DNA of 64,000 nucleotides from Allobosea sp. Root381 (GTDB lineage Bacteria; Pseudomonadota; Alphaproteobacteria; Rhizobiales; Beijerinckiaceae), in the NCBI RefSeq assembly GCF_001429395.1, contig NZ_LMJT01000043.1, positions 64,627-128,626 on the forward strand. The letters are read 5' to 3'. Made by a program: the position numbers and the translations under genes. The notes beneath the pieces are model-generated. The model saw nothing but the letters and a program-made list of their open reading frames with translations, did not search any database and was not told the origin of the DNA. Shown here piece after piece: positions 1-64,000 of the stretch. The first letter of the stretch is position 1; the number at the start of each line of letters is the position of its first letter.

Positions 1-1
1 C

Positions 2-1027
2 ATGCTGCCCGCCAGCCCCCTCGCCCCGCGCCCGCTCGGCCGCAGCGGATTATCCGTCTCGATGCTCGGCTTCGGGGCTGCCCCGCTCGGCGACCTCTAT
101 GCCCATCTCGACGAGCAAGAGGCCGTGGCGACCGTCGAGGCCGCGATCGCAGGCGGCGTCACGCTGATCGACACCTCCCCGCTCTATGGCCACGGCCTCT
201 CCGAGCACCGCATCGGCACCGCCCTGCGCCGCGCGGGCCGGGATGGCATCGCGCTTTCGACCAAGGTCGGCCGCGTCGCCGAGCCTTTCGCAGGGCGTGG
301 CGACGGCTCCGGCTATCGGGGCGGACTGCCGCATGGGATGCGCTTCGACTACTCTCATGACGGCGCGATGCGCTCGCTCGAGCAATCCGCGCTGCGTCTC
401 GGCGTCGACAGCATCGACATCGTGCTGATCCACGACGTCGATGCCTGGACGCATGGCGAAGCGATGGTCGAGCAGCGTTTCTCCGAGGCGATGGCGGGAG
501 CCTATCGTGCGCTGGAGCGCCTGCGGGCGGCCGGTGCGGTCAAGGCAATCGGCGTCGGCGTCAACGAGGCGCAGATGTGCGAGCGCTTCGCGCGCGAAGG
601 CGACTTCGACACGATGCTGCTGGCCGGGCGCTACTCGCTCCTGGAGCAACCGGCGCTCGCCTCCTTCATGGCGCTGGCAGAGCAGAAGGGCATTGGGCTG
701 ATGCTCGGCGGCGTCTTCAATTCCGGTATCCTCGCGACCGGGCCGGTGGCGGGGGCGAAGTACAACTACAACCCCGCCCCGCCCGATATCCTCGCCCGGG
801 TCGCGGCGATCGAGGCGGTCTGCGCCCGCCATGGAGTTCCGCTGCGCCGGGCAGCGCTGCATTTTCCGCTCGGCCATCCGGCGGTGGCGAGCCTCGTCAT
901 GGGAGCGATCTCGCCGGCGGAGGTACAGGATCAGATCGCCGAACTCTCGCAGCCCGTGCCAGCTGCGCTCTGGGCCGAGCTCAAGGCCGAGGGGCTGCTC
1001 GGCCGCGACGTACCGGTGCCGGCGTGA
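2..1027 (+). CDS. Aldo/keto reductase, L-fucose / D-threo-aldose 1-dehydrogenase-like
   Basis: A 341-residue (beta/alpha)8 NAD(P)H-dependent oxidoreductase. The N-terminus carries the family opening (LGRSGLSVSMLGFGAAPLG), followed by the active-site segment LIDTSPLYGHGLSE (Asp and Tyr of the AKR tetrad), the Lys in LSTKVGR and the His in VLIHDVD. Relatives oxidise L-fucose or other aldoses to the lactone, or act on pyridoxal. The next two genes, a lactonase-like amidohydrolase and a FucU mutarotase, favour L-fucose-type sugar oxidation; this substrate is inferred from context. The ATG lies one base inside the window, so its ribosome binding site cannot be seen and an earlier start is possible. 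The stop overlaps a possible GTG start of the next gene, so the two are translationally coupled. Confidence 0.85.
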   Translation: MLPASPLAPRPLGRSGLSVSMLGFGAAPLGDLYAHLDEQEAVATVEAAIAGGVTLIDTSPLYGHGLSEHRIGTALRRAGRDGIALSTKVGRVAEPFAGRGDGSGYRGGLPHGMRFDYSHDGAMRSLEQSALRLGVDSIDIVLIHDVDAWTHGEAMVEQRFSEAMAGAYRALERLRAAGAVKAIGVGVNEAQMCERFAREGDFDTMLLAGRYSLLEQPALASFMALAEQKGIGLMLGGVFNSGILATGPVAGAKYNYNPAPPDILARVAAIEAVCARHGVPLRRAALHFPLGHPAVASLVMGAISPAEVQDQIAELSQPVPAALWAELKAEGLLGRDVPVPA

Positions 1028-1032
1028 AGCCG

Positions 1033-1872
1033 ATGCGGATCGATGCCCATCAGCATTTCTGGCAGCTCGCGCGGGCCGATTACGGTTGGCTGAGGCCGGC
1101 GCTCGGGCCGATCTATCGCGATTTCGGGCCAGCCGACCTCGCGCCCCTGCTTGCACGCCACGCGATCGACCGGACCATCCTCGTCCAGGCCGCACCGACC
1201 GAGGCGGAGACGCGCTTCCTGCTCGGCATCGCGGCGCGCACGCCGTTCGTCGCGGGCGTGGTGGGCTGGGCCGATTTCGATGCGCCCGACATCGCGCGGC
1301 GGATCGAACTTCTCGCGAGCCATGACGGTCTCGTCGGCCTGCGTCCGATGGTCCAGGACATCGCGGACGACGACTGGCTCGCGAAGCCTGCGCTCGCGCC
1401 CGCCTTCGCAGCGATGCGCGCGCATGGCCTCGTCTTCGACGCGCTGCTGCTGCCCCGCCACATCCCGGCAGCGCTCGCCATACTGGCCCGCGAGCCCGAA
1501 CTGCCGGTCGTGATCGACCATGCCGCCAAGCCCGACCTCGTCACTGGCGATCTCGCGGACTGGCGCGCGGGCATCGCCGCGCTCGCCGCTCATCCCAATG
1601 TGGTCTGCAAGCTGTCGGGCCTGGTGACCGAGTCCGCAGCGGACTGGACGATCGAGACCCTGCGCCCCGTCGTGGCGCATCTGCTCGCGACCTTCGGCCC
1701 ACAGCGGCTGATCTTCGGCAGCGACTGGCCTGTGCTGACCTTGCGGGCGGAGTATTCGCACTGGATCGAGACCGCGGAGGCGCTGCTGGAGGGCTGCACC
1801 GACGGCGAACGCGAGGCGGTGTTCGGTGGCAATGCCGCGCGGGTCTATCTTTCGCGAGGAGGACGTAAGTGA
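1033..1872 (+). CDS. Amidohydrolase family protein, L-fuconolactonase-like
   Basis: A 279-residue metal-dependent hydrolase of the amidohydrolase-2 (COG3618) group. The metal-binding HQH lies at residues 6-8 of MRIDAHQHFW, a central His occurs in VIDHAAKP, and the C-terminal FGSDWPV provides the catalytic Asp. COG3618 members open sugar lactones such as L-fucono-1,5-lactone or L-rhamnono-lactone, which fits a step following the upstream dehydrogenase. The chosen ATG gives the canonical MRIDAHQHF start; a GTG at 1024, overlapping the previous stop, would add three residues and is equally possible. Lactone specificity is inferred from neighbours. Confidence 0.83.
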   Translation: MRIDAHQHFWQLARADYGWLRPALGPIYRDFGPADLAPLLARHAIDRTILVQAAPTEAETRFLLGIAARTPFVAGVVGWADFDAPDIARRIELLASHDGLVGLRPMVQDIADDDWLAKPALAPAFAAMRAHGLVFDALLLPRHIPAALAILAREPELPVVIDHAAKPDLVTGDLADWRAGIAALAAHPNVVCKLSGLVTESAADWTIETLRPVVAHLLATFGPQRLIFGSDWPVLTLRAEYSHWIETAEALLEGCTDGEREAVFGGNAARVYLSRGGRK

Positions 1873-1886
1873 ACCTCGGACCTTGC

Positions 1887-1975
1887 CGTCATTGCGAGCG
1901 CAGCGAAGCAATCCAGGGCGGCAGTGCTCTACGTCCCCCTGGATTGCTTCGTCGCTAACGCTCCTCGCAATGACG
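1887..1975. repeat. Palindromic intergenic repeat, family A copy 1
   Basis: Imperfect long inverted repeat of about 89 bp between the lactonase and fucU genes. It begins CGTCATTGCGAGCG and ends CTCGCAATGACG, with inner arms GAAGCAATCCAGG and CCTGGATTGCTTCG. The same design recurs at 5054-5145 and 14508-14595. It could form a long hairpin in RNA between two cistrons of the sugar cluster. Confidence 0.85.
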
Positions 1976-1998
1976 ACCGTGAACTCTGGAAGACGACC

Positions 1999-2454
1999 AT
2001 GCTGAAGAACCTCGACCCCGTGCTCTCCGCCGACCTGCTCTGGCTGCTGGCCGCCATGGGACATGGTGATGACCTCGCCTTGGTCGATGCCAACCACCCG
2101 GCCGAGACGATCGCGCGGGCGACGACGTCCGGGCGGCTCGTCCGGCTACCCGGGCTGACGATGGAGCGGGCGGCACGGGCCATTCTCTCGGTTCTGCCGA
2201 TCGACGATTTCGAGCCTGAGCCGCTACGTCGTATGCAGGTGGTTGGCGATGCGGAGGCAATCCCCGAGGTGCAGGCGGCGGTCCAGCGCGAGATCGACCA
2301 GGCGCTCGGACGCCCGGAACCGCTCGCCGGCATCGGGCGCTTCGCCTTCTACGAGGCTGCGAAAGCCGCCTTCGCGGTTGTGCAGGTCGGCGATCCGCGG
2401 CCCTATGGCTGCTTCCTGTTGCGCAAGGGTGTGATCGCCGGCGAGCCGGGCTGA
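1999..2454 (+). CDS. fucU: RbsD/FucU family protein, L-fucose mutarotase
   Basis: A 151-residue protein of the RbsD/FucU pyranase-mutarotase family, which interconverts sugar anomers in the cytoplasm as decameric rings. Typical segments are MLKNLDPVLSADLLWLLAAM, then GHGDDLALVDANHPAE, where the His and Asp lie in the active site, and the C-terminal RPYGCFLLRKGV. The sequence resembles FucU more than RbsD (inferred from LDPVLS and the fucose context). The start is the ATG that opens this conserved N-terminus; an upstream in-frame extension runs into the palindromic repeat and is not coding. Mutarotation of L-fucose would supply the anomer used by the dehydrogenase at the left end of the window. 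Confidence 0.88.
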   Translation: MLKNLDPVLSADLLWLLAAMGHGDDLALVDANHPAETIARATTSGRLVRLPGLTMERAARAILSVLPIDDFEPEPLRRMQVVGDAEAIPEVQAAVQREIDQALGRPEPLAGIGRFAFYEAAKAAFAVVQVGDPRPYGCFLLRKGVIAGEPG

Positions 2455-2469
2455 GCGCGCCTCTCTCGA

Positions 2470-2733
2470 TCAGTCGGCGGCCTTGGCCACCGCCTGACGC
2501 AGCCGCGCCAGCGCCTCGGTCGCACCGGCGCTGAGCGTGACGTCGTTCGACTCGGCATCCTTGGTGATCAGCTCGGTCAGTGCGGCCACGGTGATCTCGG
2601 CCCGGGCGGCGGTGAGCTTCAGCACGGCATTGGCGATGATGTTCGGCCAGAAGGCGGCCGCCCCCTTGGCCAGCCCCTTGGCCTTGCGGCCCTCGAATTC
2701 GCGGGCGAGCTGCTCCGGGGTCTTCTTCGCCAT
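2470..2733 (-). CDS. Small conserved hypothetical protein
   Basis: An 87-residue soluble protein beginning MAKKTPEQLAREFEGRKA. It is rich in Ala, Lys and Glu, has no signal peptide or membrane segment, and is likely all-helical. I do not recognise a family with a known function. The ATG at 2733 is preferred over an in-frame one at 2802 because the family-like charged N-terminus starts there and the extension has Arg/Gly-rich noncoding composition. It is convergent with fucU (15-nt gap) and divergent from the MFS gene. Confidence 0.6.
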   Translation of the reverse strand: MAKKTPEQLAREFEGRKAKGLAKGAAAFWPNIIANAVLKLTAARAEITVAALTELITKDAESNDVTLSAGATEALARLRQAVAKAAD

Positions 2734-2859
2734 GATCGGGCTCCATCGCGGGTGACTGCCTCTCAGGGCATGGCCGCCAGACCGGCCCCGCATCTGGTGC
2801 ATGGCCTAGGCCGCTTCTAAACTTGAGTCCAACAAATCTGCAGGACAAGTTCGGTTTTC

Positions 2860-4368
2860 ATGGACCAGCGCAGCGCGACGCAGGCAGGCGAGGCGGCGAC
2901 CGCCCCTCCGTCGATGCGCCATGAGGACATCCGCAGCATCCTGTTCGGCATCATGCTGGCGATGTTCCTGGCGGCGCTCGACCAGACCATCGTCGCGACC
3001 GCGATGCCGACGATCGGGCGTGAGCTCGGCGACACCACGCATCTGTCCTGGGTGGTAACGTCCTATCTCCTGGCCTCGACCGCGGTGACGCCGCTTTACG
3101 GCAAGCTCGCCGACATCCATGGCCGGCGGGTCGTGCTGCTGTCGGGCATCGTCGTCTTCGTCGCGGGCTCGATCGCCTGCGCGATTGCGCCCTCGCTCTG
3201 GCTTTTGGTGCTGGCGCGCTTCATCCAGGGGCTGGGCGGCGGCGGGCTGATCGCGCTGGCTCAGACCATCATCGCCGACATGGTCTCGCCCAAGGAGCGC
3301 GGGCGCTACCAGGTCTATTTCGCCGCCGTCTTCATGTCGTCCTCGCTGCTCGGCCCGGTGCTGGGCGGCATCATCGCCGAGAAGCTGCACTGGTCGGTGA
3401 TCTTCTGGATCAACCTGCCGCTCGGGCTCGGCGCCTATTGGATGACGAGTTCGGCGCTGAAGCGGCTGCCGCGGCATGAGCGGCCGCATGAGCTCGACAT
3501 CCTCGGCGCGGTGCTGATCACGGCTGCGACGGTGACACTGCTGCTCGCCCTGTCCTGGGGCGGGACTTATTACCCCTGGCGCTCGGCGCCGATCGGCGGG
3601 TTGCTGGCCCTCTCTCTCGCGCTCTGGCTCTGCTTCGCCTGGCGGCTGCGGACGGCGAAGGAGCCGCTGATCCCGCTCGACGTGCTGGCCAACCCGGTGG
3701 TGCGGATGGGCACGATCTCTGCCGGTTTCGGCATGGGCACCTTCATCGGGCTGACGATCTACCTGCCGGTCTATTTCGAGATGGTGATGGGCTTGAGCGC
3801 CGGTTCCTCCGGGCTCGGTCTGCTGCCGCTGACCTGCGGCACCGTGATCGGCGCGACGGCGTCCGGCCGGGCGATGGCGCGGCTGACCCATTACAAGCGC
3901 GTGCCCGTGATCGGGCTCGCCTTCGCCGCATCCGGCGTCGCGCTGCTCGCGATTTATGCCGGCCGCATGCCGCTCCTGCCCTTCTGCCTGCTGCTCGGGC
4001 TGATCAGCATCGGCTTCGGCACCATGCTGCCGGTCGCCACCGTCGCGATCCAGAACGCGGTCAAGCCGCATCAGCTCGGTACGGCGACGGGGACGGCCAA
4101 CTTCTTCCGGCAGATCGGCGGGGCGCTGATCGTCGCGGTTTTCGGCGCGATCGTGCTGGGCGGGGCGGGCATGTCCGGCTCCGGCATGTCGCATGAGACG
4201 ATGAAGCTCGACGCCGTCGACCGCGAGACGATGGTCGTGCTGTTCCGCTATGTCTTCTGGGCGACCTTCGCCGGCTTCGCCTGCGCGCTCGCCTTCCTGA
4301 TCCGGATGAAGGAGCTGCCGCTGCGCACCAGCACCCAGGCCGCGGCGGAGGCGCTTTCGGGCGACTGA
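2860..4368 (+). CDS. MFS transporter, DHA2 (EmrB/QacA) drug:H+ antiporter family
   Basis: A 502-residue inner-membrane protein with the 14-helix DHA2 layout. After a hydrophilic ~25-residue N-terminus, helix 1 carries the DHA2 motif LDQTIVATAMPTIGRELG. The loop between helices 2 and 3 has the MFS A-motif GKLADIHGRR, and the motif-C-like stretch SSLLGPVLGGIIAE follows in helix 5. Such proteins export drugs, dyes or metabolites using the proton gradient. No membrane-fusion partner (EmrA) or regulator is adjacent, so the substrate is unknown. Confidence 0.88.
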   Translation: MDQRSATQAGEAATAPPSMRHEDIRSILFGIMLAMFLAALDQTIVATAMPTIGRELGDTTHLSWVVTSYLLASTAVTPLYGKLADIHGRRVVLLSGIVVFVAGSIACAIAPSLWLLVLARFIQGLGGGGLIALAQTIIADMVSPKERGRYQVYFAAVFMSSSLLGPVLGGIIAEKLHWSVIFWINLPLGLGAYWMTSSALKRLPRHERPHELDILGAVLITAATVTLLLALSWGGTYYPWRSAPIGGLLALSLALWLCFAWRLRTAKEPLIPLDVLANPVVRMGTISAGFGMGTFIGLTIYLPVYFEMVMGLSAGSSGLGLLPLTCGTVIGATASGRAMARLTHYKRVPVIGLAFAASGVALLAIYAGRMPLLPFCLLLGLISIGFGTMLPVATVAIQNAVKPHQLGTATGTANFFRQIGGALIVAVFGAIVLGGAGMSGSGMSHETMKLDAVDRETMVVLFRYVFWATFAGFACALAFLIRMKELPLRTSTQAAAEALSGD

Positions 4369-4483
4369 CCGCAGGTCGTTTGATCCAGGCCAAGACGGAC
4401 GCGCCGCTTTGGGCTAGCCTGCTCGCGTTACCGACCGTCACCCGGTCCAGCGTCGACATCCACAAAGTGGCAGGAGAGCCCCC

Positions 4484-5038
4484 ATGTCCGATCTCGTCGT
4501 CATCGTCTATCCGACCGAGGCGCGCGCCGAGGAGATGCGCCAGAAGCTGTTCACGCTGCAGAAGGAATACCTGATCGAGATCAGCGACGCCGCCATCGCC
4601 GTGATGCACGAGAACGGCAAGGTGAAGCTGAACCAGTTGCTCAATACCACCGCGATGGGCGCCGTCTCGGGCTCTTTCTGGGGCCTGCTGATCGGTGCGA
4701 TCTTCCTGATGCCGGTCTTCGGTGCGGCGATCGGCGCTGCGTCGGGCGCGCTCGGCGGCGCGCTGACCGATTACGGCGTCGACGACAAGTTCATGAAGGA
4801 ACTCTCGAACAGCCTGCAGCCCGGCAATGCGGCGCTGTTCGTGCTGGTCCGGAAGGTGACCGGCGACAAGGTGCTGGAGGCGATCAAGGGCACCGGCGGC
4901 GTGGTTTTGAAGACCTCGCTCGACCATGACCGCGAGCAGGCCCTGCGCGACGCGCTGGCCGCCACGACCGGCACCGCCGCCCCGCGCCCGGACGGCCCCG
5001 CGCCCGAAGGAGCAGGTGCGCCGAGCCCGGTGGGTTGA
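4484..5038 (+). CDS. DUF1269 domain-containing membrane-associated protein
   Basis: A 184-residue protein whose N-terminus (MSDLVVIVYPTEARAEEMRQ) matches DUF1269 proteins. A glycine-rich hydrophobic hairpin at about residues 55-90 (Ala/Gly zipper, GAAIGAASGALGGALTDYG) is followed by an alpha/beta tail ending in a Pro/Ala-rich disordered stretch. The family is widespread and functionally uncharacterised; the central segment is expected to insert in or associate with membrane. A clear AGGAG ribosome binding site precedes the ATG. It is a single-gene unit followed by palindromic repeat A2. Confidence 0.8.
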   Translation: MSDLVVIVYPTEARAEEMRQKLFTLQKEYLIEISDAAIAVMHENGKVKLNQLLNTTAMGAVSGSFWGLLIGAIFLMPVFGAAIGAASGALGGALTDYGVDDKFMKELSNSLQPGNAALFVLVRKVTGDKVLEAIKGTGGVVLKTSLDHDREQALRDALAATTGTAAPRPDGPAPEGAGAPSPVG

Positions 5039-5053
5039 GCCGGCAGCTTTCGC

Positions 5054-5145
5054 CGTCATTGCGAGCGTAAGCGAAGCAATCCAGGGGGATACGGAGCTCT
5101 GCCGCCCCTGGATTGCTTCGTCGGCTGCCCCTCCTCGCAAGGACG
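5054..5145. repeat. Palindromic intergenic repeat, family A copy 2
   Basis: About 92 bp, same design as 1887-1975: opens CGTCATTGCGAGCG, closes CTCGCAAGGACG, inner arms GAAGCAATCCAGG and CCTGGATTGCTTCG. It lies between the convergent DUF1269 and dapD genes, so it may also act as a bidirectional transcription end. Confidence 0.85.
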
Positions 5146-5159
5146 AGGAGGCCGCGATC

Positions 5160-6002
5160 TCAGTCGCGCAGCAGCTCGTTGATGCCGGTCTTCGAGCGCG
5201 TCTGGGCGTCGACGGTCTTGACGATGACGGCGCAGGAGAGCGAGGGGCCGGGCGTGCCGTCCGGGAAAGGCTTGCCCGGCAGCGAGCCCGGCACCACCAC
5301 CGAATAGGGCGGTACCTTGCCGATATGGACCTGGCCGGTGGCGCGGTCGACGATCTTGGTCGAGCCCGAGAGGAAGACACCCATCGAGAGCACAGAGCCC
5401 TCGCCGACGATCACGCCCTCGACGACCTCGGAGCGGGCGCCGATGAAGCAGTTGTCCTCGATGATGGTCGGGTTGGCCTGCAGCGGCTCGAGCACCCCGC
5501 CGATGCCGACGCCGCCCGAGAGATGCACGTTCTTGCCGATCTGGGCGCAGGAGCCGACCGTCGCCCAGGTATCGACCATGGTGCCGGAATCGACATAGGC
5601 GCCGATATTGACGAAGGACGGCATCAGCACGACGTTCGCGGCGATGTAGGAGCCCTTGCGCGCCGCGGCCGGCGGCACGACGCGGAAGCCCGCGGCGCGG
5701 AAGCGGTTCTCGCCCCAGCCCTCGAACTTGGACGGCACCTTGTCCCAGAACACGCCCTCTCCCGGGCCGTTGGCGATGATCATGTTGTCAGTCAGGCGGA
5801 AGGAGAGAAGCACCGCCTTCTTCAGCCACTGATGCACGACCCACTCAGTGCCCTGCTTCTCGGCGACGCGGGCTTCGCCCGAATCGAGCATCTCGATCGC
5901 CTGCTCGACGGCATCGCGAACGGCACCCCTGGTGTTGATGCCGATTTCGGCGCGGGCCTCCCAGGCTGCGTCGATGGTGGCGGCGAGATCGGTCAGCGAC
6001 AT
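5160..6002 (-). CDS. dapD: 2,3,4,5-tetrahydropyridine-2,6-dicarboxylate N-succinyltransferase
   Basis: A 280-residue left-handed beta-helix acyltransferase that succinylates tetrahydrodipicolinate in the succinylase route to meso-diaminopimelate and lysine. Visible family marks are the N-terminal helical domain ([20 protein letters not shown]), the hexapeptide-repeat region with [20 protein letters not shown], the [19 protein letters not shown] block, and the C-terminal [16 protein letters not shown]. Length matches the family. The ATG at 6002 is chosen because the DapD N-terminus begins there; 20 further upstream in-frame residues do not look like DapD. The enzyme is cytoplasmic and normally essential. 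It stands alone here, convergent with the DUF1269 gene. Confidence 0.95.
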
Positions 6003-6168
6003 GGCACGGCTCCGGCTTTCACGAGACGCCGGAGCGATGGCGGATGCCGACTGCTGCGTCAAGCATGTGCGTCAGGCACGGGCGCCCGAAAAGCCGCCTG
6101 CGCGGGGAACGCCGCCGCGCGTGCCGTGTTAGACTGAGGGCTTGGAACCGTTGCTGCCGGAGGTCCCC

Positions 6169-6453
6169 ATGAAGCGTATCGTCCTCTCCCTGATGCTGGT
6201 GCTGGCGACTGGCGCGGCACTCGCCCAGCCGCGGCCATCCTCGCCGGAGCGGACCTGCGCCGCCAACCGGCAGAGCGTGGCCTCCAACGGCGCGATCGTG
6301 CTCGGCACGGGCGGCTACACCTATGACCGCTTCGTCAACGACCTCAGCTTCTGCCAGCACGGCGATATTCTCGACCCGGCCTGGGTGCCGAGCCGCGACA
6401 CGCCGAGCTGCTTCGTCGGTTATCGCTGCAAGACCGATATGCGCTGGGATTGA
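6169..6453 (+). CDS. Small exported hypothetical protein
   Basis: A 94-residue protein with a textbook Sec signal peptide (MKRIVLSLMLVLATGAALAQ, cleavage expected after ALA). The mature part is about 74 residues and has four cysteines (CAAN, FCQHG, SCFVGYRC), suggesting two disulfide bonds in the periplasm. A GGAGG Shine-Dalgarno at 6159-6163 fixes the start. Function unknown; no family recognised. Confidence 0.7.
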   Translation: MKRIVLSLMLVLATGAALAQPRPSSPERTCAANRQSVASNGAIVLGTGGYTYDRFVNDLSFCQHGDILDPAWVPSRDTPSCFVGYRCKTDMRWD

Positions 6454-6557
6454 GGATATTCGGCAGCGGGCGCGCCTGCGCGAGCGCAAATCTTCGCAAT
6501 CTCGACGCAATTGCGGCCTTTTCTGATGTCGCTGGATTTTAGACGAGGATGCCGGAG

Positions 6558-6809
6558 ATGAAGATCGCGCCGATCGCGGCCCTGGCCCTGACGCTCGCTG
6601 CCGGGGGTTGCATCACCGCTGAGGAGCAGCGCGCGCTCGATGTCGAGAAATGCCACGGCTTCGGCTTCCGTGGCCGAACGGACGCCTTCGCGGAATGCCT
6701 GCAGGCAATCGACCTCAACCGCTCGGCCGACAGGCGGGCCCTCGCCTATCGCGATTTTGGCGGGCCCTATGTCGGGTTCGGCTATGGCTATGGTTACAGG
6801 CGCTGGTGA
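6558..6809 (+). CDS. Small putative lipoprotein
   Basis: An 83-residue protein (86 if the ATG at 6549 is used). The hydrophobic N-terminus ends in LAAGGC, a weak lipobox, so the Cys may be lipid-modified. The mature region contains a CHGFGFRGRTDAFAECLQAI-type segment with two further cysteines and ends in a Gly/Tyr-rich tail (VGFGYGYGYRRW). Similar short envelope lipoproteins occur in Hyphomicrobiales without known role. It probably forms its own unit, 104 nt after the previous small gene. Confidence 0.62.
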   Translation: MKIAPIAALALTLAAGGCITAEEQRALDVEKCHGFGFRGRTDAFAECLQAIDLNRSADRRALAYRDFGGPYVGFGYGYGYRRW

Positions 6810-6821
6810 GGCGCAGCAGCG

Positions 6822-7340
6822 CTAGGCTTCGTCCTTCGCCTCCGGCCGAAACTCCCGCAGCGCCGGCAGGCGCGCATGGATGCGGCGCAGGAAGTCGGTG
6901 AACTGATCGCGCTCCTCCGGCGTCAGGGCGTCCAGCAGGATCTGCTCGCGCCGCGTCGCCAGCGCGATCAGCCGGTCGTGCAGCGCATAGCCGCTGGCGG
7001 TCAGTTCGAGGAGCTGGCGACGGCCGTCGCGCCCGTCCACACCTTCCGCGACATGCCCCGCCGCGACCAGCGCCGCGACGCTGCGGCTGACGGCGCCCTT
7101 GTCCAGGCCGATGATCTCGCAGATGCGCTGCGCCGCGATGCCGGGCTCGATGGCGAGCTGCGAGATCAGCCGCCATTCGGTGACGCCGACGCCGAAACGC
7201 TCGAGATAAAGCCGCGACGAACTGCGCGACCAGGTATTGGAGATCGCCGTCAGAAAGTACGGGACGTAGGCGCCGAGATCCAGAACGTCCCGGTCAACAC
7301 CGCCTGATCCGGCGGCCCCGCTGCGTTTCGTCGAAGGCAT
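6822..7340 (-). CDS. MarR family transcriptional regulator
   Basis: A 172-residue winged-helix repressor. The recognition-helix region IIGLDKGAVSRSVAALVAAG and the wing GVDGRDGRRQLLELTASG are typical of MarR; long helices at both ends would make the dimer interface. The start at 7340 gives a normal MarR length; a longer in-frame version to 7478 is Arg/Gly-rich and unlikely. MarR proteins usually sense phenolics or oxidants and repress an adjacent gene, but the target is not obvious here: cobF lies upstream on the same strand, and the small lipoprotein gene is convergent. Confidence 0.85.
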   Translation of the reverse strand: MPSTKRSGAAGSGGVDRDVLDLGAYVPYFLTAISNTWSRSSSRLYLERFGVGVTEWRLISQLAIEPGIAAQRICEIIGLDKGAVSRSVAALVAAGHVAEGVDGRDGRRQLLELTASGYALHDRLIALATRREQILLDALTPEERDQFTDFLRRIHARLPALREFRPEAKDEA

Positions 7341-7463
7341 GCCCCACCCTGCAATGGCCCGCAGCCATCTGACCCCGCCTCGGCGCCCGGAGCAAGCGGC
7401 GCGAGGTCGCAGCGGAAGAGCTGTGGCGCCGCTAGAACCTGCCGGGCTTTCTCGGAACCAAAC

Positions 7464-7558
7464 CGTCATCCCGGACAAGCTGCGAAGCAGCGCAGCTCAG
7501 GGATCCATCGTAGAGCTCGCCACCCTTCGATGGCTTCCGGGCCTGGCCCGGGATGACG
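7464..7558. repeat. Palindromic intergenic repeat, family C
   Basis: About 95 bp with outer arms CGTCATCCCGG and CCGGGATGACG enclosing a second pair (GGATCCATCG / CGATGG). Outer arms differ from families A and B. It sits between the MarR gene and cobF. Confidence 0.75.
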
Positions 7559-7585
7559 TCCATGTTTCCGTGTAAAATCAGCACC

Positions 7586-8341
7586 CTAGGCCTTCGCCCG
7601 CCGCAGCAGATAGGTGTCCATGATCCAGCCCTGCTTCCGCCTGGCTTGGGCACGGACACGCTCGACCTCGTCCGCGACATCGGCGAGGCGGCCGGCAATC
7701 AGGATTTCGTGCTCGGTGCCGAGATAGGCGCCCCAGTAGATCTCGAGGTCCTCGGGCGCGATCTGCCGGAAGGCCTGCTCGCCGTCGAGCATGACGATGA
7801 CGCTGTCCTGCCCGGCCGGAAAGCCGGCGACGAGCTTTCTCCCGGTGGTGATCAGCACGGGCTCGCCGATGCGGTTGAGCGGAATCTTGTGACGCGCCGC
7901 CAGCAACTGGATGCTGCTGATGCCGGGGATCACCTCCCAGTCGAGGGCGAGGCCGCCGGCGCGCACGCGCTCGACGATGCGCAGCGTGCTGTCATAGAGC
8001 GCGGGATCGCCCCAGACGAGCAGCGCGCCGAACTGCCCCGCCGGGAGTTCCTCGCGGAACAGGCGGTCGTAGTTCGCGGCGATGCGGCCGTGCCAGTCAT
8101 CGACGACGCCGCGATAGTCGCTGCCTGCCGGCGCGCGCTGCGGCGTTTCGATCGTCACGGTCCGATAGGGCTTCTCGATGAAGCGGTCGCAGATCTGCTC
8201 GCGCAGGTGGCGCAGCGCCGCCTTCTCCTCGCCCTTGTCCGGCAGGAACACGACATCGGCCCGGTTCAGGGCCTTGATGGCCTGGACCGTCATCAGGTCT
8301 GGGTCGCCCGCGCCGATGCCGACGATCAGAAGTTTGCGCAT
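7586..8341 (-). CDS. cobF: Precorrin-6A synthase (deacetylating)
   Basis: A 251-residue SAM-dependent methyltransferase of the cobalamin (aerobic) pathway: it methylates C-1 of precorrin-5 and releases acetate to give precorrin-6A. The N-terminal GIGAGDPDLMTVQA is the SAM-binding glycine loop of tetrapyrrole methylases; LLVWGDPALYDSTLRI is the second conserved loop, and IPGISSIQLLAARH the third. Length and sequence fit CobF rather than CobI/CobM. No other cob gene is in the window, so the rest of the pathway must be elsewhere; no cobalamin riboswitch is apparent upstream, where repeat B1 lies. Confidence 0.92.
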   Translation of the reverse strand: MRKLLIVGIGAGDPDLMTVQAIKALNRADVVFLPDKGEEKAALRHLREQICDRFIEKPYRTVTIETPQRAPAGSDYRGVVDDWHGRIAANYDRLFREELPAGQFGALLVWGDPALYDSTLRIVERVRAGGLALDWEVIPGISSIQLLAARHKIPLNRIGEPVLITTGRKLVAGFPAGQDSVIVMLDGEQAFRQIAPEDLEIYWGAYLGTEHEILIAGRLADVADEVERVRAQARRKQGWIMDTYLLRRAKA

Positions 8342-8380
8342 CCCCGCCTCGCGATCCGTGGAGCACGCCTCATAGAGCGA

Positions 8381-8492
8381 GCCCTCATCCTGAGGAACCC
8401 CGAAGGGCTGCCTCAGGATGTTCCAGATGGTTCCGGAGCCTCCTGGAGCATCCTTCGAGACGCCGCCTCGGGCGGCTCCTCAGGATGAGGGC
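8381..8492. repeat. Palindromic intergenic repeat, family B copy 1
   Basis: About 112 bp beginning GCCCTCATCCTGAGG and ending CTCAGGATGAGGGC, with internal GAGCATCCTTCGAGACGC. It fills the gap between cobF and the small-gene pair at 8509-9067. Further copies are at 14370-14483 and 60528-60646. Confidence 0.85.
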
Positions 8493-8508
8493 TGGGGATC
8501 GCCGCGCG

Positions 8509-8820
8509 TCAGGCGCGGCCGGCGACCTCGACCTGCGCCAGATCGAAGTCGGGCCGGGCCGCGGCGACACGCGCCAGCGCTGCCTGGAGCGCAGCGATGT
8601 CGGCCGCCGGCTCGGGCTGCCAGCCACAGGGGCAGGAGGTATCGCCGAGATGGGCGTCCGCGACCTCGCGATAGACGGAGCCGATGGCTTCGGCAGCGAG
8701 TTCGAGGACCGCCTGCGGCGAAAGCCGGCTCTCGTGCAGGACGCCGCAGAACGCAGCCATCACGAGCTGGCGCAGTTCGGCGCGCGCATCCTGCCGGAGT
8801 GCACGGGCGTCAGGCAGCAT
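8509..8820 (-). CDS. Hypothetical protein, second gene of a small pair
   Basis: A 103-residue, probably helical cytoplasmic protein (MLPDARALRQDARAELRQL...). A CPCGW motif at about residues 65-69 could bind metal or form a disulfide; a third Cys is near residue 25. No recognised family. Its ATG overlaps the 3' end of the upstream gene by 11 nt, so the two are surely co-translated. Confidence 0.6.
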   Translation of the reverse strand: MLPDARALRQDARAELRQLVMAAFCGVLHESRLSPQAVLELAAEAIGSVYREVADAHLGDTSCPCGWQPEPAADIAALQAALARVAAARPDFDLAQVEVAGRA

Positions 8821-9067
8821 GGCGCACCCTTCCGACCGCGCGCCGCGACAACTCCGCCTCGGGCAAGGCCACGGTCAGCAGATCGACCAGCCGCTGCATC
8901 CGCGGGGGCAGGGCCTGGCTCGCCTCGATGCCCAACGGCTGCCGCGCCAGCGCGACGGCGCGGCGCAGCTCGAGGCGACTCGCCTCGGTGCGGACGACCT
9001 CGCGGATGATGATCTCGTCGATGCGCCCGATCGCAGCGGCGACATCCGCCTCGCTTACTCCAGCCAT
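8810..9067 (-). CDS. Hypothetical protein, first gene of a small pair
   Basis: An 85-residue, probably all-helical protein beginning MAGVSEADVAAAIGRIDEII, without membrane segments. I chose the ATG at 9067 because GGAG sits six bases upstream; in-frame ATGs at 9073, 9079, 9094 and 9097 are possible. It is coupled to the 103-residue protein downstream. Function unknown. Confidence 0.58.
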   Translation of the reverse strand: MAGVSEADVAAAIGRIDEIIIREVVRTEASRLELRRAVALARQPLGIEASQALPPRMQRLVDLLTVALPEAELSRRAVGRVRHAA

Positions 9068-9121
9068 CGACATCTCCATTCGCTGTGATTCCATCACGGC
9101 GAACAGATAGGCGCGAAGCCA

Positions 9122-9175
9122 TGAGCTATCAAGTAATTGTTTTTATTGAATAAATAGAACTATTCGAATGTACGC
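9122..9175 (-). promoter_or_regulatory. AT-rich promoter region for the 9067-8509 pair
   Basis: This stretch is strikingly AT-rich (TAATTGTTTTTATTGAATAA) against a very GC-rich background. It lies upstream of the small pair on the minus strand and downstream of the VOC gene. A promoter is the simplest reading; no exact -35/-10 can be fixed by eye. Confidence 0.4.
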
Positions 9176-9197
9176 CCCACTCTTCCCGAATACGAAT

Positions 9198-9980
9198 CTA
9201 GTGCTCGCCGACGATCTCGAGCCTGGCGCCATGGGCGAGCGCCCGGTCGAGGGGGCGGTCGGCCGGGCCGAAGAAGGAGATCGCGAAGGCGCCCTGTCCG
9301 CGGCGGTCGAGATGGCGCGTCAGCCCCTCGCAGGCGTCGCTGCGCGCTTCCGTCAGCGACAGCACCTGCCGGCCGAGCCTGAACTGGGCCAGACCGAAGC
9401 CGAGGCCCGGCACCGTGCCGAAAGCCGCCGGTTCCAGCCCGGTCAGCGCCTTGTAGCGGGCGACCGAAGCGGCGAGATCGCGCACCGCGACGGTGACGCC
9501 AGCGATGCCGGTGACGCCGTTGGCGTGCTCGCGGGCGGTGCCCTCCGGCACGCGCAGCGCGCGCGGCGTGACATCCTCGCAGAGGAAGGGGATGTCGGGC
9601 TCGGGCGGCCGGGCCGAGCGCCAGGCGATGTCGGTACCATCAGGCTTCAGCCGCGCGCCGTCGATCGGCCCGTCGATCTCGATGCCGGCGGCGCGCGCGC
9701 GGGCGAGATCGGTATCGAGCGTATCCGCCGGCAGCAGGGCGTAGTCGACGAGGCCGCTGCCGGCATCGTTCAGCACGTTCCACCAGCGGAAATCCGGCAC
9801 CGGCCGGGCAAAGGCGATGATCTCGAGATAGGCGCCGTCCGCCAGCACGACCAGCGCGTTGCGCGAGCCGCGCGGATGCTCGCCGCCGGCCAGCACCGTG
9901 AAGCCCAACGCCTCGTAGTCGCGCATCGCCTGGTCGAGATCGGTCACGGCGATGACGATGTGGTCGATGGACAAAGGCAT
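9198..9980 (-). CDS. VOC family protein, glyoxalase-like domain
   Basis: A 260-residue protein with two vicinal-oxygen-chelate halves. The first opens SIDHIVIAVTDLDQAMRDYE with a metal-ligand His, the second at about residue 160 (GVTGIAGVTVAVRDLAASVA). The pattern WWNVLNDAGSGLVDYAL fits the Glyoxalase_3-like group, mostly uncharacterised. Reaction unknown; dioxygenase, glyoxalase or resistance roles are all possible. Forty to sixty bases downstream of the orphan TRAP binding protein on the same strand, so the two may be co-transcribed. Confidence 0.8.
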   Translation of the reverse strand: MPLSIDHIVIAVTDLDQAMRDYEALGFTVLAGGEHPRGSRNALVVLADGAYLEIIAFARPVPDFRWWNVLNDAGSGLVDYALLPADTLDTDLARARAAGIEIDGPIDGARLKPDGTDIAWRSARPPEPDIPFLCEDVTPRALRVPEGTAREHANGVTGIAGVTVAVRDLAASVARYKALTGLEPAAFGTVPGLGFGLAQFRLGRQVLSLTEARSDACEGLTRHLDRRGQGAFAISFFGPADRPLDRALAHGARLEIVGEH

Positions 9981-10033
9981 GAAGGGCCTCCTTGCGCGTT
10001 GGCGGTCTTGTTGAGGGGAATGACGGGGACGGA

Positions 10034-11020
10034 TCAGGCGCTGCGGGCGATGGCCTCGATCTTGTCGAGGCCGCCGAGCCTGGGGGCGAAGCTCGTCCAG
10101 ACCTTGCGGGCGCCCGCCTCCCAGGCGGTCCTGTCTTCGGGCTGGGCGACTTTACCGCCGTCCGATGCCGCCTTGGCCATCGAGGCCTCCTCGTCGGCGA
10201 CGATCAGCGCGTCGAAATAGGCCGTGCTCTCGGCGGCGGCCGCGGCGAAGGCCTCTCTGTCGGCCGGCGCCAGCCCCTTCCAGAAGCCGGCCGAGACCAT
10301 GACGACGCCGCTCGCCCAGATATGGCCGGTCTCGATCAGCCACGGCACGACCTCGTGCAGGCGGAAGCCGACATAGGCCGATTTGGTCAGGTCCATGCAG
10401 TCGACCACGCCGGTCTTGAGGGCGTTGTAGGTCTCGGGGATCGGGATCGGCGTCGGATGGGCGCCGAAGCCGGACCAGAGCTCGGTGTGCAGCGGGCTCT
10501 GGATGACGCGGATGCGCTTGCCGCGAATGGCGGCGGGCGTCGTCAGCGGCTCCTTCGCCAGCAGATGGCGGGCCCCGTAGTTGATGAAGCCGAGCACGAC
10601 GAAGCTCTGCGCTTCGTACCGGCCCTTGAGCTCCGTGCCGAGCGGGCCTGCCAAAACGCGCCGGAGATGGTCGCGGTCGCGGAACAGGAAAGGCAGGTCG
10701 AGGATCTGTCCCTCCGGGACCCAGCCGGACAGCGCCGAGATCGTCGAGAGCGTGGCCTGGACCGAGCTCAGGCGCAGGCCTTCCGCCACCTCCTTCTCGC
10801 CGCCGAGCGCGGCATTGCCGACGATGCGCAGGTCGAAGCGTCCCGGCGCCGTCCGGCTCAGCGTCTCGGCGATGCGGCGCCAGATCTTCGTCTCCGGCTT
10901 GTCCTCGCCAAACAGCGAGGCGACCGTCACCGGGCGGCCGGCGGCCTGGGTCCGGCCGGCGAGAACGAGCGCGGGGGCCGCCAGTAGGCCGGCTCCCACC
11001 ATGCGGCGGCTCGGAAACAT
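10034..11020 (-). CDS. TRAP transporter substrate-binding protein, DctP family (orphan)
   Basis: A 328-residue periplasmic solute-binding protein. The signal region MFPSRRMVGAGLLAAPALVL has a twin Arg and may be Tat-dependent. The body shows the DctP pattern: LGGEKEVAEGLRLSSVQATL, the helix-strand segment AIRGKRIRVIQSPLHTELW (Arg that binds carboxylate ligands), and PIPIPETYNALKTGVVDCMD. The start at 11020 is set by the signal peptide; the much longer open frame upstream is an antisense shadow of the coiled-coil gene. No DctQ/DctM membrane genes are nearby, so it must work with a distant permease. Ligand likely an organic acid (family knowledge). Confidence 0.85.
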   Translation of the reverse strand: MFPSRRMVGAGLLAAPALVLAGRTQAAGRPVTVASLFGEDKPETKIWRRIAETLSRTAPGRFDLRIVGNAALGGEKEVAEGLRLSSVQATLSTISALSGWVPEGQILDLPFLFRDRDHLRRVLAGPLGTELKGRYEAQSFVVLGFINYGARHLLAKEPLTTPAAIRGKRIRVIQSPLHTELWSGFGAHPTPIPIPETYNALKTGVVDCMDLTKSAYVGFRLHEVVPWLIETGHIWASGVVMVSAGFWKGLAPADREAFAAAAAESTAYFDALIVADEEASMAKAASDGGKVAQPEDRTAWEAGARKVWTSFAPRLGGLDKIEAIARSA

Positions 11021-11259
11021 CCGGGAAACTCCTTTAGCGGGCCTGCCTCGGCCGTATCGCGGCCGTTTGCAAGATAAGGCGGCGCATCGCCCCAATCCAA
11101 GGCTGCGACTTGACGCAGCCCGCGCGGCGCATAGCCCGTGGCCAGGCGTCCTAAGGGCAACTCTCGTATTGATACCGCTCCTGAAGAGTCGATACGGTCT
11201 GCAGACTGATTCGCGTTGGCGTTCCCCCAAATTCCGCAGGCTCGTCTTCGAGGCCAACC
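11021..11259. promoter_or_regulatory. Divergent intergenic region, TRAP gene / coiled-coil cluster
   Basis: About 240 bp without a gene. It must contain the promoters for the leftward binding protein and the rightward coiled-coil cluster. I see no clear inverted repeat. Confidence 0.35.
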
Positions 11260-12006
11260 TTGAACGCCCTTCCGATTGCCCGCTCGAACGATTGGACCGG
11301 CGAGGCTCCGCCATCGGAGGCGCAGAATGCCGAGAGCCTCGACAGGCTCGCGACGACGCAGCACGGCTTCCTGGAACTGCGGCTCGAGGCCGCGCTCGGC
11401 CGGCTGACGGCGATGACGACCCTGTTCGAGGCGCAGCGGCTGCAGACGCGTGAGGCGCAGGCTGCGACTTTGAGCGCCGAAAGGGCTCTGGAGCGCCAGC
11501 GCGAGACGAACGGCGCTGCACTGCGACGCCATGAGGCCGACGCCGCCGAGATCGAGCGGCTGAAGCGGGACCTGCAGGAGGCGGCGCTGGACAGGGCTCG
11601 GCAGGAACGCCGCATCGCCGCGGCAACGTCCGTGCTGGCCGGCAAGATGAGCGAAATCGAGCGCCTGAACGACGCCGTCGCCGCGGCCGAAACCGAGCAG
11701 CGCTCTGCCAGGGCGAAGCAGGGCAACGCTTCGGACGCGCTGCTGCGCGAATGCCTGCGCCTGGAAGAGGCCCTGCAGGGCGAGCGCCGGGACCGGATGC
11801 TGCTGCAGCGCGCGCTCGAACTGGCGCGCGCCAGCCGGCGGGCGCTGCAGGACCAGATCGACCGGCGGGAGCCCCTGCCCTGCGCCGTCCAGGCGGCGGC
11901 AGCGACAGCGACCGTTCCGCCCACTCTTGCGCACCCCGAACATCCCCCTGCCGATGCAGCCCTGCTGCCCAGCCCCAACGGAGCCCATCATGCAGTCTGC
12001 CATTAG
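11260..12006 (+). CDS. Coiled-coil protein 1 of a four-gene cluster
   Basis: A 248-residue cytoplasmic protein. Residues about 25-205 are heptad-like, rich in Glu/Arg/Ala/Gln/Leu (LRLEAALGRLTAMTTLFEAQ onward), predicting a long coiled coil; the last 40 residues are Pro/Ala-rich and probably disordered. No signal peptide, TM segment or enzyme motif. It overlaps the next gene by 17 nt, so the two are co-translated. The recurring layout in four neighbours suggests a structural assembly; function unknown. Confidence 0.7.
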   Translation: MNALPIARSNDWTGEAPPSEAQNAESLDRLATTQHGFLELRLEAALGRLTAMTTLFEAQRLQTREAQAATLSAERALERQRETNGAALRRHEADAAEIERLKRDLQEAALDRARQERRIAAATSVLAGKMSEIERLNDAVAAAETEQRSARAKQGNASDALLRECLRLEEALQGERRDRMLLQRALELARASRRALQDQIDRREPLPCAVQAAAATATVPPTLAHPEHPPADAALLPSPNGAHHAVCH

Positions 12007-12487
12007 CGACTTCGCCACGATCACCGCGCTGCGGCCGAGCGTATCGGCGTCCGAGCCCTTCCAGAGCGCGGCCGACAAGATCGCGGCGTTCCCGGCCGTC
12101 GCGCCCCATGCGCTCGCCGCCCAGCCGGCGCCCCATGCGCCTGCGGCCTCAGCCGCGGGCGTTCCCGCACCATTGCCTGCCGCACCGCAGCGCGACTGGC
12201 CCTCGGCGCTGGCGCTGATCGAGGAAACCAGCGAGGCGATGCGGATCAGCGACCAGCGCTATGCCCAGCTCGAAGAGCGCCTGCATCAGACCGCTGGCCA
12301 GGCCGCGGCCAGTATCCGCGAGCTCGAAGCGCAGATCGCGGCGACCAACGACCAGCTCTGGCGCGCCGAGGAACGGGCCCGGCAGGCGGAGCTGCGCGCG
12401 CTGGAAGCCGAGGCCTGGCTGGCGCGATTGCACGACGCCGTGACCAGCTCCTTCGCACGGGCCAACCGCGCGCCGTCGCGCGGCTGA
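11990..12487 (+). CDS. Coiled-coil protein 2 of a four-gene cluster
   Basis: A 165-residue protein with an Ala/Pro-rich, low-complexity first 65 residues and a coiled coil at about 70-150 (LIEETSEAMRISDQRYAQLE and on). The start inside the previous gene is supported by GGAG at 11980-11983. The phrase LIEETSEAM...QLEERL resembles fragments of its neighbours, which hints at shared ancestry. No known domain. Confidence 0.68.
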   Translation: MQSAISDFATITALRPSVSASEPFQSAADKIAAFPAVAPHALAAQPAPHAPAASAAGVPAPLPAAPQRDWPSALALIEETSEAMRISDQRYAQLEERLHQTAGQAAASIRELEAQIAATNDQLWRAEERARQAELRALEAEAWLARLHDAVTSSFARANRAPSRG

Positions 12488-12500
12488 GAGAGGCCGGCGG

Positions 12501-12941
12501 ATGTCCAGCCTGATGCGCGCGATGCTGAGTTCGCCGGAGCTTCGGGAGGCGCCGCGCCTGACCGCGGTCGCCCCCGCGCCGGAGCGCGCCGTGACGCCTC
12601 TGCGCTCGAAGCGGCCCGACCCGGCCGAGACCCTGACCCTGGTGCTCGACGCCGGCGAGGCCTTCGAGACCGTGCAGCTGCAATTGCTGACGGTGCTGGA
12701 AAAGGCCAAGGCATCGCTCGACGAGGCCGAGCAGGAGCGCGACCAACTGCGCGACGAGATCGCGGCACTGACGGGCGAGGTGGAAGGCTGGAGCCGGCGC
12801 GCCCGCGAGGCGGAGGCGACGCTCGATCAGGCCAAGCAGGTACTGCACACGCAGCAGGCCATACTGGAGAAGGCGATCCTGCGCGAGCGCGAGGCGGTGA
12901 AGATCGCCCATATGCTGGAGCACAGGCTGCGCCAGGGGTGA
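12501..12941 (+). CDS. Coiled-coil protein 3 of a four-gene cluster
   Basis: A 146-residue protein with a short basic N-terminus (MSSLMRAMLSSPELREAP), then a continuous acidic/basic coiled coil from about residue 45 to the end (VLEKAKASLDEAEQERDQLR). It follows protein 2 after 13 nt and carries an AGAGAGG-type ribosome site. Function unknown. Confidence 0.68.
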   Translation: MSSLMRAMLSSPELREAPRLTAVAPAPERAVTPLRSKRPDPAETLTLVLDAGEAFETVQLQLLTVLEKAKASLDEAEQERDQLRDEIAALTGEVEGWSRRAREAEATLDQAKQVLHTQQAILEKAILREREAVKIAHMLEHRLRQG

Positions 12942-13137
12942 CGGGCGGGCTGCGCGATCGCGCGCATGACGACTTCGTCACTTGCGTCACGAAAGAAGTT
13001 GTTCGCAACTCTCGCGCCTCCCTTCTTGACGATTGCCTTGCGGCAGCGCGCACCGTCAGCTTGCAAGGCTTTCTCGATGCGTCGTCAGCGTCCTCAGAGG
13101 CGTGCTCGGGAAGGCAGCGGCGCGCGGCCGCTTGGGC

Positions 13138-14325
13138 ATGTTCGGGGTGGCTTCGATGTTCGGCACGAGTCTCAAACGTCTGATGGGCGGACGCGGCGAC
13201 GCGCCCCCTCGCGACCCCGCGCTTCCGCGAGCCGCCTTGCCGGCGCCGATGGAGGGCGGCGAACCCGCGATGCGACAGCCGCAGGCCTTCGCGCCGCACG
13301 GCGCCGCCAACGAGGCAGGCGAGCAGCCCGCACCGATTGCCGAGGCGCCGTCGCCAGCCCGGACCCATGAGGTCGGCCAGCTCATGGCCGCGATCAACGA
13401 GCAGTCCAACGAGCTCCAGAGCGAGTTCGCCAAGATCTCGAACTGGTCCGTGCAGCTCGACCTGCTGATGACGCGCACCGCGACCATGCAGCAGATCCTG
13501 CCGAAATTCATCCAGACCTCGCAGGACCAGGCGGCGCTGATCGAGGAGTTGCGCGGCATCACCAACCGGCAGGACCGCGAAATCGCGGGGCTCCAGAGCG
13601 AGCTCGGCCATTACCGCCCGCTGGCGATGCGCTACGAGGAGGAGCTGCAGCGCAGCCGGGCCACGCTCGACCAGACGCAGGCCTCGCTCGCCACGCTGGA
13701 GACCGACCACGGCAAGCTGCAGGGCGAGTTCAACGGGCTCCTGCAGAAGCTCGCCACCGCGGATTCGCGCTTCCAGCGACTGGCGGAGGAGCGCCAGGTG
13801 ATCGAGCAGAAGCTGCAGGAAAAATCCTCGGTGGCGCAGAACCTGTCGCGCGAGGTCGCGATCCTGCGCTCCGACCTCGTCGCCGCGGACGGCGAAAACC
13901 AGCGCCTGCAGCGCGACCTGACCGGCCTGACGGAGAAGATGGGCGGTGAGCGCGAAGCCGCCGGCGAGGCATCGACCCAGGCCCAGGCCCGCATCGTCGT
14001 CTCGGCCCAGACGATCAAGGAACTCCAGGTCCAGGCCGCCGCATCGGCCGAGCGCGAACGCAGGCTGACCGAAGATCTGGCCCAGCGCGACAAGCGCGTC
14101 TACGACCTCGACATCAAGGTCTCGGCGCTGCAGTCCAAGGCCGATTTCCTGACCGGGGTGAACACCCAGCTGCGCAACGACCTGCGCCACCATATCGACC
14201 ATGTCGGCACGCTCGAGCACTCCAACCGCCAGCTGATCGAGGCGATGTCGCGCAGCCGCCAGGCGGCCGAGGCCATGGCGCCGGACGGGTTCGAGCCGCC
14301 GATGAAGGCCGCATCGGGTGCGTAA
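13138..14325 (+). CDS. Coiled-coil protein 4, crescentin-like in architecture
   Basis: A 395-residue protein. The N-terminal ~20 residues are basic and hydrophobic (MFGVASMFGTSLKRLMGG), then a Pro/Ala linker to about residue 75, then a nearly unbroken rod of ~290 residues with heptads (LMAAINEQSNELQSEFAKIS through LTEDLAQRDKRVYDLDIKVS), then a short Pro-containing tail. A basic head, long rod and short tail is the layout of bacterial intermediate-filament-like proteins such as crescentin; I infer a cytoskeletal or scaffold role from architecture only. Start could also be ATG 13156. It is 196 nt after protein 3 and may have its own promoter. Confidence 0.68.
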   Translation: MFGVASMFGTSLKRLMGGRGDAPPRDPALPRAALPAPMEGGEPAMRQPQAFAPHGAANEAGEQPAPIAEAPSPARTHEVGQLMAAINEQSNELQSEFAKISNWSVQLDLLMTRTATMQQILPKFIQTSQDQAALIEELRGITNRQDREIAGLQSELGHYRPLAMRYEEELQRSRATLDQTQASLATLETDHGKLQGEFNGLLQKLATADSRFQRLAEERQVIEQKLQEKSSVAQNLSREVAILRSDLVAADGENQRLQRDLTGLTEKMGGEREAAGEASTQAQARIVVSAQTIKELQVQAAASAERERRLTEDLAQRDKRVYDLDIKVSALQSKADFLTGVNTQLRNDLRHHIDHVGTLEHSNRQLIEAMSRSRQAAEAMAPDGFEPPMKAASGA

Positions 14326-14369
14326 GGCATTGCAGCCTCTGCTGAAGTCCTGATCAGAAAGGTCCGTCA

Positions 14370-14483
14370 GCCCTCATCCTGAGGAGCCGCGAAGCGGCGT
14401 CTCGAAGGATGGTCCAGCAGGCTCCCGCGCCCCATGGAGCATCCTTCGAGACGCGGGCTTCGCCCGCTCCTCAGGATGAGGGC
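14370..14483. repeat. Palindromic intergenic repeat, family B copy 2
   Basis: About 114 bp, opens GCCCTCATCCTGAGGAGC and closes GCTCCTCAGGATGAGGGC. Followed after 24 bp by a family A copy, making a composite block between convergent genes. Confidence 0.87.
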
Positions 14484-14507
14484 TGTGGGTGGTTGGGCCC
14501 GCCTCAC

Positions 14508-14595
14508 CGTCCTTGCGAGGAGCGAAGCGACCAAGCAATCCAGGAGTGCAGAGCTAGACGCCCCCTGGGATCGCTTCGCTGCTCTCGCAATGACG
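14508..14595. repeat. Palindromic intergenic repeat, family A copy 3
   Basis: About 88 bp, opens CGTCCTTGCGAGGAGCGAAG and closes CTCTCGCAATGACG, with inner GCAATCCAGG. It abuts the 3' end of pgm and belongs with copies 1887-1975 and 5054-5145. Confidence 0.83.
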
Positions 14596-14601
14596 AACAG
14601 C

Positions 14602-16251
14602 TCAAGCCGCCTTGAAGGCGGCGTTGATGATCGCCTGCGCCTCTTCCTGGATCGCGCGCAGATGCGCCTCGTCGCGGAAGCTCTCGGCGTAGATCTTGTA
14701 GACCTCCTCCGTGCCCGAGGGACGGGCGCAGAACCAGCCATCGGCGGTGACGACCTTGACCCCGCCGATCGCGGCGCCGTTGCCCGGCGCCTCATTCAGC
14801 ACGGCGGTGATCGGCTCGCCGGCCAACGTATCGGTCGCGACCTGCGCGCGCGACAGCGTCTTGAGCACGGCCTTCTGCTCGCGCGTCGCGGGCGCATCGA
14901 CCCGCGCATAGAGCGGCGCGCCCAGCTCTCGGGTCAGCGCGGCGTAGCGCTCGCCGGGATCGGAGCCGGTGACCGCCGTGATCTCGGCGGCGAGCAGGCC
15001 AAGGATGATACCGTCCTTGTCGGTGGTCCAGCTCGTGCCGTCGAGGCGCAGGAAGGAGGCGCCGGCGCTCTCCTCGCCGCCGAAGCCGAAGCTGCCGTCG
15101 GAGAGGCCGACGACGAACCATTTGAAGCCGACCGGGACCTCGACCAGCCGGCGGCCGAGCTTGCCGGCGACGCGGTCGATCATCGCGCTGCTGACGATGG
15201 TCTTGCCGATGGCGGCGTCGCTGCGCCAGCCGGGGCGATGGGTGAAGAGATAGTCGATCGCGGTCGCGAGGTAGTGGTTCGGGTTCATCAGCCCGGCGCT
15301 GCGGGTGACGATGCCGTGCCGGTCGGCGTCGGTGTCGTTGGCGAAGGCGACGTCGAAGCGGTCCTTCATGCCGATCAGGCTGGTCATCGCATAGGGCGAG
15401 GAGCAGTCCATCCGGATCTTGCCGTCCCAATCCGCGCTCATGAAGCCGAAGGTCGGGTCGAGCGTGGCGTCGACCACCGTCGCGTTGAGGCCGTAGCGCT
15501 CGATGATCGGCGCGTAATAGTCGAGGCCGGCGCCGCCGAGCGGATCGATGCCGATGCTGACGCCGGAGCTGCGGATCCTGTCCATGTCGACGACGCTGGC
15601 GAGGTCTGCGACATAGGCTGCGAGATAGCCGTGGCGCCGGACGTATTCCGAGGCGAGCACCTTCTCGTAGGGCATCCGCCGGATGCCAACGAGCTTCGCC
15701 TCCAGCAGGGCATTGGCCTTGCGCTCGATCCAGCCGGTGGCATCGGTGTCGGCCGGGCCGCCATGCGGCATGTTGTATTTGAAGCCGCCATCGGCCGGCG
15801 GGTTGTGCGAGGGCGAGATGACCACGCCGTCTGCGAGCCCCGAGGAGCGACCGCGGTTATGGGTGATGATCGCATGCGAGATCACCGGCGTCGGCGTGAA
15901 GCGCAGGTTCTCGTCGACCATGGTGACGACGCCGTTGGCGGCGAAGACCTCGAGCGCGGTCTCGAAGGCCGGGCGCGACAGGGCATGGGTGTCGATGCCG
16001 AGGAAGAGCGGGCCGTCGATGCCCTTTTCCGCGCGGTAGAGGCAGATCGCCTGGGCAATCGCCAGGATATGCGCCTCGTTGAAGGAAAGCAGGAATGAGG
16101 AGCCGCGATGGCCCGAGGTGCCAAAGGCGACGCGCTGGGCGACCTCGGCCGGGTCGAGCCGGTCGAAATAGGCTTTCGTCAGCTTGGCGACGTCCACGAG
16201 CTGGCTGGGATCGAGGGGCTTTCCGGCGAGCGGGCTAACGGTGGACGTCAT
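14602..16251 (-). CDS. pgm: Phosphoglucomutase (alpha-D-glucose phosphate-specific)
   Basis: A 549-residue alpha-D-phosphohexomutase interconverting glucose-1-phosphate and glucose-6-phosphate, feeding UDP-glucose, glycogen and envelope polysaccharides. Visible motifs: substrate loop FGTSGHRGSS near residue 43, active-site phosphoserine in GVVISPSHNPPADGG, Mg-binding ANDTDADRHG, sugar-specificity loop GGEESAGAS, and C-terminal phosphate loop RPSGTEEVYKIYAES. Length and the SHNP form match the E. coli Pgm type. It stands alone, convergent with the coiled-coil cluster. Confidence 0.95.
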   Translation of the reverse strand: MTSTVSPLAGKPLDPSQLVDVAKLTKAYFDRLDPAEVAQRVAFGTSGHRGSSFLLSFNEAHILAIAQAICLYRAEKGIDGPLFLGIDTHALSRPAFETALEVFAANGVVTMVDENLRFTPTPVISHAIITHNRGRSSGLADGVVISPSHNPPADGGFKYNMPHGGPADTDATGWIERKANALLEAKLVGIRRMPYEKVLASEYVRRHGYLAAYVADLASVVDMDRIRSSGVSIGIDPLGGAGLDYYAPIIERYGLNATVVDATLDPTFGFMSADWDGKIRMDCSSPYAMTSLIGMKDRFDVAFANDTDADRHGIVTRSAGLMNPNHYLATAIDYLFTHRPGWRSDAAIGKTIVSSAMIDRVAGKLGRRLVEVPVGFKWFVVGLSDGSFGFGGEESAGASFLRLDGTSWTTDKDGIILGLLAAEITAVTGSDPGERYAALTRELGAPLYARVDAPATREQKAVLKTLSRAQVATDTLAGEPITAVLNEAPGNGAAIGGVKVVTADGWFCARPSGTEEVYKIYAESFRDEAHLRAIQEEAQAIINAAFKAA

Positions 16252-16405
16252 CGATTTTCCTCAGCGGCAGATCGGCATGGCGGCTTCTACAATGCCGATA
16301 TGAAGTATCCGTTCCCGCCGGCGGAAGCGGGGCGGAGCGCCTCACTGCGCGAGCAGGGGGGCGAGTTTGTGGCGCGAGCAAGGTTCTCGCATCGCCCCAG
16401 AATGC

Positions 16406-17281
16406 TCACGCCTCGGTCAGGATCTCGACGAAGCGGGCGGCGAGCCGCGACAGGGGCCGGCTGCGCGGCGTCATCAGGCAGATCGTGATCGGAAGCTCCG
16501 GCGTGACGGTGAGCTTGACCAGCCCCTCGAAACGCTGCGCCTGCGTCAGCAGGCTGTCGATCAGGATGACGTCGCCCTGCCTGGCCAGGAGATGCGCCGC
16601 CGAGATGCTGTAGGGCACCGTCATGAAGGGGGCGTAGTCGAGCCCCGCCGCCTCATGCGCGCGGGCGATCAGCCAGCCGAGCGGCGATTTCTCGCGGTCG
16701 AAGCAGATCAGCCGCCGCTGCCTGAGCTCGGGCAGGCTGACCGCGCCGCGGTTCGCTAGCGGATCATCCTCGCGGACGAGAGCGATGATCGAGGCGCGGG
16801 CCAGCGGCGTCAGCGCGATGTCGTCGGTGACGCGGGGCGAGAACATCACGCCGAGATCGGCCGAGCCCTGCGACAGCTCGGTCGGCGCATCGCCCATGAT
16901 CAGCTCGATGCGGGCCTGCGGATACTCGGTGACCAGCCGCCGGATGGCCTGCGCGATCAGGCCCTGGCCGATGCTGGGCGTCGAGGCGATGCGCAGCGGC
17001 AGCGCCCGGCCCGAGCGCAGGTCTCCGACGGCGTCGCGCAGGGCGCGCCATTCGCCCTCGACGCTGCCCAGCGCCTGCAACAGGGCGCGCGCCTGCGGGC
17101 GCAGCACGAGGCGGCCGTCGCGGCGGTCGAAGACCGCGATGCCGAGGCTGGCCTCGCTTCGGGCGATGATCTTGCTGACCGCCGATTGCGTCAGGTGCAG
17201 CTGGCGCGCGGCCTCCACCGTCGTGCCGCAGCGTTCGACCGTGCGCAGGACGATGGCGTGGGAGGGCGTCAGCGTGCTCAT
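16406..17281 (-). CDS. LysR family transcriptional regulator (downstream of a pair)
   Basis: A 291-residue LTTR: N-terminal winged helix (TVEAARQLHLTQSAVSKIIA) and C-terminal effector-binding domain with the usual RIASTPSIGQGLIAQAI opening. The start ATG overlaps the stop of the next upstream LysR gene by 4 nt (ATGA), so the two regulators are co-translated. The obvious target is the divergent peptide-type ABC operon starting at 18271; inferred from position. Confidence 0.88.
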   Translation of the reverse strand: MSTLTPSHAIVLRTVERCGTTVEAARQLHLTQSAVSKIIARSEASLGIAVFDRRDGRLVLRPQARALLQALGSVEGEWRALRDAVGDLRSGRALPLRIASTPSIGQGLIAQAIRRLVTEYPQARIELIMGDAPTELSQGSADLGVMFSPRVTDDIALTPLARASIIALVREDDPLANRGAVSLPELRQRRLICFDREKSPLGWLIARAHEAAGLDYAPFMTVPYSISAAHLLARQGDVILIDSLLTQAQRFEGLVKLTVTPELPITICLMTPRSRPLSRLAARFVEILTEA

Positions 17282-18153
17282 GCGCCCGCCGCCGAAAGAT
17301 GGTCCAGCAGGATGCGTGCGGCGCGGTCGAGCGGGGCGCCGTCGCGGTGATGCGCATAGGCGGTGACCAGGGGGCTGTTCTCGAGCGGGCGGACGGCGAG
17401 CCCTTCCGTCAGGCCGCTGCTGATGACGAAGCCGTCGACGACGGCGATGCCGACGCCCTCGCGCGCCAGATGACAGGCCGTGTCGGTATGCCGGACGGTG
17501 ATCGCGATCCGGTCGGCGAGGCCCGCCTGGCCCAACGCCTCCTGGAAGCTGTCGGACCGGCTGACGCCGTCCGGGCCGTAGCTGATCAGCCGCGCGCCTT
17601 CGAGATCGCCGCGCGTCAGCACCTCGCTTTCGGCAAGCGGATGCGCCTCGTCGAGTACGCAGACCAGCGGGCTGCAGCGCAGCGCGATATCGCTCAGGCC
17701 CTCGACCGCCATCGGGCCGTAGGAGATCGCAAGATCGGCCTCGGCGGCGCTGAGGTGGTCGCGGACATGGTCGAACATCACCTCGACGGCGGCGCGGTCA
17801 TCCAAGGCCAGGCGCGCGCCGGCGATGGCAGGCGGCAGGATGCTGTGGGCCAGGCCCGGGACGGTCGCGATGCGGAGCCGGTCGGCCATGCCGACGCGGA
17901 TCATGTCCGCCTCGTGGCGCGCCCGGCGCAGCGCCGCGAAGCTCGGCCGCGCCAGCCGGGTCAGTTCCAGCGCCTCGGGCGTCGGGGTCAGCCGCCCCTG
18001 GACGGTCGCGACGAGACTGAGAGCGAGCTCCTGCTCCGCCTGCCGCAGCGACTTGATGACGGCGGACTGACTGATGCCGAGGCCCTGTGCGGCCTCGCCG
18101 GTGCCACCCAGCCGGACGAAGGCGTCGATCACATGCAGGGCGTTGAGCTTCAT
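17278..18153 (-). CDS. LysR family transcriptional regulator (upstream of a pair)
   Basis: A 291-residue LTTR with HTH GLGISQSAVIKSLRQAEQEL near residues 20-45 and a ligand domain starting RLRIATVPGLAHSILPPA. It is the same length as its co-translated partner, which suggests an old duplication followed by strong divergence. It is 117 nt from, and divergent to, the ABC binding-protein gene, the typical LTTR arrangement for an autoregulated activator. Confidence 0.88.
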   Translation of the reverse strand: MKLNALHVIDAFVRLGGTGEAAQGLGISQSAVIKSLRQAEQELALSLVATVQGRLTPTPEALELTRLARPSFAALRRARHEADMIRVGMADRLRIATVPGLAHSILPPAIAGARLALDDRAAVEVMFDHVRDHLSAAEADLAISYGPMAVEGLSDIALRCSPLVCVLDEAHPLAESEVLTRGDLEGARLISYGPDGVSRSDSFQEALGQAGLADRIAITVRHTDTACHLAREGVGIAVVDGFVISSGLTEGLAVRPLENSPLVTAYAHHRDGAPLDRAARILLDHLSAAGA

Positions 18154-18270
18154 CGCGCCTATTCCATCCGGTCGAAGAACTTGCCGAATGTTTCATTGGC
18201 GAGACTAGGCACGGCTGTGGGAGGGTGCAAGCTGCCGCCACGCAGCAGCGGCCAAAATCAGGGGATCTCC

Positions 18271-19797
18271 ATGACCACATTCCGCTCCATGGTGTCGGCC
18301 GCCGCGCTCGCGCTCGCCGTGATGGGCCCGGCGCTGATCGTCGCACCTTTCTCGGCCTCCGCACAGGGCGTGCTGAAACTGGCGCAGACGCAAGACCTGA
18401 TCTCGCTCGACCCGATCGCGACGAGCGACAATCCCTCGATCCACGCGCAGCTCCTGATCTACGACACGCTGCTGCGCCCCAGCACGGACGCGACGAAGCT
18501 GGAGCCCGGCCTCGCCGAGAGCTGGACCGTCAGCGAGGACGGGCTGACCTATTCGTTCAAACTCCGCGAGGCGAAGTTCTCGGACGGAACGCCGGTGACC
18601 GCCGCCGACGTCGCCTTCTCCCTGAAGCGGGCCGGCAGCGACGCCTCGAACTGGAAGCGCTTCTTTTCCGGCATCGACACGGTCGAGACGCCCGACGAGC
18701 GCACCGTCGTGCTCAAGCTGAAGAAGGTCTTCACCCCACTGCTCAACAATCTCGCGCTGTTCTCTTCGGCGATCCTGCCGCAGAAGGCCTTCGAGGCGGC
18801 GCCCGACAAGTTCTTCGAGAAGCCGATCGGCTCCGGCCCCTTCACGGTCGCCGCCTGGAACAAGGGCCAGGGCCTGTCGCTCAAGAAGAACGCGCATTAC
18901 TGGCAGCCCGGCAAGCCGAGCCTGGACGGCGCCGAGATCCTCGTCCTGCCCGAGGGCAACAGCCGCGTGCTCAAGCTGCAGGCCGGCGAGATCGACGCCG
19001 CGCTGGAGATCCCGCTGAACCAGATGCAGAGCCTCGGCCGCTCCGGTGCGATCAAGACCGAGGTCGCAAACGTGCTTCGCACCGACTTCGTGCTGCTGAA
19101 CACCAAGAAGAAGCCCTTCGACGACGTTCGCGTCCGCCAGGCGCTGAACTACGCCATCGACAAGGAAGGGCTGGTCAAGGCGCTGCTCTACGGCGCAGGC
19201 AAGGTCGCGAACTCGCCGATGCCGCCGATGGCCTATGCCGACCCCGACCTCAAGCCCTATGCGCATGATGTCGCCAAGGCCAAGGCCCTGCTCAAGGAAG
19301 CGGGCTATGCCGACGGCTTCAAGACCTCGCTGCTCGTACATTCCGGCCGGCCGCTGCACCGCCAGCTCGGACAGGCGCTGCAGAGCGCGCTCGGGCAGAT
19401 CGGCGTCACCGCCGAAATCCGGCTCGTCGAGGGCGGCACCCACTGGTCGACCACCAAGGCCGGCGACTACGAGATGGCGGTCTCCTATGCCTCGAGCGAC
19501 ACGATCGACCCTGACCAGATGGCCGGCTTCCTGATCGTCAATCCCGAGCGTGCCAATGCCTACCACACCGAGTGGAAGAGCGAGCGCGTCAACGAGCTCT
19601 ACGAGAAGGAGCGCGCGACCAAGGACGGGCCGGAGCGCGGCGCGATGTTCAAGGAGATGGTCAAGCTCGCCCATGAGGGCGCGCCCTCGATCTTCCTGTT
19701 CTATCCCGGCACATCCTACGCCCATCGCAGCAATGTCAGCGGGTTCGAGGTGCTGCCGACCGGCAACTTCCGGCTGGAGGACGTCAAGCTGAAGTGA
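18271..19797 (+). CDS. ABC transporter substrate-binding protein, peptide/nickel family 5 (DppA-like)
   Basis: A 508-residue periplasmic binding protein of SBP family 5. The Sec signal covers about residues 1-31 (ending FSASA). The family core is plain: LDPIATSDNPSIHAQLLIYD, LAESWTVSEDGLTYSFKLRE, FSDGTPVTAADVAFSLKRA and VRQALNYAIDKEGLVKALLY. It captures di- or oligopeptides or other amino compounds for the two downstream permeases. No ATPase gene follows. The start is the ATG that gives a signal peptide. Confidence 0.92.
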   Translation: MTTFRSMVSAAALALAVMGPALIVAPFSASAQGVLKLAQTQDLISLDPIATSDNPSIHAQLLIYDTLLRPSTDATKLEPGLAESWTVSEDGLTYSFKLREAKFSDGTPVTAADVAFSLKRAGSDASNWKRFFSGIDTVETPDERTVVLKLKKVFTPLLNNLALFSSAILPQKAFEAAPDKFFEKPIGSGPFTVAAWNKGQGLSLKKNAHYWQPGKPSLDGAEILVLPEGNSRVLKLQAGEIDAALEIPLNQMQSLGRSGAIKTEVANVLRTDFVLLNTKKKPFDDVRVRQALNYAIDKEGLVKALLYGAGKVANSPMPPMAYADPDLKPYAHDVAKAKALLKEAGYADGFKTSLLVHSGRPLHRQLGQALQSALGQIGVTAEIRLVEGGTHWSTTKAGDYEMAVSYASSDTIDPDQMAGFLIVNPERANAYHTEWKSERVNELYEKERATKDGPERGAMFKEMVKLAHEGAPSIFLFYPGTSYAHRSNVSGFEVLPTGNFRLEDVKLK

Positions 19798-19840
19798 GGC
19801 CGGGGCGGCCTCGCGCCGCCCTGCCCCCTGGCTGCTGATC

Positions 19841-20776
19841 ATGCTGACCTACATCCTCAAGCGACTCGTCCAGCTCGTGCCGGTGCTCTTCGGCATCACG
19901 CTGGCCTGCTTCTTCCTGCTGCGGGCGTTGCCGGGAGATCCGGCAACGCTTCTCCTCGGCGCGCGCGGCGGGCCCGAGGAGATCGCGGCGATGAAGCAGC
20001 GGCTCGGCCTCGACCTGCCGCTGTGGCGGCAATACCTGCTCTTCCTCGGCGACATCCTCTCCGGGAGCCTCGGCCGCTCGGTGGTCTATGGCCAGCCGGT
20101 GACGAAACTGGTGCTGGAGCGCCTGCCGGCGACCTTGTGGCTCGTGGCCTATTCGACCGTGATCGCGGTCGTGCTGACGATCCCGCTGGCGCTGTGGTCC
20201 GCGGTGAAGCGCGACCGCCCGGCCGACATCCTGATCAAGCTCGTCTTCACGGTTCTGCTCGCGATCCCCTCCTTCTGGCTCGGGCTCGTGCTCGTCGTCG
20301 TCCTCGCCATCTGGGTGCCGCTGTTCCCGACCTCGGGCTACGGCAACGGCGCGCTCGAACGCCTGCACCACCTGACGCTGCCGGCCTTCGTGATCGCGCT
20401 GGCGACGGCGTCGCTGACGATCCGCAGCCTGCGCAGCGGCATCCTCAACGTGCTGGGCTCGGACTACGTCACCACCGCCCGCGCCAAGGGCAACGCCACG
20501 GCGCGCACGATGCGCGTCCATGTGCTGCCCAATGCGCTGATCAGCTCGATCTCGGTGCTCGGCGCCCATACCAGCTGGGTGATCGGCGGCACGGTGGTGA
20601 TCGAGACGGTCTTCGCGCTGCCCGGGCTCGGTTCGCTCTTCGTCGAGTCGATCTTCGCCCGCGACTACCCGATGATCCAGGGGCTGACGGTCGTCTTCGC
20701 CGTCCTGGTGGTCCTGATCAATCTCGCGACGGACATCGCCTATGCGCTGGCCGACCCGCGCATCCGGCTGGACTGA
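19841..20776 (+). CDS. ABC transporter permease, DppB-like
   Basis: A 311-residue inner-membrane permease. The N-terminus MLTYILKRLVQLVPVLFGIT is typical of DppB proteins; six TM helices follow, and the EAA loop that contacts the ATPase reads LGSDYVTTARAKG near residue 205. It is 43 nt after the binding-protein gene and 4 nt before the partner permease, in one operon. Confidence 0.92.
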   Translation: MLTYILKRLVQLVPVLFGITLACFFLLRALPGDPATLLLGARGGPEEIAAMKQRLGLDLPLWRQYLLFLGDILSGSLGRSVVYGQPVTKLVLERLPATLWLVAYSTVIAVVLTIPLALWSAVKRDRPADILIKLVFTVLLAIPSFWLGLVLVVVLAIWVPLFPTSGYGNGALERLHHLTLPAFVIALATASLTIRSLRSGILNVLGSDYVTTARAKGNATARTMRVHVLPNALISSISVLGAHTSWVIGGTVVIETVFALPGLGSLFVESIFARDYPMIQGLTVVFAVLVVLINLATDIAYALADPRIRLD

Positions 20777-20780
20777 CGCG

Positions 20781-21593
20781 ATGAGCAAGCGCCGCCTCGA
20801 TCCGACGCTCCTCGTCGGCCTCGCCATGCTCCTGCTGCTCTGCCTGTTCGTCGGGCTCGGGCAGCTCTGGACGCCGCACGACCCCTTCCTGGTCGACTAC
20901 GGCAACACGCTGCAGCCGCCCTCGGCGAAGCACTGGTTCGGCACGGACGATCTCGGCCGCGACGTCGCCTCGCGCGTCATGGCCGGCGGGCTGGTGGACC
21001 TGCGGGTCGCGCTGGTCTGCGTGGCGGCCCCGGCCGTCCTCGGCATCGCGATCGGCGCGCTGTCCGGCTTCGTCGGCGGGCGCGTCGACACGGTGATCAT
21101 GCGCATCACCGACATCTTCTGGGCCTTCCCTTTCCATGTGCTGGTGATCGCCATCGTCGGCGTGCTCGGGCCGGGCGAGGCTAATCTCTACCTCGCCTTC
21201 CTGCTGGTGAACTGGATCTCGTTTGCGCGCATCACCCGCGGCGAGGTGCTGGTGCTGCGCGAGCTCGAATATGTGCAGGCCGCGCGCAGCTTCGGTTCCA
21301 CCGACCGCCGCATCATCGCGGCGCATATCCTGCCCAATGCGGTGACGCCCGCGATCGTCTTCGCCATGGCCGACGTGGTGCTGACGATCCTGGCCGTGAC
21401 CTCGCTCTCCTTCCTCGGCCTCGGCATCCAGCCGCCGACGCCGGAATGGGGGCTGATGATCGCCGACGGCCGCCAGTTCCTGTTCGACGCCTGGTGGATC
21501 GCGACCGCTCCCGGCCTCGCCATCATCTACACCGGCGTCGCCTTCGCCCTGATCGGCGAGGGCCTCGACACCGCGCTCCGGCCCAAGGGCTGA
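20781..21593 (+). CDS. ABC transporter permease, DppC-like
   Basis: A 270-residue inner-membrane permease with the DppC pattern: one N-terminal helix, then HWFGTDDLGRDVASRVMAGG and the EAA loop LEYVQAARSFGSTDRRI. It pairs with the DppB-like subunit. The ATG at 20781 follows the previous stop by 4 nt. The two ATP-hydrolysing subunits (DppD/DppF) are missing from this locus, so they must be shared or encoded elsewhere. Confidence 0.92.
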   Translation: MSKRRLDPTLLVGLAMLLLLCLFVGLGQLWTPHDPFLVDYGNTLQPPSAKHWFGTDDLGRDVASRVMAGGLVDLRVALVCVAAPAVLGIAIGALSGFVGGRVDTVIMRITDIFWAFPFHVLVIAIVGVLGPGEANLYLAFLLVNWISFARITRGEVLVLRELEYVQAARSFGSTDRRIIAAHILPNAVTPAIVFAMADVVLTILAVTSLSFLGLGIQPPTPEWGLMIADGRQFLFDAWWIATAPGLAIIYTGVAFALIGEGLDTALRPKG

Positions 21594-21628
21594 GGCGCTT
21601 CTTCCTTCCGCCATATCGCGAGACGGCC

Positions 21629-22552
21629 ATGAGCTTCTTCACCGACAATGCCGAACTGCAGCGGATCGGCGCGCTGCTCGAGGCGCATGCCGCCCCGATC
21701 TATGCCGCGCGTAACATTCCCATCGAGCAGTTCGCCTATGTCCTGCTCCGGCCCGGAGCGGATGGCGGCAGGCCGCAAGGCGCGGCCCTGCGCGCCGACT
21801 GGCGGGCCTATCCCTGCTCGCTGGTGAAGGTGTTCCACCTCGTCGCCGCGCAGCTACGGCTCGAGGACGGCCGGCTTTCCGCGCATGCCGAACTCGACCG
21901 CGCCATGCGCGACATGATCCTGTGGTCGTCCAATTCGGCGACGAACTACATCATAGACCTGCTCACCGGCACGACCGGCGACACGCTCCTTGACGAGGCG
22001 GAGATGGAGCGCTGGCGCGAGCGGCGCCAGGAAATCAACCGCATCTTCGCCGGGCTGGGCTGGTCTGAACTCGCCGGCATCAACCTCGACCAGAAGCTGA
22101 TGGACGACCTGCGCTACGGACGCGAGAAACAGGCTCTCGACCACTCGCCTGTCGGGCACAACTGCCTGACGCCGATCGCCATGGCACGGCTGATGCACGA
22201 GATCTTCAGCGAATCCGCCCTGCTGCCGCCGGCGCGGCTCGCCATCATCCGGGACTTTCTCGCCCGCGACGCCAACAGCCCGGACCGCGGCCGCGGCGCC
22301 TATCAATTGCTCGGCTATCTCGGCAGCACGCTGCCGGAGGGAACCCAGATCTGGTCCAAGGCCGGGCGGACGCGCTGGCTCGGCGACGAGCGCGCCCAGT
22401 TCCGGCGGCACGACGCCCTGCGCGCGATCCTGCCCGGCGGGCAGGACTTCGTGCTCACCGTCTTCACGCAGGGCGAGGCGATCGCCGAGGATGACGGCTT
22501 CCTGCCGGCCCTCGGCGCGATCGCGGCGGCAGAGATCGCAAAGACAGGCTAA
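21629..22552 (+). CDS. Serine hydrolase, class A beta-lactamase-like
   Basis: A 307-residue protein with the serine beta-lactamase/DD-peptidase triad layout: S64-x-x-K67 in YPCSLVKVFHL, S-S-N at about 100-102 (ILWSSNSATNYI), and K-A-G in IWSKAGRTRW replacing the usual K-[ST]-G. There is no signal peptide, so it is probably cytoplasmic, unlike true beta-lactamases. Location 35 nt after the permease suggests it acts on the imported compound, for example as an amidase or peptidase; inference only. Family members are annotated loosely as serine hydrolases. Confidence 0.75.
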   Translation: MSFFTDNAELQRIGALLEAHAAPIYAARNIPIEQFAYVLLRPGADGGRPQGAALRADWRAYPCSLVKVFHLVAAQLRLEDGRLSAHAELDRAMRDMILWSSNSATNYIIDLLTGTTGDTLLDEAEMERWRERRQEINRIFAGLGWSELAGINLDQKLMDDLRYGREKQALDHSPVGHNCLTPIAMARLMHEIFSESALLPPARLAIIRDFLARDANSPDRGRGAYQLLGYLGSTLPEGTQIWSKAGRTRWLGDERAQFRRHDALRAILPGGQDFVLTVFTQGEAIAEDDGFLPALGAIAAAEIAKTG

Positions 22553-22576
22553 CGTCGTCCGCGCGACGACTGCGGC

Positions 22577-23356
22577 TCAGTACGTCGCCCGGCCGCCCGA
22601 CAGGTCGAAGATGCCGCCGGTCGCATAGGAGCACTCGTCCGAGGAGAGCCAGAGCACCATCCGCGCCACCTCCTCGACCTCGACGAAGCGCCCCATCGGG
22701 ATGCGGCCGAGGATCTCGGCGCGGCGCTCCTCCGAGATCTCCTTCGCCATCGCCGTCTCTGCGGCGGAAGGCGTGATGGCGGTGACGACGATGCCGTCCT
22801 GCGCCGTCTCCTTGGCGACGCTCTTGGTCAGCGCGAGCAGGCCCGCCTTGGAGGCGGAGTAGGCCGCGGCCCGCGCCATGCCCTCCTTGCCCTGGATCGA
22901 GGCGATGTTGACGACATGGCCGCGCAGCGGATGCGGGGTGAGCGAGGCGCGCGTCGATTGCTGGCGCATGCGCCCGACGACAGCGCGCGTCACCAGATAG
23001 GCGCCGAAGAGATTGACCTGCAGCACACGCTGGAAATTCTCCGGCGAGGTCTCCCAGATCGGCTTCACCTCGCCGAGCACGCCGGCATTGTTGATCAGGA
23101 TATCGACCCGGCCATGGCCGTCGAATGCCGCCCCGGCCGCGCGGTCGACCGCCAGCGCATCGGTGATGTCGACGATGCGGACTGCGACCTCCCCGCCGAG
23201 ATCCGCCGCGGCCTCAAGGAGCGCCGTGCCATTCGCGTCCCAAAGCTCCACCTTGGCCCCGGCGCCGAGCAGGGCGCGGGCGATGCCACGACCGAGCCCG
23301 CCCGCCCCGCCGGTGACGATGGCGAACCGGCCGGAGAGATCATAGGTCGCGCTCAT
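22577..23356 (-). CDS. SDR family oxidoreductase
   Basis: A 259-residue classical short-chain dehydrogenase/reductase: nucleotide loop VTGGAGGLGRG at residues 14-24, NNAG at about 90, catalytic Ser in VVNIASIQGK and YSASKAG (Tyr/Lys) near 165. C-terminal IPMGRFVEVEEVARMVLWLS is typical of FabG-like enzymes. The Asp in WDAN after beta-2 suggests NAD(H) preference. Substrate unknown. Convergent with the hydrolase gene. Confidence 0.88.
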   Translation of the reverse strand: MSATYDLSGRFAIVTGGAGGLGRGIARALLGAGAKVELWDANGTALLEAAADLGGEVAVRIVDITDALAVDRAAGAAFDGHGRVDILINNAGVLGEVKPIWETSPENFQRVLQVNLFGAYLVTRAVVGRMRQQSTRASLTPHPLRGHVVNIASIQGKEGMARAAAYSASKAGLLALTKSVAKETAQDGIVVTAITPSAAETAMAKEISEERRAEILGRIPMGRFVEVEEVARMVLWLSSDECSYATGGIFDLSGGRATY

Positions 23357-23467
23357 CAGCCGGCTCCAGGCGGTCTTGGTCGGTTTTGGTCCGGGGGAGG
23401 AAAAGCCCCGCAGGAATAGGGCCCGCCACGGTCCGGCGCGTCAAGCTCGGCGCACTTTGCCGGGGCC

Positions 23468-24613
23468 TCAGCCCAGCATGTTGCGCAGGACGCGCATGAA
23501 GACGCGCGAGCCCGGATCGATCAGCGCGTCGGGGAAGTCGAAATCCGGATTGTGCAGCTTCGGGGAATTCTCGCCCGAGCCGAGCTGGAACATCGCCGAC
23601 TTCGCCCCCCGCCCGAACAGGCCGAAATCCTCCGAGCCGCGGCTCGGCTCGGTCTCATCATGCGGGATGCGCTCCTCGTCGAAGGCCTGGCGCAGCAGCG
23701 CCACCGCCTCGGCGTCATTCTCGCAGTGGTGGAAGACGTCGTGATACTCCAGGGCGATCTGCAGGCCGTCGGCGGCGGCGATCTCGCGGACCAGCGCCTC
23801 TGCACGCTCGCAGAGCGCCCCCATCTGCGCATCCGCGACGGTGCGCAGCGTCGCCCAGATCTCGGCCCGGCCAGGTGCGATGCCGAAGGCGGCCTCGCCG
23901 ATGACCGCATGGGTGACGGTGACGAGCGCATAGGAGGCGTCGAGCTCGCCACCCGGCCCGAGGGCGGTCAGCGCCGGCATCAGCTGCGACACCGCCCGCA
24001 TCGGCGAAACGCCGTGCTCAGGCGTCGAGGCATGCGAGGTCTCCCCCGTCAGCACGATCTTCAGCCCGCGCGAGGCGCAGTTCGCCGGCCCGGCCGAGAG
24101 CCGGGCGTGGCCGAGCCCGAAGCCGGGCTTGTTGTGCAGGGAGAAGGCGTAGTCGGGCGCGATCTCCGCGAATTTCGGATCCGCGATCACCGCCGCGGCG
24201 CCAGCGCCTGTCTCCTCGGCCGGCTGGAACAGCAGGATCGCGCGGCCGCGCTTCGGGCGCTGCCGGCCGAGCCCGCGGGCAACGGCCGCAAGGATCGCGG
24301 TGTGGCCGTCATGGCCGCAGAGATGCCCCTTGCCGGGGACCTGCGAGCGATGCGCGCTCTCCGACAGTTCCTCGATCGGAAGGGCGTCGAGCTCGGAGCG
24401 GATCATAACCGTGGGGCCGGGCTCGGCGCCCTCGAAGATCGCCGCGACGCCATGGCCGCCGAGCTCGGTGACGACGCGGTCAGGCGCGCTCGAATCGAGG
24501 AAGCGTGTCACAGCCAGCGCCGTCTCGCGCTCCTCGCCGGAGATTTCGGGCCTGCGATGCAGCGCCTGCCGGAAAGCGACGAGATCGACGACATCCTGAT
24601 TCGTCAGGAACAT
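23468..24613 (-). CDS. M20 family amidohydrolase (carboxypeptidase Ss1/hippurate hydrolase-like)
   Basis: A 381-residue metallo-aminoacylase/carboxypeptidase of the M20D type. Motifs: LHRRPEISGEE near residue 18, GHLCGHDGHTAIL (metal Cys/His ligands) near 95, FQPAEETGAGA with the catalytic Glu, and C-terminal GSEDFGLFG. It removes acyl or amino-acid groups from N-acyl or N-aminoacyl substrates. The start at 24613 gives the normal M20 N-terminus; a longer in-frame stretch upstream is not homologous. Single gene; possibly co-transcribed with the SDR 111 nt downstream. Confidence 0.88.
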   Translation of the reverse strand: MFLTNQDVVDLVAFRQALHRRPEISGEERETALAVTRFLDSSAPDRVVTELGGHGVAAIFEGAEPGPTVMIRSELDALPIEELSESAHRSQVPGKGHLCGHDGHTAILAAVARGLGRQRPKRGRAILLFQPAEETGAGAAAVIADPKFAEIAPDYAFSLHNKPGFGLGHARLSAGPANCASRGLKIVLTGETSHASTPEHGVSPMRAVSQLMPALTALGPGGELDASYALVTVTHAVIGEAAFGIAPGRAEIWATLRTVADAQMGALCERAEALVREIAAADGLQIALEYHDVFHHCENDAEAVALLRQAFDEERIPHDETEPSRGSEDFGLFGRGAKSAMFQLGSGENSPKLHNPDFDFPDALIDPGSRVFMRVLRNMLG

Positions 24614-25002
24614 GAAAACTCCCCCGGCGTAAGCGCCGCCTGCTTCGTTGCGCCGGAGACTGCATCGGCCGCCCGCCCCTTCGCAAGCCGCACTGAGCGC
24701 GCAGGCGACATGCTTCCGCCCCCCTCGACGAGACGGGAAACCGACGTCCTCCGCCCGCAATATCGGCGAAATCGACGCGTCGCGTGCCGCGCTCACACGT
24801 CGCCATGCGCGTCTCCGGCGCGCATGGCGAGCCCCTCCGGAATCCGAATCGACAACGAAGGGCTGACAAAACGGCCGCGCTGGGGCAGCTTGGACCTATC
24901 GGAGACGGCCGGCCGGGCATGCCGACAAGGAGTCACGGGCCCATCGGCGGGCCGTGCCGTCAGCCATTTTCAGCACGCAATCAATCGGAGGTTGGTTTCA
25001 TC
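24614..25002. other. Noncoding gap with a strong perfect hairpin
   Basis: About 390 bp divergent region between the M20 gene and the small lipoprotein gene. The only clear structure is a 12-bp perfect inverted repeat at 24800-24830 (arms TCGCCATGCGCG and CGCGCATGGCGA, 7-nt loop). It has no T-run, so a regulatory or structural role is as likely as a terminator. No gene of convincing composition is seen. Confidence 0.5.
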
Positions 25003-25317
25003 ATGAGTCGCGGATTCATCGTCGCAAGCGCCGTCGGGCTTGCCCTCTTCACCGCCGGCTGCGTCGGGCAGTCGCGCGTCGTCGCGCCCTTGGCGCCGCC
25101 CGCGCCGGCAGGTGGCGGCCCTGCCTCTGCGAAGCTCATCGCCGATGACGGCCAGGGCGGCCTCACCCTGCCCGACGGAACCCAGGTGCAGGTCGATCAG
25201 CGCGGCGGGTTCACGCTGCCGAACGGCGAATATGTCCGCCGCGACGGCTCCGGCGCGCTCAACCTGCCGAACGGCTCGCGCTGCGTGCCTACGCGCGGTG
25301 GCTTCGCCTGTCCGTGA
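25003..25317 (+). CDS. Small lipoprotein
   Basis: A 104-residue protein with a lipoprotein signal (SAVGLALFTAGC; Cys about residue 20). The mature part is a Pro/Gly/Ala linker followed by short near-repeats LTLPDGTQV, FTLPNGEYV and LNLPNGSRC, which probably form a small beta-sheet. It ends with two Cys (CVPTRGGFACP). Its 3' end overlaps the convergent monooxygenase gene by 29 nt. Function unknown. Confidence 0.7.
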   Translation: MSRGFIVASAVGLALFTAGCVGQSRVVAPLAPPAPAGGGPASAKLIADDGQGGLTLPDGTQVQVDQRGGFTLPNGEYVRRDGSGALNLPNGSRCVPTRGGFACP

Positions 25318-26926
25318 CGGGAGGCCGCAGGGCGATCACCTCCTGCAGGTAACCGAGCAGCGGCTCGGCCGCCATCGCGCCCTTGAAGGCGACATAGCCG
25401 TCGGGCCGCAGCAGCAGGAGAGCGGGCGGCTCTCCGCCGAACAGGCCGTTCACGGCATCGCCAGCGTCCTCGACGACGGCGATGCCGGGCGGGTCGTCCC
25501 AGGCCTGACCGGCCGGGAGGATGGCCACGGTCGCGAAACAGCCGGGCCAGGCGGCGGCAAGCCGTGCGGCGAGCGCCTCGACCTCCGCGAATTCCCCGGC
25601 CTTCGGGAAAGCCAGCAGCGTGAAGCCCGGGCTGCGCGTCAGGTCGAACAGACGCAAGGGGAAGCCTATTCCAACCTGCCGCAGCCCCTGAATGTCGGGC
25701 ATGCGATCCCCCGGCGCCGGGCCGCCACCGGCCGCTTCCGGCGCCAGCGGGCCGCCGGCGTAGCTGACGAGCAGCTGCGTGTCATGGAGCCGGTGCGGCG
25801 GCTCGGCCGGCTTGCCGAGGCCGACGCTGCGCTTGACGGTGTCCTCGATCACGGCGAGAGCGACCGGCTGCCGCTCGGCCTCGTAGCTGTCGAGCAGCGC
25901 AGCCGGGGCCAGGTCGCGGCAGACGAGAGCGAGCTTCCAGGCGAGGTTCGCGGCGTCCTGGATGCCGGTGTTCATGCCCTGGCCGCCGGTCGGCGGATGG
26001 ATATGGCAGGCGTCGCCGGCCAGGAAGACATTGCCTGAGCGATAGCGCTCCGCCAGCCGCATGCTGATGCGGAAGATCGACGACCAGCGCATATCCGAGA
26101 GCTGCGGCCGGCCGGGGAGCAGCCGGTCCGAGACCGCCTGGAGCTGTGCCAGCGTCGCGCCCGGCCGGTCCGACTGGATGCCATGGGCGACATCCTCGGC
26201 CGGCTCGCCCTCAGTCTCGACCGGCGCCATCATCGATACCCGGTAGCGGCCCCGCGCCGGCAAGGGAATGGCGACGAAGAAGTCGGGCGGCGCATCGGTC
26301 GCGGGCCTGATCGCCTGCAGCGTCATGCCGCGCGGCAGGTCCCAATCGATCGCGACGTCGCCGAGCATGAATTCGAAGGGAAAGGCCTCGCCCTCGAAGG
26401 CGATGCCGAGCGCCTTGCGGACCGCGCTGTGCGCCCCGTCGCAGCCGACAACCCAGTCATAACGCCGGCGCTCGGCTTGTCCCTGCCGCTCCAGCTCGAC
26501 CGTGACGCCCTCGTCCATCTCGGCGAGAGCGGCCAGCCGGCACCCGCGCTCTGGCGCGATGCCGAGCTCCCGCAGCTTGTCCAGCAGCACCTCCTCCGTC
26601 CGGTTCTGCGGAACGCCATACTGCGCATAGGGCAGGTCGCTCAGATCGACCGTCTCGTCATGGACGATCTCATCCGCCCCGCGATGGATGACAGCGCGGC
26701 GCCCGGTGATGCGCAAACCGGCACCGACGACCTCCCGCGCCACCCCCATCGCCTCGAAGATCTCGAGCGTTCGGGGGCTCACGCCGATCGCCCGGCAAAA
26801 GGGCGAGGGTTCGAGCGCAATGTCGATCACGGTCGGCCGCACGCCATGCCGGGCGAGCTCGATCGCCAGCGAAAGCCCGACCGGGCCGGCACCAACGACC
26901 AGGATGGATGCGGAAGTCCGAGGCAT
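25289..26926 (-). CDS. FAD-dependent monooxygenase, aromatic-ring hydroxylase family
   Basis: A 545-residue group A flavoprotein hydroxylase. Motifs: ADP-binding VVGAGPVGLSLAIELARHG near residue 9, the DG motif VVGCDGAHSAVRKALG near 165, and the FAD ribityl motif FLAGDACHIHPPTGGQGMNT near 295. A ~150-residue thioredoxin-like C-terminal extension matches the phenol/3-(3-hydroxyphenyl)propionate (MhpA-like) subgroup. It would use NAD(P)H and O2 to hydroxylate an aromatic. Start at ATG 26926 is preferred because the Rossmann strand begins there; 26974 would add 16 residues. No ring-cleavage genes adjoin. Confidence 0.88.
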   Translation of the reverse strand: MPRTSASILVVGAGPVGLSLAIELARHGVRPTVIDIALEPSPFCRAIGVSPRTLEIFEAMGVAREVVGAGLRITGRRAVIHRGADEIVHDETVDLSDLPYAQYGVPQNRTEEVLLDKLRELGIAPERGCRLAALAEMDEGVTVELERQGQAERRRYDWVVGCDGAHSAVRKALGIAFEGEAFPFEFMLGDVAIDWDLPRGMTLQAIRPATDAPPDFFVAIPLPARGRYRVSMMAPVETEGEPAEDVAHGIQSDRPGATLAQLQAVSDRLLPGRPQLSDMRWSSIFRISMRLAERYRSGNVFLAGDACHIHPPTGGQGMNTGIQDAANLAWKLALVCRDLAPAALLDSYEAERQPVALAVIEDTVKRSVGLGKPAEPPHRLHDTQLLVSYAGGPLAPEAAGGGPAPGDRMPDIQGLRQVGIGFPLRLFDLTRSPGFTLLAFPKAGEFAEVEALAARLAAAWPGCFATVAILPAGQAWDDPPGIAVVEDAGDAVNGLFGGEPPALLLLRPDGYVAFKGAMAAEPLLGYLQEVIALRPPVTDRRSHRA

Positions 26927-27048
26927 GAGGCATGTCCCTGCTGACGATGGGTCACTCGGGGCCAGAATTGGCAAGGGAGGGCCTCAACGCAACCTGCATC
27001 TCGCCGCAGTCGGGTCGCTGCGCCGGAAAAGCTGCGCGTTCGGAAGCC

Positions 27049-27951
27049 TCAGGCGCTCGGCCGCGACGCCTGGTCCGACCGCAGAGCCGCGACGAACTTG
27101 ATCGCGCTGGCCGAGAGCGGGCGGCTCTTGAGCCAGGCGATCCCGATGCTTCGCCTGATCGTCGGATCGACGAGCGGGACCATGGACAGCGCCTCATGCG
27201 TGAACATCGCAAAAGTCATCGTCGGCAGCGCGGTGACGCCAAGATCCGCCGCGGCAAGGGCGGCGGCGCAGGAAATCTGGTCGACCTCATAGGCGGGGGC
27301 GACGGGAAGATTGGCGTGAATGAAGCCGGCATCGGTCAGCCGCCGGACCGAGGAGGCGGGCGAGATGGCGATGAAATCAAGCTTGGCCAGTTCGGTCCAG
27401 CCTACGCTCTCGCGAGCAGCGAGCGCATGCTGGCGCGACATGACGAGGGAAAGCCGATCGCTCGCGATCTCCTCGAAGAGAAAGGGCCCGGAGCTCGCCG
27501 GCCTGCCGACGATTGCGAAGTCGACGACGCCGCTCTCCAGCATCGCCAAAGCCCGGTCCTGAAGCGTATCGCGAACCTGGACCTCGATGCCCGGAAAGAG
27601 CTTCCGGAACGACCTGAAGACGGGCGGCAGCAGCGTGCAGACGACGGAGGGCAAGGCCGCGATCGCAACCCGGCCGCGGACGCCCTCCCCCCGTCGCGCG
27701 ATCGCCTCGAAGGTGCCGGCCAGGCTGCGGACCGCCTCGCGCGCACTGGCGACGACGTGCTGGCCTTCATGGGTCAGGGCGAGGTGGCGCGTGGTGCGGT
27801 CGACGAGCTTGCAGCCGAGCTCGCTCTCGACGCGTCGCAGCGTCTCGCTGACGGAAGGCTGGGAGACTCCGAGCCGCTCGGCGGCCCCGGTCAGGCTGAG
27901 CGTATCGCCGATGGCGACGAGGATTTCGAGTTGCCTGATGGTGAGATTCAT
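27049..27951 (-). CDS. LysR family transcriptional regulator, divergent from the AtuA operon
   Basis: A 300-residue LTTR: HTH LTGAAERLGVSQPSVSETLR at residues 20-40, then an effector domain (RGRVAIAALPSVVCTLLPPV). The start at 27951 opens with the standard MNLTIRQLEILVAIG; ten extra in-frame residues upstream are less likely. It is divergent from the 28083-36475 operon, and the shared spacer has a T-N11-A palindrome; thus it probably controls that operon. Confidence 0.9.
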   Translation of the reverse strand: MNLTIRQLEILVAIGDTLSLTGAAERLGVSQPSVSETLRRVESELGCKLVDRTTRHLALTHEGQHVVASAREAVRSLAGTFEAIARRGEGVRGRVAIAALPSVVCTLLPPVFRSFRKLFPGIEVQVRDTLQDRALAMLESGVVDFAIVGRPASSGPFLFEEIASDRLSLVMSRQHALAARESVGWTELAKLDFIAISPASSVRRLTDAGFIHANLPVAPAYEVDQISCAAALAAADLGVTALPTMTFAMFTHEALSMVPLVDPTIRRSIGIAWLKSRPLSASAIKFVAALRSDQASRPSA

Positions 27952-27973
27952 CGAAGCGTTCCGGCAGAGATAT

Positions 27974-27988
27974 ATAGGCATACCCTAT
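27974..27988. promoter_or_regulatory. Candidate LysR operator (ATAGG-N5-CCTAT)
   Basis: Perfect interrupted palindrome ATAGGCATACCCTAT, with the T-N11-A spacing typical of LTTR recognition sites. It sits in an AT-rich patch 23 bp from the LysR ATG and about 95 bp upstream of the divergent operon. Confidence 0.55.
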
Positions 27989-28082
27989 GATAAAATCTGT
28001 TTCCATTATTTGACTTTTTGAATGGGACTCCACCTTTTTCCGGCGTCGCGCCCTTCCCGGCGGCGCGAGCGTGGGATGACAG

Positions 28083-29465
28083 GTGGTGAGTGTGGCGCAA
28101 CAGGTGTGGATCGGAGCAGCGGCAGGCTTCGCCGGCGATCGCGCCGACGCCTCCGGCCCCTTGATCGAGGCGCTCGCCCGCCATGACGGGCCACGCTTCC
28201 TGATCTTCGAGACGCTTGCCGAGCGCACTCTGGCGCTCGCCCAGCTCGACCGGCTGGCGGACCCTTCCCGTGGCGAGGTGCCCGCCCTCAAGCGCCTGCT
28301 GATGCCGGCGCTGGCCCCCTGCATCGCCGCGGGCATCAGGATCGTCGGCAATTTCGGCGGCGCCAACCCTCGCGGTGCGGCCGCCAAGATCCGGCAATGG
28401 GGGAAGGAGCTCGGCTGGCCTGAGATCAAGATTGCGGTCGTCGAGGGCGACGACCTGCGCAGCAAGCTGACCGCCGCGGAATTCGCCCGGTTCGAGAGCG
28501 ATGGCGACCTGCTCCGCGGCGAGCCGGAGATCGTCGCGGCGAATGCCTATCTCGGTGCCGAGGCGATCGCCGAGGCGCTCTCGCGCGGCGCCGACATCGT
28601 CGTCACCGGCCGCGTCGCCGATCCGGCGCTGGTGCTGGGGCCGCTGAAGCACAGCTTCGGCTGGGCCGATGACGACTGGGACCGGCTCGCGGCCGGCGTG
28701 CTGGCGGGACATCTGCTGGAATGCGGATCGCAGGTGACCGGAGGCTATTTCGCCGATCCCGGCATCAAGGACGTGCCGGGCATGGATACGCTCGGCTACC
28801 CCCTTGCCGAGGTCGAGCGCGACGGCAGCTTCGTCGTCACCAAGCCAGTCGGGACGGGCGGGCTGGTCGACCGGCGCACGGTCACCGAGCAGATCCTCTA
28901 CGAAATCCACGACCCGGCGGCCTATCTGACGCCGGACGTCGTGCTCGACCTCACCGATGTCGAGATCGAGGAGATCGGCCGCGACCGCGTCAGCGTGAAA
29001 GGTGCGCGGGGGCACGCTGCGCCGAATACGCTCAAGGCGACCATCTGCATCGATGGCGGCCTCCTGGCCGAGGCCGAAATCTCCTATACCGGCCCCAATG
29101 CCCGCGCGCGCGCCGGGCTCGCCATCGAGACGGTGACGAAGCGCATGGCGCGTTTCCATCCTGCACTTCAGATCCGCGCCGATCTGATCGGCAGCGTCAG
29201 CGTGTTCGGCGACAGTGCGGGTGCGATGCTGGCGGCGGCGACGCCGGTCTCCGGCAACGCCGACCTGCGCGTGCGCTTCGCGGCCGAAACGACCGATGGC
29301 GCCGCCGCCGAGTGCCTGCTCGACGAGGTCGAGGCCCTCTACTGCGCCGGCCCCGCAGGCGGCGGCGGCGTCCGCAAGCGCCTGACGCCGCGCCTGCGCA
29401 GCACCTCCTGCCTGATCGCGCGCGACCTCGTCTCGCCCCAAGTCTCCATGCTGGAGGTACCCTGA
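28083..29465 (+). CDS. AtuA-like acyclic terpene utilisation family protein (DUF1446)
   Basis: A 460-residue protein of the DUF1446/AtuA family. Marks: GAAAGFAGDRADA at the N-terminus, IRIVGNFGGANPRGAA near 90, and DIVVTGRVADPALVLGPLKH near 175. AtuA is required for citronellol/geraniol use in Pseudomonas, but many homologues sit with unrelated catabolic genes and the reaction is unknown. Full-length relatives are about 580-600 residues; here the C-terminal ferredoxin-like part is a separate gene just downstream. Start is GTG at 28083 (another GTG at 28086). Confidence 0.85.
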   Translation: MVSVAQQVWIGAAAGFAGDRADASGPLIEALARHDGPRFLIFETLAERTLALAQLDRLADPSRGEVPALKRLLMPALAPCIAAGIRIVGNFGGANPRGAAAKIRQWGKELGWPEIKIAVVEGDDLRSKLTAAEFARFESDGDLLRGEPEIVAANAYLGAEAIAEALSRGADIVVTGRVADPALVLGPLKHSFGWADDDWDRLAAGVLAGHLLECGSQVTGGYFADPGIKDVPGMDTLGYPLAEVERDGSFVVTKPVGTGGLVDRRTVTEQILYEIHDPAAYLTPDVVLDLTDVEIEEIGRDRVSVKGARGHAAPNTLKATICIDGGLLAEAEISYTGPNARARAGLAIETVTKRMARFHPALQIRADLIGSVSVFGDSAGAMLAAATPVSGNADLRVRFAAETTDGAAAECLLDEVEALYCAGPAGGGGVRKRLTPRLRSTSCLIARDLVSPQVSMLEVP

Positions 29466-29842
29466 TGCCGGCGGTTCCGCTTTACCAACTCGCCCATGCG
29501 CGTTCGGGCGACAAGGGCAACCGGCTCAACATCGCGGTGGTCTGCCGCGAGGAGCGCTTCTACCGGCCGCTCAGCGAGCATCTGACCCCGGATTTCGTCA
29601 CGGCCGTCTTCCGCGAGCGCCAGCCCTCGGCGGTCAGGCGCTACGAACTGCCGAAGCTCCGCGCCTTCAACTTCGTCCTGGACGACGTGCTCGATGGCGG
29701 CGTCAACGGCAGCCTCGGGCTGGACGGCCATGGCAAGACGCTGTCCTTCCTCCTGCTCTCCGCCAGCATCGCGCTGCCAGCCGGCATGCTCGGCGCGGAA
29801 GAGCCGCCCCAGCCGCAACCCATGCCCGGAGAGCCGCGATGA
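29465..29842 (+). CDS. AtuA C-terminal-domain-like protein
   Basis: A 125-residue protein beginning MPAVPLYQLAHARSGDKGNR, the conserved opening of the C-terminal AtuA-like domain (LAxARSGDKG), with LRAFNFVLDDVLDGG further on. Its ATG shares one base with the AtuA stop (TGATG) and its own end overlaps the next gene by 4 nt. The two halves (460 + 125 residues) together equal a fused AtuA. Confidence 0.8.
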   Translation: MPAVPLYQLAHARSGDKGNRLNIAVVCREERFYRPLSEHLTPDFVTAVFRERQPSAVRRYELPKLRAFNFVLDDVLDGGVNGSLGLDGHGKTLSFLLLSASIALPAGMLGAEEPPQPQPMPGEPR

Positions 29843-31242
29843 GCGCCGAACCCGTCGTCCAGCACCTGCGCGAGCAGCACGATGCCGTCTTCGAACGGCT
29901 GAACGCGTTCCTGCGCCTGCCGAGCGTCAGCACCGACCCCGCCTATGCGCAGGGCATGGCCGATACGCGCGCCTTCCTCGTCGACTGGCTGAAGCGGATC
30001 GGGCTCAACGACGTGCAGCTGCTCGACGGCGGCGGCCAGCCGGCGGTCTATGGCGCCTGGCTCGGCGCGCCGGGCGCACCCACCATCATCGTCTACGGCC
30101 ATTACGACGTGCAGCCGCCGGACCCGCTGGCGCTGTGGAAGACGCCGCCCTTCGAGCCGACGGTGCGCGACGGCCGGCTCTATGCCCGCGGCGCCTCGGA
30201 CGTGAAGGGCTCGACCACCATCGCGATCGAGACGGTAGCCGCCTTCCTCGCGGTCCAGGGTCGCTGCCCGGTCAACATCAAGCTGTTCATCGAGGGCGAG
30301 GAGGAGACCGGCAGCCCGAGCCTGCACGAGATCGTCCGCCGGTATGGCGACCTGCTCAAGGCCGATGCGATGATCTCGGCGGATGGCGGCCGCGCCAGCC
30401 CGACCGTGCCGACGATCAATGTCGGGGCGCGCGGCCTGACCAAGCTGGAGCTCGTCGTCCGCACCGCCGCAAAGGAGCTTCATTCCGGCCGCTATGGCGG
30501 CTCGGTCCGCAACGCGCTGCATGAGCTCGCCGCGATCGTCGCCAGCCTGCACGACAGCGAGGGCGCCATCGCCATCCCGGCGCTGATGGATGCGGTCGCC
30601 CCGCTCGGCGAGCGGGACCGCCGCGACACGGCCGCCCTGCCCTTCGACGAGGTTGCCTTCGTCGCCGATGTCGGAGGCATCGCCGCAGGCGAGCCGGGCT
30701 TCACCATTCGCGAGCGCCTGACGCTGCGCCCGGCGATCGACGTCAACGGCATGTGGGGCGGCTATACCGGCGCCGGCAGCAAGACCGTGATCCCCGACGA
30801 GGCACGCGCCAAGATCACGATCCGGCTCGCCCCCGGGCAGGACCCGGAGCAGGTTGCACAGGCGCTGAAAGATCATATCCTGGCGGCGGCACGCCCCGGC
30901 GTCGCTGTCCGCTTCGAGACGATCGGCGGCGGCTCGCCGGCCTCGACGCTCGCCGCCGACCACCCGCTGGTCCAGGCGGCGACGAGCGTGCTGCAGGCGA
31001 CCTCCGGCCAGGAGCCGGTGCATGTGCGCCTCGGCGCCACCGTGCCGATCACCGCGATCTTCAAGGAGATGCTCGACCTCGACACGCTGATGTTCGGCTT
31101 CAACCTGCCGGACGAGGACGTGCACGCCCCCAACGAGTTCTTCCACATCCCCTCGATCGCGCTCGGGCTGCGGGCCTGGCCGTTGCTCCTGCAGGAGCTG
31201 GCGCAGTTCCCGCCGTCCGCCTTCCGGCAGGACGGGCGCTGA
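29839..31242 (+). CDS. M20 family dipeptidase
   Basis: A 467-residue metallopeptidase of the CNDP/DapE-like M20 group. Motifs: VYGHYDVQPPDPLALW (first metal His and Asp), YARGASDVKGST, and IEGEEETGSPSL with catalytic Glu. The dimerisation lid domain is present near residues 200-310, with the substrate His in KELHSGRYGGS. Cleaves dipeptides or similar amides in the cytoplasm. It overlaps the AtuA tail gene by 4 nt, and lies upstream of a gamma-glutamyltransferase-like gene and a peptide importer. Confidence 0.92.
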   Translation: MSAEPVVQHLREQHDAVFERLNAFLRLPSVSTDPAYAQGMADTRAFLVDWLKRIGLNDVQLLDGGGQPAVYGAWLGAPGAPTIIVYGHYDVQPPDPLALWKTPPFEPTVRDGRLYARGASDVKGSTTIAIETVAAFLAVQGRCPVNIKLFIEGEEETGSPSLHEIVRRYGDLLKADAMISADGGRASPTVPTINVGARGLTKLELVVRTAAKELHSGRYGGSVRNALHELAAIVASLHDSEGAIAIPALMDAVAPLGERDRRDTAALPFDEVAFVADVGGIAAGEPGFTIRERLTLRPAIDVNGMWGGYTGAGSKTVIPDEARAKITIRLAPGQDPEQVAQALKDHILAAARPGVAVRFETIGGGSPASTLAADHPLVQAATSVLQATSGQEPVHVRLGATVPITAIFKEMLDLDTLMFGFNLPDEDVHAPNEFFHIPSIALGLRAWPLLLQELAQFPPSAFRQDGR

Positions 31243-31264
31243 AGCCATGCCGGGGAGAGCCGAC

Positions 31265-32872
31265 ATGAATGGGATGATCGTCGCGGCCCAGCCCGAGGCC
31301 GTGGAGGCCGGCGCGCTCGTGCTGCGGCGCGGCGGCAACGCCGTCGATGCGGCCATCGCCTGCGCCTTCGTGCAGGGTGTGGTCGATCCGCAGATGACCG
31401 GCATCGCCGGCTACGGCTCGATGCAGGTCTATATGCCGCGCCGCGGCGTGCACGAGGTGCTGGAATTCTACGCCCGCAGTCCCCGCGCCGTCCGGGACGA
31501 GATGTGGGCGGACAAGATCATCGGCGAGGCGCCGGACGGCTTCTCCTTCGTCGTCGAGGGGCAGGTCAACGAGATCGGTCACCAGGCGGTCGGATCGCCC
31601 GGCAACCTCAAGGGCTACACCACCGCGCTCGCCGATTACGGCACGATGGAGCTGGCCGACATCATGGCCCCGGCCATCGGCCATGCCAGGGACGGGTTCA
31701 TGATCCGCCCCTACATGCACTATTACATGACGCTCGATCAGTCGGCGCTCGGCCGCGTACCGATCGAGACTCTGCTGCGCTTCAGCGCCACCGGGCGGCA
31801 GGTCTATTGCCGCGGCGACGGCAGCCTCAAGCGGCCGGGCGACATCGTCGCCAATCCGGACCTCGCGCGCACGCTCGAGCGCATCGCGGCTTCCGGGCCG
31901 GACATCTTCTATCGCGGCGAGATCGCGCAGCAGATCGCCGCCGACATGCAGGCCCATGGCGGCCTGCTCGCCTATGAGGACCTCGCCGATTACGAGCTGC
32001 GCCGCTCCGCTCCCGTCTGGGGCAGCTATCGCGGCCACCGGATCGCCAGCGTGCGCCCGCCCGGAGGCGGCGTCTCGCTGATCCAGCTCCTGCATGTGCT
32101 GGAAAGCTTCCCGCTCGGGGAGATGGAGCATAACGGGCCGGAGCATCTGCGCCTCCTCACCGAGGCGCTGAAACGCGTCACCTCGGACAAGGATACCCAT
32201 ATCGGCGATCCGGAATTCGTCGAGGTGCCGGTCGACCGGCTGCTGTCGAAGGACTACGCCGCCAGCCTCGCCGACAGCATCGGGCGTGGTGAAAAGGCCT
32301 CGATCGAGCGGATGAAGCTCAAGCCGGAGCCGAACGACACCACCCAGGTCTGCGTCGTCGACGGCGAGGGCAACGCCGTCACCCTCACGCATACGCTGAA
32401 CATTCCCAGCGGCGTCATCACCGACGGGCTCGGCTTCATGTATAACGGCCTGATGAGCGCCTTCGATCCGCGGCCGGGCCGGCCCGGATCGCTCGCGCCG
32501 AACAAGGGCCGGACGAGCTCGCAGATGCCGAGCATCGTCTTCCGCGACGAGCAGCCCTTCATCGTGATCGGCGCGCCGGGCGGCACGGCCATCCTGCCCG
32601 CGATGGCGCAGGGAATCAGCAACGTCATCGACTTCGGCATGCCGATCTTCGATGCCGTGGCCGCACCGCGCATCAGCGTGACCAGCAACACCATCGACGT
32701 GTCGAACCGCGTGCCCCGCTATGTCGCCGCCGCTCTGGAGAGCGAGGGCTACCGGGTCGCGCGCTCCTATCAGGGCTTCGCCTTCGCGGCGCTGCACGCC
32801 GTCCTGAACGATGGCGGAACCCTGTCCGCAGGCGCCGATCCGCAGCGCGACGGCATGTGGCTGCGCGGCTGA
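31265..32872 (+). CDS. Gamma-glutamyltransferase family Ntn-hydrolase
   Basis: A 535-residue member of the GGT family. The N-terminus (GMIVAAQPEAVEAGALVLRR GGNAVDAA) matches the large subunit. The presumed autocleavage/catalytic Thr lies in NDTTQVCVVDGEGN near residue 358, followed by the small-subunit region with GGTAILPAMAQGISN. No signal peptide is present, so unlike classical GGTs it is likely cytoplasmic. It could hydrolyse gamma-glutamyl amides or related compounds. The start is ATG 31265; one at 31247 would add six residues. Members without export are often of unknown specificity. Confidence 0.85.
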   Translation: MNGMIVAAQPEAVEAGALVLRRGGNAVDAAIACAFVQGVVDPQMTGIAGYGSMQVYMPRRGVHEVLEFYARSPRAVRDEMWADKIIGEAPDGFSFVVEGQVNEIGHQAVGSPGNLKGYTTALADYGTMELADIMAPAIGHARDGFMIRPYMHYYMTLDQSALGRVPIETLLRFSATGRQVYCRGDGSLKRPGDIVANPDLARTLERIAASGPDIFYRGEIAQQIAADMQAHGGLLAYEDLADYELRRSAPVWGSYRGHRIASVRPPGGGVSLIQLLHVLESFPLGEMEHNGPEHLRLLTEALKRVTSDKDTHIGDPEFVEVPVDRLLSKDYAASLADSIGRGEKASIERMKLKPEPNDTTQVCVVDGEGNAVTLTHTLNIPSGVITDGLGFMYNGLMSAFDPRPGRPGSLAPNKGRTSSQMPSIVFRDEQPFIVIGAPGGTAILPAMAQGISNVIDFGMPIFDAVAAPRISVTSNTIDVSNRVPRYVAAALESEGYRVARSYQGFAFAALHAVLNDGGTLSAGADPQRDGMWLRG

Positions 32873-32930
32873 ACCCAGGAATCGCCGAACAGACGGATCG
32901 CCAAATCAACCGAAAACCCGGGGAGAGACC

Positions 32931-34523
32931 ATGAAACAAGCCTTCAAGAGCCTGCTCGTCGCAGGCCTCGTGCTGACCGGCGCCAGCCTGACAGCCGCCA
33001 GCCTGACTTCCGCGCGGGCCGAGCCGTTGCGGATCGGCATCGGCGGCGCCTTCACCTCGATCGACCCGCATTTCTACAACGCGACGCCGAACCATTCGGT
33101 GTCGATGCACATCTTCGACCGCCTCGTCGACCGCGCCCCGGATGTCAGCCTGAAGCCCGGCCTCGCCCTGAGCTGGAAGACGCTGTCGGACACGGTCTGG
33201 GAGTTCAAGCTGCGCCCGGGCGTGACCTGGCACGACGGCAAGCCCTTCACGGCCGACGACGTCGCCTTCACCTATGAGCGCGCCCGCAACGTGCCGAACA
33301 GCCCCGGCGGCTTCGGCGGCTTCCTGCGCGCGGTAAAGAAGGTCGAGGTCGTCGACCCGTTGACCCTGCGCATCGACACCGGCGTTCCGGCTCCGAACCT
33401 GCCGCGGGAGCTCGCCTTCGTGCCGATCATCTCGCGCCATGTCGGCGAGACGGCGGCGACCGAGGACTACAATTCCGGTAAGGCCGCGATCGGCACCGGC
33501 CCCTACAAGTTCGTCAGCTATACGCCGGGCGACCGCGTCGAGCTTACGCGCAACGATGCCTGGTGGGGGGCGAAGCAGCCCTGGGACAAGGTCACGCTGC
33601 GCATGATCACCAATCCCGGCGCGCGCGTCGCCTCGATCCTGGCGGGCGATGTCGACGTGATCGACACGCCGCCCGCCGGAGATCTCGCCAAGCTGCGGGC
33701 CGACGACCGGGTCCGGGTCGCCTCGACCGAAGGCCTGCGCGTGATCTATCTCGCTTTGCATTCGCAGGAGCCGGTGCCCGCCACCATCACCGCCAATGAC
33801 GGCAAGCCGCTGGCCAAGAATCCGCTTCTCGACGTCAAGGTCCGGCAGGCGCTCTCGATCGCCATCAACCGCGAGGGCCTCGCCGACCGGATCATGCACA
33901 AGACGGCACGGGCGACGGGCCAGTGGCTGCCGCCCGGCACCTATTCCTACGCGACGAGCGTCGCCGTTCCGGCCTTCGACACGAACAAGGCCAAGGCGCT
34001 CCTCGCCGAGGCCGGCTTCCCGGACGGCTTCAAGGTGACGCTGTTCTCGCCGAGCGACCGCTACCCCAACGATGCGGCCACCGCGCAGGCGATCGCCCAG
34101 ATGTGGACCCGCGCCGGCGTCAAGACCGCGGTGGAGACCCTGCCCTGGAGCGCCTATACCGGGCGCGGCGGCAAGCAGGAATTCGGCATCGGCCTCTGGG
34201 GCTGGGGCAGCCCGACCGGCGAGGCGGGGTACCTGCTCTCCAACGTCGCCGCCACCAACGATGCCGCGCGCGGGCTCGGCGTGTTCAACTACGGGCGCTA
34301 CAGCAATCCGGAGCTCGACAAGCAGATCGTCGAGGCGCTCGCGACGATCGATGACGACAAGCGCGAGAAGCTCTTCGTCTCGGCGATCGAGATTTTCGCG
34401 AAGACGCTGCCGATCATCCCGCTCTACACCCTCGACAATGCCTGGGTGACGCGCAAGGGCATCACCATCGAGCCGCGGCGCGACGAGCGCACGCTCGCTG
34501 TGGACGCCCGTCCCGCGAAGTGA
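32931..34523 (+). CDS. ABC transporter substrate-binding protein, family 5 (DppA-like), second importer
   Basis: A 530-residue periplasmic binding protein. The signal peptide ends near residue 30 (SLTSARA-EP). Core marks: TSIDPHFYNATPNHSVSMHI, LRPGVTWHDGKPFTADDVAF and VRQALSIAINREGLADRIMH. Related to, but clearly different from, the binding protein at 18271. It is the fifth gene of the operon; the ligand may be a peptide or glutamyl derivative given the enzymes ahead of it (inferred). Confidence 0.92.
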   Translation: MKQAFKSLLVAGLVLTGASLTAASLTSARAEPLRIGIGGAFTSIDPHFYNATPNHSVSMHIFDRLVDRAPDVSLKPGLALSWKTLSDTVWEFKLRPGVTWHDGKPFTADDVAFTYERARNVPNSPGGFGGFLRAVKKVEVVDPLTLRIDTGVPAPNLPRELAFVPIISRHVGETAATEDYNSGKAAIGTGPYKFVSYTPGDRVELTRNDAWWGAKQPWDKVTLRMITNPGARVASILAGDVDVIDTPPAGDLAKLRADDRVRVASTEGLRVIYLALHSQEPVPATITANDGKPLAKNPLLDVKVRQALSIAINREGLADRIMHKTARATGQWLPPGTYSYATSVAVPAFDTNKAKALLAEAGFPDGFKVTLFSPSDRYPNDAATAQAIAQMWTRAGVKTAVETLPWSAYTGRGGKQEFGIGLWGWGSPTGEAGYLLSNVAATNDAARGLGVFNYGRYSNPELDKQIVEALATIDDDKREKLFVSAIEIFAKTLPIIPLYTLDNAWVTRKGITIEPRRDERTLAVDARPAK

Positions 34524-34572
34524 AGACCAGCAGCACGCGGCGGGCCCTGGCCCGCCGCGAAGGAACCATGTC

Positions 34573-35541
34573 ATGATCAGCTGGCTTGCCAGGCGTTTGA
34601 TCCAGGCCGTGGCGGTCGTGCTTGCCATGACCGTGATCGTCTTCATCGGCGTGAACGTGATCGGCGACCCCGTCGCGGTGCTCCTGCCGCCCGACGCCGG
34701 CGAGGACGAGCGGCTGCGCGTGATCGCGGCCTTCGGGCTCGACCGGCCGCTCTGGGAGCAGTATTTCTCTTTTCTCGGCGGCGCCCTGCGTGGCGACCTC
34801 GGCCGGAGTTTCGTCTTCAACGAACCCGCCCTGACGGTCATCCTCCAGCGCATGCCGGCGACGCTGGAACTCGCGATCGCCGCCATGCTGCTGGCCGTGC
34901 TGATCGGCGTCCCGCTCGGCCTCTATGCCGGCGTCAGGCCAAATTCCAGAGGCGCGAAGGCGCTGATGGCAGGCTCGATCCTCGGCTTCTCGCTGCCGAC
35001 CTTCTGGGTCGGCCTCGTCATGATCATGGTCTTCTCGGTCCAGCTCGGCTGGCTGCCGGCCGGCGGCCGCGGCCAGACGGCAGAGCTGTTCGGGATGCAG
35101 TGGTCCTTGCTGACGGCGGACGGGCTGCGCCATCTCGCCCTGCCCGCGCTCAATCTGGCGCTGTTCAAGATCTCCCTGGTGATGCGGCTGGTGCGGGCGG
35201 AGACCCGCGAGGTCGTGCCGCAGGACTACATCCGGACCGCGCGCGCCAAGGGTCTCGCCGAAGGCGCGGTGATCCGCCACCATGTCCTGAAGAACACGCT
35301 GATCCCGGTGGTGACGATCGTCGGCCTCGAATTCGGCTCGGTGATCGCCTTCTCGGTCGTGACCGAGACGATCTTCTCCTGGCCCGGCATGGGCAAGCTG
35401 ATCATCGACAGCATCCACCTGCTCGATCGGCCGATGATCGTGGCCTATCTGATGGTCATCGTCGTGCTCTTCGTCCTTATCAACCTGATCGTCGACCTGC
35501 TCTACACGGTCCTCGATCCGCGCGTGCGGCTGGAGAACTGA
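34573..35541 (+). CDS. ABC transporter permease, DppB-like, second importer
   Basis: A 322-residue permease. N-terminus MISWLARRLIQAVAVVLAMT, six TM helices, EAA loop VVPQDYIRTARAKGLAEGAV near residue 218. It follows the binding protein by 49 nt and the stop is 1 nt before the next permease. Confidence 0.92.
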   Translation: MISWLARRLIQAVAVVLAMTVIVFIGVNVIGDPVAVLLPPDAGEDERLRVIAAFGLDRPLWEQYFSFLGGALRGDLGRSFVFNEPALTVILQRMPATLELAIAAMLLAVLIGVPLGLYAGVRPNSRGAKALMAGSILGFSLPTFWVGLVMIMVFSVQLGWLPAGGRGQTAELFGMQWSLLTADGLRHLALPALNLALFKISLVMRLVRAETREVVPQDYIRTARAKGLAEGAVIRHHVLKNTLIPVVTIVGLEFGSVIAFSVVTETIFSWPGMGKLIIDSIHLLDRPMIVAYLMVIVVLFVLINLIVDLLYTVLDPRVRLEN

Positions 35542-35542
35542 G

Positions 35543-36475
35543 ATGGCGAGCACGCAACCGATGCCCCCTGCCGCGCCAACCCAGAGCAGCGCCGGGGCGC
35601 TCCACCGTACACCGCTGCAGCGTGCGCTGCGCGCCTTCGCCGGCTCGCGCCTCGCCATGCTGGGGCTGATCGCGCTGGCCGCCATCGTCGCGCTGGCGAT
35701 CGCGGCGCCCTGGATCGCACCGCAGAATCCCTACGACCTGATGCAGCTCGACATCATGGACGGCCAGCTTCCGCCCGGCTCGACCGCGGCGACCGGCATG
35801 ACCTACTGGCTCGGCACCGACGAGCAGGGACGGGATATGCTCTCCGCCATCCTCTACGGGCTGCGCATCTCGCTGCTCGTCGGGTTCGTCTCGGCGATCG
35901 CGGCGGCGGCCATCGGCACGACGCTGGGGCTGGTCGCGGCCTATTCCGGAGGCCGTACCGACAATGCGATCATGCGCATCGTCGACCTGCAGCTGTCCTT
36001 CCCGACCATCCTCGTCGCGCTGATGATCCTGGCCTTTCTCGGCAAGGGCGTCGGGAACGTCATTCTCGCGCTGGTGATCGTGGAGTGGGCGGTCTATGCG
36101 CGCACCGCCCGGGCCAGCGCGCTGGTGCAGCGCCGCAAGGAATATGTCGAGGCGGCACTATCCTACGGCTCGTCCGGCCTGCGCGTGCTGTTCCGCCATC
36201 TGCTGCCGAACTGCCTGCCGCCGCTGATGGTGATCGCGACGGTGCAGGTCGCGCGCGCGATCGCGCTCGAGGCCACGCTGTCCTTCCTCGGCCTCGGCGT
36301 GCCGGTGACCGAGCCGAGCCTCGGGCTGCTGATCGCCAACGGCTATCAGTTCATGCTGTCGGGCAAGTTCTGGATCAGCTTCTACCCCGGCATCGCGCTG
36401 CTCGTGACCGTGGTTGCGATCAACCTGATCGGCGATCGCCTGCGCGACGTGCTGAACCCGCGCAACGCGGACTGA
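35543..36475 (+). CDS. ABC transporter permease, DppC-like, second importer
   Basis: A 310-residue permease: a ~25-residue Pro-rich cytoplasmic tail, a first TM helix (LAMLGLIALAAIVALAIAAP), then YWLGTDEQGRDMLSAILYG and the EAA loop RRKEYVEAALSYGSSGL. It ends the seven-gene operon, again with no ATPase subunits before the min locus. Confidence 0.92.
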   Translation: MASTQPMPPAAPTQSSAGALHRTPLQRALRAFAGSRLAMLGLIALAAIVALAIAAPWIAPQNPYDLMQLDIMDGQLPPGSTAATGMTYWLGTDEQGRDMLSAILYGLRISLLVGFVSAIAAAAIGTTLGLVAAYSGGRTDNAIMRIVDLQLSFPTILVALMILAFLGKGVGNVILALVIVEWAVYARTARASALVQRRKEYVEAALSYGSSGLRVLFRHLLPNCLPPLMVIATVQVARAIALEATLSFLGLGVPVTEPSLGLLIANGYQFMLSGKFWISFYPGIALLVTVVAINLIGDRLRDVLNPRNAD

Positions 36476-36521
36476 GGCGGCCGGCCGCGGAGCGCGCCCG
36501 GCCCATCGTTCAAGGCGGCCC

Positions 36522-36785
36522 TCAGGCCGCCTTCTTGCCAGCGTCGAACGGAATCTCCACGTCAACGGCGAGCGTCGAGACCTGGGGACCACGCTCCATC
36601 CTGACCGTGACCTTGTCGTCGTCGATCTGCATGTGCTTGGAGATGACGCGCAGGATCTCGTCGCGCAGCTTGGTCACGAGGTCCGAGCCGCCGGCCGAGG
36701 CACGCTCATGCGCCAGCAGGACCTGAAGCCGCTCGCGGGCGGCGGGCGCCGACTGGGAGCGGGAAAAAAAACGACGCAGGTTCAT
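36522..36785 (-). CDS. minE: Cell division topological specificity factor MinE
   Basis: An 87-residue protein. The N-terminal half ([20 protein letters not shown]) is the membrane-tethering and anti-MinCD region; the rest forms the topological specificity domain ([20 protein letters not shown]). MinE drives MinD off the membrane, producing the pole-to-pole oscillation that positions the division septum. It overlaps the minD stop by 4 nt. Transcription order is minC-minD-minE. Confidence 0.95.
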
Positions 36786-37597
36786 GCCGCTTTCCTTCCG
36801 AAGAACTTGCCGAAGAAGCCGCGCTTCTCCCCGGGAACGGCGACCGGCAGGGTCTCGCCCCTGAGCCGGCGCACCGCATCGAAATAGGCCACGGCCGGGG
36901 CACTGCGGCCATCCGCCAGGGTGACCGGCGAGCCGAGATTGGAGGCGCGCAGCACGTCCATGCTCTCGGGGATGATGCCGAGCAGCGGGATCGAGAGGAT
37001 CTCGAGCACGTCGTCGACCTTGAGCATGTCGCCGCGCTCGGCCCGGACGGGATCGTAGCGGGTGAGCAGCAGGTGTTTCTCCATGCGCTCGCCGTTCTCG
37101 GCCTTGACCGTCTTGGAATCGAGCAGGCCGATGATGCGGTCGGAATCGCGTACCGAGGAGACTTCCGGATTGGTCACGACGATGGCGACGTCGGCATGGC
37201 GCATGGCGAGCGTGGCGCCGCGCTCGATGCCGGCCGGGCTGTCGCAGATGACCCAGTCGAAGGACTTCTTCAGCGCCGCGATGACCTTCTCGACGCCGTC
37301 CGACGTGAGGTTGTCCTTGTCGCGGGTCTGCGAGGCCGGCAGCAGGTAGAGCGATTCCAGCCGCTTGTCGCGGATCAGCGCCTGCGTCAGCTTGGCCTCG
37401 CCCTGGATCACGTTGACCAGGTCGTAGACGACGCGCCTCTCCGCGCCCATGACGAGATCGAGATTGCGCAGGCCGACGTCGAAATCGACGACCACGACCT
37501 TCTCGCCGTTCTGCGCCAGGGCGGCGCCCAGTGCGGCGGAGGACGTCGTCTTGCCGACGCCGCCCTTGCCTGATGTGACCACGATGACCTTGCCCAT
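36782..37597 (-). CDS. minD: Septum site-determining protein MinD
   Basis: A 271-residue membrane-associated ATPase. It has the deviant Walker [11 protein letters not shown] near residue 11, [17 protein letters not shown] (switch I / A' box), [11 protein letters not shown] (Walker B) and the C-terminal amphipathic membrane helix [17 protein letters not shown]-bound dimers bind the membrane and recruit MinC. The start is the ATG giving [13 protein letters not shown]; upstream residues in the same frame are not coding. Confidence 0.97.
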
Positions 37598-37631
37598 TGA
37601 CCTCTCCTGCTTGTGTGGACGCGCCGTCGTC

Positions 37632-38393
37632 TCAGGCGAGTGACCCAACCTTGAATGTGTCGCCTTCCAGCCAGAACTGGACGGCCTTGCCGCGCAGCTC
37701 GGCCTCCAGGTCCTCCGCCGTCTTGTAGTAGCCGTCGATGGCGACGAGCTCGGCTTCGAGCTTGCGGCAGAAGATGCGCGCCGTGGCGTTGCCCATCGTG
37801 CCCGCCAGGGCCCGCCCGCGCAGCGTGCCGTAGACATGGATCGAGCCGCCGGCGACGATCTCGGCGCCCGAGGCCACCGACCCAACGACGGTGACGTCGC
37901 CTTCGGTGAAGATGATCGACTGGCCCGAGCGCACCGGCTGGGTCACCACCAGCGAAGGCACCGCCTTGGGCAGCTGCGGAATGGCGGGCGCGGCGCTCTC
38001 GGCGATCGCGGGCTGTTCCGGCGCCTCGGCCTTTTCCGACGTTGCGGCCTGTTCGGCCGCCGGCGGCTCGATATCCGCCGTCGGGCGGCCATCGGCCATG
38101 GCGGGCGGCAGGCTCGCATCGAGCATCGAGGGCCGTGCGCCTTCGATGCCCATGATCCGCACATGCCGGGCGGCGAGCTGGTCGACGAGCTCGCGCAGCT
38201 GCGCGCGATCAACCTCGAGGCCCGCGATATCGAGCACGACCGGCCGCCGCATGAAGAAGCCGGTCGAGCGGGAGGCGAGATCGTCGAGACTCATCAGCCA
38301 ATCCGCGAAGGGCAGCTCCGGGGTCAGCGCGAGCGCAAGGAAGCTCCGCCCCTTGAGGCGGATGGGCCGGGGTTTTGTTAACACGTCGGTCAT
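37632..38393 (-). CDS. minC: Septum site-determining protein MinC
   Basis: A 253-residue FtsZ-assembly inhibitor. N-terminal domain about 1-105 (IRLKGRSFLALALTPELPFA; FFMRRPVVLDIAGL), a long Ala/Pro/Glu-rich linker around 115-155 and a C-terminal beta-helix domain (VTVVGSVASGAEIVAGGSIH, VYGTLRGRALAGTMGNATA), which binds MinD. Chosen start MTDVLTKPRPIRLKG. 34 nt before minD. Upstream lies a ~310-bp gap with the operon promoter. Confidence 0.95.
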   Translation of the reverse strand: MTDVLTKPRPIRLKGRSFLALALTPELPFADWLMSLDDLASRSTGFFMRRPVVLDIAGLEVDRAQLRELVDQLAARHVRIMGIEGARPSMLDASLPPAMADGRPTADIEPPAAEQAATSEKAEAPEQPAIAESAAPAIPQLPKAVPSLVVTQPVRSGQSIIFTEGDVTVVGSVASGAEIVAGGSIHVYGTLRGRALAGTMGNATARIFCRKLEAELVAIDGYYKTAEDLEAELRGKAVQFWLEGDTFKVGSLA

Positions 38394-38703
38394 CTTGGTA
38401 AATTTTCGGTTGCCCCGATCTAGCGACGAAATGGTTAACAGTCGGTAAATCGCCGCCGCCTCTGCACAGCGCGGCGAGACGGCATGAGGGCCAATGCAAG
38501 CCCTGAGCGTGCTGTGTTTTCTTGGAGCGGCGCGACCATCACTCGCGAGGCGAATATCCGGGGATGACAACGGTTTCATTCCCGTCGCGACAGCCGAAAC
38601 TAAAGCCTGCTGAAGTCAGTTAGAAACGCGTCCGTCGCGCTCTCCCCGGGACGACCTCCGGTCGCCAGGATGGCGGCCTGGCCCAACGCAAAATCGGAAA
38701 GCT
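38394..38703. promoter_or_regulatory. Gap between minC and the cyd operon; minCDE promoter region
   Basis: About 310 bp. The part next to minC (about 38398-38450) is comparatively AT-rich (TAAATTTTCGG, GGTTAACAGTCGGTAAATCG) and is the expected minC promoter. The rest has no gene or convincing repeat. Confidence 0.4.
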
Positions 38704-38811
38704 TTAAACCAGGACCAGCCGGATCAGCCAGGCGACGGCACCGACCAACAGCACTCCGGCGAGCCAGAGCGCAACGAACCAGAGCAGGCGCGTGGCGGCC
38801 GCGCCTCTCAA
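38704..38811 (-). CDS. DUF2474-type small subunit of the bd-type oxidase
   Basis: A 35-residue single-TM peptide, too short for ordinary gene calls: LRGAAATRLLWFVALWLAGV followed by a hydrophobic run and a basic WLIRLVLV end. The TTG start overlaps the cydB stop (TTGA). DUF2474 peptides are found right after CydB/CioB genes and correspond in position to CydX/CioZ, which stabilise the oxidase. Its position, length and TM pattern support the call. Confidence 0.72.
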   Translation of the reverse strand: MRGAAATRLLWFVALWLAGVLLVGAVAWLIRLVLV

Positions 38812-39812
38812 TGATAGCCCTCTTCGGGATCGACCTTGCCGCGGAAAACCCAATAGGCGTAGCCGGTGTAGCAGAGAATCAGCGGGATCAGCACGACGGC
38901 CCCCACCAGCAGGAAGAACAGCGAGGTGTCGGGCGCCGCCGCCTCCCGGATGGTGAGGGCGCCCGGCACGATATAGGGATAGAAGCTGATGCCGAGGCCC
39001 GCGAAGCTCAGCACGAAGAGCCCGAGCGCGCAGAGGAACGGCTGCAGGTGTTTGTCATGCGTCAGCCCGTGCCAGAGGCCGGCGGCGCAGAGCGCCAGCA
39101 GCAACGGCACGAAGGCCGAGAAGAACGCCGTCGGCCAGGCGAACCAGCGCTCGAAATATAGGGGATCGAGAAAGGGCGTCCACAGGCTGACGATGCCGAT
39201 CAGGGCGAGCGTGCCGATGCCGCTGGCCAGCGCGATGCGGCGCGCCTTCTCCTGCAGGGCGCCGGTGGTCTTGAGGTTCAGCCAGGTCGCGCCGAGAAGC
39301 GCATAGCCGATCACCACCGCCGCGCCGGTGGTCAGGCTGAAGGGCGTGAGCCAGTCCCACCAGCCGCCGGCATATTGCCGGTCCGCGATGCGGATGCCCT
39401 GGACCAGGGCGCCGAGCGCAATGCCCTGCATGGCTGCGGCCACCGCCGAGCCGAGGGCGAAGCCCCAATCCCAGAGCGGGCGCCAGCGAACCGTGCGGAA
39501 ACGATACTCGAAGGCGACGCCCCGGAAGATCAGGCCGAGCAGCATCAGGATGATCGGCATGTAAAGGGCCGGGAGCACGGTGGCATAGGCGAGCGGGAAC
39601 ACGGCCATCAGGCCACCGCCGCCGAGCACCAGCCAGGTCTCGTTGCCGTCCCAGACCGGCGCGATCGAGTTCGTCATCACATTGCGGTCCCGCGCCTCCG
39701 GAAAGAGCGGGAACAGGATGCCGACGCCGAGATCGAAGCCGTCGAGGATGACATAGGCGAGGACGGCGAAGGCGATCAGCCCGGCCCAGATGAAGCTCAG
39801 CTCAATGGCCAT
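38808..39812 (-). CDS. cydB: Cytochrome bd-type ubiquinol oxidase subunit II
   Basis: A 334-residue membrane protein with 8-9 TM helices. Marks: LIAFAVLAYVILDGFDLGVG, then IAPVWDGNETWLVLGGGGLM (the conserved GNETWLV block), and a C-terminal FRGKVDPEEGYH. The DPEEGYH ending and the DUF2474 partner fit the cyanide-insensitive (CioB) type. With CydA it reduces O2 to water at low O2 or under respiratory stress without proton pumping. Its start overlaps cydA by 11 nt. Confidence 0.94.
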   Translation of the reverse strand: MAIELSFIWAGLIAFAVLAYVILDGFDLGVGILFPLFPEARDRNVMTNSIAPVWDGNETWLVLGGGGLMAVFPLAYATVLPALYMPIILMLLGLIFRGVAFEYRFRTVRWRPLWDWGFALGSAVAAAMQGIALGALVQGIRIADRQYAGGWWDWLTPFSLTTGAAVVIGYALLGATWLNLKTTGALQEKARRIALASGIGTLALIGIVSLWTPFLDPLYFERWFAWPTAFFSAFVPLLLALCAAGLWHGLTHDKHLQPFLCALGLFVLSFAGLGISFYPYIVPGALTIREAAAPDTSLFFLLVGAVVLIPLILCYTGYAYWVFRGKVDPEEGYH

Positions 39813-41211
39813 GGCGAGCCTCCGAGCCGAGCTGGAAGGCCGGCGTGATGCCCGCGGCGCGGACGGGCCCTTCGTCCAGCCCGCCCCGGTCCCCGTCCCC
39901 GCCCGGCGACATCCACATTAGCCGCAGGATGTAGAAGGTGCCGGCGCCGAAGACGAGGAAGTAGACGATGATGAAGGCGACCAGCGATGTCCCCACCGCC
40001 GCGGCATCGATGTTGGAAAGGCTGTCGGAGGTACGGAGCACCCCGTAGACGGTGAAGGGCTGCCGGCCGACCTCCGTCACGAACCACCCTGCCAGCACGG
40101 CGACGAAGCCCGAGGGGCCCATCGCGACCGCGGCGCGGTGCAGCGCCCGGCTGCTGAAAAGCGTGCCGCGGTACCGCGCCCAGAGCGACCACAATCCGAC
40201 CGCCAGCATCAACATGCCGAGCCCGACCATGATGCGGAAGCCGACGAAGGGGATCATGGCCGGCGGGCGCCGGTCCTTGGGAAAGGCCTTGAGGCCGAGG
40301 ATCTCGCCGTCCAGCTCGTGCTTGAGGATCAGCGAGCCGAGCTTCGGGATCTCGAGCGCGTAGCGGGTCTTCTCCGCCTCGTCGTCGGGAATGCCGAACA
40401 GGATCAGCGGAGCGCCACGCTGCGTCTCGTAATGGCCTTCCATCGCTGCGATCTTGGCCGGCTGGTGCTGCAGCGTGTTGAGCCCGTGCAGGTCGCCGGC
40501 GACGACCTGCAGCGGCGTCACCAGGGCTGCCATCCACATCGCCATGGAGAACATCGTCCGGGCGGACGGGTTCGTGCCGTCGCGCAGCAGATGGAAGCCG
40601 CCAACCGCGCCGACGGCGAAGGCCGTGGTCAGGAAGGCGGCCAACACCGTGTGGACCAGCCGGTAGGGGAAGGACGGATTGAAGATGATCTGCCACCAGT
40701 CGGTCGGGACGAACTGGCCGTTCTCGGCGATCGCGAAACCGGCAGGGGTGTGCATCCAGCTGTTGGCGGCAAGGATCCAGGTCGCCGAGATCAACGTGCC
40801 CAGAGCCACCATCGCGACGGCGAACATGTGGAGGCCATCGCCGACGCGCTTTCGCCCGAACAGGGCGATGCCCAGGAAGCCGGCCTCGAGGAAGAAGGCG
40901 GTCAAGACCTCGTAGCCCATGAGAGGGCCGATCACGGGCCCCGCCTTGTCGGAGAAGCGCGCCCAGTTCGTGCCGAACTGGTAGCTCATCACGATGCCGG
41001 ACACGACGCCCATGCCGAAGGTGACCGCGAAGATGACCTTCCAATACTCGAAGAGGCGCAGATAGGTCTGGTTCCGGGTGGTCAGCCACAGGGCATTGAG
41101 CACGGCCAGGAAGCTGGCGAGGCCGATGGAGAAGGCCGGGAACAGGAAATGGAACGAGACAGTAAAGGCGAACTGTATGCGAGCGAGAAGCTCTGCGCTC
41201 ATTCCCAACAT
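39802..41211 (-). CDS. cydA: Cytochrome bd-type ubiquinol oxidase subunit I
   Basis: A 469-residue heme-binding subunit. Marks: AFTVSFHFLFPAFSIGLASF (heme-ligand His near residue 20), YQFGTNWARFSDKAGPVIGP, and GWFVTEVGRQPFTVYGVLRT near residue 390. The loop between helices VI and VII is short (no long Q-loop insertion), the CioA-like form. Start ATG 41211 has a GGGAG-type ribosome site; ATG 41202 and 41226 are alternatives. First gene of the cydA-cydB-DUF2474 operon. Confidence 0.95.
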   Translation of the reverse strand: MLGMSAELLARIQFAFTVSFHFLFPAFSIGLASFLAVLNALWLTTRNQTYLRLFEYWKVIFAVTFGMGVVSGIVMSYQFGTNWARFSDKAGPVIGPLMGYEVLTAFFLEAGFLGIALFGRKRVGDGLHMFAVAMVALGTLISATWILAANSWMHTPAGFAIAENGQFVPTDWWQIIFNPSFPYRLVHTVLAAFLTTAFAVGAVGGFHLLRDGTNPSARTMFSMAMWMAALVTPLQVVAGDLHGLNTLQHQPAKIAAMEGHYETQRGAPLILFGIPDDEAEKTRYALEIPKLGSLILKHELDGEILGLKAFPKDRRPPAMIPFVGFRIMVGLGMLMLAVGLWSLWARYRGTLFSSRALHRAAVAMGPSGFVAVLAGWFVTEVGRQPFTVYGVLRTSDSLSNIDAAAVGTSLVAFIIVYFLVFGAGTFYILRLMWMSPGGDGDRGGLDEGPVRAAGITPAFQLGSEARHGH

Positions 41212-41355
41212 GGCCGGCTCCCCCATCGGGATCGGCAACGCATGCGGGCCCGGGGGCCCACGGCGGCCGAATGAGCGATTGTGGATCAACGACCGGCACA
41301 AGGGAACCGGTGCCCGGCCGCCACGGCGACGCAGGCGCGTCATGGCGCGACGACG

Positions 41356-42357
41356 TCAGCGTAGATCGATGTCGAAGCGGCGCTCCAGGACGACCTTGCC
41401 CTCGCTGAGCACCTGATACCGGGCCTGGTAGACGCCGCGTTCCCACCCGGCAGCAGGCCGTTTCACCCCCGCGAAGACAAGGTTCTGGGCCTGATTCCGC
41501 TCCAGAGGCTTGGCGCGATGATCGGTCAGGACCTTGCCGGACGGCGCTGTCAGGGCGAGCGACTGGATATCGCCGGCCCTGAGGCCGATGCCGCGGACAT
41601 AGGCGAGCAGCGCCGGCGAATCGCCGGTCGGCTGCTGCTGCCCGGCATCGCCGGCCTCCAGCGTCGCCATCGTCACGGGGGCGGTGGCAAAGCCGGTATT
41701 CAGGACCGCGCGCGGCTGGTAGGCGAGCCCGGCCTGCAGCGCCGGCTGCCACAGCATGTGGCCGGCCCCGCAGGCATTCGGCGGCGCCTCATGGGCGAAG
41801 GGATCGACGATCCTGCCGCGATGGCGGAGGATGAAATGCAGATGCGGATATTCGGTGAGGCCGGAGAGGCCGACCCGGCCGATCGGCTGGCGCGCCTCGA
41901 CGCGGTCTCCAACGTCGACGCGCAGGCTGCCGCGCGCCATGTGGCAGTACTGCGTTTCCCAGCCATCGGCATGCTCGATCACGACCGCATTGCCGCATTC
42001 CGAGCCCTTCACGGCCGCGCGGCCGATCTCGTTCACGGAAACATCCGCCACGCCGTCGCGGCGCCGCAGCACTCGGCCGGGAGCCGCCGCCAGCACATCG
42101 ACGCCTGCCCGCTGCGCGGCCATGGTCGGCAGACGAAAATCCGTGCCGTTATGGTCGTCATAGGACAGGCTGCCGCATTGATGGTCCCGCGACGCGGGGC
42201 CCGGATCGGCATCGACATAGTTCTGGACGAAGCAGCTCTGACCGATCTCACAGGCGATGGGCAGTTCGAGACGGGGCGGCTCGTCGGCCGATGCGCCCGT
42301 TGCGCCCGCGAGAAGCAAGGCGAGGGATGCGGCGCGAAGCCGGTCGCGAAAGGCCAT
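41356..42357 (-). CDS. M23 family metallopeptidase, exported
   Basis: A 333-residue periplasmic protein: signal peptide about 1-24 (ALLLAGATGASA), LytM-type domain about 60-195 with the Zn ligands in DDHNGTDFRL (H-x3-D) and HLHF near residue 175, and a C-terminal ~110-residue beta domain (VYQARYQVLSEGKVVLERRF). M23 enzymes cut peptidoglycan cross-links. It begins 2 nt after the LuxR-type gene and lies downstream of the type I secretion genes. Confidence 0.87.
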   Translation of the reverse strand: MAFRDRLRAASLALLLAGATGASADEPPRLELPIACEIGQSCFVQNYVDADPGPASRDHQCGSLSYDDHNGTDFRLPTMAAQRAGVDVLAAAPGRVLRRRDGVADVSVNEIGRAAVKGSECGNAVVIEHADGWETQYCHMARGSLRVDVGDRVEARQPIGRVGLSGLTEYPHLHFILRHRGRIVDPFAHEAPPNACGAGHMLWQPALQAGLAYQPRAVLNTGFATAPVTMATLEAGDAGQQQPTGDSPALLAYVRGIGLRAGDIQSLALTAPSGKVLTDHRAKPLERNQAQNLVFAGVKRPAAGWERGVYQARYQVLSEGKVVLERRFDIDLR

Positions 42358-42359
42358 GC

Positions 42360-43502
42360 TCAGGCACCCTCCTGCCGCAGCCGGTCCAATCGGATGAAGG
42401 ACGAGGCGCGGCTTTCGAGCTCCTCCGCCAGCGCCTGGTCGCGGCAGATTTCGACGAAGGGCGAAAGCGTCAGGATGTAGAGCAGGAAGAACTCGATCTG
42501 TCGATTGATGCCGAGCTTGAGCATGATCCGCTTGATGTAGGTCCGCACGGTCGCCTCGGTCAGGTCAAGATGGCGGCCGATGCGTACCGGCGGCTCGCCG
42601 CGCAACAGCAATAGCACGATCCTCTCCTCGGCCCAGGGCAGGCCGAAAGCCGTCGCGATCCGCTTCGCGCCGGCCGCCGGATCGATCTGCGGGATGATGA
42701 CGAGCAGCCGGTCCATCTGGTGCCGCTCGGCCGGCGCGGCCCCGATCCAGGCGAAGGCGAAGGCGCGATGGTCGGTCGAGAGGGGAATGATCGTGTTCGC
42801 CCAGGCCCGCTCGACACGGGACGCGATCGTGTCGCGCAGGGCCTGCTGCATCGTGTTGTTCACGAGGGTGTTCGAGCCGGCGAGCGTGCCATGGTCGAGA
42901 TGCACCGGGGTCTTCGCCAGCAGGAGCTGCCGGCCTGCCTCGTTCATCTCGACGACCCGCCATTTGTGGTCGACCGAGAAAGCGGGAAAGGCGAGTTCCT
43001 CGACGAGCCGGTCCGGGCTCAGATCGTCCGAGGGCGTCGGCGTGAAGCTCTGCATCGTCGCCCAGATGATGCCCGCCGCGCGCGAGACGCAGTCCTTCTC
43101 CGTCGCGGAGAACGGTTCCGCCCGCCAGCCTGCCAGGAAGACGATATCGCCCCCGTCGCCCGCGGGCAGGCGCCCGACAAGCGCATGTTCGGGCTCGTCG
43201 CGCTCCCTGCCGAGCAACTCCGTAGCGAGTGTGTCGGCGGGATCGAGGGCGAACAGGCTGGCCGTCTGCCATTCCGCCCGCTGTGCCAGCCGCGTGATCA
43301 CGTCCGCCGAGGGCTGCACGCTGCTGTCGAAGCCGACCCGGACGGCCTGCACCGCGAAACCGCTCGCCTGCGAGAGCGCGAAGACGAAGCAGCGGCTGCA
43401 TTCCAGCAGACCGAGGATCGCCCGGCCGAAGGACTCGAGCCCCTTCAAGGCGGGCGCTGCCGGCTCATCCCCGTTCGCCGGCATCATGGCGTCGTCCCGC
43501 AT
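42360..43502 (-). CDS. LuxR-type helix-turn-helix transcriptional regulator
   Basis: A 380-residue protein with a C-terminal LuxR HTH at about residues 300-360 (GRHLDLTEATVRTYIKRIML). The N-terminal ~290 residues have a GAF/PAS-like look (FVFALSQASGFAVQAV; FPAFSVDHKWRVVEMNEAGR) but no receiver or autoinducer domain that I can name. It lies 64 nt after the HlyD gene and directly before the M23 gene, so it may regulate secretion of the RTX protein; inferred from position. Confidence 0.8.
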   Translation of the reverse strand: MRDDAMMPANGDEPAAPALKGLESFGRAILGLLECSRCFVFALSQASGFAVQAVRVGFDSSVQPSADVITRLAQRAEWQTASLFALDPADTLATELLGRERDEPEHALVGRLPAGDGGDIVFLAGWRAEPFSATEKDCVSRAAGIIWATMQSFTPTPSDDLSPDRLVEELAFPAFSVDHKWRVVEMNEAGRQLLLAKTPVHLDHGTLAGSNTLVNNTMQQALRDTIASRVERAWANTIIPLSTDHRAFAFAWIGAAPAERHQMDRLLVIIPQIDPAAGAKRIATAFGLPWAEERIVLLLLRGEPPVRIGRHLDLTEATVRTYIKRIMLKLGINRQIEFFLLYILTLSPFVEICRDQALAEELESRASSFIRLDRLRQEGA

Positions 43503-43566
43503 CGTCGGTCCCTCCCCTCTGGCATCGAGCGCCAGCAGCCGTGATCAAAACGCCGAGCAGGCCCGC

Positions 43567-44967
43567 TCAACTCTCCCTGAAAGCACGATGAAGGCGTATC
43601 GCCAGCGGCTGGAGCAGATATTCCGCAAAGGTCCGCTCGCCGGTCTCGATGAATATCTCGACCGGCATTCCGGGCTGAAGCGAGACGAAAAAATGGCTGA
43701 GTTCCGGCGCCTGACGGAGGTCGACCTCGGCCTTGTAGAAGGATCTGCCCGTCCTCGCCTCGACCAGCGCATCGGGCGTGACCATGGTGACGGAGCCGGC
43801 GAGCATCGGCGTGCGCCGGGAGTTGAAGGCGAGGACGCGAACGCGTGCGTGCTGGCCGATCCGAACCTCGCTGCGGTCGATCGGCTTGACTTCCCCCTCG
43901 ACGACGAGGCGATCCTGCACCGGGACGATACCGAGCAACGTCTCGCGCGGCGGGAGCACGGCGTTGAGGCTGCGGGTATCGAGCCCGACGACGACACCGC
44001 TCTCCGGCGCCCTGATCTCGCTGCGCAGCAGCGTGTCCCGCGCGGCCGCGATGCGGTGCCTGAGATCGGCGATCTGCTCGCGGCTGCCGTGGCGCTGCTT
44101 GGCGATCTCCTGGAGGCGGTCATAGAGCAGCTGCCGGCGCTGTTCCTCCAGCTCGGCGAGCTTGCCCCGCGCCTGGGCGATGGAAGCCTCGTTCGTGGCG
44201 AATTGCGCCTCGGCCTCGGCTTCGGCCCGCTTGAGAGCGAGGATCTTCGGCTTGCGGGCGAGGCCCTTCTTCAGCAGGAACTCGGAATCCTTGATCTCCT
44301 CCCGGAGGAAGGCGAGCTGGCGTGTCAGCCCGGCATTGCTGCTCTCGGTCCCGCGGACCGTGTCGGCGAGCTGCTGAACCTGCTGATCGACGCGATTGCG
44401 CTGTCCCTGCAGGGCGGCCGCGCGGGCGGTGAACTCGGCGAGCTGGCTTTCCATCGCGGTCTGCGCCTCCGGCCGGGCACTCTGGACCTCCAGTTCCTCG
44501 GGGAACGAAATGGCGGTCGCCCCCGCTTGCTCCGCCTGCAGGCGGGCCTCCGAGGCGAGCGTGGCGAACAGGTTGGTCTCGAGCACGCCCAGCGCCGCTT
44601 CGCTCTGCGTCGTGTCGAGCCGCGCGAGAAGCTGGCCGCGCTCGACCCTCTCGCCCTCGCGAACCAGGATCGCCTTGACGATCCCGCCTTCCAGATGCTG
44701 CACGGCGCGCCGCTGCGACAGCACCTTCACGACGCCGGGCGCGATCACGGCACTGGCCAGCGGCACGGTCGCGGCCCAGGCGCCGAAGACACCGATCAGC
44801 AGCGCCAGGCAAATGCAGCCCCAGTATACGAACACCCCGGGATCGGTCCGGAGCGGCTCCTCGGCCGCATCCCAGCGCGCGAGCGCCGTGCGGAGCGGCT
44901 GGGCGAGCGCGGAACCCGCCACATCGGGTGGCTCCGGCTGCCGGGTCGTGAGGTCGGCCCCGGTCAT
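43567..44967 (-). CDS. Type I secretion membrane fusion protein, HlyD family
   Basis: A 466-residue periplasmic adaptor: cytoplasmic N-terminus about 1-45, one TM helix (YWGCICLALLIGVFGAWAAT), a lipoyl/biotinyl half (QHLEGGIVKAILVREGERVE), a long coiled-coil hairpin about 125-300, the second lipoyl half and the beta-barrel region ending near YLLQPLAIRLHRAF. It links the ABC ATPase to a TolC-type outer-membrane channel. Its ATG shares one base with the ATPase stop (TGATG). No TolC-like gene is in the window. Confidence 0.93.
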   Translation of the reverse strand: MTGADLTTRQPEPPDVAGSALAQPLRTALARWDAAEEPLRTDPGVFVYWGCICLALLIGVFGAWAATVPLASAVIAPGVVKVLSQRRAVQHLEGGIVKAILVREGERVERGQLLARLDTTQSEAALGVLETNLFATLASEARLQAEQAGATAISFPEELEVQSARPEAQTAMESQLAEFTARAAALQGQRNRVDQQVQQLADTVRGTESSNAGLTRQLAFLREEIKDSEFLLKKGLARKPKILALKRAEAEAEAQFATNEASIAQARGKLAELEEQRRQLLYDRLQEIAKQRHGSREQIADLRHRIAAARDTLLRSEIRAPESGVVVGLDTRSLNAVLPPRETLLGIVPVQDRLVVEGEVKPIDRSEVRIGQHARVRVLAFNSRRTPMLAGSVTMVTPDALVEARTGRSFYKAEVDLRQAPELSHFFVSLQPGMPVEIFIETGERTFAEYLLQPLAIRLHRAFRES

Positions 44968-46772
44968 CACGGCCTCCTGTCGATGCTGTTGCGCTTGGCC
45001 TTGGCGGGCCCGGCCGACGACCGGGTCCGCATCGGCGTGGCACCGGCCATGGTCTGCGGCAGCACCTCGTCCGGCGCGCCGAAGGCGACCGCGACGCCGT
45101 CCCGCAGGAACAGGACCAGATCCGCGACCGTGAAGATGCGCGGGCGGTGCGTAACGATGACCAGCGTCGTGCCGCGTTTCTTGGCCTGCCTGATCGCCGC
45201 GCAAAGCGCTTCCTCGCCGTCCGGATCGAGGTTCGAGTTGGGCTCGTCGAGGAGGATCAGCTTGCGCTTGCCGAAGAGCGCCCGCGCCAGGCCGATGCGC
45301 TGCCGCTGGCCGCCGGAGAGCCTGCAGCCGTCCTGGCCGATCTCGGTCTCGTAGCCGCCGGGCAGGCCGAGGATCATCTCATGCGCGTTCGCCTGCCGGG
45401 CGGCCGCCACCACATCCGCGTCGGTCGCGCCCTCGTCGAAACCGGCGATCGCTTCGGCGACCGTGCCGCCGAGCAGCTCGACATCCTGGGGCAGGTAACC
45501 GACATAGCGCCCGAGCTGGTCGGGGTCCCAGTTGTCGAGCGAGGCGCCGTCGAGGCGGATCGTCCCTCCCGACGGCCTGTCGAGCGCCGCGATCAGCCGC
45601 AGCAGCGTCGATTTGCCGGCGCCCGTCGGCCCGATCACGACGACCACGCTGGCCGGCGGGCAGCGGAAGGAAACGCCCGCAAGGGCCGGGCGCCTGGCAT
45701 TCTGGTTGCGATAGATGACACCGCTGACCTCGAGCGCCCCGAGCGGCGGGGGCAGCAGAGTCTTGCGCTGGTCGAGCGCGGCCGCGGCAGCCGCGACACG
45801 GACCTGGGCCCAGGCATCGCGCGCCGAACTCAGCACGCGCAGACTCGCCACCAGATGCTCGACCGGGGCGAGCGTACGGCTGATGATGATCGAGCTCGCC
45901 ATCATGCTACCGACCAGGACCTCGTCATGCAGGACGAGCCAGGCACCGGTGCCCACCGCCGCGATCTGGAGCACGATCCTGATCAGCCGCGCGACGGAGG
46001 CGATCAGCGCGACGCGGTCATTGGCCCGTACCACTGGCGCCAGGGCCCGGTTGTTGAGCTGCACGAATTCGCGGATCGCGCCATGCGTCCAGCCCATCGC
46101 CCGGACCAAATTGCCGTGCCGGACGATACCGTCGAGCGTGCGCTGGGCCCGGGCGGCGGCGCCCGTCGCCTGTGCCCGCTCGGCCCGCGCGACCCGTCCG
46201 CTGGCGACGGCCAACAGCAGCAGGAGCAGGGCTCCGACGAGGGCTATCGTCCCGTACCAGGGATGGATCAGGTAGAGCACGAGGATGAAGAGCGGCAGGA
46301 ACGGCGCGTCGATGAGCGTGCACGCGGTCGAGCTCGCCAGCATGTTCCTGAGCTCGCGCACGCGGACCATGTCGTGGGTGCCGCCCTCGCCCCGCCGTGC
46401 GGGATCGATGATCGAGGCCTTGAGCACGAGGGGCGCGAGGAACTGCTCGAGACCGACGGCGAAGCAGCCGAGCAACCGGTTGCGCAGCACCTCGAAGCAG
46501 GCGCTGAACCCGATCGCCGCCACGGCGAGGACGGTCAGGGCGATGAGCGTCTCGGCGCTGCCGCTGGTGATAACCCGGTCGAAGACCTGGATCGAGTAGA
46601 ACGGCAGGACCAGCAGCAGCAGGTTGACGACGATGCTGAAGACGACGACCCAAACGAAGGCCCCGCTTCCCGGAATCGCCGCCAAAAGCGCCCGCCCGCC
46701 CGGACTGGCCGTCTCGGCAGCCCTCCTCGGGTCGAACTCGGACGCCGTACGGCTCGCGGACGCGTAGGCCAT
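44967..46772 (-). CDS. Type I secretion system permease/ATPase (PrtD family)
   Basis: A 601-residue exporter: TM domain about 35-330 and nucleotide-binding domain about 355-575. Motifs: Walker A IGPTGAGKSTLLRL near 380, signature CRLSGGQRQRIGLARALF, Walker B KLILLDEPNSNLD. There is no C39 peptidase domain, as in PrtD exporters of RTX proteases and adhesins that carry C-terminal signals. The start at 46772 gives a short charged N-terminus. Divergent from the RTX gene, its likely cargo. Confidence 0.94.
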   Translation of the reverse strand: MAYASASRTASEFDPRRAAETASPGGRALLAAIPGSGAFVWVVVFSIVVNLLLLVLPFYSIQVFDRVITSGSAETLIALTVLAVAAIGFSACFEVLRNRLLGCFAVGLEQFLAPLVLKASIIDPARRGEGGTHDMVRVRELRNMLASSTACTLIDAPFLPLFILVLYLIHPWYGTIALVGALLLLLLAVASGRVARAERAQATGAAARAQRTLDGIVRHGNLVRAMGWTHGAIREFVQLNNRALAPVVRANDRVALIASVARLIRIVLQIAAVGTGAWLVLHDEVLVGSMMASSIIISRTLAPVEHLVASLRVLSSARDAWAQVRVAAAAAALDQRKTLLPPPLGALEVSGVIYRNQNARRPALAGVSFRCPPASVVVVIGPTGAGKSTLLRLIAALDRPSGGTIRLDGASLDNWDPDQLGRYVGYLPQDVELLGGTVAEAIAGFDEGATDADVVAAARQANAHEMILGLPGGYETEIGQDGCRLSGGQRQRIGLARALFGKRKLILLDEPNSNLDPDGEEALCAAIRQAKKRGTTLVIVTHRPRIFTVADLVLFLRDGVAVAFGAPDEVLPQTMAGATPMRTRSSAGPAKAKRNSIDRRP

Positions 46773-46851
46773 GTGTCCTCGGGGAATGCAACGAAAGCGG
46801 TTTCGACGTGGCCGGCGGCTGGCGACGCGCTCACGCCGCCGGGCTGGTGGC

Positions 46852-46968
46852 TCAAGGCTGGTCGGGTCGTTTGACAGCCTGCAGGGGCATGTCCGCCTTG
46901 GCGGACGAGCCGGAGATCGAAGCCGGGTCGGTCTGGCCGGCAGCACCCTCGAACAGCACTATGCACAT
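46852..46968 (-). CDS. Possible 38-residue leader peptide upstream of the secretion operon
   Basis: A short ORF with an excellent Shine-Dalgarno (GAGGAGG, seven bases before the ATG). The product begins MCIVLFEGAAGQTDPASISG and ends VKRPDQP; it is otherwise featureless. It sits 79 nt upstream of the ABC exporter gene on the same strand. A longer GTG-started frame reaches 47034 without a ribosome site. Could be a translational leader or an accident; no homologue recognised. Confidence 0.35.
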   Translation of the reverse strand: MCIVLFEGAAGQTDPASISGSSAKADMPLQAVKRPDQP

Positions 46969-47440
46969 GTCGTCGCCTCCTCGGACTTCAGGCTTGCTTC
47001 GTTCCTCCGACGTCCCCCTCTTGTTGGTTGCCACAGCCGCGGAAGACGCCGAGTGCCGTGCCTCGCCCGTCCCGCCCCTGCGGCAACGGAGCGAAGCTAG
47101 GCAAGGTTATCCTTCTTCATAATCCCCATTTGGTGACAGAAATGCCCGGCGCGCGTCGCGCATTTTTCCGGCACCCCAACGGCATGTTGCAACACGGAAG
47201 TATTGACCGGCGTTAACAACGACAAAACCGCAGATCTTGCCGTAGCGCATCAGAATAACGCCGAAGCGAGGCGCATGTTTTGTCTCCAGTTGGGGATTGC
47301 GCGCCCCTCCGGCATCTCCTTAGCGTCCGGCACCTTCGCAGACCGTCCGATCGCCCACGAGCGATGCCGATGCGCATGATCGCGCAGTCGCAGCGACGCG
47401 CCTGCCGGGAGGCCCATGTGTAAAAGAGGGAGTAAACGCT
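46969..47440. promoter_or_regulatory. Divergent control region of secretion operon and RTX gene
   Basis: About 470 bp with no gene. The middle (roughly 47100-47290) is less GC-rich than the flanks and should hold both promoters. AATCCCCATTTGG at 47121-47133 and CCAGTTGGGGATT at 47286-47298 are near-inverted copies (11 of 13) and might bind the same regulator. A GAGGGAG ribosome site precedes the RTX ATG. Confidence 0.4.
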
Positions 47441-48904
47441 ATGGCACTCATCATTGGCACGCCAGGACCCGACGTCATTCCTCCGCCTGATACGAGCGGC
47501 GACGACCAGATCTTCGGCCTTCCGGGCGACGACAGCATCGACGCCGGCGCTGGTACGGACTTAGTCAATGGCGGGGCGGGCAACGACGCCATTCTGGGAG
47601 GCGCAGGCGTCGACACATTGAACGGCAATGCCGGCGATGACACGGTCAGCGGCGGTGACGACGACGACATCGTCAGCGGAAATGCCGGCAACGACATCCT
47701 GGCCGGCGACGCCGGCAACGACACCGTCAATGGCGGCGCGGGCGACGACACGCTCGACGGCGGCGAGGGCGACGACACGATGTCCGGAGGCGCCGGGATC
47801 GACACGATGACCGGCGGGGCCGGCATCGACACGATGACCGGCGGCGCGGGTGACGATACGCTCGATGGTGGCGAAGGCGACGACGACCTGACCGGCGGCG
47901 CTGGCAACGACACCTTGAACGGCGACGCCGGCAACGACACGCTGGCAGGTGGCATCGGCAACGATACGCTGACCGGCGGCGACGGCGACGACACCATCGG
48001 CGGCGGCGGTGGCGACGACACGCTCGACGGCGGCGCAGGCATCGATACGCTCAGCGGCGGGGACGGTGACGACGAACTCGATGGCGGCGCCGGCGACGAT
48101 GCGCTGACCGGCGGTGACGGCATCGACACCCTCGCTGGTGGAGAAGGCAACGACACGCTCGACGGTGGCGACGGTGACGACGACCTCGATGGCGGCGCTG
48201 GCGACGACGCGCTGACCGGCGGCGATGGCAACGATATCCTCGCCGGAGGCGATGGCATCGACACCCTGACCGGCGATGCCGGTGACGATGATCTGGATGG
48301 AGGCGCCGGCGACGACACGGTCGGTGGCGGTGAAGGCGCCGATACGCTCGCAGGCGGCGACGGTGCTGACATCGTGACCGGCGACGAAGGCGACGACACG
48401 ATGGCCGGCGGCGCGGGGGCCGACGAGCTCGACGGTGGCGACGGCGCCGACACGATCGAAGGCGGGGATGGAGCCGACATCGCGCTCGGCGGAGCAGGCG
48501 ATGACACGGTGAGCGGCGATGCCGGCGGCGACGAGCTCCGTGGCGGCGAAGGCGCCGACGAACTCGACGGCGGCAACGGCAGCGACGATCTCTATGGCGA
48601 GGCCGGCGACGATACCCTGACCGGCGGCGGCGGCACCGACACCTTCCATTTCGGTGACGGCGCCGACACCCCGTTCGGCGACGACGAGGTCACCGATCTG
48701 AGCGAGGGCGACGAGGACGTGATCGAGGTCGACGTGCTCGACCCCGCCACCACCACCGTCACCGTCGACGATTCCGGCGCCAGCGTGGTTCTGGATTTCG
48801 GCTTCGGCACGATCCAGATCGATGGCGTCACCGGCGGCGGCACCTTCGAATCGATCGAGGACATCAACGACGCGCTGGGATACGAGGCGATCACCTTGGT
48901 GTGA
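47441..48904 (+). CDS. RTX calcium-binding repeat protein, probable type I secretion substrate
   Basis: A 487-residue, very acidic protein made almost wholly of RTX nonapeptides (GGAGNDTLxGGxGxD) from about residue 24 to 400, interrupted by variants such as GGDGIDTL and GGAGDDDLDGG. The last ~85 residues (TDTFHFGDGADTPFGDDEVT onward to YEAITLV) form a hydrophobic-ending, beta-rich region expected to carry the uncleaved C-terminal signal. There is no N-terminal signal or separate enzyme domain, so it may be a Ca-dependent surface-layer or matrix protein. Divergent to its ABC/HlyD exporter. Confidence 0.93.
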   Translation: MALIIGTPGPDVIPPPDTSGDDQIFGLPGDDSIDAGAGTDLVNGGAGNDAILGGAGVDTLNGNAGDDTVSGGDDDDIVSGNAGNDILAGDAGNDTVNGGAGDDTLDGGEGDDTMSGGAGIDTMTGGAGIDTMTGGAGDDTLDGGEGDDDLTGGAGNDTLNGDAGNDTLAGGIGNDTLTGGDGDDTIGGGGGDDTLDGGAGIDTLSGGDGDDELDGGAGDDALTGGDGIDTLAGGEGNDTLDGGDGDDDLDGGAGDDALTGGDGNDILAGGDGIDTLTGDAGDDDLDGGAGDDTVGGGEGADTLAGGDGADIVTGDEGDDTMAGGAGADELDGGDGADTIEGGDGADIALGGAGDDTVSGDAGGDELRGGEGADELDGGNGSDDLYGEAGDDTLTGGGGTDTFHFGDGADTPFGDDEVTDLSEGDEDVIEVDVLDPATTTVTVDDSGASVVLDFGFGTIQIDGVTGGGTFESIEDINDALGYEAITLV

Positions 48905-48923
48905 CGAGGCATTACGCAAGGTT

Positions 48924-48950
48924 GGTTGGCGGCGCGCCGCGCCGCCAACC
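48924..48950 (+). terminator. Perfect GC-rich hairpin after the RTX gene
   Basis: 13-bp perfect arms GGTTGGCGGCGCG and CGCGCCGCCAACC around a single C, 20 bp after the RTX stop. There is no T-run, yet strength and position suggest a transcription end or mRNA stabiliser. Confidence 0.55.
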
Positions 48951-49006
48951 CAATAACAACGGCATGTGCCGGGGGGCGACAGCGATCGTGCCTTGACTTC
49001 CACCCT

Positions 49007-49034
49007 TGGGCGCCTGCTTTCCGGCGGGCGCCCA
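49007..49034 (+). terminator. Probable Rho-independent terminator
   Basis: Arms TGGGCGCC and GGCGCCCA with a 12-nt loop, followed by GTCTGTTTCTT. It is the better classical terminator of the two hairpins after the RTX gene. Confidence 0.6.
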
Positions 49035-49275
49035 GTCTGTTTCTTCCAACCACCGAAAACCTGCACCGAGAGGCCTGTGTCCTTCGCTTTCCTTCGCGTG
49101 CCAGGCGCTTCACGCCCCCATGGTCGTGCGCGCCGCCAAGACGCCAGGCTCCTGTCGGCCGGAGGTGCCGCGGGCTGCCGCGCGCCCTGACGCAACGACT
49201 GTATGCGGGCGAGCGAGTGCGGTAATATCGGGCGCTTCAAGCTGGCGGCATCGTTGGTTGGAAGGAGAGACGGCC

Positions 49276-50298
49276 TTGCGTTCCGTGCGCTGCGCCCTGT
49301 CCGATGCTGCCGCCACGACGACGCGGCGCGAGATGCTCGCGCTCGCAGGCGCAGCGGCGGCCTGGGCGGTCCCGGCCCGCGCGCAACGCGCCCCGCTGCC
49401 GCTGATCGGCTATCTCGGCTCGGAAACGCCCGACCGCTACGCCAGCCGCCTTGCCGCCTTTCGCAGCGGGCTGGCGGAAGCCGGATATGCCGAGGGGCGC
49501 AATGTCACGGTCGAGTATCGCTGGGCGGAAGGCCAATACTCGCGGCTGCCGGCCCTCGCGCAGGAACTGGCTGCGCGCGCCGTCGCCGTGATCGTCGCGC
49601 CTGGCGGTGCGGAAGTTGCGCTCGCGGCCAAGACGGCGACATCCAGCATTCCGATCGTGTTCGAGCTGGGTGGCGATCCCGTCGCGCTCGGGCTGGTCGA
49701 CAGCCTGTCCCGCCCGGCCGGCAATCTCACCGGCGTGTCGAGCCTCAGCGTCGAAGTCTCGCGCAAGCGGCTGGAGTTCATGGGCGAGCTGCGCGCGGGC
49801 ACAAAGCTGTTTGCGGTCGCGCTCAACCCGGCAAGTCCGACCGCAGGTTCGCAACTGCGGAACGTCCAGGCGGCGGCCGACAGCCTCGGCCTTCAGCTGC
49901 ATATCCTGAGGGCCAGCGCGGAGCCCGAGTTCGACGCCATGTTCGCGGCCGCCGCCGAGATGCAGGCGGGCGGCCTCGTCTTCACATCCGACCCGTACTT
50001 CGCCTATCGCAGCCCGCAGCTGGCGGCGCTCGCGGTCATGCGCGGCGTGCCGGCGATCACCCAGTCCCGCGACTTCCCGCTCGCCGGCGGCCTGATGAGC
50101 TATGGCGGCGATTTCGAGCAGTCGCACCGCCATACCGGCATCTATGCCGGCCGCATCATCAGGGGCGAGAAGCCTGCCAACCTGCCGGTCCAGCGTGTGA
50201 CCAAGGTCGAGATGTGCATCAACCTCAAGGCCGCCAGGACGCTCGGCCTCACCGTTCCGCCCTCGCTTCTGAGCAGCGCCGACCTCGTGATCGAATGA
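49276..50298 (+). CDS. ABC transporter substrate-binding protein (ABC_sub_bind type), orphan
   Basis: A 340-residue periplasmic binding protein of the TrpX/ABC_sub_bind group. Signal region contains a twin Arg (TTRREMLALAGAAAAWAVPA), consistent with Tat or Sec export. Family marks: PLIGYLGSETPDRYASRLAA, FRSGLAEAGYAEGRNVTVEY, ELGGDPVALGLVDSLSRPAG and NLKAARTLGLTVP near the end. The TTG start has an AAGGAG site; ATG 49333 would lose the Arg pair. No permease or ATPase follows; instead a receptor-type cyclase starts 1 nt after the stop. It may present a ligand to that receptor (inferred). Confidence 0.85.
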   Translation: MRSVRCALSDAAATTTRREMLALAGAAAAWAVPARAQRAPLPLIGYLGSETPDRYASRLAAFRSGLAEAGYAEGRNVTVEYRWAEGQYSRLPALAQELAARAVAVIVAPGGAEVALAAKTATSSIPIVFELGGDPVALGLVDSLSRPAGNLTGVSSLSVEVSRKRLEFMGELRAGTKLFAVALNPASPTAGSQLRNVQAAADSLGLQLHILRASAEPEFDAMFAAAAEMQAGGLVFTSDPYFAYRSPQLAALAVMRGVPAITQSRDFPLAGGLMSYGGDFEQSHRHTGIYAGRIIRGEKPANLPVQRVTKVEMCINLKAARTLGLTVPPSLLSSADLVIE

Positions 50299-50299
50299 C

Positions 50300-52075
50300 A
50301 TGACCTGGCCGCTGAGCCGCAGCACGAGCCGAGCCGATGTCCCGCGCCCTCCCGGCGGCCGGCAGCTGTCGCTGTTCAGGAAGTACTTCATCGCCTTGTT
50401 CGCCGCGGCCGTCGTGCCGCTTCTGATCGCAGGCGTGAGCGAGGCCTGGTTCGGCTATCGCGACCAGCGCGCCAGCCTGAACGATGTCCTCGATGCGGAA
50501 GCGCGGGTGGCGGCCGCGAAGATCGGGGATTTCATGGAGGGAATCCGCGACCAGCTCGGCTGGATGGTGCAGCTGCCATGGGGGTCGAGACCCGACGACA
50601 GGCGCAGGCTCGACGCCCTGCTGCTGATGCGCCAGGTCCCGGCCGTGCTCAGCCTCACCCTCGTCGATGCCGCCGGCAAGGAACGCCTGTTCGTCTCCCG
50701 CATCGGCCTGAACCGGATCGAGGGCGGCGAGGATATGTCCGAAAATCCCGCTGTGGCGGGCGCGCGCCAGGAGCGCGTGTGGTTCGGCCCAGTGACCTTC
50801 CAGCTGGGCTCGGAACCCTTCATGACCATCGCAGTCGCCGGCAATCGCCCGGCCGTCGGCGTCGCCGTCGCGGAGGTCAACCTCAAATTCATCTGGGACG
50901 TGATCGCGGCGATCCGGGTGGGGCGGACCGGCGAGGCCTTCGTGCTCGACCGGCCGGGCCGCCTGATCGCCCATCCCGATATCAGCCTGGTGCTGCGGGC
51001 GGACGACACCGCGACGCTGCCACTGCGGGAACTGCGGGCGTCCATCCTCGCCCGGCCCGGGGAGGCGATCACCGGGCGCGACCTGTCGGGCGACGAGGTG
51101 CTGGCGGCGATGGCGCCGATCTCCGGGGTCGGCTGGAGCGTGCTGGTCAAGCAGCCCGCAGCAGAAGCCTTCGGGCCGATCTATGTCGCCTTGTGGCGCA
51201 CGCTCGGCCTGCTCATCGCCGGGGCGGTTCTGGCAGCAGGGCTGGCCTACTGGCTCACCCAGCGCATGCTCGGGCCGATCCGGCTTCTGGAGGACGGGGT
51301 CGCCCGGATCGGCGCCGGGCAGTTCGACCACCGCATCGAGCTCGCCACGGGCGACGAATTCGGGCGGCTCGCGGCCCGCTTCAACGAAATGGCCGGTGAG
51401 CTCGCGGTTTCGCAGGAGCGTTCGGAACGCATCGGGCGCCTGAGGCGCTTTCTCGCGCCACAGGTGGCCGAACTGGTCGAGCGTACCGGCGACGACCATG
51501 TGCTCGACGGCCGGCGCGTCGAGGTCGTGGTGGTGTTCTGCGACCTGCGCGGCTTCACCGCCTTCTCGGGCCGCACCGAGCCCGACACGGTGATCGATCT
51601 GCTGGACGAGTATTACGGCGCGCTGGAACGCGTGGTGAGCGCCCATGGCGCAACGCTGACCAACTTCTCCGGCGACGGCGCGATGGTGCTGGTCAACGCG
51701 CCGGTGCCGCTTCCCGATCCTGCACTGGTCGCCATGGAGATGGCGGGTGCAATGCAGAGAGCCGTCCAGAAGCTGCTCGCCGACCGGCATGCCCTCGACC
51801 ACCGGCTCGGCTTCGGCGTCGGCCTTGCGATGGGGCTGGCGACGGTAGGGCGGATCGGATCGGAGGGACGGCTCGACTACACCGCGATCGGCAATGTCGT
51901 GAATCTCGCGGCCCGGCTGTGCTCGAGCGCAGGCGACGGCGAAATCCTCGTCAACCGGGCCCTCGCCGAAGCGGTCGGGGCCCGCCGCCCCCTGATCCAG
52001 CTGGAGTCGCGGGACCTGAAAGGTTTCGACCGCCCCATCACCGTCTTCGCCGCCGGCAGCGCGGCCGGGACGTAG
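50300..52075 (+). CDS. Membrane receptor class III adenylate/guanylate cyclase
   Basis: A 591-residue sensor cyclase. TM1 about 27-47, a ~240-residue periplasmic Cache-like sensor, TM2 about 296-318, HAMP about 318-370 (RMLGPIRLLEDGVARIGAGQ), then the catalytic domain about 405-585. The metal Asp lies in VVFCDLRGFTAFS (about 414), the second in NFSGDGAMVLV (about 459), and the transition-state Asn/Arg in NVVNLAARLCS. The residue three before the GD pair is Asn, not the Lys that usually reads adenine, and the usual Asp of the second purine contact is Thr (DYTAIGN), so nucleotide preference is open. Co-transcribed with the binding protein. Confidence 0.9.
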   Translation: MTWPLSRSTSRADVPRPPGGRQLSLFRKYFIALFAAAVVPLLIAGVSEAWFGYRDQRASLNDVLDAEARVAAAKIGDFMEGIRDQLGWMVQLPWGSRPDDRRRLDALLLMRQVPAVLSLTLVDAAGKERLFVSRIGLNRIEGGEDMSENPAVAGARQERVWFGPVTFQLGSEPFMTIAVAGNRPAVGVAVAEVNLKFIWDVIAAIRVGRTGEAFVLDRPGRLIAHPDISLVLRADDTATLPLRELRASILARPGEAITGRDLSGDEVLAAMAPISGVGWSVLVKQPAAEAFGPIYVALWRTLGLLIAGAVLAAGLAYWLTQRMLGPIRLLEDGVARIGAGQFDHRIELATGDEFGRLAARFNEMAGELAVSQERSERIGRLRRFLAPQVAELVERTGDDHVLDGRRVEVVVVFCDLRGFTAFSGRTEPDTVIDLLDEYYGALERVVSAHGATLTNFSGDGAMVLVNAPVPLPDPALVAMEMAGAMQRAVQKLLADRHALDHRLGFGVGLAMGLATVGRIGSEGRLDYTAIGNVVNLAARLCSSAGDGEILVNRALAEAVGARRPLIQLESRDLKGFDRPITVFAAGSAAGT

Positions 52076-52087
52076 ATCGCGGTGCAC

Positions 52088-52771
52088 TCAGACAGCGCCG
52101 ATCCGCGCGAGGCGGCGGACATGCTCGATGTCGTGGATCACCAGCCGTCCGCGCCCGAGCGAGAGAATGCCGCTGCGCTTCCAGCTCTGGAGTTGGCGGT
52201 TCACCGTCTCGCGCGTCACGCCGGTGAGCGATGCCAGCTCCTCCTGCGAGGCATGGACCTCGCTGCCATAGTCGATGGCGAGCGCAAGAATGCGCCGGGC
52301 GAGCCGCGTCTCGGCAGGGAGGAAGGTCGTCTCCTGCATGCGCTCGATCACGTCGCGCAGCCGGGCGCAGAGAAGCTCGATGAGATGCAGCGCGATCGCG
52401 GGCTCGCCCTCGAGCAGGCCGAGGAAGTCGCGCCGCGGCAGGAAGAGCATCTCGGTGCTTTCCAGCGCCACCGCATCGGCGGTCCGGGAGCGGCCGTCGA
52501 GCAGCGCGATCTCGCCGAAGACGTCACCGGCGCCGAGCAGGTTCATCGTCATCTGCTGCCCGAGATCGTCGGTCGTGCCGATGCGGATCAGGCCTCGCCG
52601 GATGGCATAAAGCCCGTCGCTCGCGTCACCCTTCAGGAAGAGGACCGCCCGCGCCGCGAGATGCTGCGGCCGGCAGATGCCGGCGATCCTGTCGAGCGTA
52701 TCCTGGGCCAGGCCGGCGAAGAACGGGTTCGCCGACAACAGGCTCGCAATGCGGCGGGGGTCATCGTTCAT
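52088..52771 (-). CDS. Crp/Fnr family transcriptional regulator
   Basis: A 227-residue regulator. N-terminal cNMP-binding fold with the phosphate-binding cassette VFGEIALLDGRSRTADAV near residues 75-95 (Gly-Glu and Arg-Thr pattern compatible with a cyclic nucleotide), a dimer helix, and C-terminal HTH (ASQEELASLTGVTRETVNRQ). No N-terminal Cys cluster is visible, so it is not a classic FNR. It is convergent with the receptor cyclase (12-nt gap), supporting a cAMP-response role. Confidence 0.9.
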   Translation of the reverse strand: MNDDPRRIASLLSANPFFAGLAQDTLDRIAGICRPQHLAARAVLFLKGDASDGLYAIRRGLIRIGTTDDLGQQMTMNLLGAGDVFGEIALLDGRSRTADAVALESTEMLFLPRRDFLGLLEGEPAIALHLIELLCARLRDVIERMQETTFLPAETRLARRILALAIDYGSEVHASQEELASLTGVTRETVNRQLQSWKRSGILSLGRGRLVIHDIEHVRRLARIGAV

Positions 52772-52929
52772 TCCGCGACCTCGAGGTTCGAGCTTTTTGA
52801 ACCACCTGACGTTAAGTGAGACAGCGCACAGAACATGCGGCCGGATCGGCACAGAAATCCATCGCGATCAGCAGCCGCGGCCGGCTTCCACGGTCCCGGC
52901 GAGCGCCGATCGGAGAGTGGAGCCTGACC

Positions 52930-53190
52930 ATGCACCATGCCACGGATCGATATCTGACGCCCCTGACCCTAGCAGCCCAGGAACCCCTTCGCGACGACGC
53001 AGCGTCCCCGCGGCGAGGCGAATGCCCTTTTCTGGCCAGGCTTTCGCGCGCGGCCGGACGGCTGCGCCGCCGCTTCATCGGCAGCGCGGACAGCCGGCGG
53101 GCGCGCCTTCAGCCGGAGCCGCTCGACGACAACACGCTGAACGACATCGGAATGCCGCGCATCGAGATGCTGTTCAGCGGCCCGAAATAA
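52930..53190 (+). CDS. DUF1127-like small protein
   Basis: An 86-residue, basic protein. The C-terminal part (PLDDNTLNDIGMPRIEMLFS) matches DUF1127, found in many Hyphomicrobiales and in some cases linked to phosphate, RNA or stress control. The middle is Arg-rich (RAAGRLRRRFIGSADSRRAR). Start ATG 52930 has GAGTGGAG upstream. It lies between the Crp gene (divergent) and the second cyclase. Confidence 0.65.
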   Translation: MHHATDRYLTPLTLAAQEPLRDDAASPRRGECPFLARLSRAAGRLRRRFIGSADSRRARLQPEPLDDNTLNDIGMPRIEMLFSGPK

Positions 53191-53261
53191 CGACCGCCGG
53201 CGCGGCTTGTCCCGATAAGGCGCGCCGCAAAGGGCCGCAGCCGGCAGGCCGCCCATTCCTC

Positions 53262-53287
53262 CGGAAACGCGGACAGCTGCGTTTCCG
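53262..53287. terminator. Hairpin after the DUF1127 gene
   Basis: 9-bp perfect arms CGGAAACGC and GCGTTTCCG with an 8-nt loop, 72 bp after the stop. No T-run; terminator-like or regulatory. Confidence 0.45.
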
Positions 53288-53295
53288 CGCGCTTC

Positions 53296-53324
53296 CCCAT
53301 ATGCCGGATGGACCAGCATATGGG
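53296..53324. promoter_or_regulatory. Candidate operator palindrome upstream of the second cyclase
   Basis: CCCATATG and CATATGGG in inverted orientation, 13-nt spacer, about 100 bp upstream of the cyclase ATG. The dyad is AT-rich in the middle, as operator sites often are. Binding protein unknown. Confidence 0.4.
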
Positions 53325-53426
53325 TGGACCGCGCAGAGCTCTCATGCCAGCATCCTGCAAGGCTTGATGCACTGGCAATCCCGACCGGCACGGACCGGGC
53401 TCGGCTGTGAGAGCTTCGTAGCGACG

Positions 53427-55175
53427 ATGCGACGCCATCTGACCGCCATCCTCGCAGCCGACGTCGTCGGGTATATGCGTCTGAGCGAGGCGGCCGAGGA
53501 GCCGACTCATCAACGCCTGATGAGCCTGCGCGCCAGCCTGATCGAGCCGCATGCACACGAGCATGGCGGGCGCATCGTCAAGAACACGGGCGACGGCTTC
53601 CTGGCGACGTTCGACAGCCCCGCGGGCGCGACGCATTGCGCCCTCTCGCTGCAGCGCGCGCTCTCCGCCGCGACGCAGGACCAGCCCCTGGCCCTGCGCA
53701 TCGCCTTTCGGATGGGCATCCACCTCGCCGACGTCATCGTCGAGGACGAGGACATCTTCGGCGACGGCGTCAACATCGCGGCGAGGCTGCAATCCTATGC
53801 CGAGCCGGGCGGCGTCATCGTGTCGGAAGCGATCTTCCGGCTGCTCGACGAGCCGGCGAGGGGGCTCGGTCTCGATATGGGCGAGATCTTCCTGCGCAAT
53901 CACCGGCAGCCCGTCCGCGTCTTCGCCCTGCGCGCCGACCCGGCGGCCGCGCCGGCGCGCAAGATCGGGGAGGAGGCGGTCGGCACCGACGCGCGGGCGT
54001 CCATCGCGGTGCTGCCCTTCCGGATGAGCGCGGTGCACAAGAGCCATCTCGCGGATGGCGTGGTCGATTCCATCATCCAGTCGCTGTCCGGCCTCAAGGA
54101 CCTCTTCGTGATCTCGCGCGGATCGACGCTGGAATACGGCCGGCGGCGGATCGACCCCGTGGCCGTCGGCCGCAAACTCGGCGTCCGCTACGTGATGGAC
54201 GGCTCGGTTGCCTTGTCGGAAGGGCGGATCCGGATCAGCACCGAGCTGATCGCGAACGAGAACGGTGCCGTGATCAGCGCCGACCACTATGACGGCGAGG
54301 TCCGCGAACTGTTCGAGCTGCAGGACCGCATCTCGCTGAAGCTCGTCCGGACGATCGCGCCGCATATCCGCGAGCGCGAGCTGCGGCAGGCGCTGCGCAA
54401 GCACCCGCAGAACATGACCGCCTACGACCTGCTGCTCCAGGCACTCGACCTGCTCTACAAGATGGATGTCGACAGCTTCGCGCGGGCGCGCGGCCTGCTT
54501 CAGCAGGCGATGGTGCTGGACCCGTCCTACGCGCCTTCCTTCACCTATGCCGCGCTCTGGCATGTCCTGCGCGTCGGCGAGCTCGGCTCGCCGGACCCGG
54601 ACGGCGATGCGAAGGCCGCCGTCGAGCGCGCCCGGGCGGCGATCGAGCGCGACGGCAACGACGCCCTCGCGCTTGCCGTCTACGGCCATGTCCAGGCCTA
54701 TCTGCTGCGCGACAGCGTCACCGCGCTGCGCTTCCTCGACCAGGCGATCGAGGCGGGGCCCAGCGTCGCGATGGCCTGGACGATGAGCAGCGCGGCGCGC
54801 GGCTTCGTCGGCAACGGCCCGCTGGCGGTGCAGCATGGCGAGAACGGACAGCGCCTGGCGCCGGCCGACCCCTACCGGTTCTGGCACGAGGGCATCCTCG
54901 CCCAAGCGCATTACATCGCTGGCGACTACGATCAGGCCGTGAGCTGGGCGCGCAGCGCCGTCGCCCATAACCCTTCAATCCGCTTTACATTGCGCACGCT
55001 TGCGGCAAGCTTGGCCGCAGCCGGCCGGATGACCGAGGCCACCGATGCTGCCGACCGGCTGATGCGGGTCCAACCCGACTTCCGCCTGACAGCCTATGCG
55101 CCGCGCTGCCCCTTCGCCCAGCCGATCCTCGAGCAATGGATCGGGCATCTGCGGGAAGCGGGACTGCCCAACTGA
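53427..55175 (+). CDS. Cytoplasmic class III adenylate cyclase with TolB-like and TPR domains
   Basis: A 582-residue soluble protein. Catalytic domain about 1-165: first metal Asp in AILAADVVGYMRLSE (near 11), RIVKNTGDGFLATF with both the Lys and the second Asp (near 55), and EDIFGDGVNIAARLQS with the Asp and Asn/Arg. Having the Lys and Asp supports ATP as substrate. A TolB-N-like domain follows (SIAVLPFRMSAVHKSHLADG, about 190-310), then helical TPR-type repeats (about 325-575) that may sense a protein partner. This is the rhizobial cya architecture. Start ATG 53427 is the conserved MRRHLTAILAADVVGY. Confidence 0.9.
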   Translation: MRRHLTAILAADVVGYMRLSEAAEEPTHQRLMSLRASLIEPHAHEHGGRIVKNTGDGFLATFDSPAGATHCALSLQRALSAATQDQPLALRIAFRMGIHLADVIVEDEDIFGDGVNIAARLQSYAEPGGVIVSEAIFRLLDEPARGLGLDMGEIFLRNHRQPVRVFALRADPAAAPARKIGEEAVGTDARASIAVLPFRMSAVHKSHLADGVVDSIIQSLSGLKDLFVISRGSTLEYGRRRIDPVAVGRKLGVRYVMDGSVALSEGRIRISTELIANENGAVISADHYDGEVRELFELQDRISLKLVRTIAPHIRERELRQALRKHPQNMTAYDLLLQALDLLYKMDVDSFARARGLLQQAMVLDPSYAPSFTYAALWHVLRVGELGSPDPDGDAKAAVERARAAIERDGNDALALAVYGHVQAYLLRDSVTALRFLDQAIEAGPSVAMAWTMSSAARGFVGNGPLAVQHGENGQRLAPADPYRFWHEGILAQAHYIAGDYDQAVSWARSAVAHNPSIRFTLRTLAASLAAAGRMTEATDAADRLMRVQPDFRLTAYAPRCPFAQPILEQWIGHLREAGLPN

Positions 55176-55242
55176 GCCGACGCCGACCGCCTGAGCCGAA
55201 GCCTGACGACCTTGCCGCAACAGCAATCGTGGGGGGCGAGCC

Positions 55243-56268
55243 ATGACCGGCAACACCGGAAATACGGGCAATACCGGCAACACCGGAAACGCAGGCATCA
55301 GCGGGGACATGGGAGGCGGCTGGTTCGTGCCCGACAGGGCCGACTTCCCCTTCGTGATGGAGAGCCATCCGGCCGGCCTGCCGGCGCAGGGGCGCATCCG
55401 CGACCTGCGCCGGACGGTGCATATCCGCAGGGAGCCCGATACGGCCGCCGGCAAGATCAAGTTCCGCAGCGACGACGACGATCAGGCACCGTCGGTTCCG
55501 TTCGACGACAACAACTGGGGCGCTCGCTGGTATGCCTTCAAGGTGCTGGCGCATTTCGCCCGTACCTGGGACCCGGAGCCACTCTACCAGCCGTTGGCGG
55601 ACATCCTTCTCGCGCTCAACGGCGCCGTCGATCCCGCTGACGCAACTTCGCCGACGAAGCAGGAGGCTGAGATCGTCGCACTCTGCGCGATGGCGCGCGA
55701 CGAGCGCGCCTCGGCCATGGGCGAGATACTGAGCCAGGATGTCGAGTTCATCACGGCCTTCATGGAATTGCTGGCGATGACGCCCGGATCGCATCCGAAG
55801 ACCTTCCGGGTGCTGCACATCGCCAGCCTGCTCGCCTCCTACGCCGCGCTGCACTTCAAGCACGCGTTCAACCGGCCCCGGCCCTCCTGGGAATGCCCCG
55901 CGCTGCTGCCGCCAGTGCCCGTGCCGGGGCATTCGGCCTATCCGAGCGGACACGCGACGCAGGCCTGGCTGAGTGCCCTTTGCATCGGCCATGTGCTCGA
56001 CATCGTGCATCCGCCGCTGCCCGACGCCGACATCAAGGCCCTGACGGAGTCGGCAAAGGTGCTGGCATACCGCATCGCGCGCAACCGCGAGATCGCCGGC
56101 CTGCATTTCCCGAGCGATTCCGCCGCAGGTCGGCTGCTGGCGCAAGCGGTTTTCGACATCCTGATCGCCTGCCCAAGCGCACCGCTCCACTATGCCAACC
56201 AGCCTTTCGGCGATGCCGTCATCGCTGCGGCGCGGCGGGAATGGACGCCGGACAGGAGTTTCCCATGA
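55243..56268 (+). CDS. Vanadium-dependent haloperoxidase / PAP2-like phosphatase superfamily protein
   Basis: A 341-residue enzyme. The three vanadate/phosphate motifs are intact: K-x6-RP (KHAFNRPRP, about 206-214), PSGHA (about 235-239) and R-x5-H-x3-D (REIAGLHFPSD, about 281-292). The N-terminus is a short (TGN) repeat of 9-bp units (TGNTGNTGNTGNTGNAG), with no signal peptide. Fold members either oxidise halides with H2O2 or dephosphorylate lipids; the soluble form and ~340-residue size favour a haloperoxidase-like role, inferred. It is 67 nt after the TPR cyclase and overlaps the next gene by 4 nt. Confidence 0.83.
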   Translation: MTGNTGNTGNTGNTGNAGISGDMGGGWFVPDRADFPFVMESHPAGLPAQGRIRDLRRTVHIRREPDTAAGKIKFRSDDDDQAPSVPFDDNNWGARWYAFKVLAHFARTWDPEPLYQPLADILLALNGAVDPADATSPTKQEAEIVALCAMARDERASAMGEILSQDVEFITAFMELLAMTPGSHPKTFRVLHIASLLASYAALHFKHAFNRPRPSWECPALLPPVPVPGHSAYPSGHATQAWLSALCIGHVLDIVHPPLPDADIKALTESAKVLAYRIARNREIAGLHFPSDSAAGRLLAQAVFDILIACPSAPLHYANQPFGDAVIAAARREWTPDRSFP

Positions 56269-57296
56269 CCGCCGGTCAGCACGGCGCACGCAGTGGAACG
56301 GCGACGTCGCGCGTCATCCGGATCGAAACCTTCGGCGTGCCGGATGCCGATTTCGAGCCCGCCCGCGCATCCGACAGCGAGCTCGAGCGCTTCGGCTTGC
56401 CCACCCGCAAGGCGATGCGCGCGAATCCGCTGGCAGCGGCGTTCCGCGATGCCTTCCTGCAGCGGCCCGCCAGTGGCCGGCCGCTGCGCTTCCGTGCCGC
56501 CCTGCCCTGGCCCGTCGCGCCGGCGCCGGCGCCGATCACGCGGGGCGTCGCGGCGATCGCCTCGCAACCGGCGCAGAAGAGCGCCAACTGGTCCGGCGGC
56601 TATGTGACCCCGCGGGACGGGCAGAGTTTCGCTTCGGTGATGGGCCGCTGGAGGGTGCCGACCGTCTCCGTGCCGCTCGGCGGGAGCGAACCGGAATATC
56701 GCAGCTCGACCTGGATCGGCCTCGACGGCCAGCGCTTCTATCTCGACGCGTCGCTGCCACAGATCGGCACGAAGCAGCAATGCTGGCCCGGTTCGCCACG
56801 CAGGCAGCGCTATCGCACCTGGTTCCAGTGGTGGGCCCGCGGCCAGGCGACGGAGGAGCAGCCCCTGCGCCTGGCGATCTGCCCGGGCGACGAGGTCAGC
56901 GCGGTCATCACGGTGTTCGACGAGACATCCGTGATCTGCAACCTCAAGAACGAGACCCGAGGGCTGATGCTGGAAGCCTTCCGAGCCTTCGCGCCCGGCC
57001 CCTGCCGCATCAGCGGCGCGACGGCCGAATGGATCATGGAGCGCCCGAGCCCGGACGGGGCGGATGGCTGGGACGCCTTTCCCCTGCCCGTCTTCACGCC
57101 GTTCGCCTTCACCGGCTGCATCGCCGAGTCGCAAGCCTGGGGCAGCACCGCCCTGCAAGACCGCGACCTGGAGGGAGCGCGGTCGATCCGGATGTACGAG
57201 ATCGTTCCCCATCCGACGCAGGTTCGCACGATTTCGACAGCGCACCGCGTGCTCTTGCCGGTACAGAAGCTCGAACTGGAGTATGTTTCGCCGTAG
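56265..57296 (+). CDS. G1 family (eqolisin) glutamic endopeptidase homologue
   Basis: A 343-residue protein. After a ~100-residue N-terminal region lies the eqolisin core: SANWSGGYV (about 106-114), FASVMGRWRVPTVSVP, STWIGLDGQRFYLDA, RYRTWFQWWARG and AEWIMERPSPDG (about 254-265). The core matches NWGGA, TFTVP, WVGIDG, WYEWY and AEFIIEDF of scytalidoglutamic peptidase; Glu of AEWIMER is the catalytic Glu candidate and a Gln in SLPQIGT the catalytic Gln candidate. Family enzymes are acid proteases, mostly secreted. No signal peptide is visible. Translationally coupled to the haloperoxidase-like gene. Confidence 0.8.
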   Translation: MTAGQHGARSGTATSRVIRIETFGVPDADFEPARASDSELERFGLPTRKAMRANPLAAAFRDAFLQRPASGRPLRFRAALPWPVAPAPAPITRGVAAIASQPAQKSANWSGGYVTPRDGQSFASVMGRWRVPTVSVPLGGSEPEYRSSTWIGLDGQRFYLDASLPQIGTKQQCWPGSPRRQRYRTWFQWWARGQATEEQPLRLAICPGDEVSAVITVFDETSVICNLKNETRGLMLEAFRAFAPGPCRISGATAEWIMERPSPDGADGWDAFPLPVFTPFAFTGCIAESQAWGSTALQDRDLEGARSIRMYEIVPHPTQVRTISTAHRVLLPVQKLELEYVSP

Positions 57297-57303
57297 CGTC
57301 ACC

Positions 57304-57345
57304 GTCTTTCCGGCCATTCGCGAAGCGACGAATCCGGAATGACAG
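57304..57345. terminator. Imperfect hairpin between convergent genes
   Basis: TTTCCGGCCATTCG and CGAATCCGGAA form an imperfect stem in the 60-bp gap between the G1 peptidase and ABC genes, so it may end transcription from both sides. It resembles a short version of family C (outer GTC...GAC). Confidence 0.45.
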
Positions 57346-57356
57346 CGGGCGTCAGG

Positions 57357-60300
57357 TCACACGCTCCTGCCGCTGCCCGAGCGCTCCTGCTGCCCGGCGC
57401 TCGCCGCGTTGTCGCGCAGCCGCTTGACCATCAGCCGCGTGACCGAAAGCGCCATCTGCGGGAATTCCGCGAGCAGCGCGAGGAAGACATCCTTGCGCAG
57501 CCTCAGCGCCTCGATCTCCGACGTCGCGACCACGCTGGCCGAGCGGGGATCGTCCGTGACCAGCCCCATCTCGCCGACGATGGCGTTCTGCGCCACCTGC
57601 GAGACGCGCAGCGGGCCGTCCCCGGCATCGATCACCACATCGGCCGTGCCGGAGAGCAGGACATAGGCCGCATCCGACTCGTCGCCCTGGCGAAACAGCA
57701 CGTCCCCCGCCGCGAAGACGGTGCGTTCGGCGGTGAAGGCGAGGAGCTTCAGCCGCGCCGTATCGAGACCGGCGAAGATGGGCACGCGCCGCAGCACGCG
57801 GATTTCGTCATTATCCGCCCGCTCTTCGGCAACGGGCGCCTGCCCCTCGGCCGCGGCCGGACGCACCGCCGCCAGGCGCGGCCCCTCGAAGGCGATGTGG
57901 AGATCATAGCCGTCGCCCAGCTTTAGCTCGCGGCCGGCGACGACGAGGCTCCGGCCCGCCATCGCGGCCCGGATGCGACCGAGGATCTGCCGTGCCTCGG
58001 TCCGGCCGAAGGCTCCCAGGGCATTGTCGAGAATGAGCAGTTGCGGCTGCTTGATCAGGCAGCGCGCCAGCGCGATCTGCGCCTTCATCACCGGGAAAAG
58101 CAGCCGTCCGGCGTAGCCCGCCGGCTGCTCCAGCCCACGCCGGTAGATCTCCCCGTCCAGGCCCAGTTCCGCCAGCGCGTCGCGGATCACCTCGTCGGCC
58201 GCGGCATGCGCCACCGGCCCGAACAGGAGGTTTTCGCGCAAGGGCGCCGCCGGACAGTAATGCTCCGGATCGTAGAAGGCGATCGCATGGGCGGATTCCG
58301 TCGAGGCCCTTTTGCGAAAGGCGGCGCGAGCCGCCAGGATCCGCTCCTCGACCGCCTCGTCGAGCAGGCCGAGACGGTGCCGCGGCTCGACATAGAGCAG
58401 CGAAAGCCCGATCAGCCGGGCGCGGTCTGCCTCGCCCGCCGTGCCGGCCTCGACGCGAGTGAGTGCGTCCCGATACTCCTCGAAATCCTCTGCCGCGATG
58501 AACGAGTACTGCTCGAACAGCACATGGCCGGGGGCGATATCGCGGAAGATCTCGAGCATCGTCGCGGCGATCCGCCGCCCGATCCAGGTGAGCGTCTCCG
58601 TCAGGCCGAGATCGGCCAGGACCTGCCGCGTCAGGGCGTGGCCAGCGAGGTTCGCCCCGAGCAGCGCCGGATCGACCGGCACGCCGAAGAGGATATTCTC
58701 GCCGATCGTGGCGTTGCGGGCATAGCGGGCCGGATCATAGGGCTCGACCACGGCACCAGCGCCGCTTTCAATGAGCCTGTCGCGGATGCGGGCGCGGATC
58801 TCGGGAATGCGCCGCACGATGTCGGCCGGGGTTGCGGGATCGAGCTTGGAGGCGAGCCCGAAGCGGAAGACCGGATCGGCGAGACCGGCGATGCGCAGCA
58901 CCTCGACCAGTTTCAGCTCGAGCTCGGCCTCGTTCGCCGCATGCGCCCGGCGCGGATCGATCGTCCAGCCGGCCGGGTTCACGACTTCGGGTGACACCCG
59001 GCGCAGGCCGTAGAGGATGTTGTCACGCAGGCTGGCGTCGAGGATGACGGGTTCCGGCCCGACATAGGCGATGGCGCGGCCGCGCGCCTCCGCCGGCAAG
59101 GCCGACAGAGCCAGACCGGCGATGGTTAGCGAGCCTTCGCTGGGCGCGATCGCCCCGCCGAGAAGCTGGGCCAGGATGCCCGCGCCTTCGCTCGCCCCGC
59201 CGGAGAGAGCGATGTGCCGTTGCAGCGGTAGCGACAGCGATATCCGGTCCAGCAGGAGGTCGCCGGCGGGGTTCACCACGCTCAGCCCACGCGCCACGAT
59301 CTCGCCCGTCTCGGGCAGGCGAACCGCGTTCTCGGCGTCCGCGCCGGCTTCGACCGGCGCAGCGGCGATCAGGGAGAACTGCTCGACCACCTGCTGGAAC
59401 TTGGCCTCGACATCCAGCCGCTGCTGGTCCCAGTCGATCAGCTCCTTCACCGGCGAGGGCAGATCGCGATAGGCGGCGATGACGGCGACGAGCTGGCCGA
59501 GATCGAGGCGGCCAGCGAGGGCAAAATAGCCGCCAACGGCGTAGAACAGAAAGGGCGTAACCTGGGCCAGCAGGTTGTTCAAAGCCTTGACCGCGAATTT
59601 GCGCCCATACAGCCGGTAGCGGATGCCGAAGAGCTGCTCCAACCGCTCGGCGACCTGGCTCTTCTCGACGGCCGAGGTCCCGTGGTTGGCGACTTCCGCC
59701 ATGGTTTCCACCACCTCGCCGACCTTGCCGGCGAAAGCCCGTGATGCGATCTGCCGCTGCCTGCCGAGGCGGATCTGCTCGCGCCGCAGACGCGGAATCA
59801 GGACGCCCTGGAGCAGGATCATGCCGACGGCGATCAGCCCGAGCGCGAGGTTCTGCAGCAGGATGAAAGCGATCGCCGTCAAAGCCTGGCCGGCGAGGAG
59901 GACCGGCTGCACGAAGGCATCGCCGACGAAACCGCCGATCGGCTCGACCTCGTCCTTGATGATCGTCGCAGCCTCCGACGGCCTGATGCGCCGCAGCGCC
60001 TCGGGCCTGGTGTTCAGCACGGCCGAGAACAGGTCGAGGCGCAGGCGCTGCAGCAGGCGCTCGCCGAGCGCGCCCTTGCGCATGTTGATGACGTATTTGA
60101 AGGCGCCGTTGATCAGGACCAGCAGCAGGAAGAGCCCGCACAGCGCGAAGAGATAGGACAGCCTGTCGAGCCCGATTCCCTCGAACAGGGTCCGCGGGCC
60201 GCCGAGCCAGTCCGGCAGCGGCAGGGCGACCCGGAACAGCCTCGCCGTCTCCCCCGCTTCGGCAAAGGCCCGCCCCTGCAGCGCGTCCGTGATGATGTAT

Positions 60301-60413
60301 CGCGGCACGTCGAGGGAGAAATAATAGAACGGGAACGACAGGACGACGAAGCAGAGAATCCAGATCTGCTCACGGCGGCTGTTGCGCCAGATGTAATCGA
60401 ACAAGCCGACCAC
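57357..60413 (-). CDS. Atypical ABC transporter protein with degenerate ATPase motifs and C-terminal cyclic-nucleotide-binding domain
   Basis: A 1018-residue protein. TM domain about 1-330 (helices near 15-35, 85-105, 170-205, 283-300) like ABC exporters. The expected Walker A (about 405-413) reads GGASEGAGI: no Lys-Ser/Thr. Walker B is LLILDNA (about 792-798) with Asn in place of the catalytic Glu, and the signature LSGGQ is replaced by LFPVMKAQ. About 300 extra residues separate A and B, with three [DE]N[IL]L[YF]G segments (about 465, 572, 728). The C-terminal ~145 residues (from about 873) form a cNMP-binding fold with GEMGLVTDDPRSASVV. GTG start. Probably unable to hydrolyse ATP; may act as a regulated scaffold or channel. 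Confidence 0.8.
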   Translation of the reverse strand: MVGLFDYIWRNSRREQIWILCFVVLSFPFYYFSLDVPRYIITDALQGRAFAEAGETARLFRVALPLPDWLGGPRTLFEGIGLDRLSYLFALCGLFLLLVLINGAFKYVINMRKGALGERLLQRLRLDLFSAVLNTRPEALRRIRPSEAATIIKDEVEPIGGFVGDAFVQPVLLAGQALTAIAFILLQNLALGLIAVGMILLQGVLIPRLRREQIRLGRQRQIASRAFAGKVGEVVETMAEVANHGTSAVEKSQVAERLEQLFGIRYRLYGRKFAVKALNNLLAQVTPFLFYAVGGYFALAGRLDLGQLVAVIAAYRDLPSPVKELIDWDQQRLDVEAKFQQVVEQFSLIAAAPVEAGADAENAVRLPETGEIVARGLSVVNPAGDLLLDRISLSLPLQRHIALSGGASEGAGILAQLLGGAIAPSEGSLTIAGLALSALPAEARGRAIAYVGPEPVILDASLRDNILYGLRRVSPEVVNPAGWTIDPRRAHAANEAELELKLVEVLRIAGLADPVFRFGLASKLDPATPADIVRRIPEIRARIRDRLIESGAGAVVEPYDPARYARNATIGENILFGVPVDPALLGANLAGHALTRQVLADLGLTETLTWIGRRIAATMLEIFRDIAPGHVLFEQYSFIAAEDFEEYRDALTRVEAGTAGEADRARLIGLSLLYVEPRHRLGLLDEAVEERILAARAAFRKRASTESAHAIAFYDPEHYCPAAPLRENLLFGPVAHAAADEVIRDALAELGLDGEIYRRGLEQPAGYAGRLLFPVMKAQIALARCLIKQPQLLILDNALGAFGRTEARQILGRIRAAMAGRSLVVAGRELKLGDGYDLHIAFEGPRLAAVRPAAAEGQAPVAEERADNDEIRVLRRVPIFAGLDTARLKLLAFTAERTVFAAGDVLFRQGDESDAAYVLLSGTADVVIDAGDGPLRVSQVAQNAIVGEMGLVTDDPRSASVVATSEIEALRLRKDVFLALLAEFPQMALSVTRLMVKRLRDNAASAGQQERSGSGRSV

Positions 60414-60739
60414 TGCCCCTCACCGCTTCGGATATCGTCTGCGCGGGCGCTCGGTTTGGTACCATAGCAGATCGGCAGACGGGCAGCGATGATGCGGCGG
60501 TCGAGGGCTATCGTATTTGGTCCCTGAGCCCTCATCCTGTGGAGCCATTCCGATCGGAACGGCATCGCGAAGGATGCTCCAAGAGGCTCAGGAGATCGCT
60601 GGAGCATCCTTCGAGACGCGCCTGCGGCACTCTTCAGGATGAGGGCCCAAACGGCCGGATGCCTTTCCCGGGCCAGGCGCTTCGTCCTCTTCGCGGGGCG
60701 CTCCGCCGAGACGCCGCCCCGCAAATGCCGTGGTGCGGA
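60414..60739. other. Gap between tctB and the ABC gene, with repeat B3
   Basis: About 325 bp. The palindromic repeat at 60528-60646 fills the middle. The left part should carry the promoter of the leftward ABC gene. No further gene is visible. Confidence 0.5.
60528..60646. repeat. Palindromic intergenic repeat, family B copy 3
   Basis: About 119 bp, opens GCCCTCATCCTGTGGAGCC and closes CTTCAGGATGAGGGC, with GGAGCATCCTTCGAGACGCG inside. Same family as 8381-8492 and 14370-14483. Confidence 0.82.
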
Positions 60740-61252
60740 TCAGTAGCCGAGGGCAGCCTCCAGCGGGCCCTTCGGCAGCGGGACCAGGAACCAGACCTCG
60801 AACATCATGAAGTTCACGATGGCGATGCCGAGCGAAACCGCCGCCGCCTTCCAGAGCGGGAACTTACCGAAGAACACCATGAAGGCGCCGATATAGATCG
60901 CGGCGGAAACATAGATCCCGATGTAGTTCGTCGCGAAGACGAAGACCACGGCGGGAACGAAGATCGCCGCCATGCGCTTGATGCCCGGAACGGTCGTCGC
61001 AGTCTTCGCGCCGTCCTCCGTATGCGGCAGCGCCTGCGCCAGGTTGACGAGAGAGGCGATCCCCATGGCGACGACGATGTAGAACGGGAAGAGTCCGGGC
61101 TGCGGTCCCTCGTTCGGCTTCCACGCGATGCCGAGCCGCAGGCTGTCGGTCACGACGATCGCGCAGACGACAAGGAAGAACAGCGCTACCGCGATATCCA
61201 GCGTGCGGTAGCTGAAGAGCGCGCGCCCTTCGGCCTCGTCATTGGTGTCCAT
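60740..61252 (-). CDS. tctB: Tripartite tricarboxylate transporter small membrane subunit TctB
   Basis: A 170-residue membrane protein with four TM helices (FSYRTLDIAVALFFLVVCAI; FVPAVVFVFATNYIGIYVSA; YIGAFMVFFGKFPLWKAAAV). TctB proteins partner the large TctA permease in sodium- or proton-driven import of carboxylates. It follows the binding protein tctC by 143 nt. Confidence 0.88.
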   Translation of the reverse strand: MDTNDEAEGRALFSYRTLDIAVALFFLVVCAIVVTDSLRLGIAWKPNEGPQPGLFPFYIVVAMGIASLVNLAQALPHTEDGAKTATTVPGIKRMAAIFVPAVVFVFATNYIGIYVSAAIYIGAFMVFFGKFPLWKAAAVSLGIAIVNFMMFEVWFLVPLPKGPLEAALGY

Positions 61253-61395
61253 GTCTCTCTACCCCTCCGCTGGGTCTCGATGCTCTTGATGGTCCGGCCG
61301 CCGCTGCCCGGTTCGGCTGCGGCGGACAGCGGTGGCGGATCGCGACCGAGCCCGGAAGAGGCCGCTCGCGATCCGTCGATGGCGTTCCCCTGCGA

Positions 61396-62415
61396 CTACT
61401 GCGTCGCCAGGAAGCCGGCGTTCTTCATCAGGTCGGCGTGCTGGGTGTCGGCATTGGCGACCCATTTCTCGTAGTCGGGGCCGCTCATGAAGGTCTGGTT
61501 GAAGGCGCCCTTCTCCATGAACTCGTGCCATTCCGGCGTCGCCATGACCTTCTTCATCAGGTCGACGTAGAAATTCACCTGCGCCGGCGTGGCGTTCTTG
61601 GTGGTGAAGATGCCGCGCAGCATCTGGTACTCGACCGGCAGACCCGATTCCTTGCAGGTCGGGATGTCGCTCCAGGCTTCCTTCTCGGTGACCTTGGCAG
61701 TGTAGGTCGAGCGCTTCGCGTCGAAGATGCAGAGCGGGCGCAGCTGGCCGGCGCGCCATTGCGCGACCGCCTCGATCGGGTTGTTGACGGTCGAGTCGAC
61801 ATGCTTGCCGACGAGCTGCACCGCAACCTGCCCGCCGCCGGCATAGGGCACATAGGTGAACTTCTTGCCGCCGGTCTGCTGCTCGACGGCCGCCGTCAGG
61901 ATCTGGTCCTCCTGCTTGGAGCCGGTGCCGCCCATCTTGAACTGGCGGTCGGCGCCGGCTTTCACCGCCTCGACATAGTCCTTGGCCGTCTTCTGCGGCG
62001 CCTCGGTGTTCACCCAGAGGACGAACTGATCCAGCGCCAGCATGGCGACCGGCTTCATATCCTTCCAGCCGAACGGCGAGCCGGTGCCCAGCGGCGTGGT
62101 GAACAGGTTGGACAGCGTGATCGCGATCTTATGCGGGTCGTTCGCGCTCGCCTTCATCTCGAGGAAGCCTTCGGCGCCTGCGCCGCCGGACTTGTTGATC
62201 ACGATCAGCGGCTGCTTCATCAGGTTGTGCTTCTGGACGAGCCCCTGGATGAAGCGGGCCATCTGGTCCGCCCCGCCCCCGGTGCCTGCCGGGATGATCA
62301 GCGTCACCGGCTTCGTCGGTTCCCACCCTTGCGCCAGGGCGGGCGCGGTCAGGCAGGCGCTCGCCGCCAGCGCTGCCGCAATTGTTCTGGCCTTCGACAC
62401 TCCCCTCCGGATCAT
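61396..62415 (-). CDS. tctC: Tripartite tricarboxylate transporter substrate-binding protein (Bug family)
   Basis: A 339-residue periplasmic binding protein. Sec signal about 1-28 (ending APALA-QGW). Bug-family marks: KPVTLIIPAGTGGGADQMAR, VINKSGGAGAEGFLEMKASA and YVPYAGGGQVAVQLVGKHVD. Binds a carboxylate for TctAB; the ligand cannot be told. Start is the ATG before the signal; the longer open frame upstream is an antisense shadow of tctA. Confidence 0.92.
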   Translation of the reverse strand: MIRRGVSKARTIAAALAASACLTAPALAQGWEPTKPVTLIIPAGTGGGADQMARFIQGLVQKHNLMKQPLIVINKSGGAGAEGFLEMKASANDPHKIAITLSNLFTTPLGTGSPFGWKDMKPVAMLALDQFVLWVNTEAPQKTAKDYVEAVKAGADRQFKMGGTGSKQEDQILTAAVEQQTGGKKFTYVPYAGGGQVAVQLVGKHVDSTVNNPIEAVAQWRAGQLRPLCIFDAKRSTYTAKVTEKEAWSDIPTCKESGLPVEYQMLRGIFTTKNATPAQVNFYVDLMKKVMATPEWHEFMEKGAFNQTFMSGPDYEKWVANADTQHADLMKNAGFLATQ

Positions 62416-62501
62416 CACACTTCCTCCCTTTATTGGCGGCTTTGTCGCCGCGTTGGTAAAGTCATGAAGGCGAATATTTGCGAGAACCGCGCGGAGGCTC
62501 T

Positions 62502-64000
62502 TCAGGCCGCGCGAGCCACGGGACCGCTGCTCGTGAGCTTGGCGCGCAGAGTCTGCAGCGTCGGCCAGAAGGCCATCACCAGCCCCAGCGTCATGATGCT
62601 GCCGCAGAGCCAGTTCGACCAGAAGATGCTGACATCGCCCTGCGAAACCAGCATGGCCTGGCGGAACGAGCTTTCCGCCTGATCGCCCAGGACCAGCGCG
62701 AGCACCAGCGGCGGCAGCGGGTAGCGCAGCTTGTTGAAGAGATAGCCGAGCACGCCGAAGATCAGCATCATCCAGACGTCGAACATCGCGTTGTTCACCG
62801 TGAAGGCTCCGATCGCGCAGATGAAGACGATCGCCGGCGCGATGATGGAGAACGGCACGCGCAGGATCGCGGCGAAGGCCGGCACGCAGGTCAGCACCAT
62901 GACGAGCCCGACGACGTTGCCGAGATACATCGAGGCGATCAGGCCCCAGACGAAGTCCGGCTGCTCGACGAAGAGCAGCGGCCCGGGCTGCAGCCCCCAG
63001 ATGAGAAGGCCGCCGAGCAGGACGGCGGCCGTGGGCGAACCCGGAATGCCCAGCGTCAGCATCGGCAGCAACGCCGCGGTGCCGGCCGCGTGGGCGGCGG
63101 TCTCCGGCGCGACCACGCCTTCCAGCTCGCCCTTGCCGAAATTCGGCCCGTTCTTCGAAAGGCGCTTGGCGATGCCATAGCCCATGAAGGAGGCCGGGGT
63201 GGCACCGCCGGGGGTGATGCCCATCCAGCAGCCGACTATGCAGCTGCGCAGGAAGGTCAGCCACATCTTCGGTAGCTGCTTCCAAGTGCGGATCACCGCA
63301 TCCATGCGCAGCTTGGCGGTGGCGCCGTTGAACTTGAGCCCATCCTCCATCGAGCAGAGGATCTCGCCGACGCCGAAGAGGCCGATGACGGCGACGAGGA
63401 ACTTGAAGCCGTTCAGGAGCTCATCCTGCCCGAATGTCATCCTGAGCGTCCCGGTGACGCCGTCGAGACCGACGGAGGCGAGCGCGAAGCCGAGGCACAT
63501 CGAGGCGACCGTCTTGAACGCTGAGCCCCGCCCCATGCCGATAAAGCTGGCGAAGGTCAGGAACTGCACCGCGAAGAACTCCGCGGGGCCGAATTTCAAT
63601 GCGAATTTCGCCACCACCGGCGCGAGAAAGGTGATCAGGCAGACGGCGAAGATGGCGCCGACGAAGGAGGCCGTGAAGGCGCCGACCAAGGCCTCGTCGG
63701 CCTTGCCGTTCTGCGCCATCGGGTGGCCGTCGAAGGTCGTCGCCACCGACCAGGGCTCGCCGGGAATGTTGAAGAGGATCGAGGTGATGGCGCCGCCGAA
63801 CAGCGCCCCCCAATAGATGCTGGTCAACAGGATGATCGCCGATGTCGGCGGCATGCTGAAGGTCAGAGGCAGGAGAATGGCGACACCATTGGCGCCGCCG
63901 AGACCCGGCAGGACGCCGATGACGACACCGAGCGTGATGCCGATCACCATGAGCATGATGTGGTAGGCGCTGAGAGCAACGGCGAATCCGCCGAACAGGG
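62502..64000 (-). CDS. tctA: Tripartite tricarboxylate transporter permease TctA (truncated by the window edge)
   Basis: At least 499 residues of a 12-TM permease. Marks: VIGVLPGLGGANGVAILLPL, FNIPGEPWSVATTFDGHPMA, MGITPGGATPASFMGYGIAK and LGIPGSPTAAVLLGGLLIWG. An ATG at 63956 lies inside the first helix: the in-frame codons up to 64000 read LFGGFAVALSAYHIMLMVIG, the normal TctA opening, so the true start is beyond the window. The genes run A-C-B in transcription order. Ends with ARAA. Confidence 0.93.
   Translation of the reverse strand, partial: LFGGFAVALSAYHIMLMVIGITLGVVIGVLPGLGGANGVAILLPLTFSMPPTSAIILLTSIYWGALFGGAITSILFNIPGEPWSVATTFDGHPMAQNGKADEALVGAFTASFVGAIFAVCLITFLAPVVAKFALKFGPAEFFAVQFLTFASFIGMGRGSAFKTVASMCLGFALASVGLDGVTGTLRMTFGQDELLNGFKFLVAVIGLFGVGEILCSMEDGLKFNGATAKLRMDAVIRTWKQLPKMWLTFLRSCIVGCWMGITPGGATPASFMGYGIAKRLSKNGPNFGKGELEGVVAPETAAHAAGTAALLPMLTLGIPGSPTAAVLLGGLLIWGLQPGPLLFVEQPDFVWGLIASMYLGNVVGLVMVLTCVPAFAAILRVPFSIIAPAIVFICAIGAFTVNNAMFDVWMMLIFGVLGYLFNKLRYPLPPLVLALVLGDQAESSFRQAMLVSQGDVSIFWSNWLCGSIMTLGLVMAFWPTLQTLRAKLTSSGPVARAA

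Follow-up and report, generated by a model that had tools for sequence, protein, structure and literature searches.

The 64,000-nucleotide stretch of Allobosea sp. Root381 DNA analysed in this study (the window) encodes a 1018-residue protein that consists of an ABC-exporter membrane domain, a nucleotide-binding-domain (NBD) fold without the ATPase residues, a large insert within that fold, and a cyclic-nucleotide-binding domain (CNB). From sequence comparisons, we tentatively read this protein as a cyclic-nucleotide-gated, ATP-independent membrane (transport) module derived from an ABC exporter, and give this reading a probability of roughly 0.42. In the proposed mechanism, cAMP made by a cyclase would bind to the CNB, and the CNB with its bound cAMP would shift the pair of dead NBDs, which, via their coupling surface, would open, close or organise the membrane domain. 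More speculatively, in the unfused relatives, the cargo or partner could be a surface glycan or glycolipid supplied by neighbouring glycosyltransferases, and the glycan might move down its own gradient, be driven by an ion gradient, or be handed over by a synthase. The window copy is a fused paralogue that has kept its cassette.

Domain architecture of the protein

The features of the protein and of a neighbouring cyclase are listed in Table 1. A Pfam search gave a match to ABC_membrane (E = 7e-11, 42.7 bits against a cut-off of 28), a weak match to ABC_tran (residues 691 to 798, E = 1e-7), and a strong match to cNMP_binding (E = 4e-19). Residues 865 to 986 also matched the solved 131-residue chain 5d1i (E = 8e-21). 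In the AlphaFold2 model, which had a mean pLDDT of 87.8, the exporter membrane domain was kept, and the NBD fold was present when tested. The HMM search and the structure prediction, both of which the sequence-only reading had suggested, thus bear out its description of an exporter-like ABC protein with a fused C-terminal cNMP-binding domain and an intact phosphate cassette.

Table 1 Features of the 1018-residue protein and the neighbouring cyclase, with positions in the window.
Feature	Residues	Position	Strand	Basis or remark
Putative pseudo-ATPase of ABC-exporter type fused to CNB, 1018 aa		57357..60413	-	ORF, GTG start; Pfam; AlphaFold2
Transmembrane domain	1-345	59379..60413	-	PF00664 at 91-313
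NBD fold including insert	365-855	57849..59321	-	
CNB	869-1003	57405..57809	-	PF00027 at 899-983
Insert	475-710	58284..58991	-	additional copies of the post-Q-loop segment
Repeat 1 (Q-loop/ENI segment, Gln lost)	449-469	59007..59069	-	Asn465 in 201/201 rows
Repeat 2	556-577	58683..58748	-	Asn573 in 201/201 rows
Repeat 3	711-732	58218..58283	-	Asn728 in 201/201 rows
Degenerate Walker A, GGASEGAGI	405-413	59175..59201	-	Lys and Ser/Thr in 0/200 rows
Degenerate ABC signature, LFPVM	772-776	58086..58100	-	at the LSGGQ position
Walker B remnant, LLILDN	792-797	58023..58040	-	Asn for Glu; Asp-Glu in 3/200 rows
Phosphate-binding cassette, GEMGLVTDDPRSA	947-959	57537..57575	-	Glu948 and Arg957
Class III nucleotide cyclase with TPR repeats, possible ligand source		53427..55175	+	PF00211; ca. 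2.2 kb from the ABC gene

Within the NBD fold, the sequence-only reading had described a Walker A motif without Lys and Ser/Thr, a Walker B Glu replaced by Asn (LLILDNA), a missing LSGGQ and ca. 300 extra residues between Walker A and Walker B. All four proved correct: the distance between the two Walker motifs is ca. 380 residues, which is 270 to 290 above the usual gap in ABC NBDs, and the insert amounts to ca. 290 residues. In addition, the Gln of the Q-loop is lost, and Gly occupies the H-loop position instead of His. A decaying pseudogene or a sequencing artefact was considered and rejected since the closest listed protein is 91% identical across the full length, and the family is broad, with the frame and residues conserved.

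Distribution and conservation of the family

A protein search with the window protein returned 1595 proteins at E ≤ 1e-3, and the best 120 of these 1595 were 45 to 91% identical to it; a precomputed CNB domain was recorded for 112 of the 120 relatives listed, leaving eight without it. A genome scan gave at least 594 stretches, 552 of which were confirmed, and 80 were kept as named loci. The profile of the insert matched in at least 97 of 297 genomes of the window's order and in at least 31 of 398 genomes of its phylum, all 31 within its class, and these counts are lower bounds because scoring was confined to the best 5 or 7 candidates of each genome. The family is large and mainly alphaproteobacterial, and it was also found in a few metagenome-assembled genomes labelled as beta- or gammaproteobacterial. 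Contig 12 of the window's own genome holds another, unfused copy (identities of 51% and 39% over its two segments), which lies inside a glycan cluster and in which both the cyclase and the cassette have decayed.

The mean pairwise identity among 103 family sequences (1500 random pairs) was 59.9% in the membrane domain, 37.2% and 35.6% in the NBD core, and 39.3% in the insert, while that of the family CNBs was 55.9% (381 pairs). The corresponding values for ordinary exporters (10 found, 7 distinct, 21 pairs) were 18.6% in the membrane domain and 36.8% in the NBD; this set is more divergent overall, and the point of comparison is the ratio between membrane domain and NBD. By this ratio, conservation is inverted as compared to ordinary exporters, with the membrane domain above the NBD, which speaks in favour of the ATP-independent reading. 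A close, fully intact ABC exporter was also considered as the nearest kin and rejected: a membrane-domain search of 142 genomes of the class (E ≤ 1e-12) gave only one match of ordinary length (618 residues, 51 bits), the other matches being full-length family members, pieces thereof (split over contigs in the genome G520) and membrane-only proteins.

In the insert, the segment that comes after the Q-loop is repeated twice more. Profile comparison gave 90% for repeat units 1 and 2, 98% for units 2 and 3, and 97% for units 1 and 3, and five controls stayed below 1%. When ENI-like motifs were counted by a simple text pattern in 386 proteins, 246 had three and 13 had four; this pattern does not always bring out the third copy, since 107 proteins showed only two motifs, 19 one, and a single protein none.

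These features bear on an alternative that we regard as possible but doubtful, in which the protein transports nothing and the dead ABC fold serves, switched by a cyclic nucleotide, as a platform in the membrane for recruiting or regulating glycosyltransferases or other enzymes. Pseudoenzymes often act as scaffolds, and such a role would suit a large insert for which a fold search, run with the insert alone, found no solved structure at E ≤ 0.001, as well as the three Asn residues, one in each repeat, that are kept in every alignment row. It would also suit the presence of one or more glycosyltransferases in the flanks of at least 47 of the 80 named loci. However, conservation in the family is highest in the membrane domain, where invariant residues occur throughout, and a simple anchor would not require this. 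Transport and scaffolding are hard to separate.

Loss of the ATPase motifs

The motifs were evaluated in an alignment of 201 rows near the window protein, of which 200 were covered, the query being included and some rows being near-identical. No P-loop was found in any of the 201 rows, and His was absent from the H-loop column in all 200 rows, with two rows having it one column further on. A distant homologue (L168), on the other hand, has an intact Walker A. Among the 120 further matches listed in a search with L168, 35 had a P-loop in the Walker A columns, and none had an LSGGQ-like signature in the signature columns. P-loop loss is therefore not family-wide. Text patterns applied to 386 distinct homologues, which as simple regular expressions may have missed or over-counted odd cases, found the P-loop in 36 proteins and an LSGGQ-like motif in seven, the latter counted anywhere after residue 350 and thus in some cases present by chance.

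The signature is thus degenerate nearly throughout the family, and the P-loop has been lost in the lineage of the window protein; its designation as a pseudo-ATPase is supported by these comparisons. Since those 36 homologues keep the P-loop, some lineages may still bind nucleotides. The sequence-only reading had proposed an alignment of homologues and had named intact Walker motifs in the same columns as evidence against it. The degeneracy was common near the window protein, whereas distant homologues in part keep Walker A in exactly these columns, so that this part of the reading stands for the close relatives of the window protein and has to be narrowed for the family.

The partly intact homologues also bear on a further, improbable alternative, namely that the protein is still a nucleotide machine that either has a non-canonical binding mode for ATP or another nucleotide or works as a pair with an intact ABC half-transporter. 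In its favour, five of the 36 homologues with a P-loop have a hydrophobic-Asp-Glu motif as well. Yet none of the 386 homologues joins a P-loop with an LSGGQ-like motif, the best 120 of the 1595 matches of the window protein include no P-loop, and no NBD gene is evident in the vicinity of related membrane-only proteins: around eight of these 11 proteins (ca. 8 kb each), no NBD-like ORF was found by a P-loop pattern, and the two called ORFs with P-loop-like patterns did not look ABC-like.

The 11 membrane-domain-only relatives occur in 10 of the 142 class genomes, and each of the 10 also holds a full-length member (10/10, with 43 of the 142 genomes carrying one; P = 3e-6, relatedness ignored). 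Eight of them scored 111 to 277 bits with the membrane profile of the family; of five ordinary exporters, two scored 32 and 21 bits, and the others were unlisted at E ≤ 10. In the membrane-domain tree, where the row canon_cydD actually represents a type I secretion ABC protein, the membrane-only proteins did not form one clade, and the root is unsure because the outgroup branches are very long.

The window protein shares the membrane-domain and NBD folds with the type IV (formerly type I) ABC exporters MsbA, Sav1866 and TM287/288. Unlike these, it lacks a functional Walker A and signature as well as the Walker B Glu and the H-loop His, and it adds the insert and the inverted conservation of its family. 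A precedent for leaving ATP hydrolysis is SbmA, whose ABC-type membrane domain is driven by protons; according to PMC13316013, the ABC-type membrane domain of the SbmA/BacA (SLiPT) secondary peptide transporters works without ATP hydrolysis, and the window protein would have gone through a similar uncoupling step in evolution. SbmA has no NBD, whereas the window protein keeps a dead NBD plus the CNB; the membrane-only relatives, unlike the window protein, resemble SbmA/BacA in lacking an NBD. The Pfam scan (E ≤ 0.1) gave no match to the SbmA/BacA family in the window protein, PF00664 being its sole membrane-domain family. In the literature consulted here, SbmA-type proteins are the only case of an ABC-type membrane domain that has left ATP. 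In the family of the window protein, as we read it, the NBD is still present but has lost its chemistry, a messenger sensor is carried, and intermediates occur that have a P-loop but no signature; the role of the NBD beyond hydrolysis should therefore be directly testable.

The CNB and its putative ligand

In most relatives, the CNB is encoded by a separate gene, usually the next one. A CNB was present at 141 of 147 loci (a few genomes stand under two handles, e.g. L015 and L195) and was fused at 22; no CNB was found adjoining the ABC gene at L190 to L194, all from one genus of the window's family. The state, fused or separate, changed three times on the tree, at least two of these changes being forced by supported branches, with gains and losses undistinguished. 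The CNB and the ABC part are tied by both gene order and fusion.

Near the window protein, all 119 fused rows retained both Glu948 and Arg957 of the cassette; of the 69 separate rows, 65 had Glu948 and 65 had Arg957, with one of the rows that lack a residue counted twice. When a four-residue rule was applied to the wider set, the cassette was intact in 119 of 141 CNBs and not strictly intact in 22; among the fused CNBs, 7 of 22 were not strictly intact (L123 to L128 and L166). At 48 of the 147 loci, a cyclase was located downstream of the CNB within a range of -0.4 to +4 kb, irrespective of strand. On the strength of the cassette residues near the window and of these cyclases, control by a cyclic nucleotide, as the sequence-only reading had proposed, appears probable, although the wider set is less clean, and the ligand is probably cAMP.

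CyaC-like cyclases, defined by a score above 600 bits against a profile made from ten of them, were found at 17 loci. Eight are intact and accompanied by an intact cassette, and nine are decayed and accompanied by a decayed cassette, an agreement of 17/17 (Fisher value 4e-5, relatedness ignored) that includes some near-identical pairs. Since the nine decayed cases, the second copy of the window's genome among them, form one clade, this agreement counts as one evolutionary event. In the 31 other cyclases, a strict residue rule failed in 24, in 20 of them by Arg to Lys, and the cassette was intact in 23 of these 24. Pfam detected Fer2 in 3/3 and the cyclase domain in 3/3 of the CyaC-like proteins scanned, L026 being just below the cut-off. 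We take the CyaC of Sinorhizobium meliloti to be of similar make-up to these proteins. According to passages of PMC10463352, that CyaC responds to respiratory quinones, and the neighbours named for its gene are transcriptional regulators, whereas the CyaC-like cyclases described here, whose likeness is by profile and domains, adjoin family loci.

That the CNB senses a ligand other than cAMP or cGMP is very unlikely in our estimation. A precedent is given by HetC of Nostoc, the CNB of which, in passages of PMC10986499, bound ppGpp and was not significantly stabilised by cAMP; among the CNB rows near the window protein, however, nearly all retain the Glu and Arg of the cassette, and the cyclases within 4 kb downstream of the CNB are of class III. 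HetC resembles the window protein in that a CNB is fused to an ABC exporter, and its CNB is needed for its function (PMC10986499). It differs in having a C39 peptidase, an essential ATPase residue and an N-terminal CNB, whereas the CNB of the window protein is C-terminal and Pfam gave only three families in it, none a C39 peptidase, with no peptidase domain found.

CNB-carrying ABC exporters (HetC) and ATP-free ABC membrane domains (SbmA) are already known separately. In the open-access literature, we recognised no description of this family, nor of a dead NBD with extra repeats combined with a messenger sensor and membrane-only relatives. The family might, though we consider it unlikely, constitute a new class of second-messenger-gated secondary transporter, in which ATP has been swapped for cAMP gating, the enlarged dead NBD relays the movement of the CNB, and the export of surface glycan is controlled and coupled to respiration via the redox-type cyclase. 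It is also a possible non-transcriptional target of cAMP in rhizobia and their kin.

Glycan genes near the unfused relatives

The neighbourhood of the unfused relatives points to glycan synthesis. Neighbours were counted at 89 sources (the 80 named loci, two of the window's own genome, six distant ones and the window), and the counts are lower bounds because the flanks were 6 kb or less: the glycosyltransferase families GT4b, GT28a, GT28d and GT4c were found at 43, 42, 36 and 31 sources, a methyltransferase at 18, and matches to the CyaC-like cyclase query at 14. No glycosyltransferase was found in the flanks (6 kb or less) of the 11 fused named loci (L009 to L016, L020, L021 and L028), and the window copy, too, is without glycan genes, its neighbours being TctCBA, an A4 peptidase, a PAP2 protein and the TPR cyclase; the link to glycans therefore rests on the unfused relatives. 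The TPR cyclase has the catalytic residues D, K, D, D, N and R and is a possible source of the ligand; the association is weak, a TPR cyclase being near the ABC gene in only 2 of the 89 sources, the window itself and L009.

In the unfused relatives, the cargo or partner would probably be a surface glycan, as judged from these neighbours. Since many unfused relatives lie beside sugar-polymer genes, the window protein may belong to a signal-controlled, ATP-independent surface-sugar pathway. An ion pathway, which the sequence-only reading had also named, found no result pointing to ions, and an ion channel was rejected with nothing in its favour.

On pSymB of S. meliloti R28, the orthologue and its CNB (annotated as Crp/Fnr) come after three glycosyltransferases, with one methyltransferase on the opposite strand between them. 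We take the S. meliloti msbA2 operon to be SMb21188-21191, with the locus numbers guessed. This operon was considered as a described orthologue and rejected: the published order (acyltransferase, two glycosyltransferases, msbA2) differs from that of the R28 locus, and the two were set apart by gene order. Upstream of the R28 orthologue lie a cyclase (ca. 12 kb), a polysaccharide lyase, a polysaccharide deacetylase and a polysaccharide island, which, judging from the annotation, would be the nodP2-smb21248 cluster. According to PMC5498481, seven genes of the nodP2-smb21248 polysaccharide cluster in S. meliloti are activated by Clr, a regulator that depends on cAMP, and its authors note that this effect may be indirect. 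In R. etli CIAT 652, two of the genes upstream are named redA and redB.

A second copy and variant forms among relatives

The genome containing the window carries a second, unfused copy of the system on contig 12 (loci L091 and L092), where glycosyltransferases and a peptide-type ABC transporter operon are also present. At this locus, the cyclase resembling CyaC of Sinorhizobium meliloti is decayed, and the Arg of the phosphate-binding cassette is missing from the cyclic-nucleotide-binding domain (CNB).

Five longer homologues of 1170-1189 aa (P0157, P0164, P0165, P0174, and P0209) have a GGDEF-family domain C-terminal to the CNB; the motif [GAS]G[DE]EF was found in none of them (0/5). A search next to the ABC gene at five loci of a single genus within the window's family (L190-L194) found no adjoining CNB. 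Distant fused members (L123-L128), of which two of the three genomes carry two or three copies each, have CNB cassettes that differ from the usual form; they may sense a different ligand.

Other relatives (L134-L141) consist of the membrane domain only (304-413 aa), and no NBD gene was evident near them when the called ORFs of the ~8-kb stretches were examined with a P-loop pattern. In the search of 142 class genomes, every genome with a membrane-domain-only relative also encoded a full-length member.

Other genes in the window

Since a Crp-type regulator with a CNB adjoins the TPR cyclase, it is a possible second reader of the cyclase product. The end of the peptidase A4 gene is separated from the pseudo-ABC gene by 60 bases. 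Elsewhere (43567-48904), a type I secretion pair adjoins a repeat-rich protein that looks RTX-like by its motif.

Locations of the second copy and of other genes in the window
Feature	Location	Remark
Second copy	G000:C12:237000-257000	unfused
Crp-type regulator	window 52088-52771	CNB + HTH
Peptidase A4 protein	window 56241-57296	eqolisin-type; convergent with pseudo-ABC gene
ABC protein	window 44967-46772	type I secretion pair
HlyD-like protein	window 43567-44970	type I secretion pair
Repeat-rich protein	window 47441-48904
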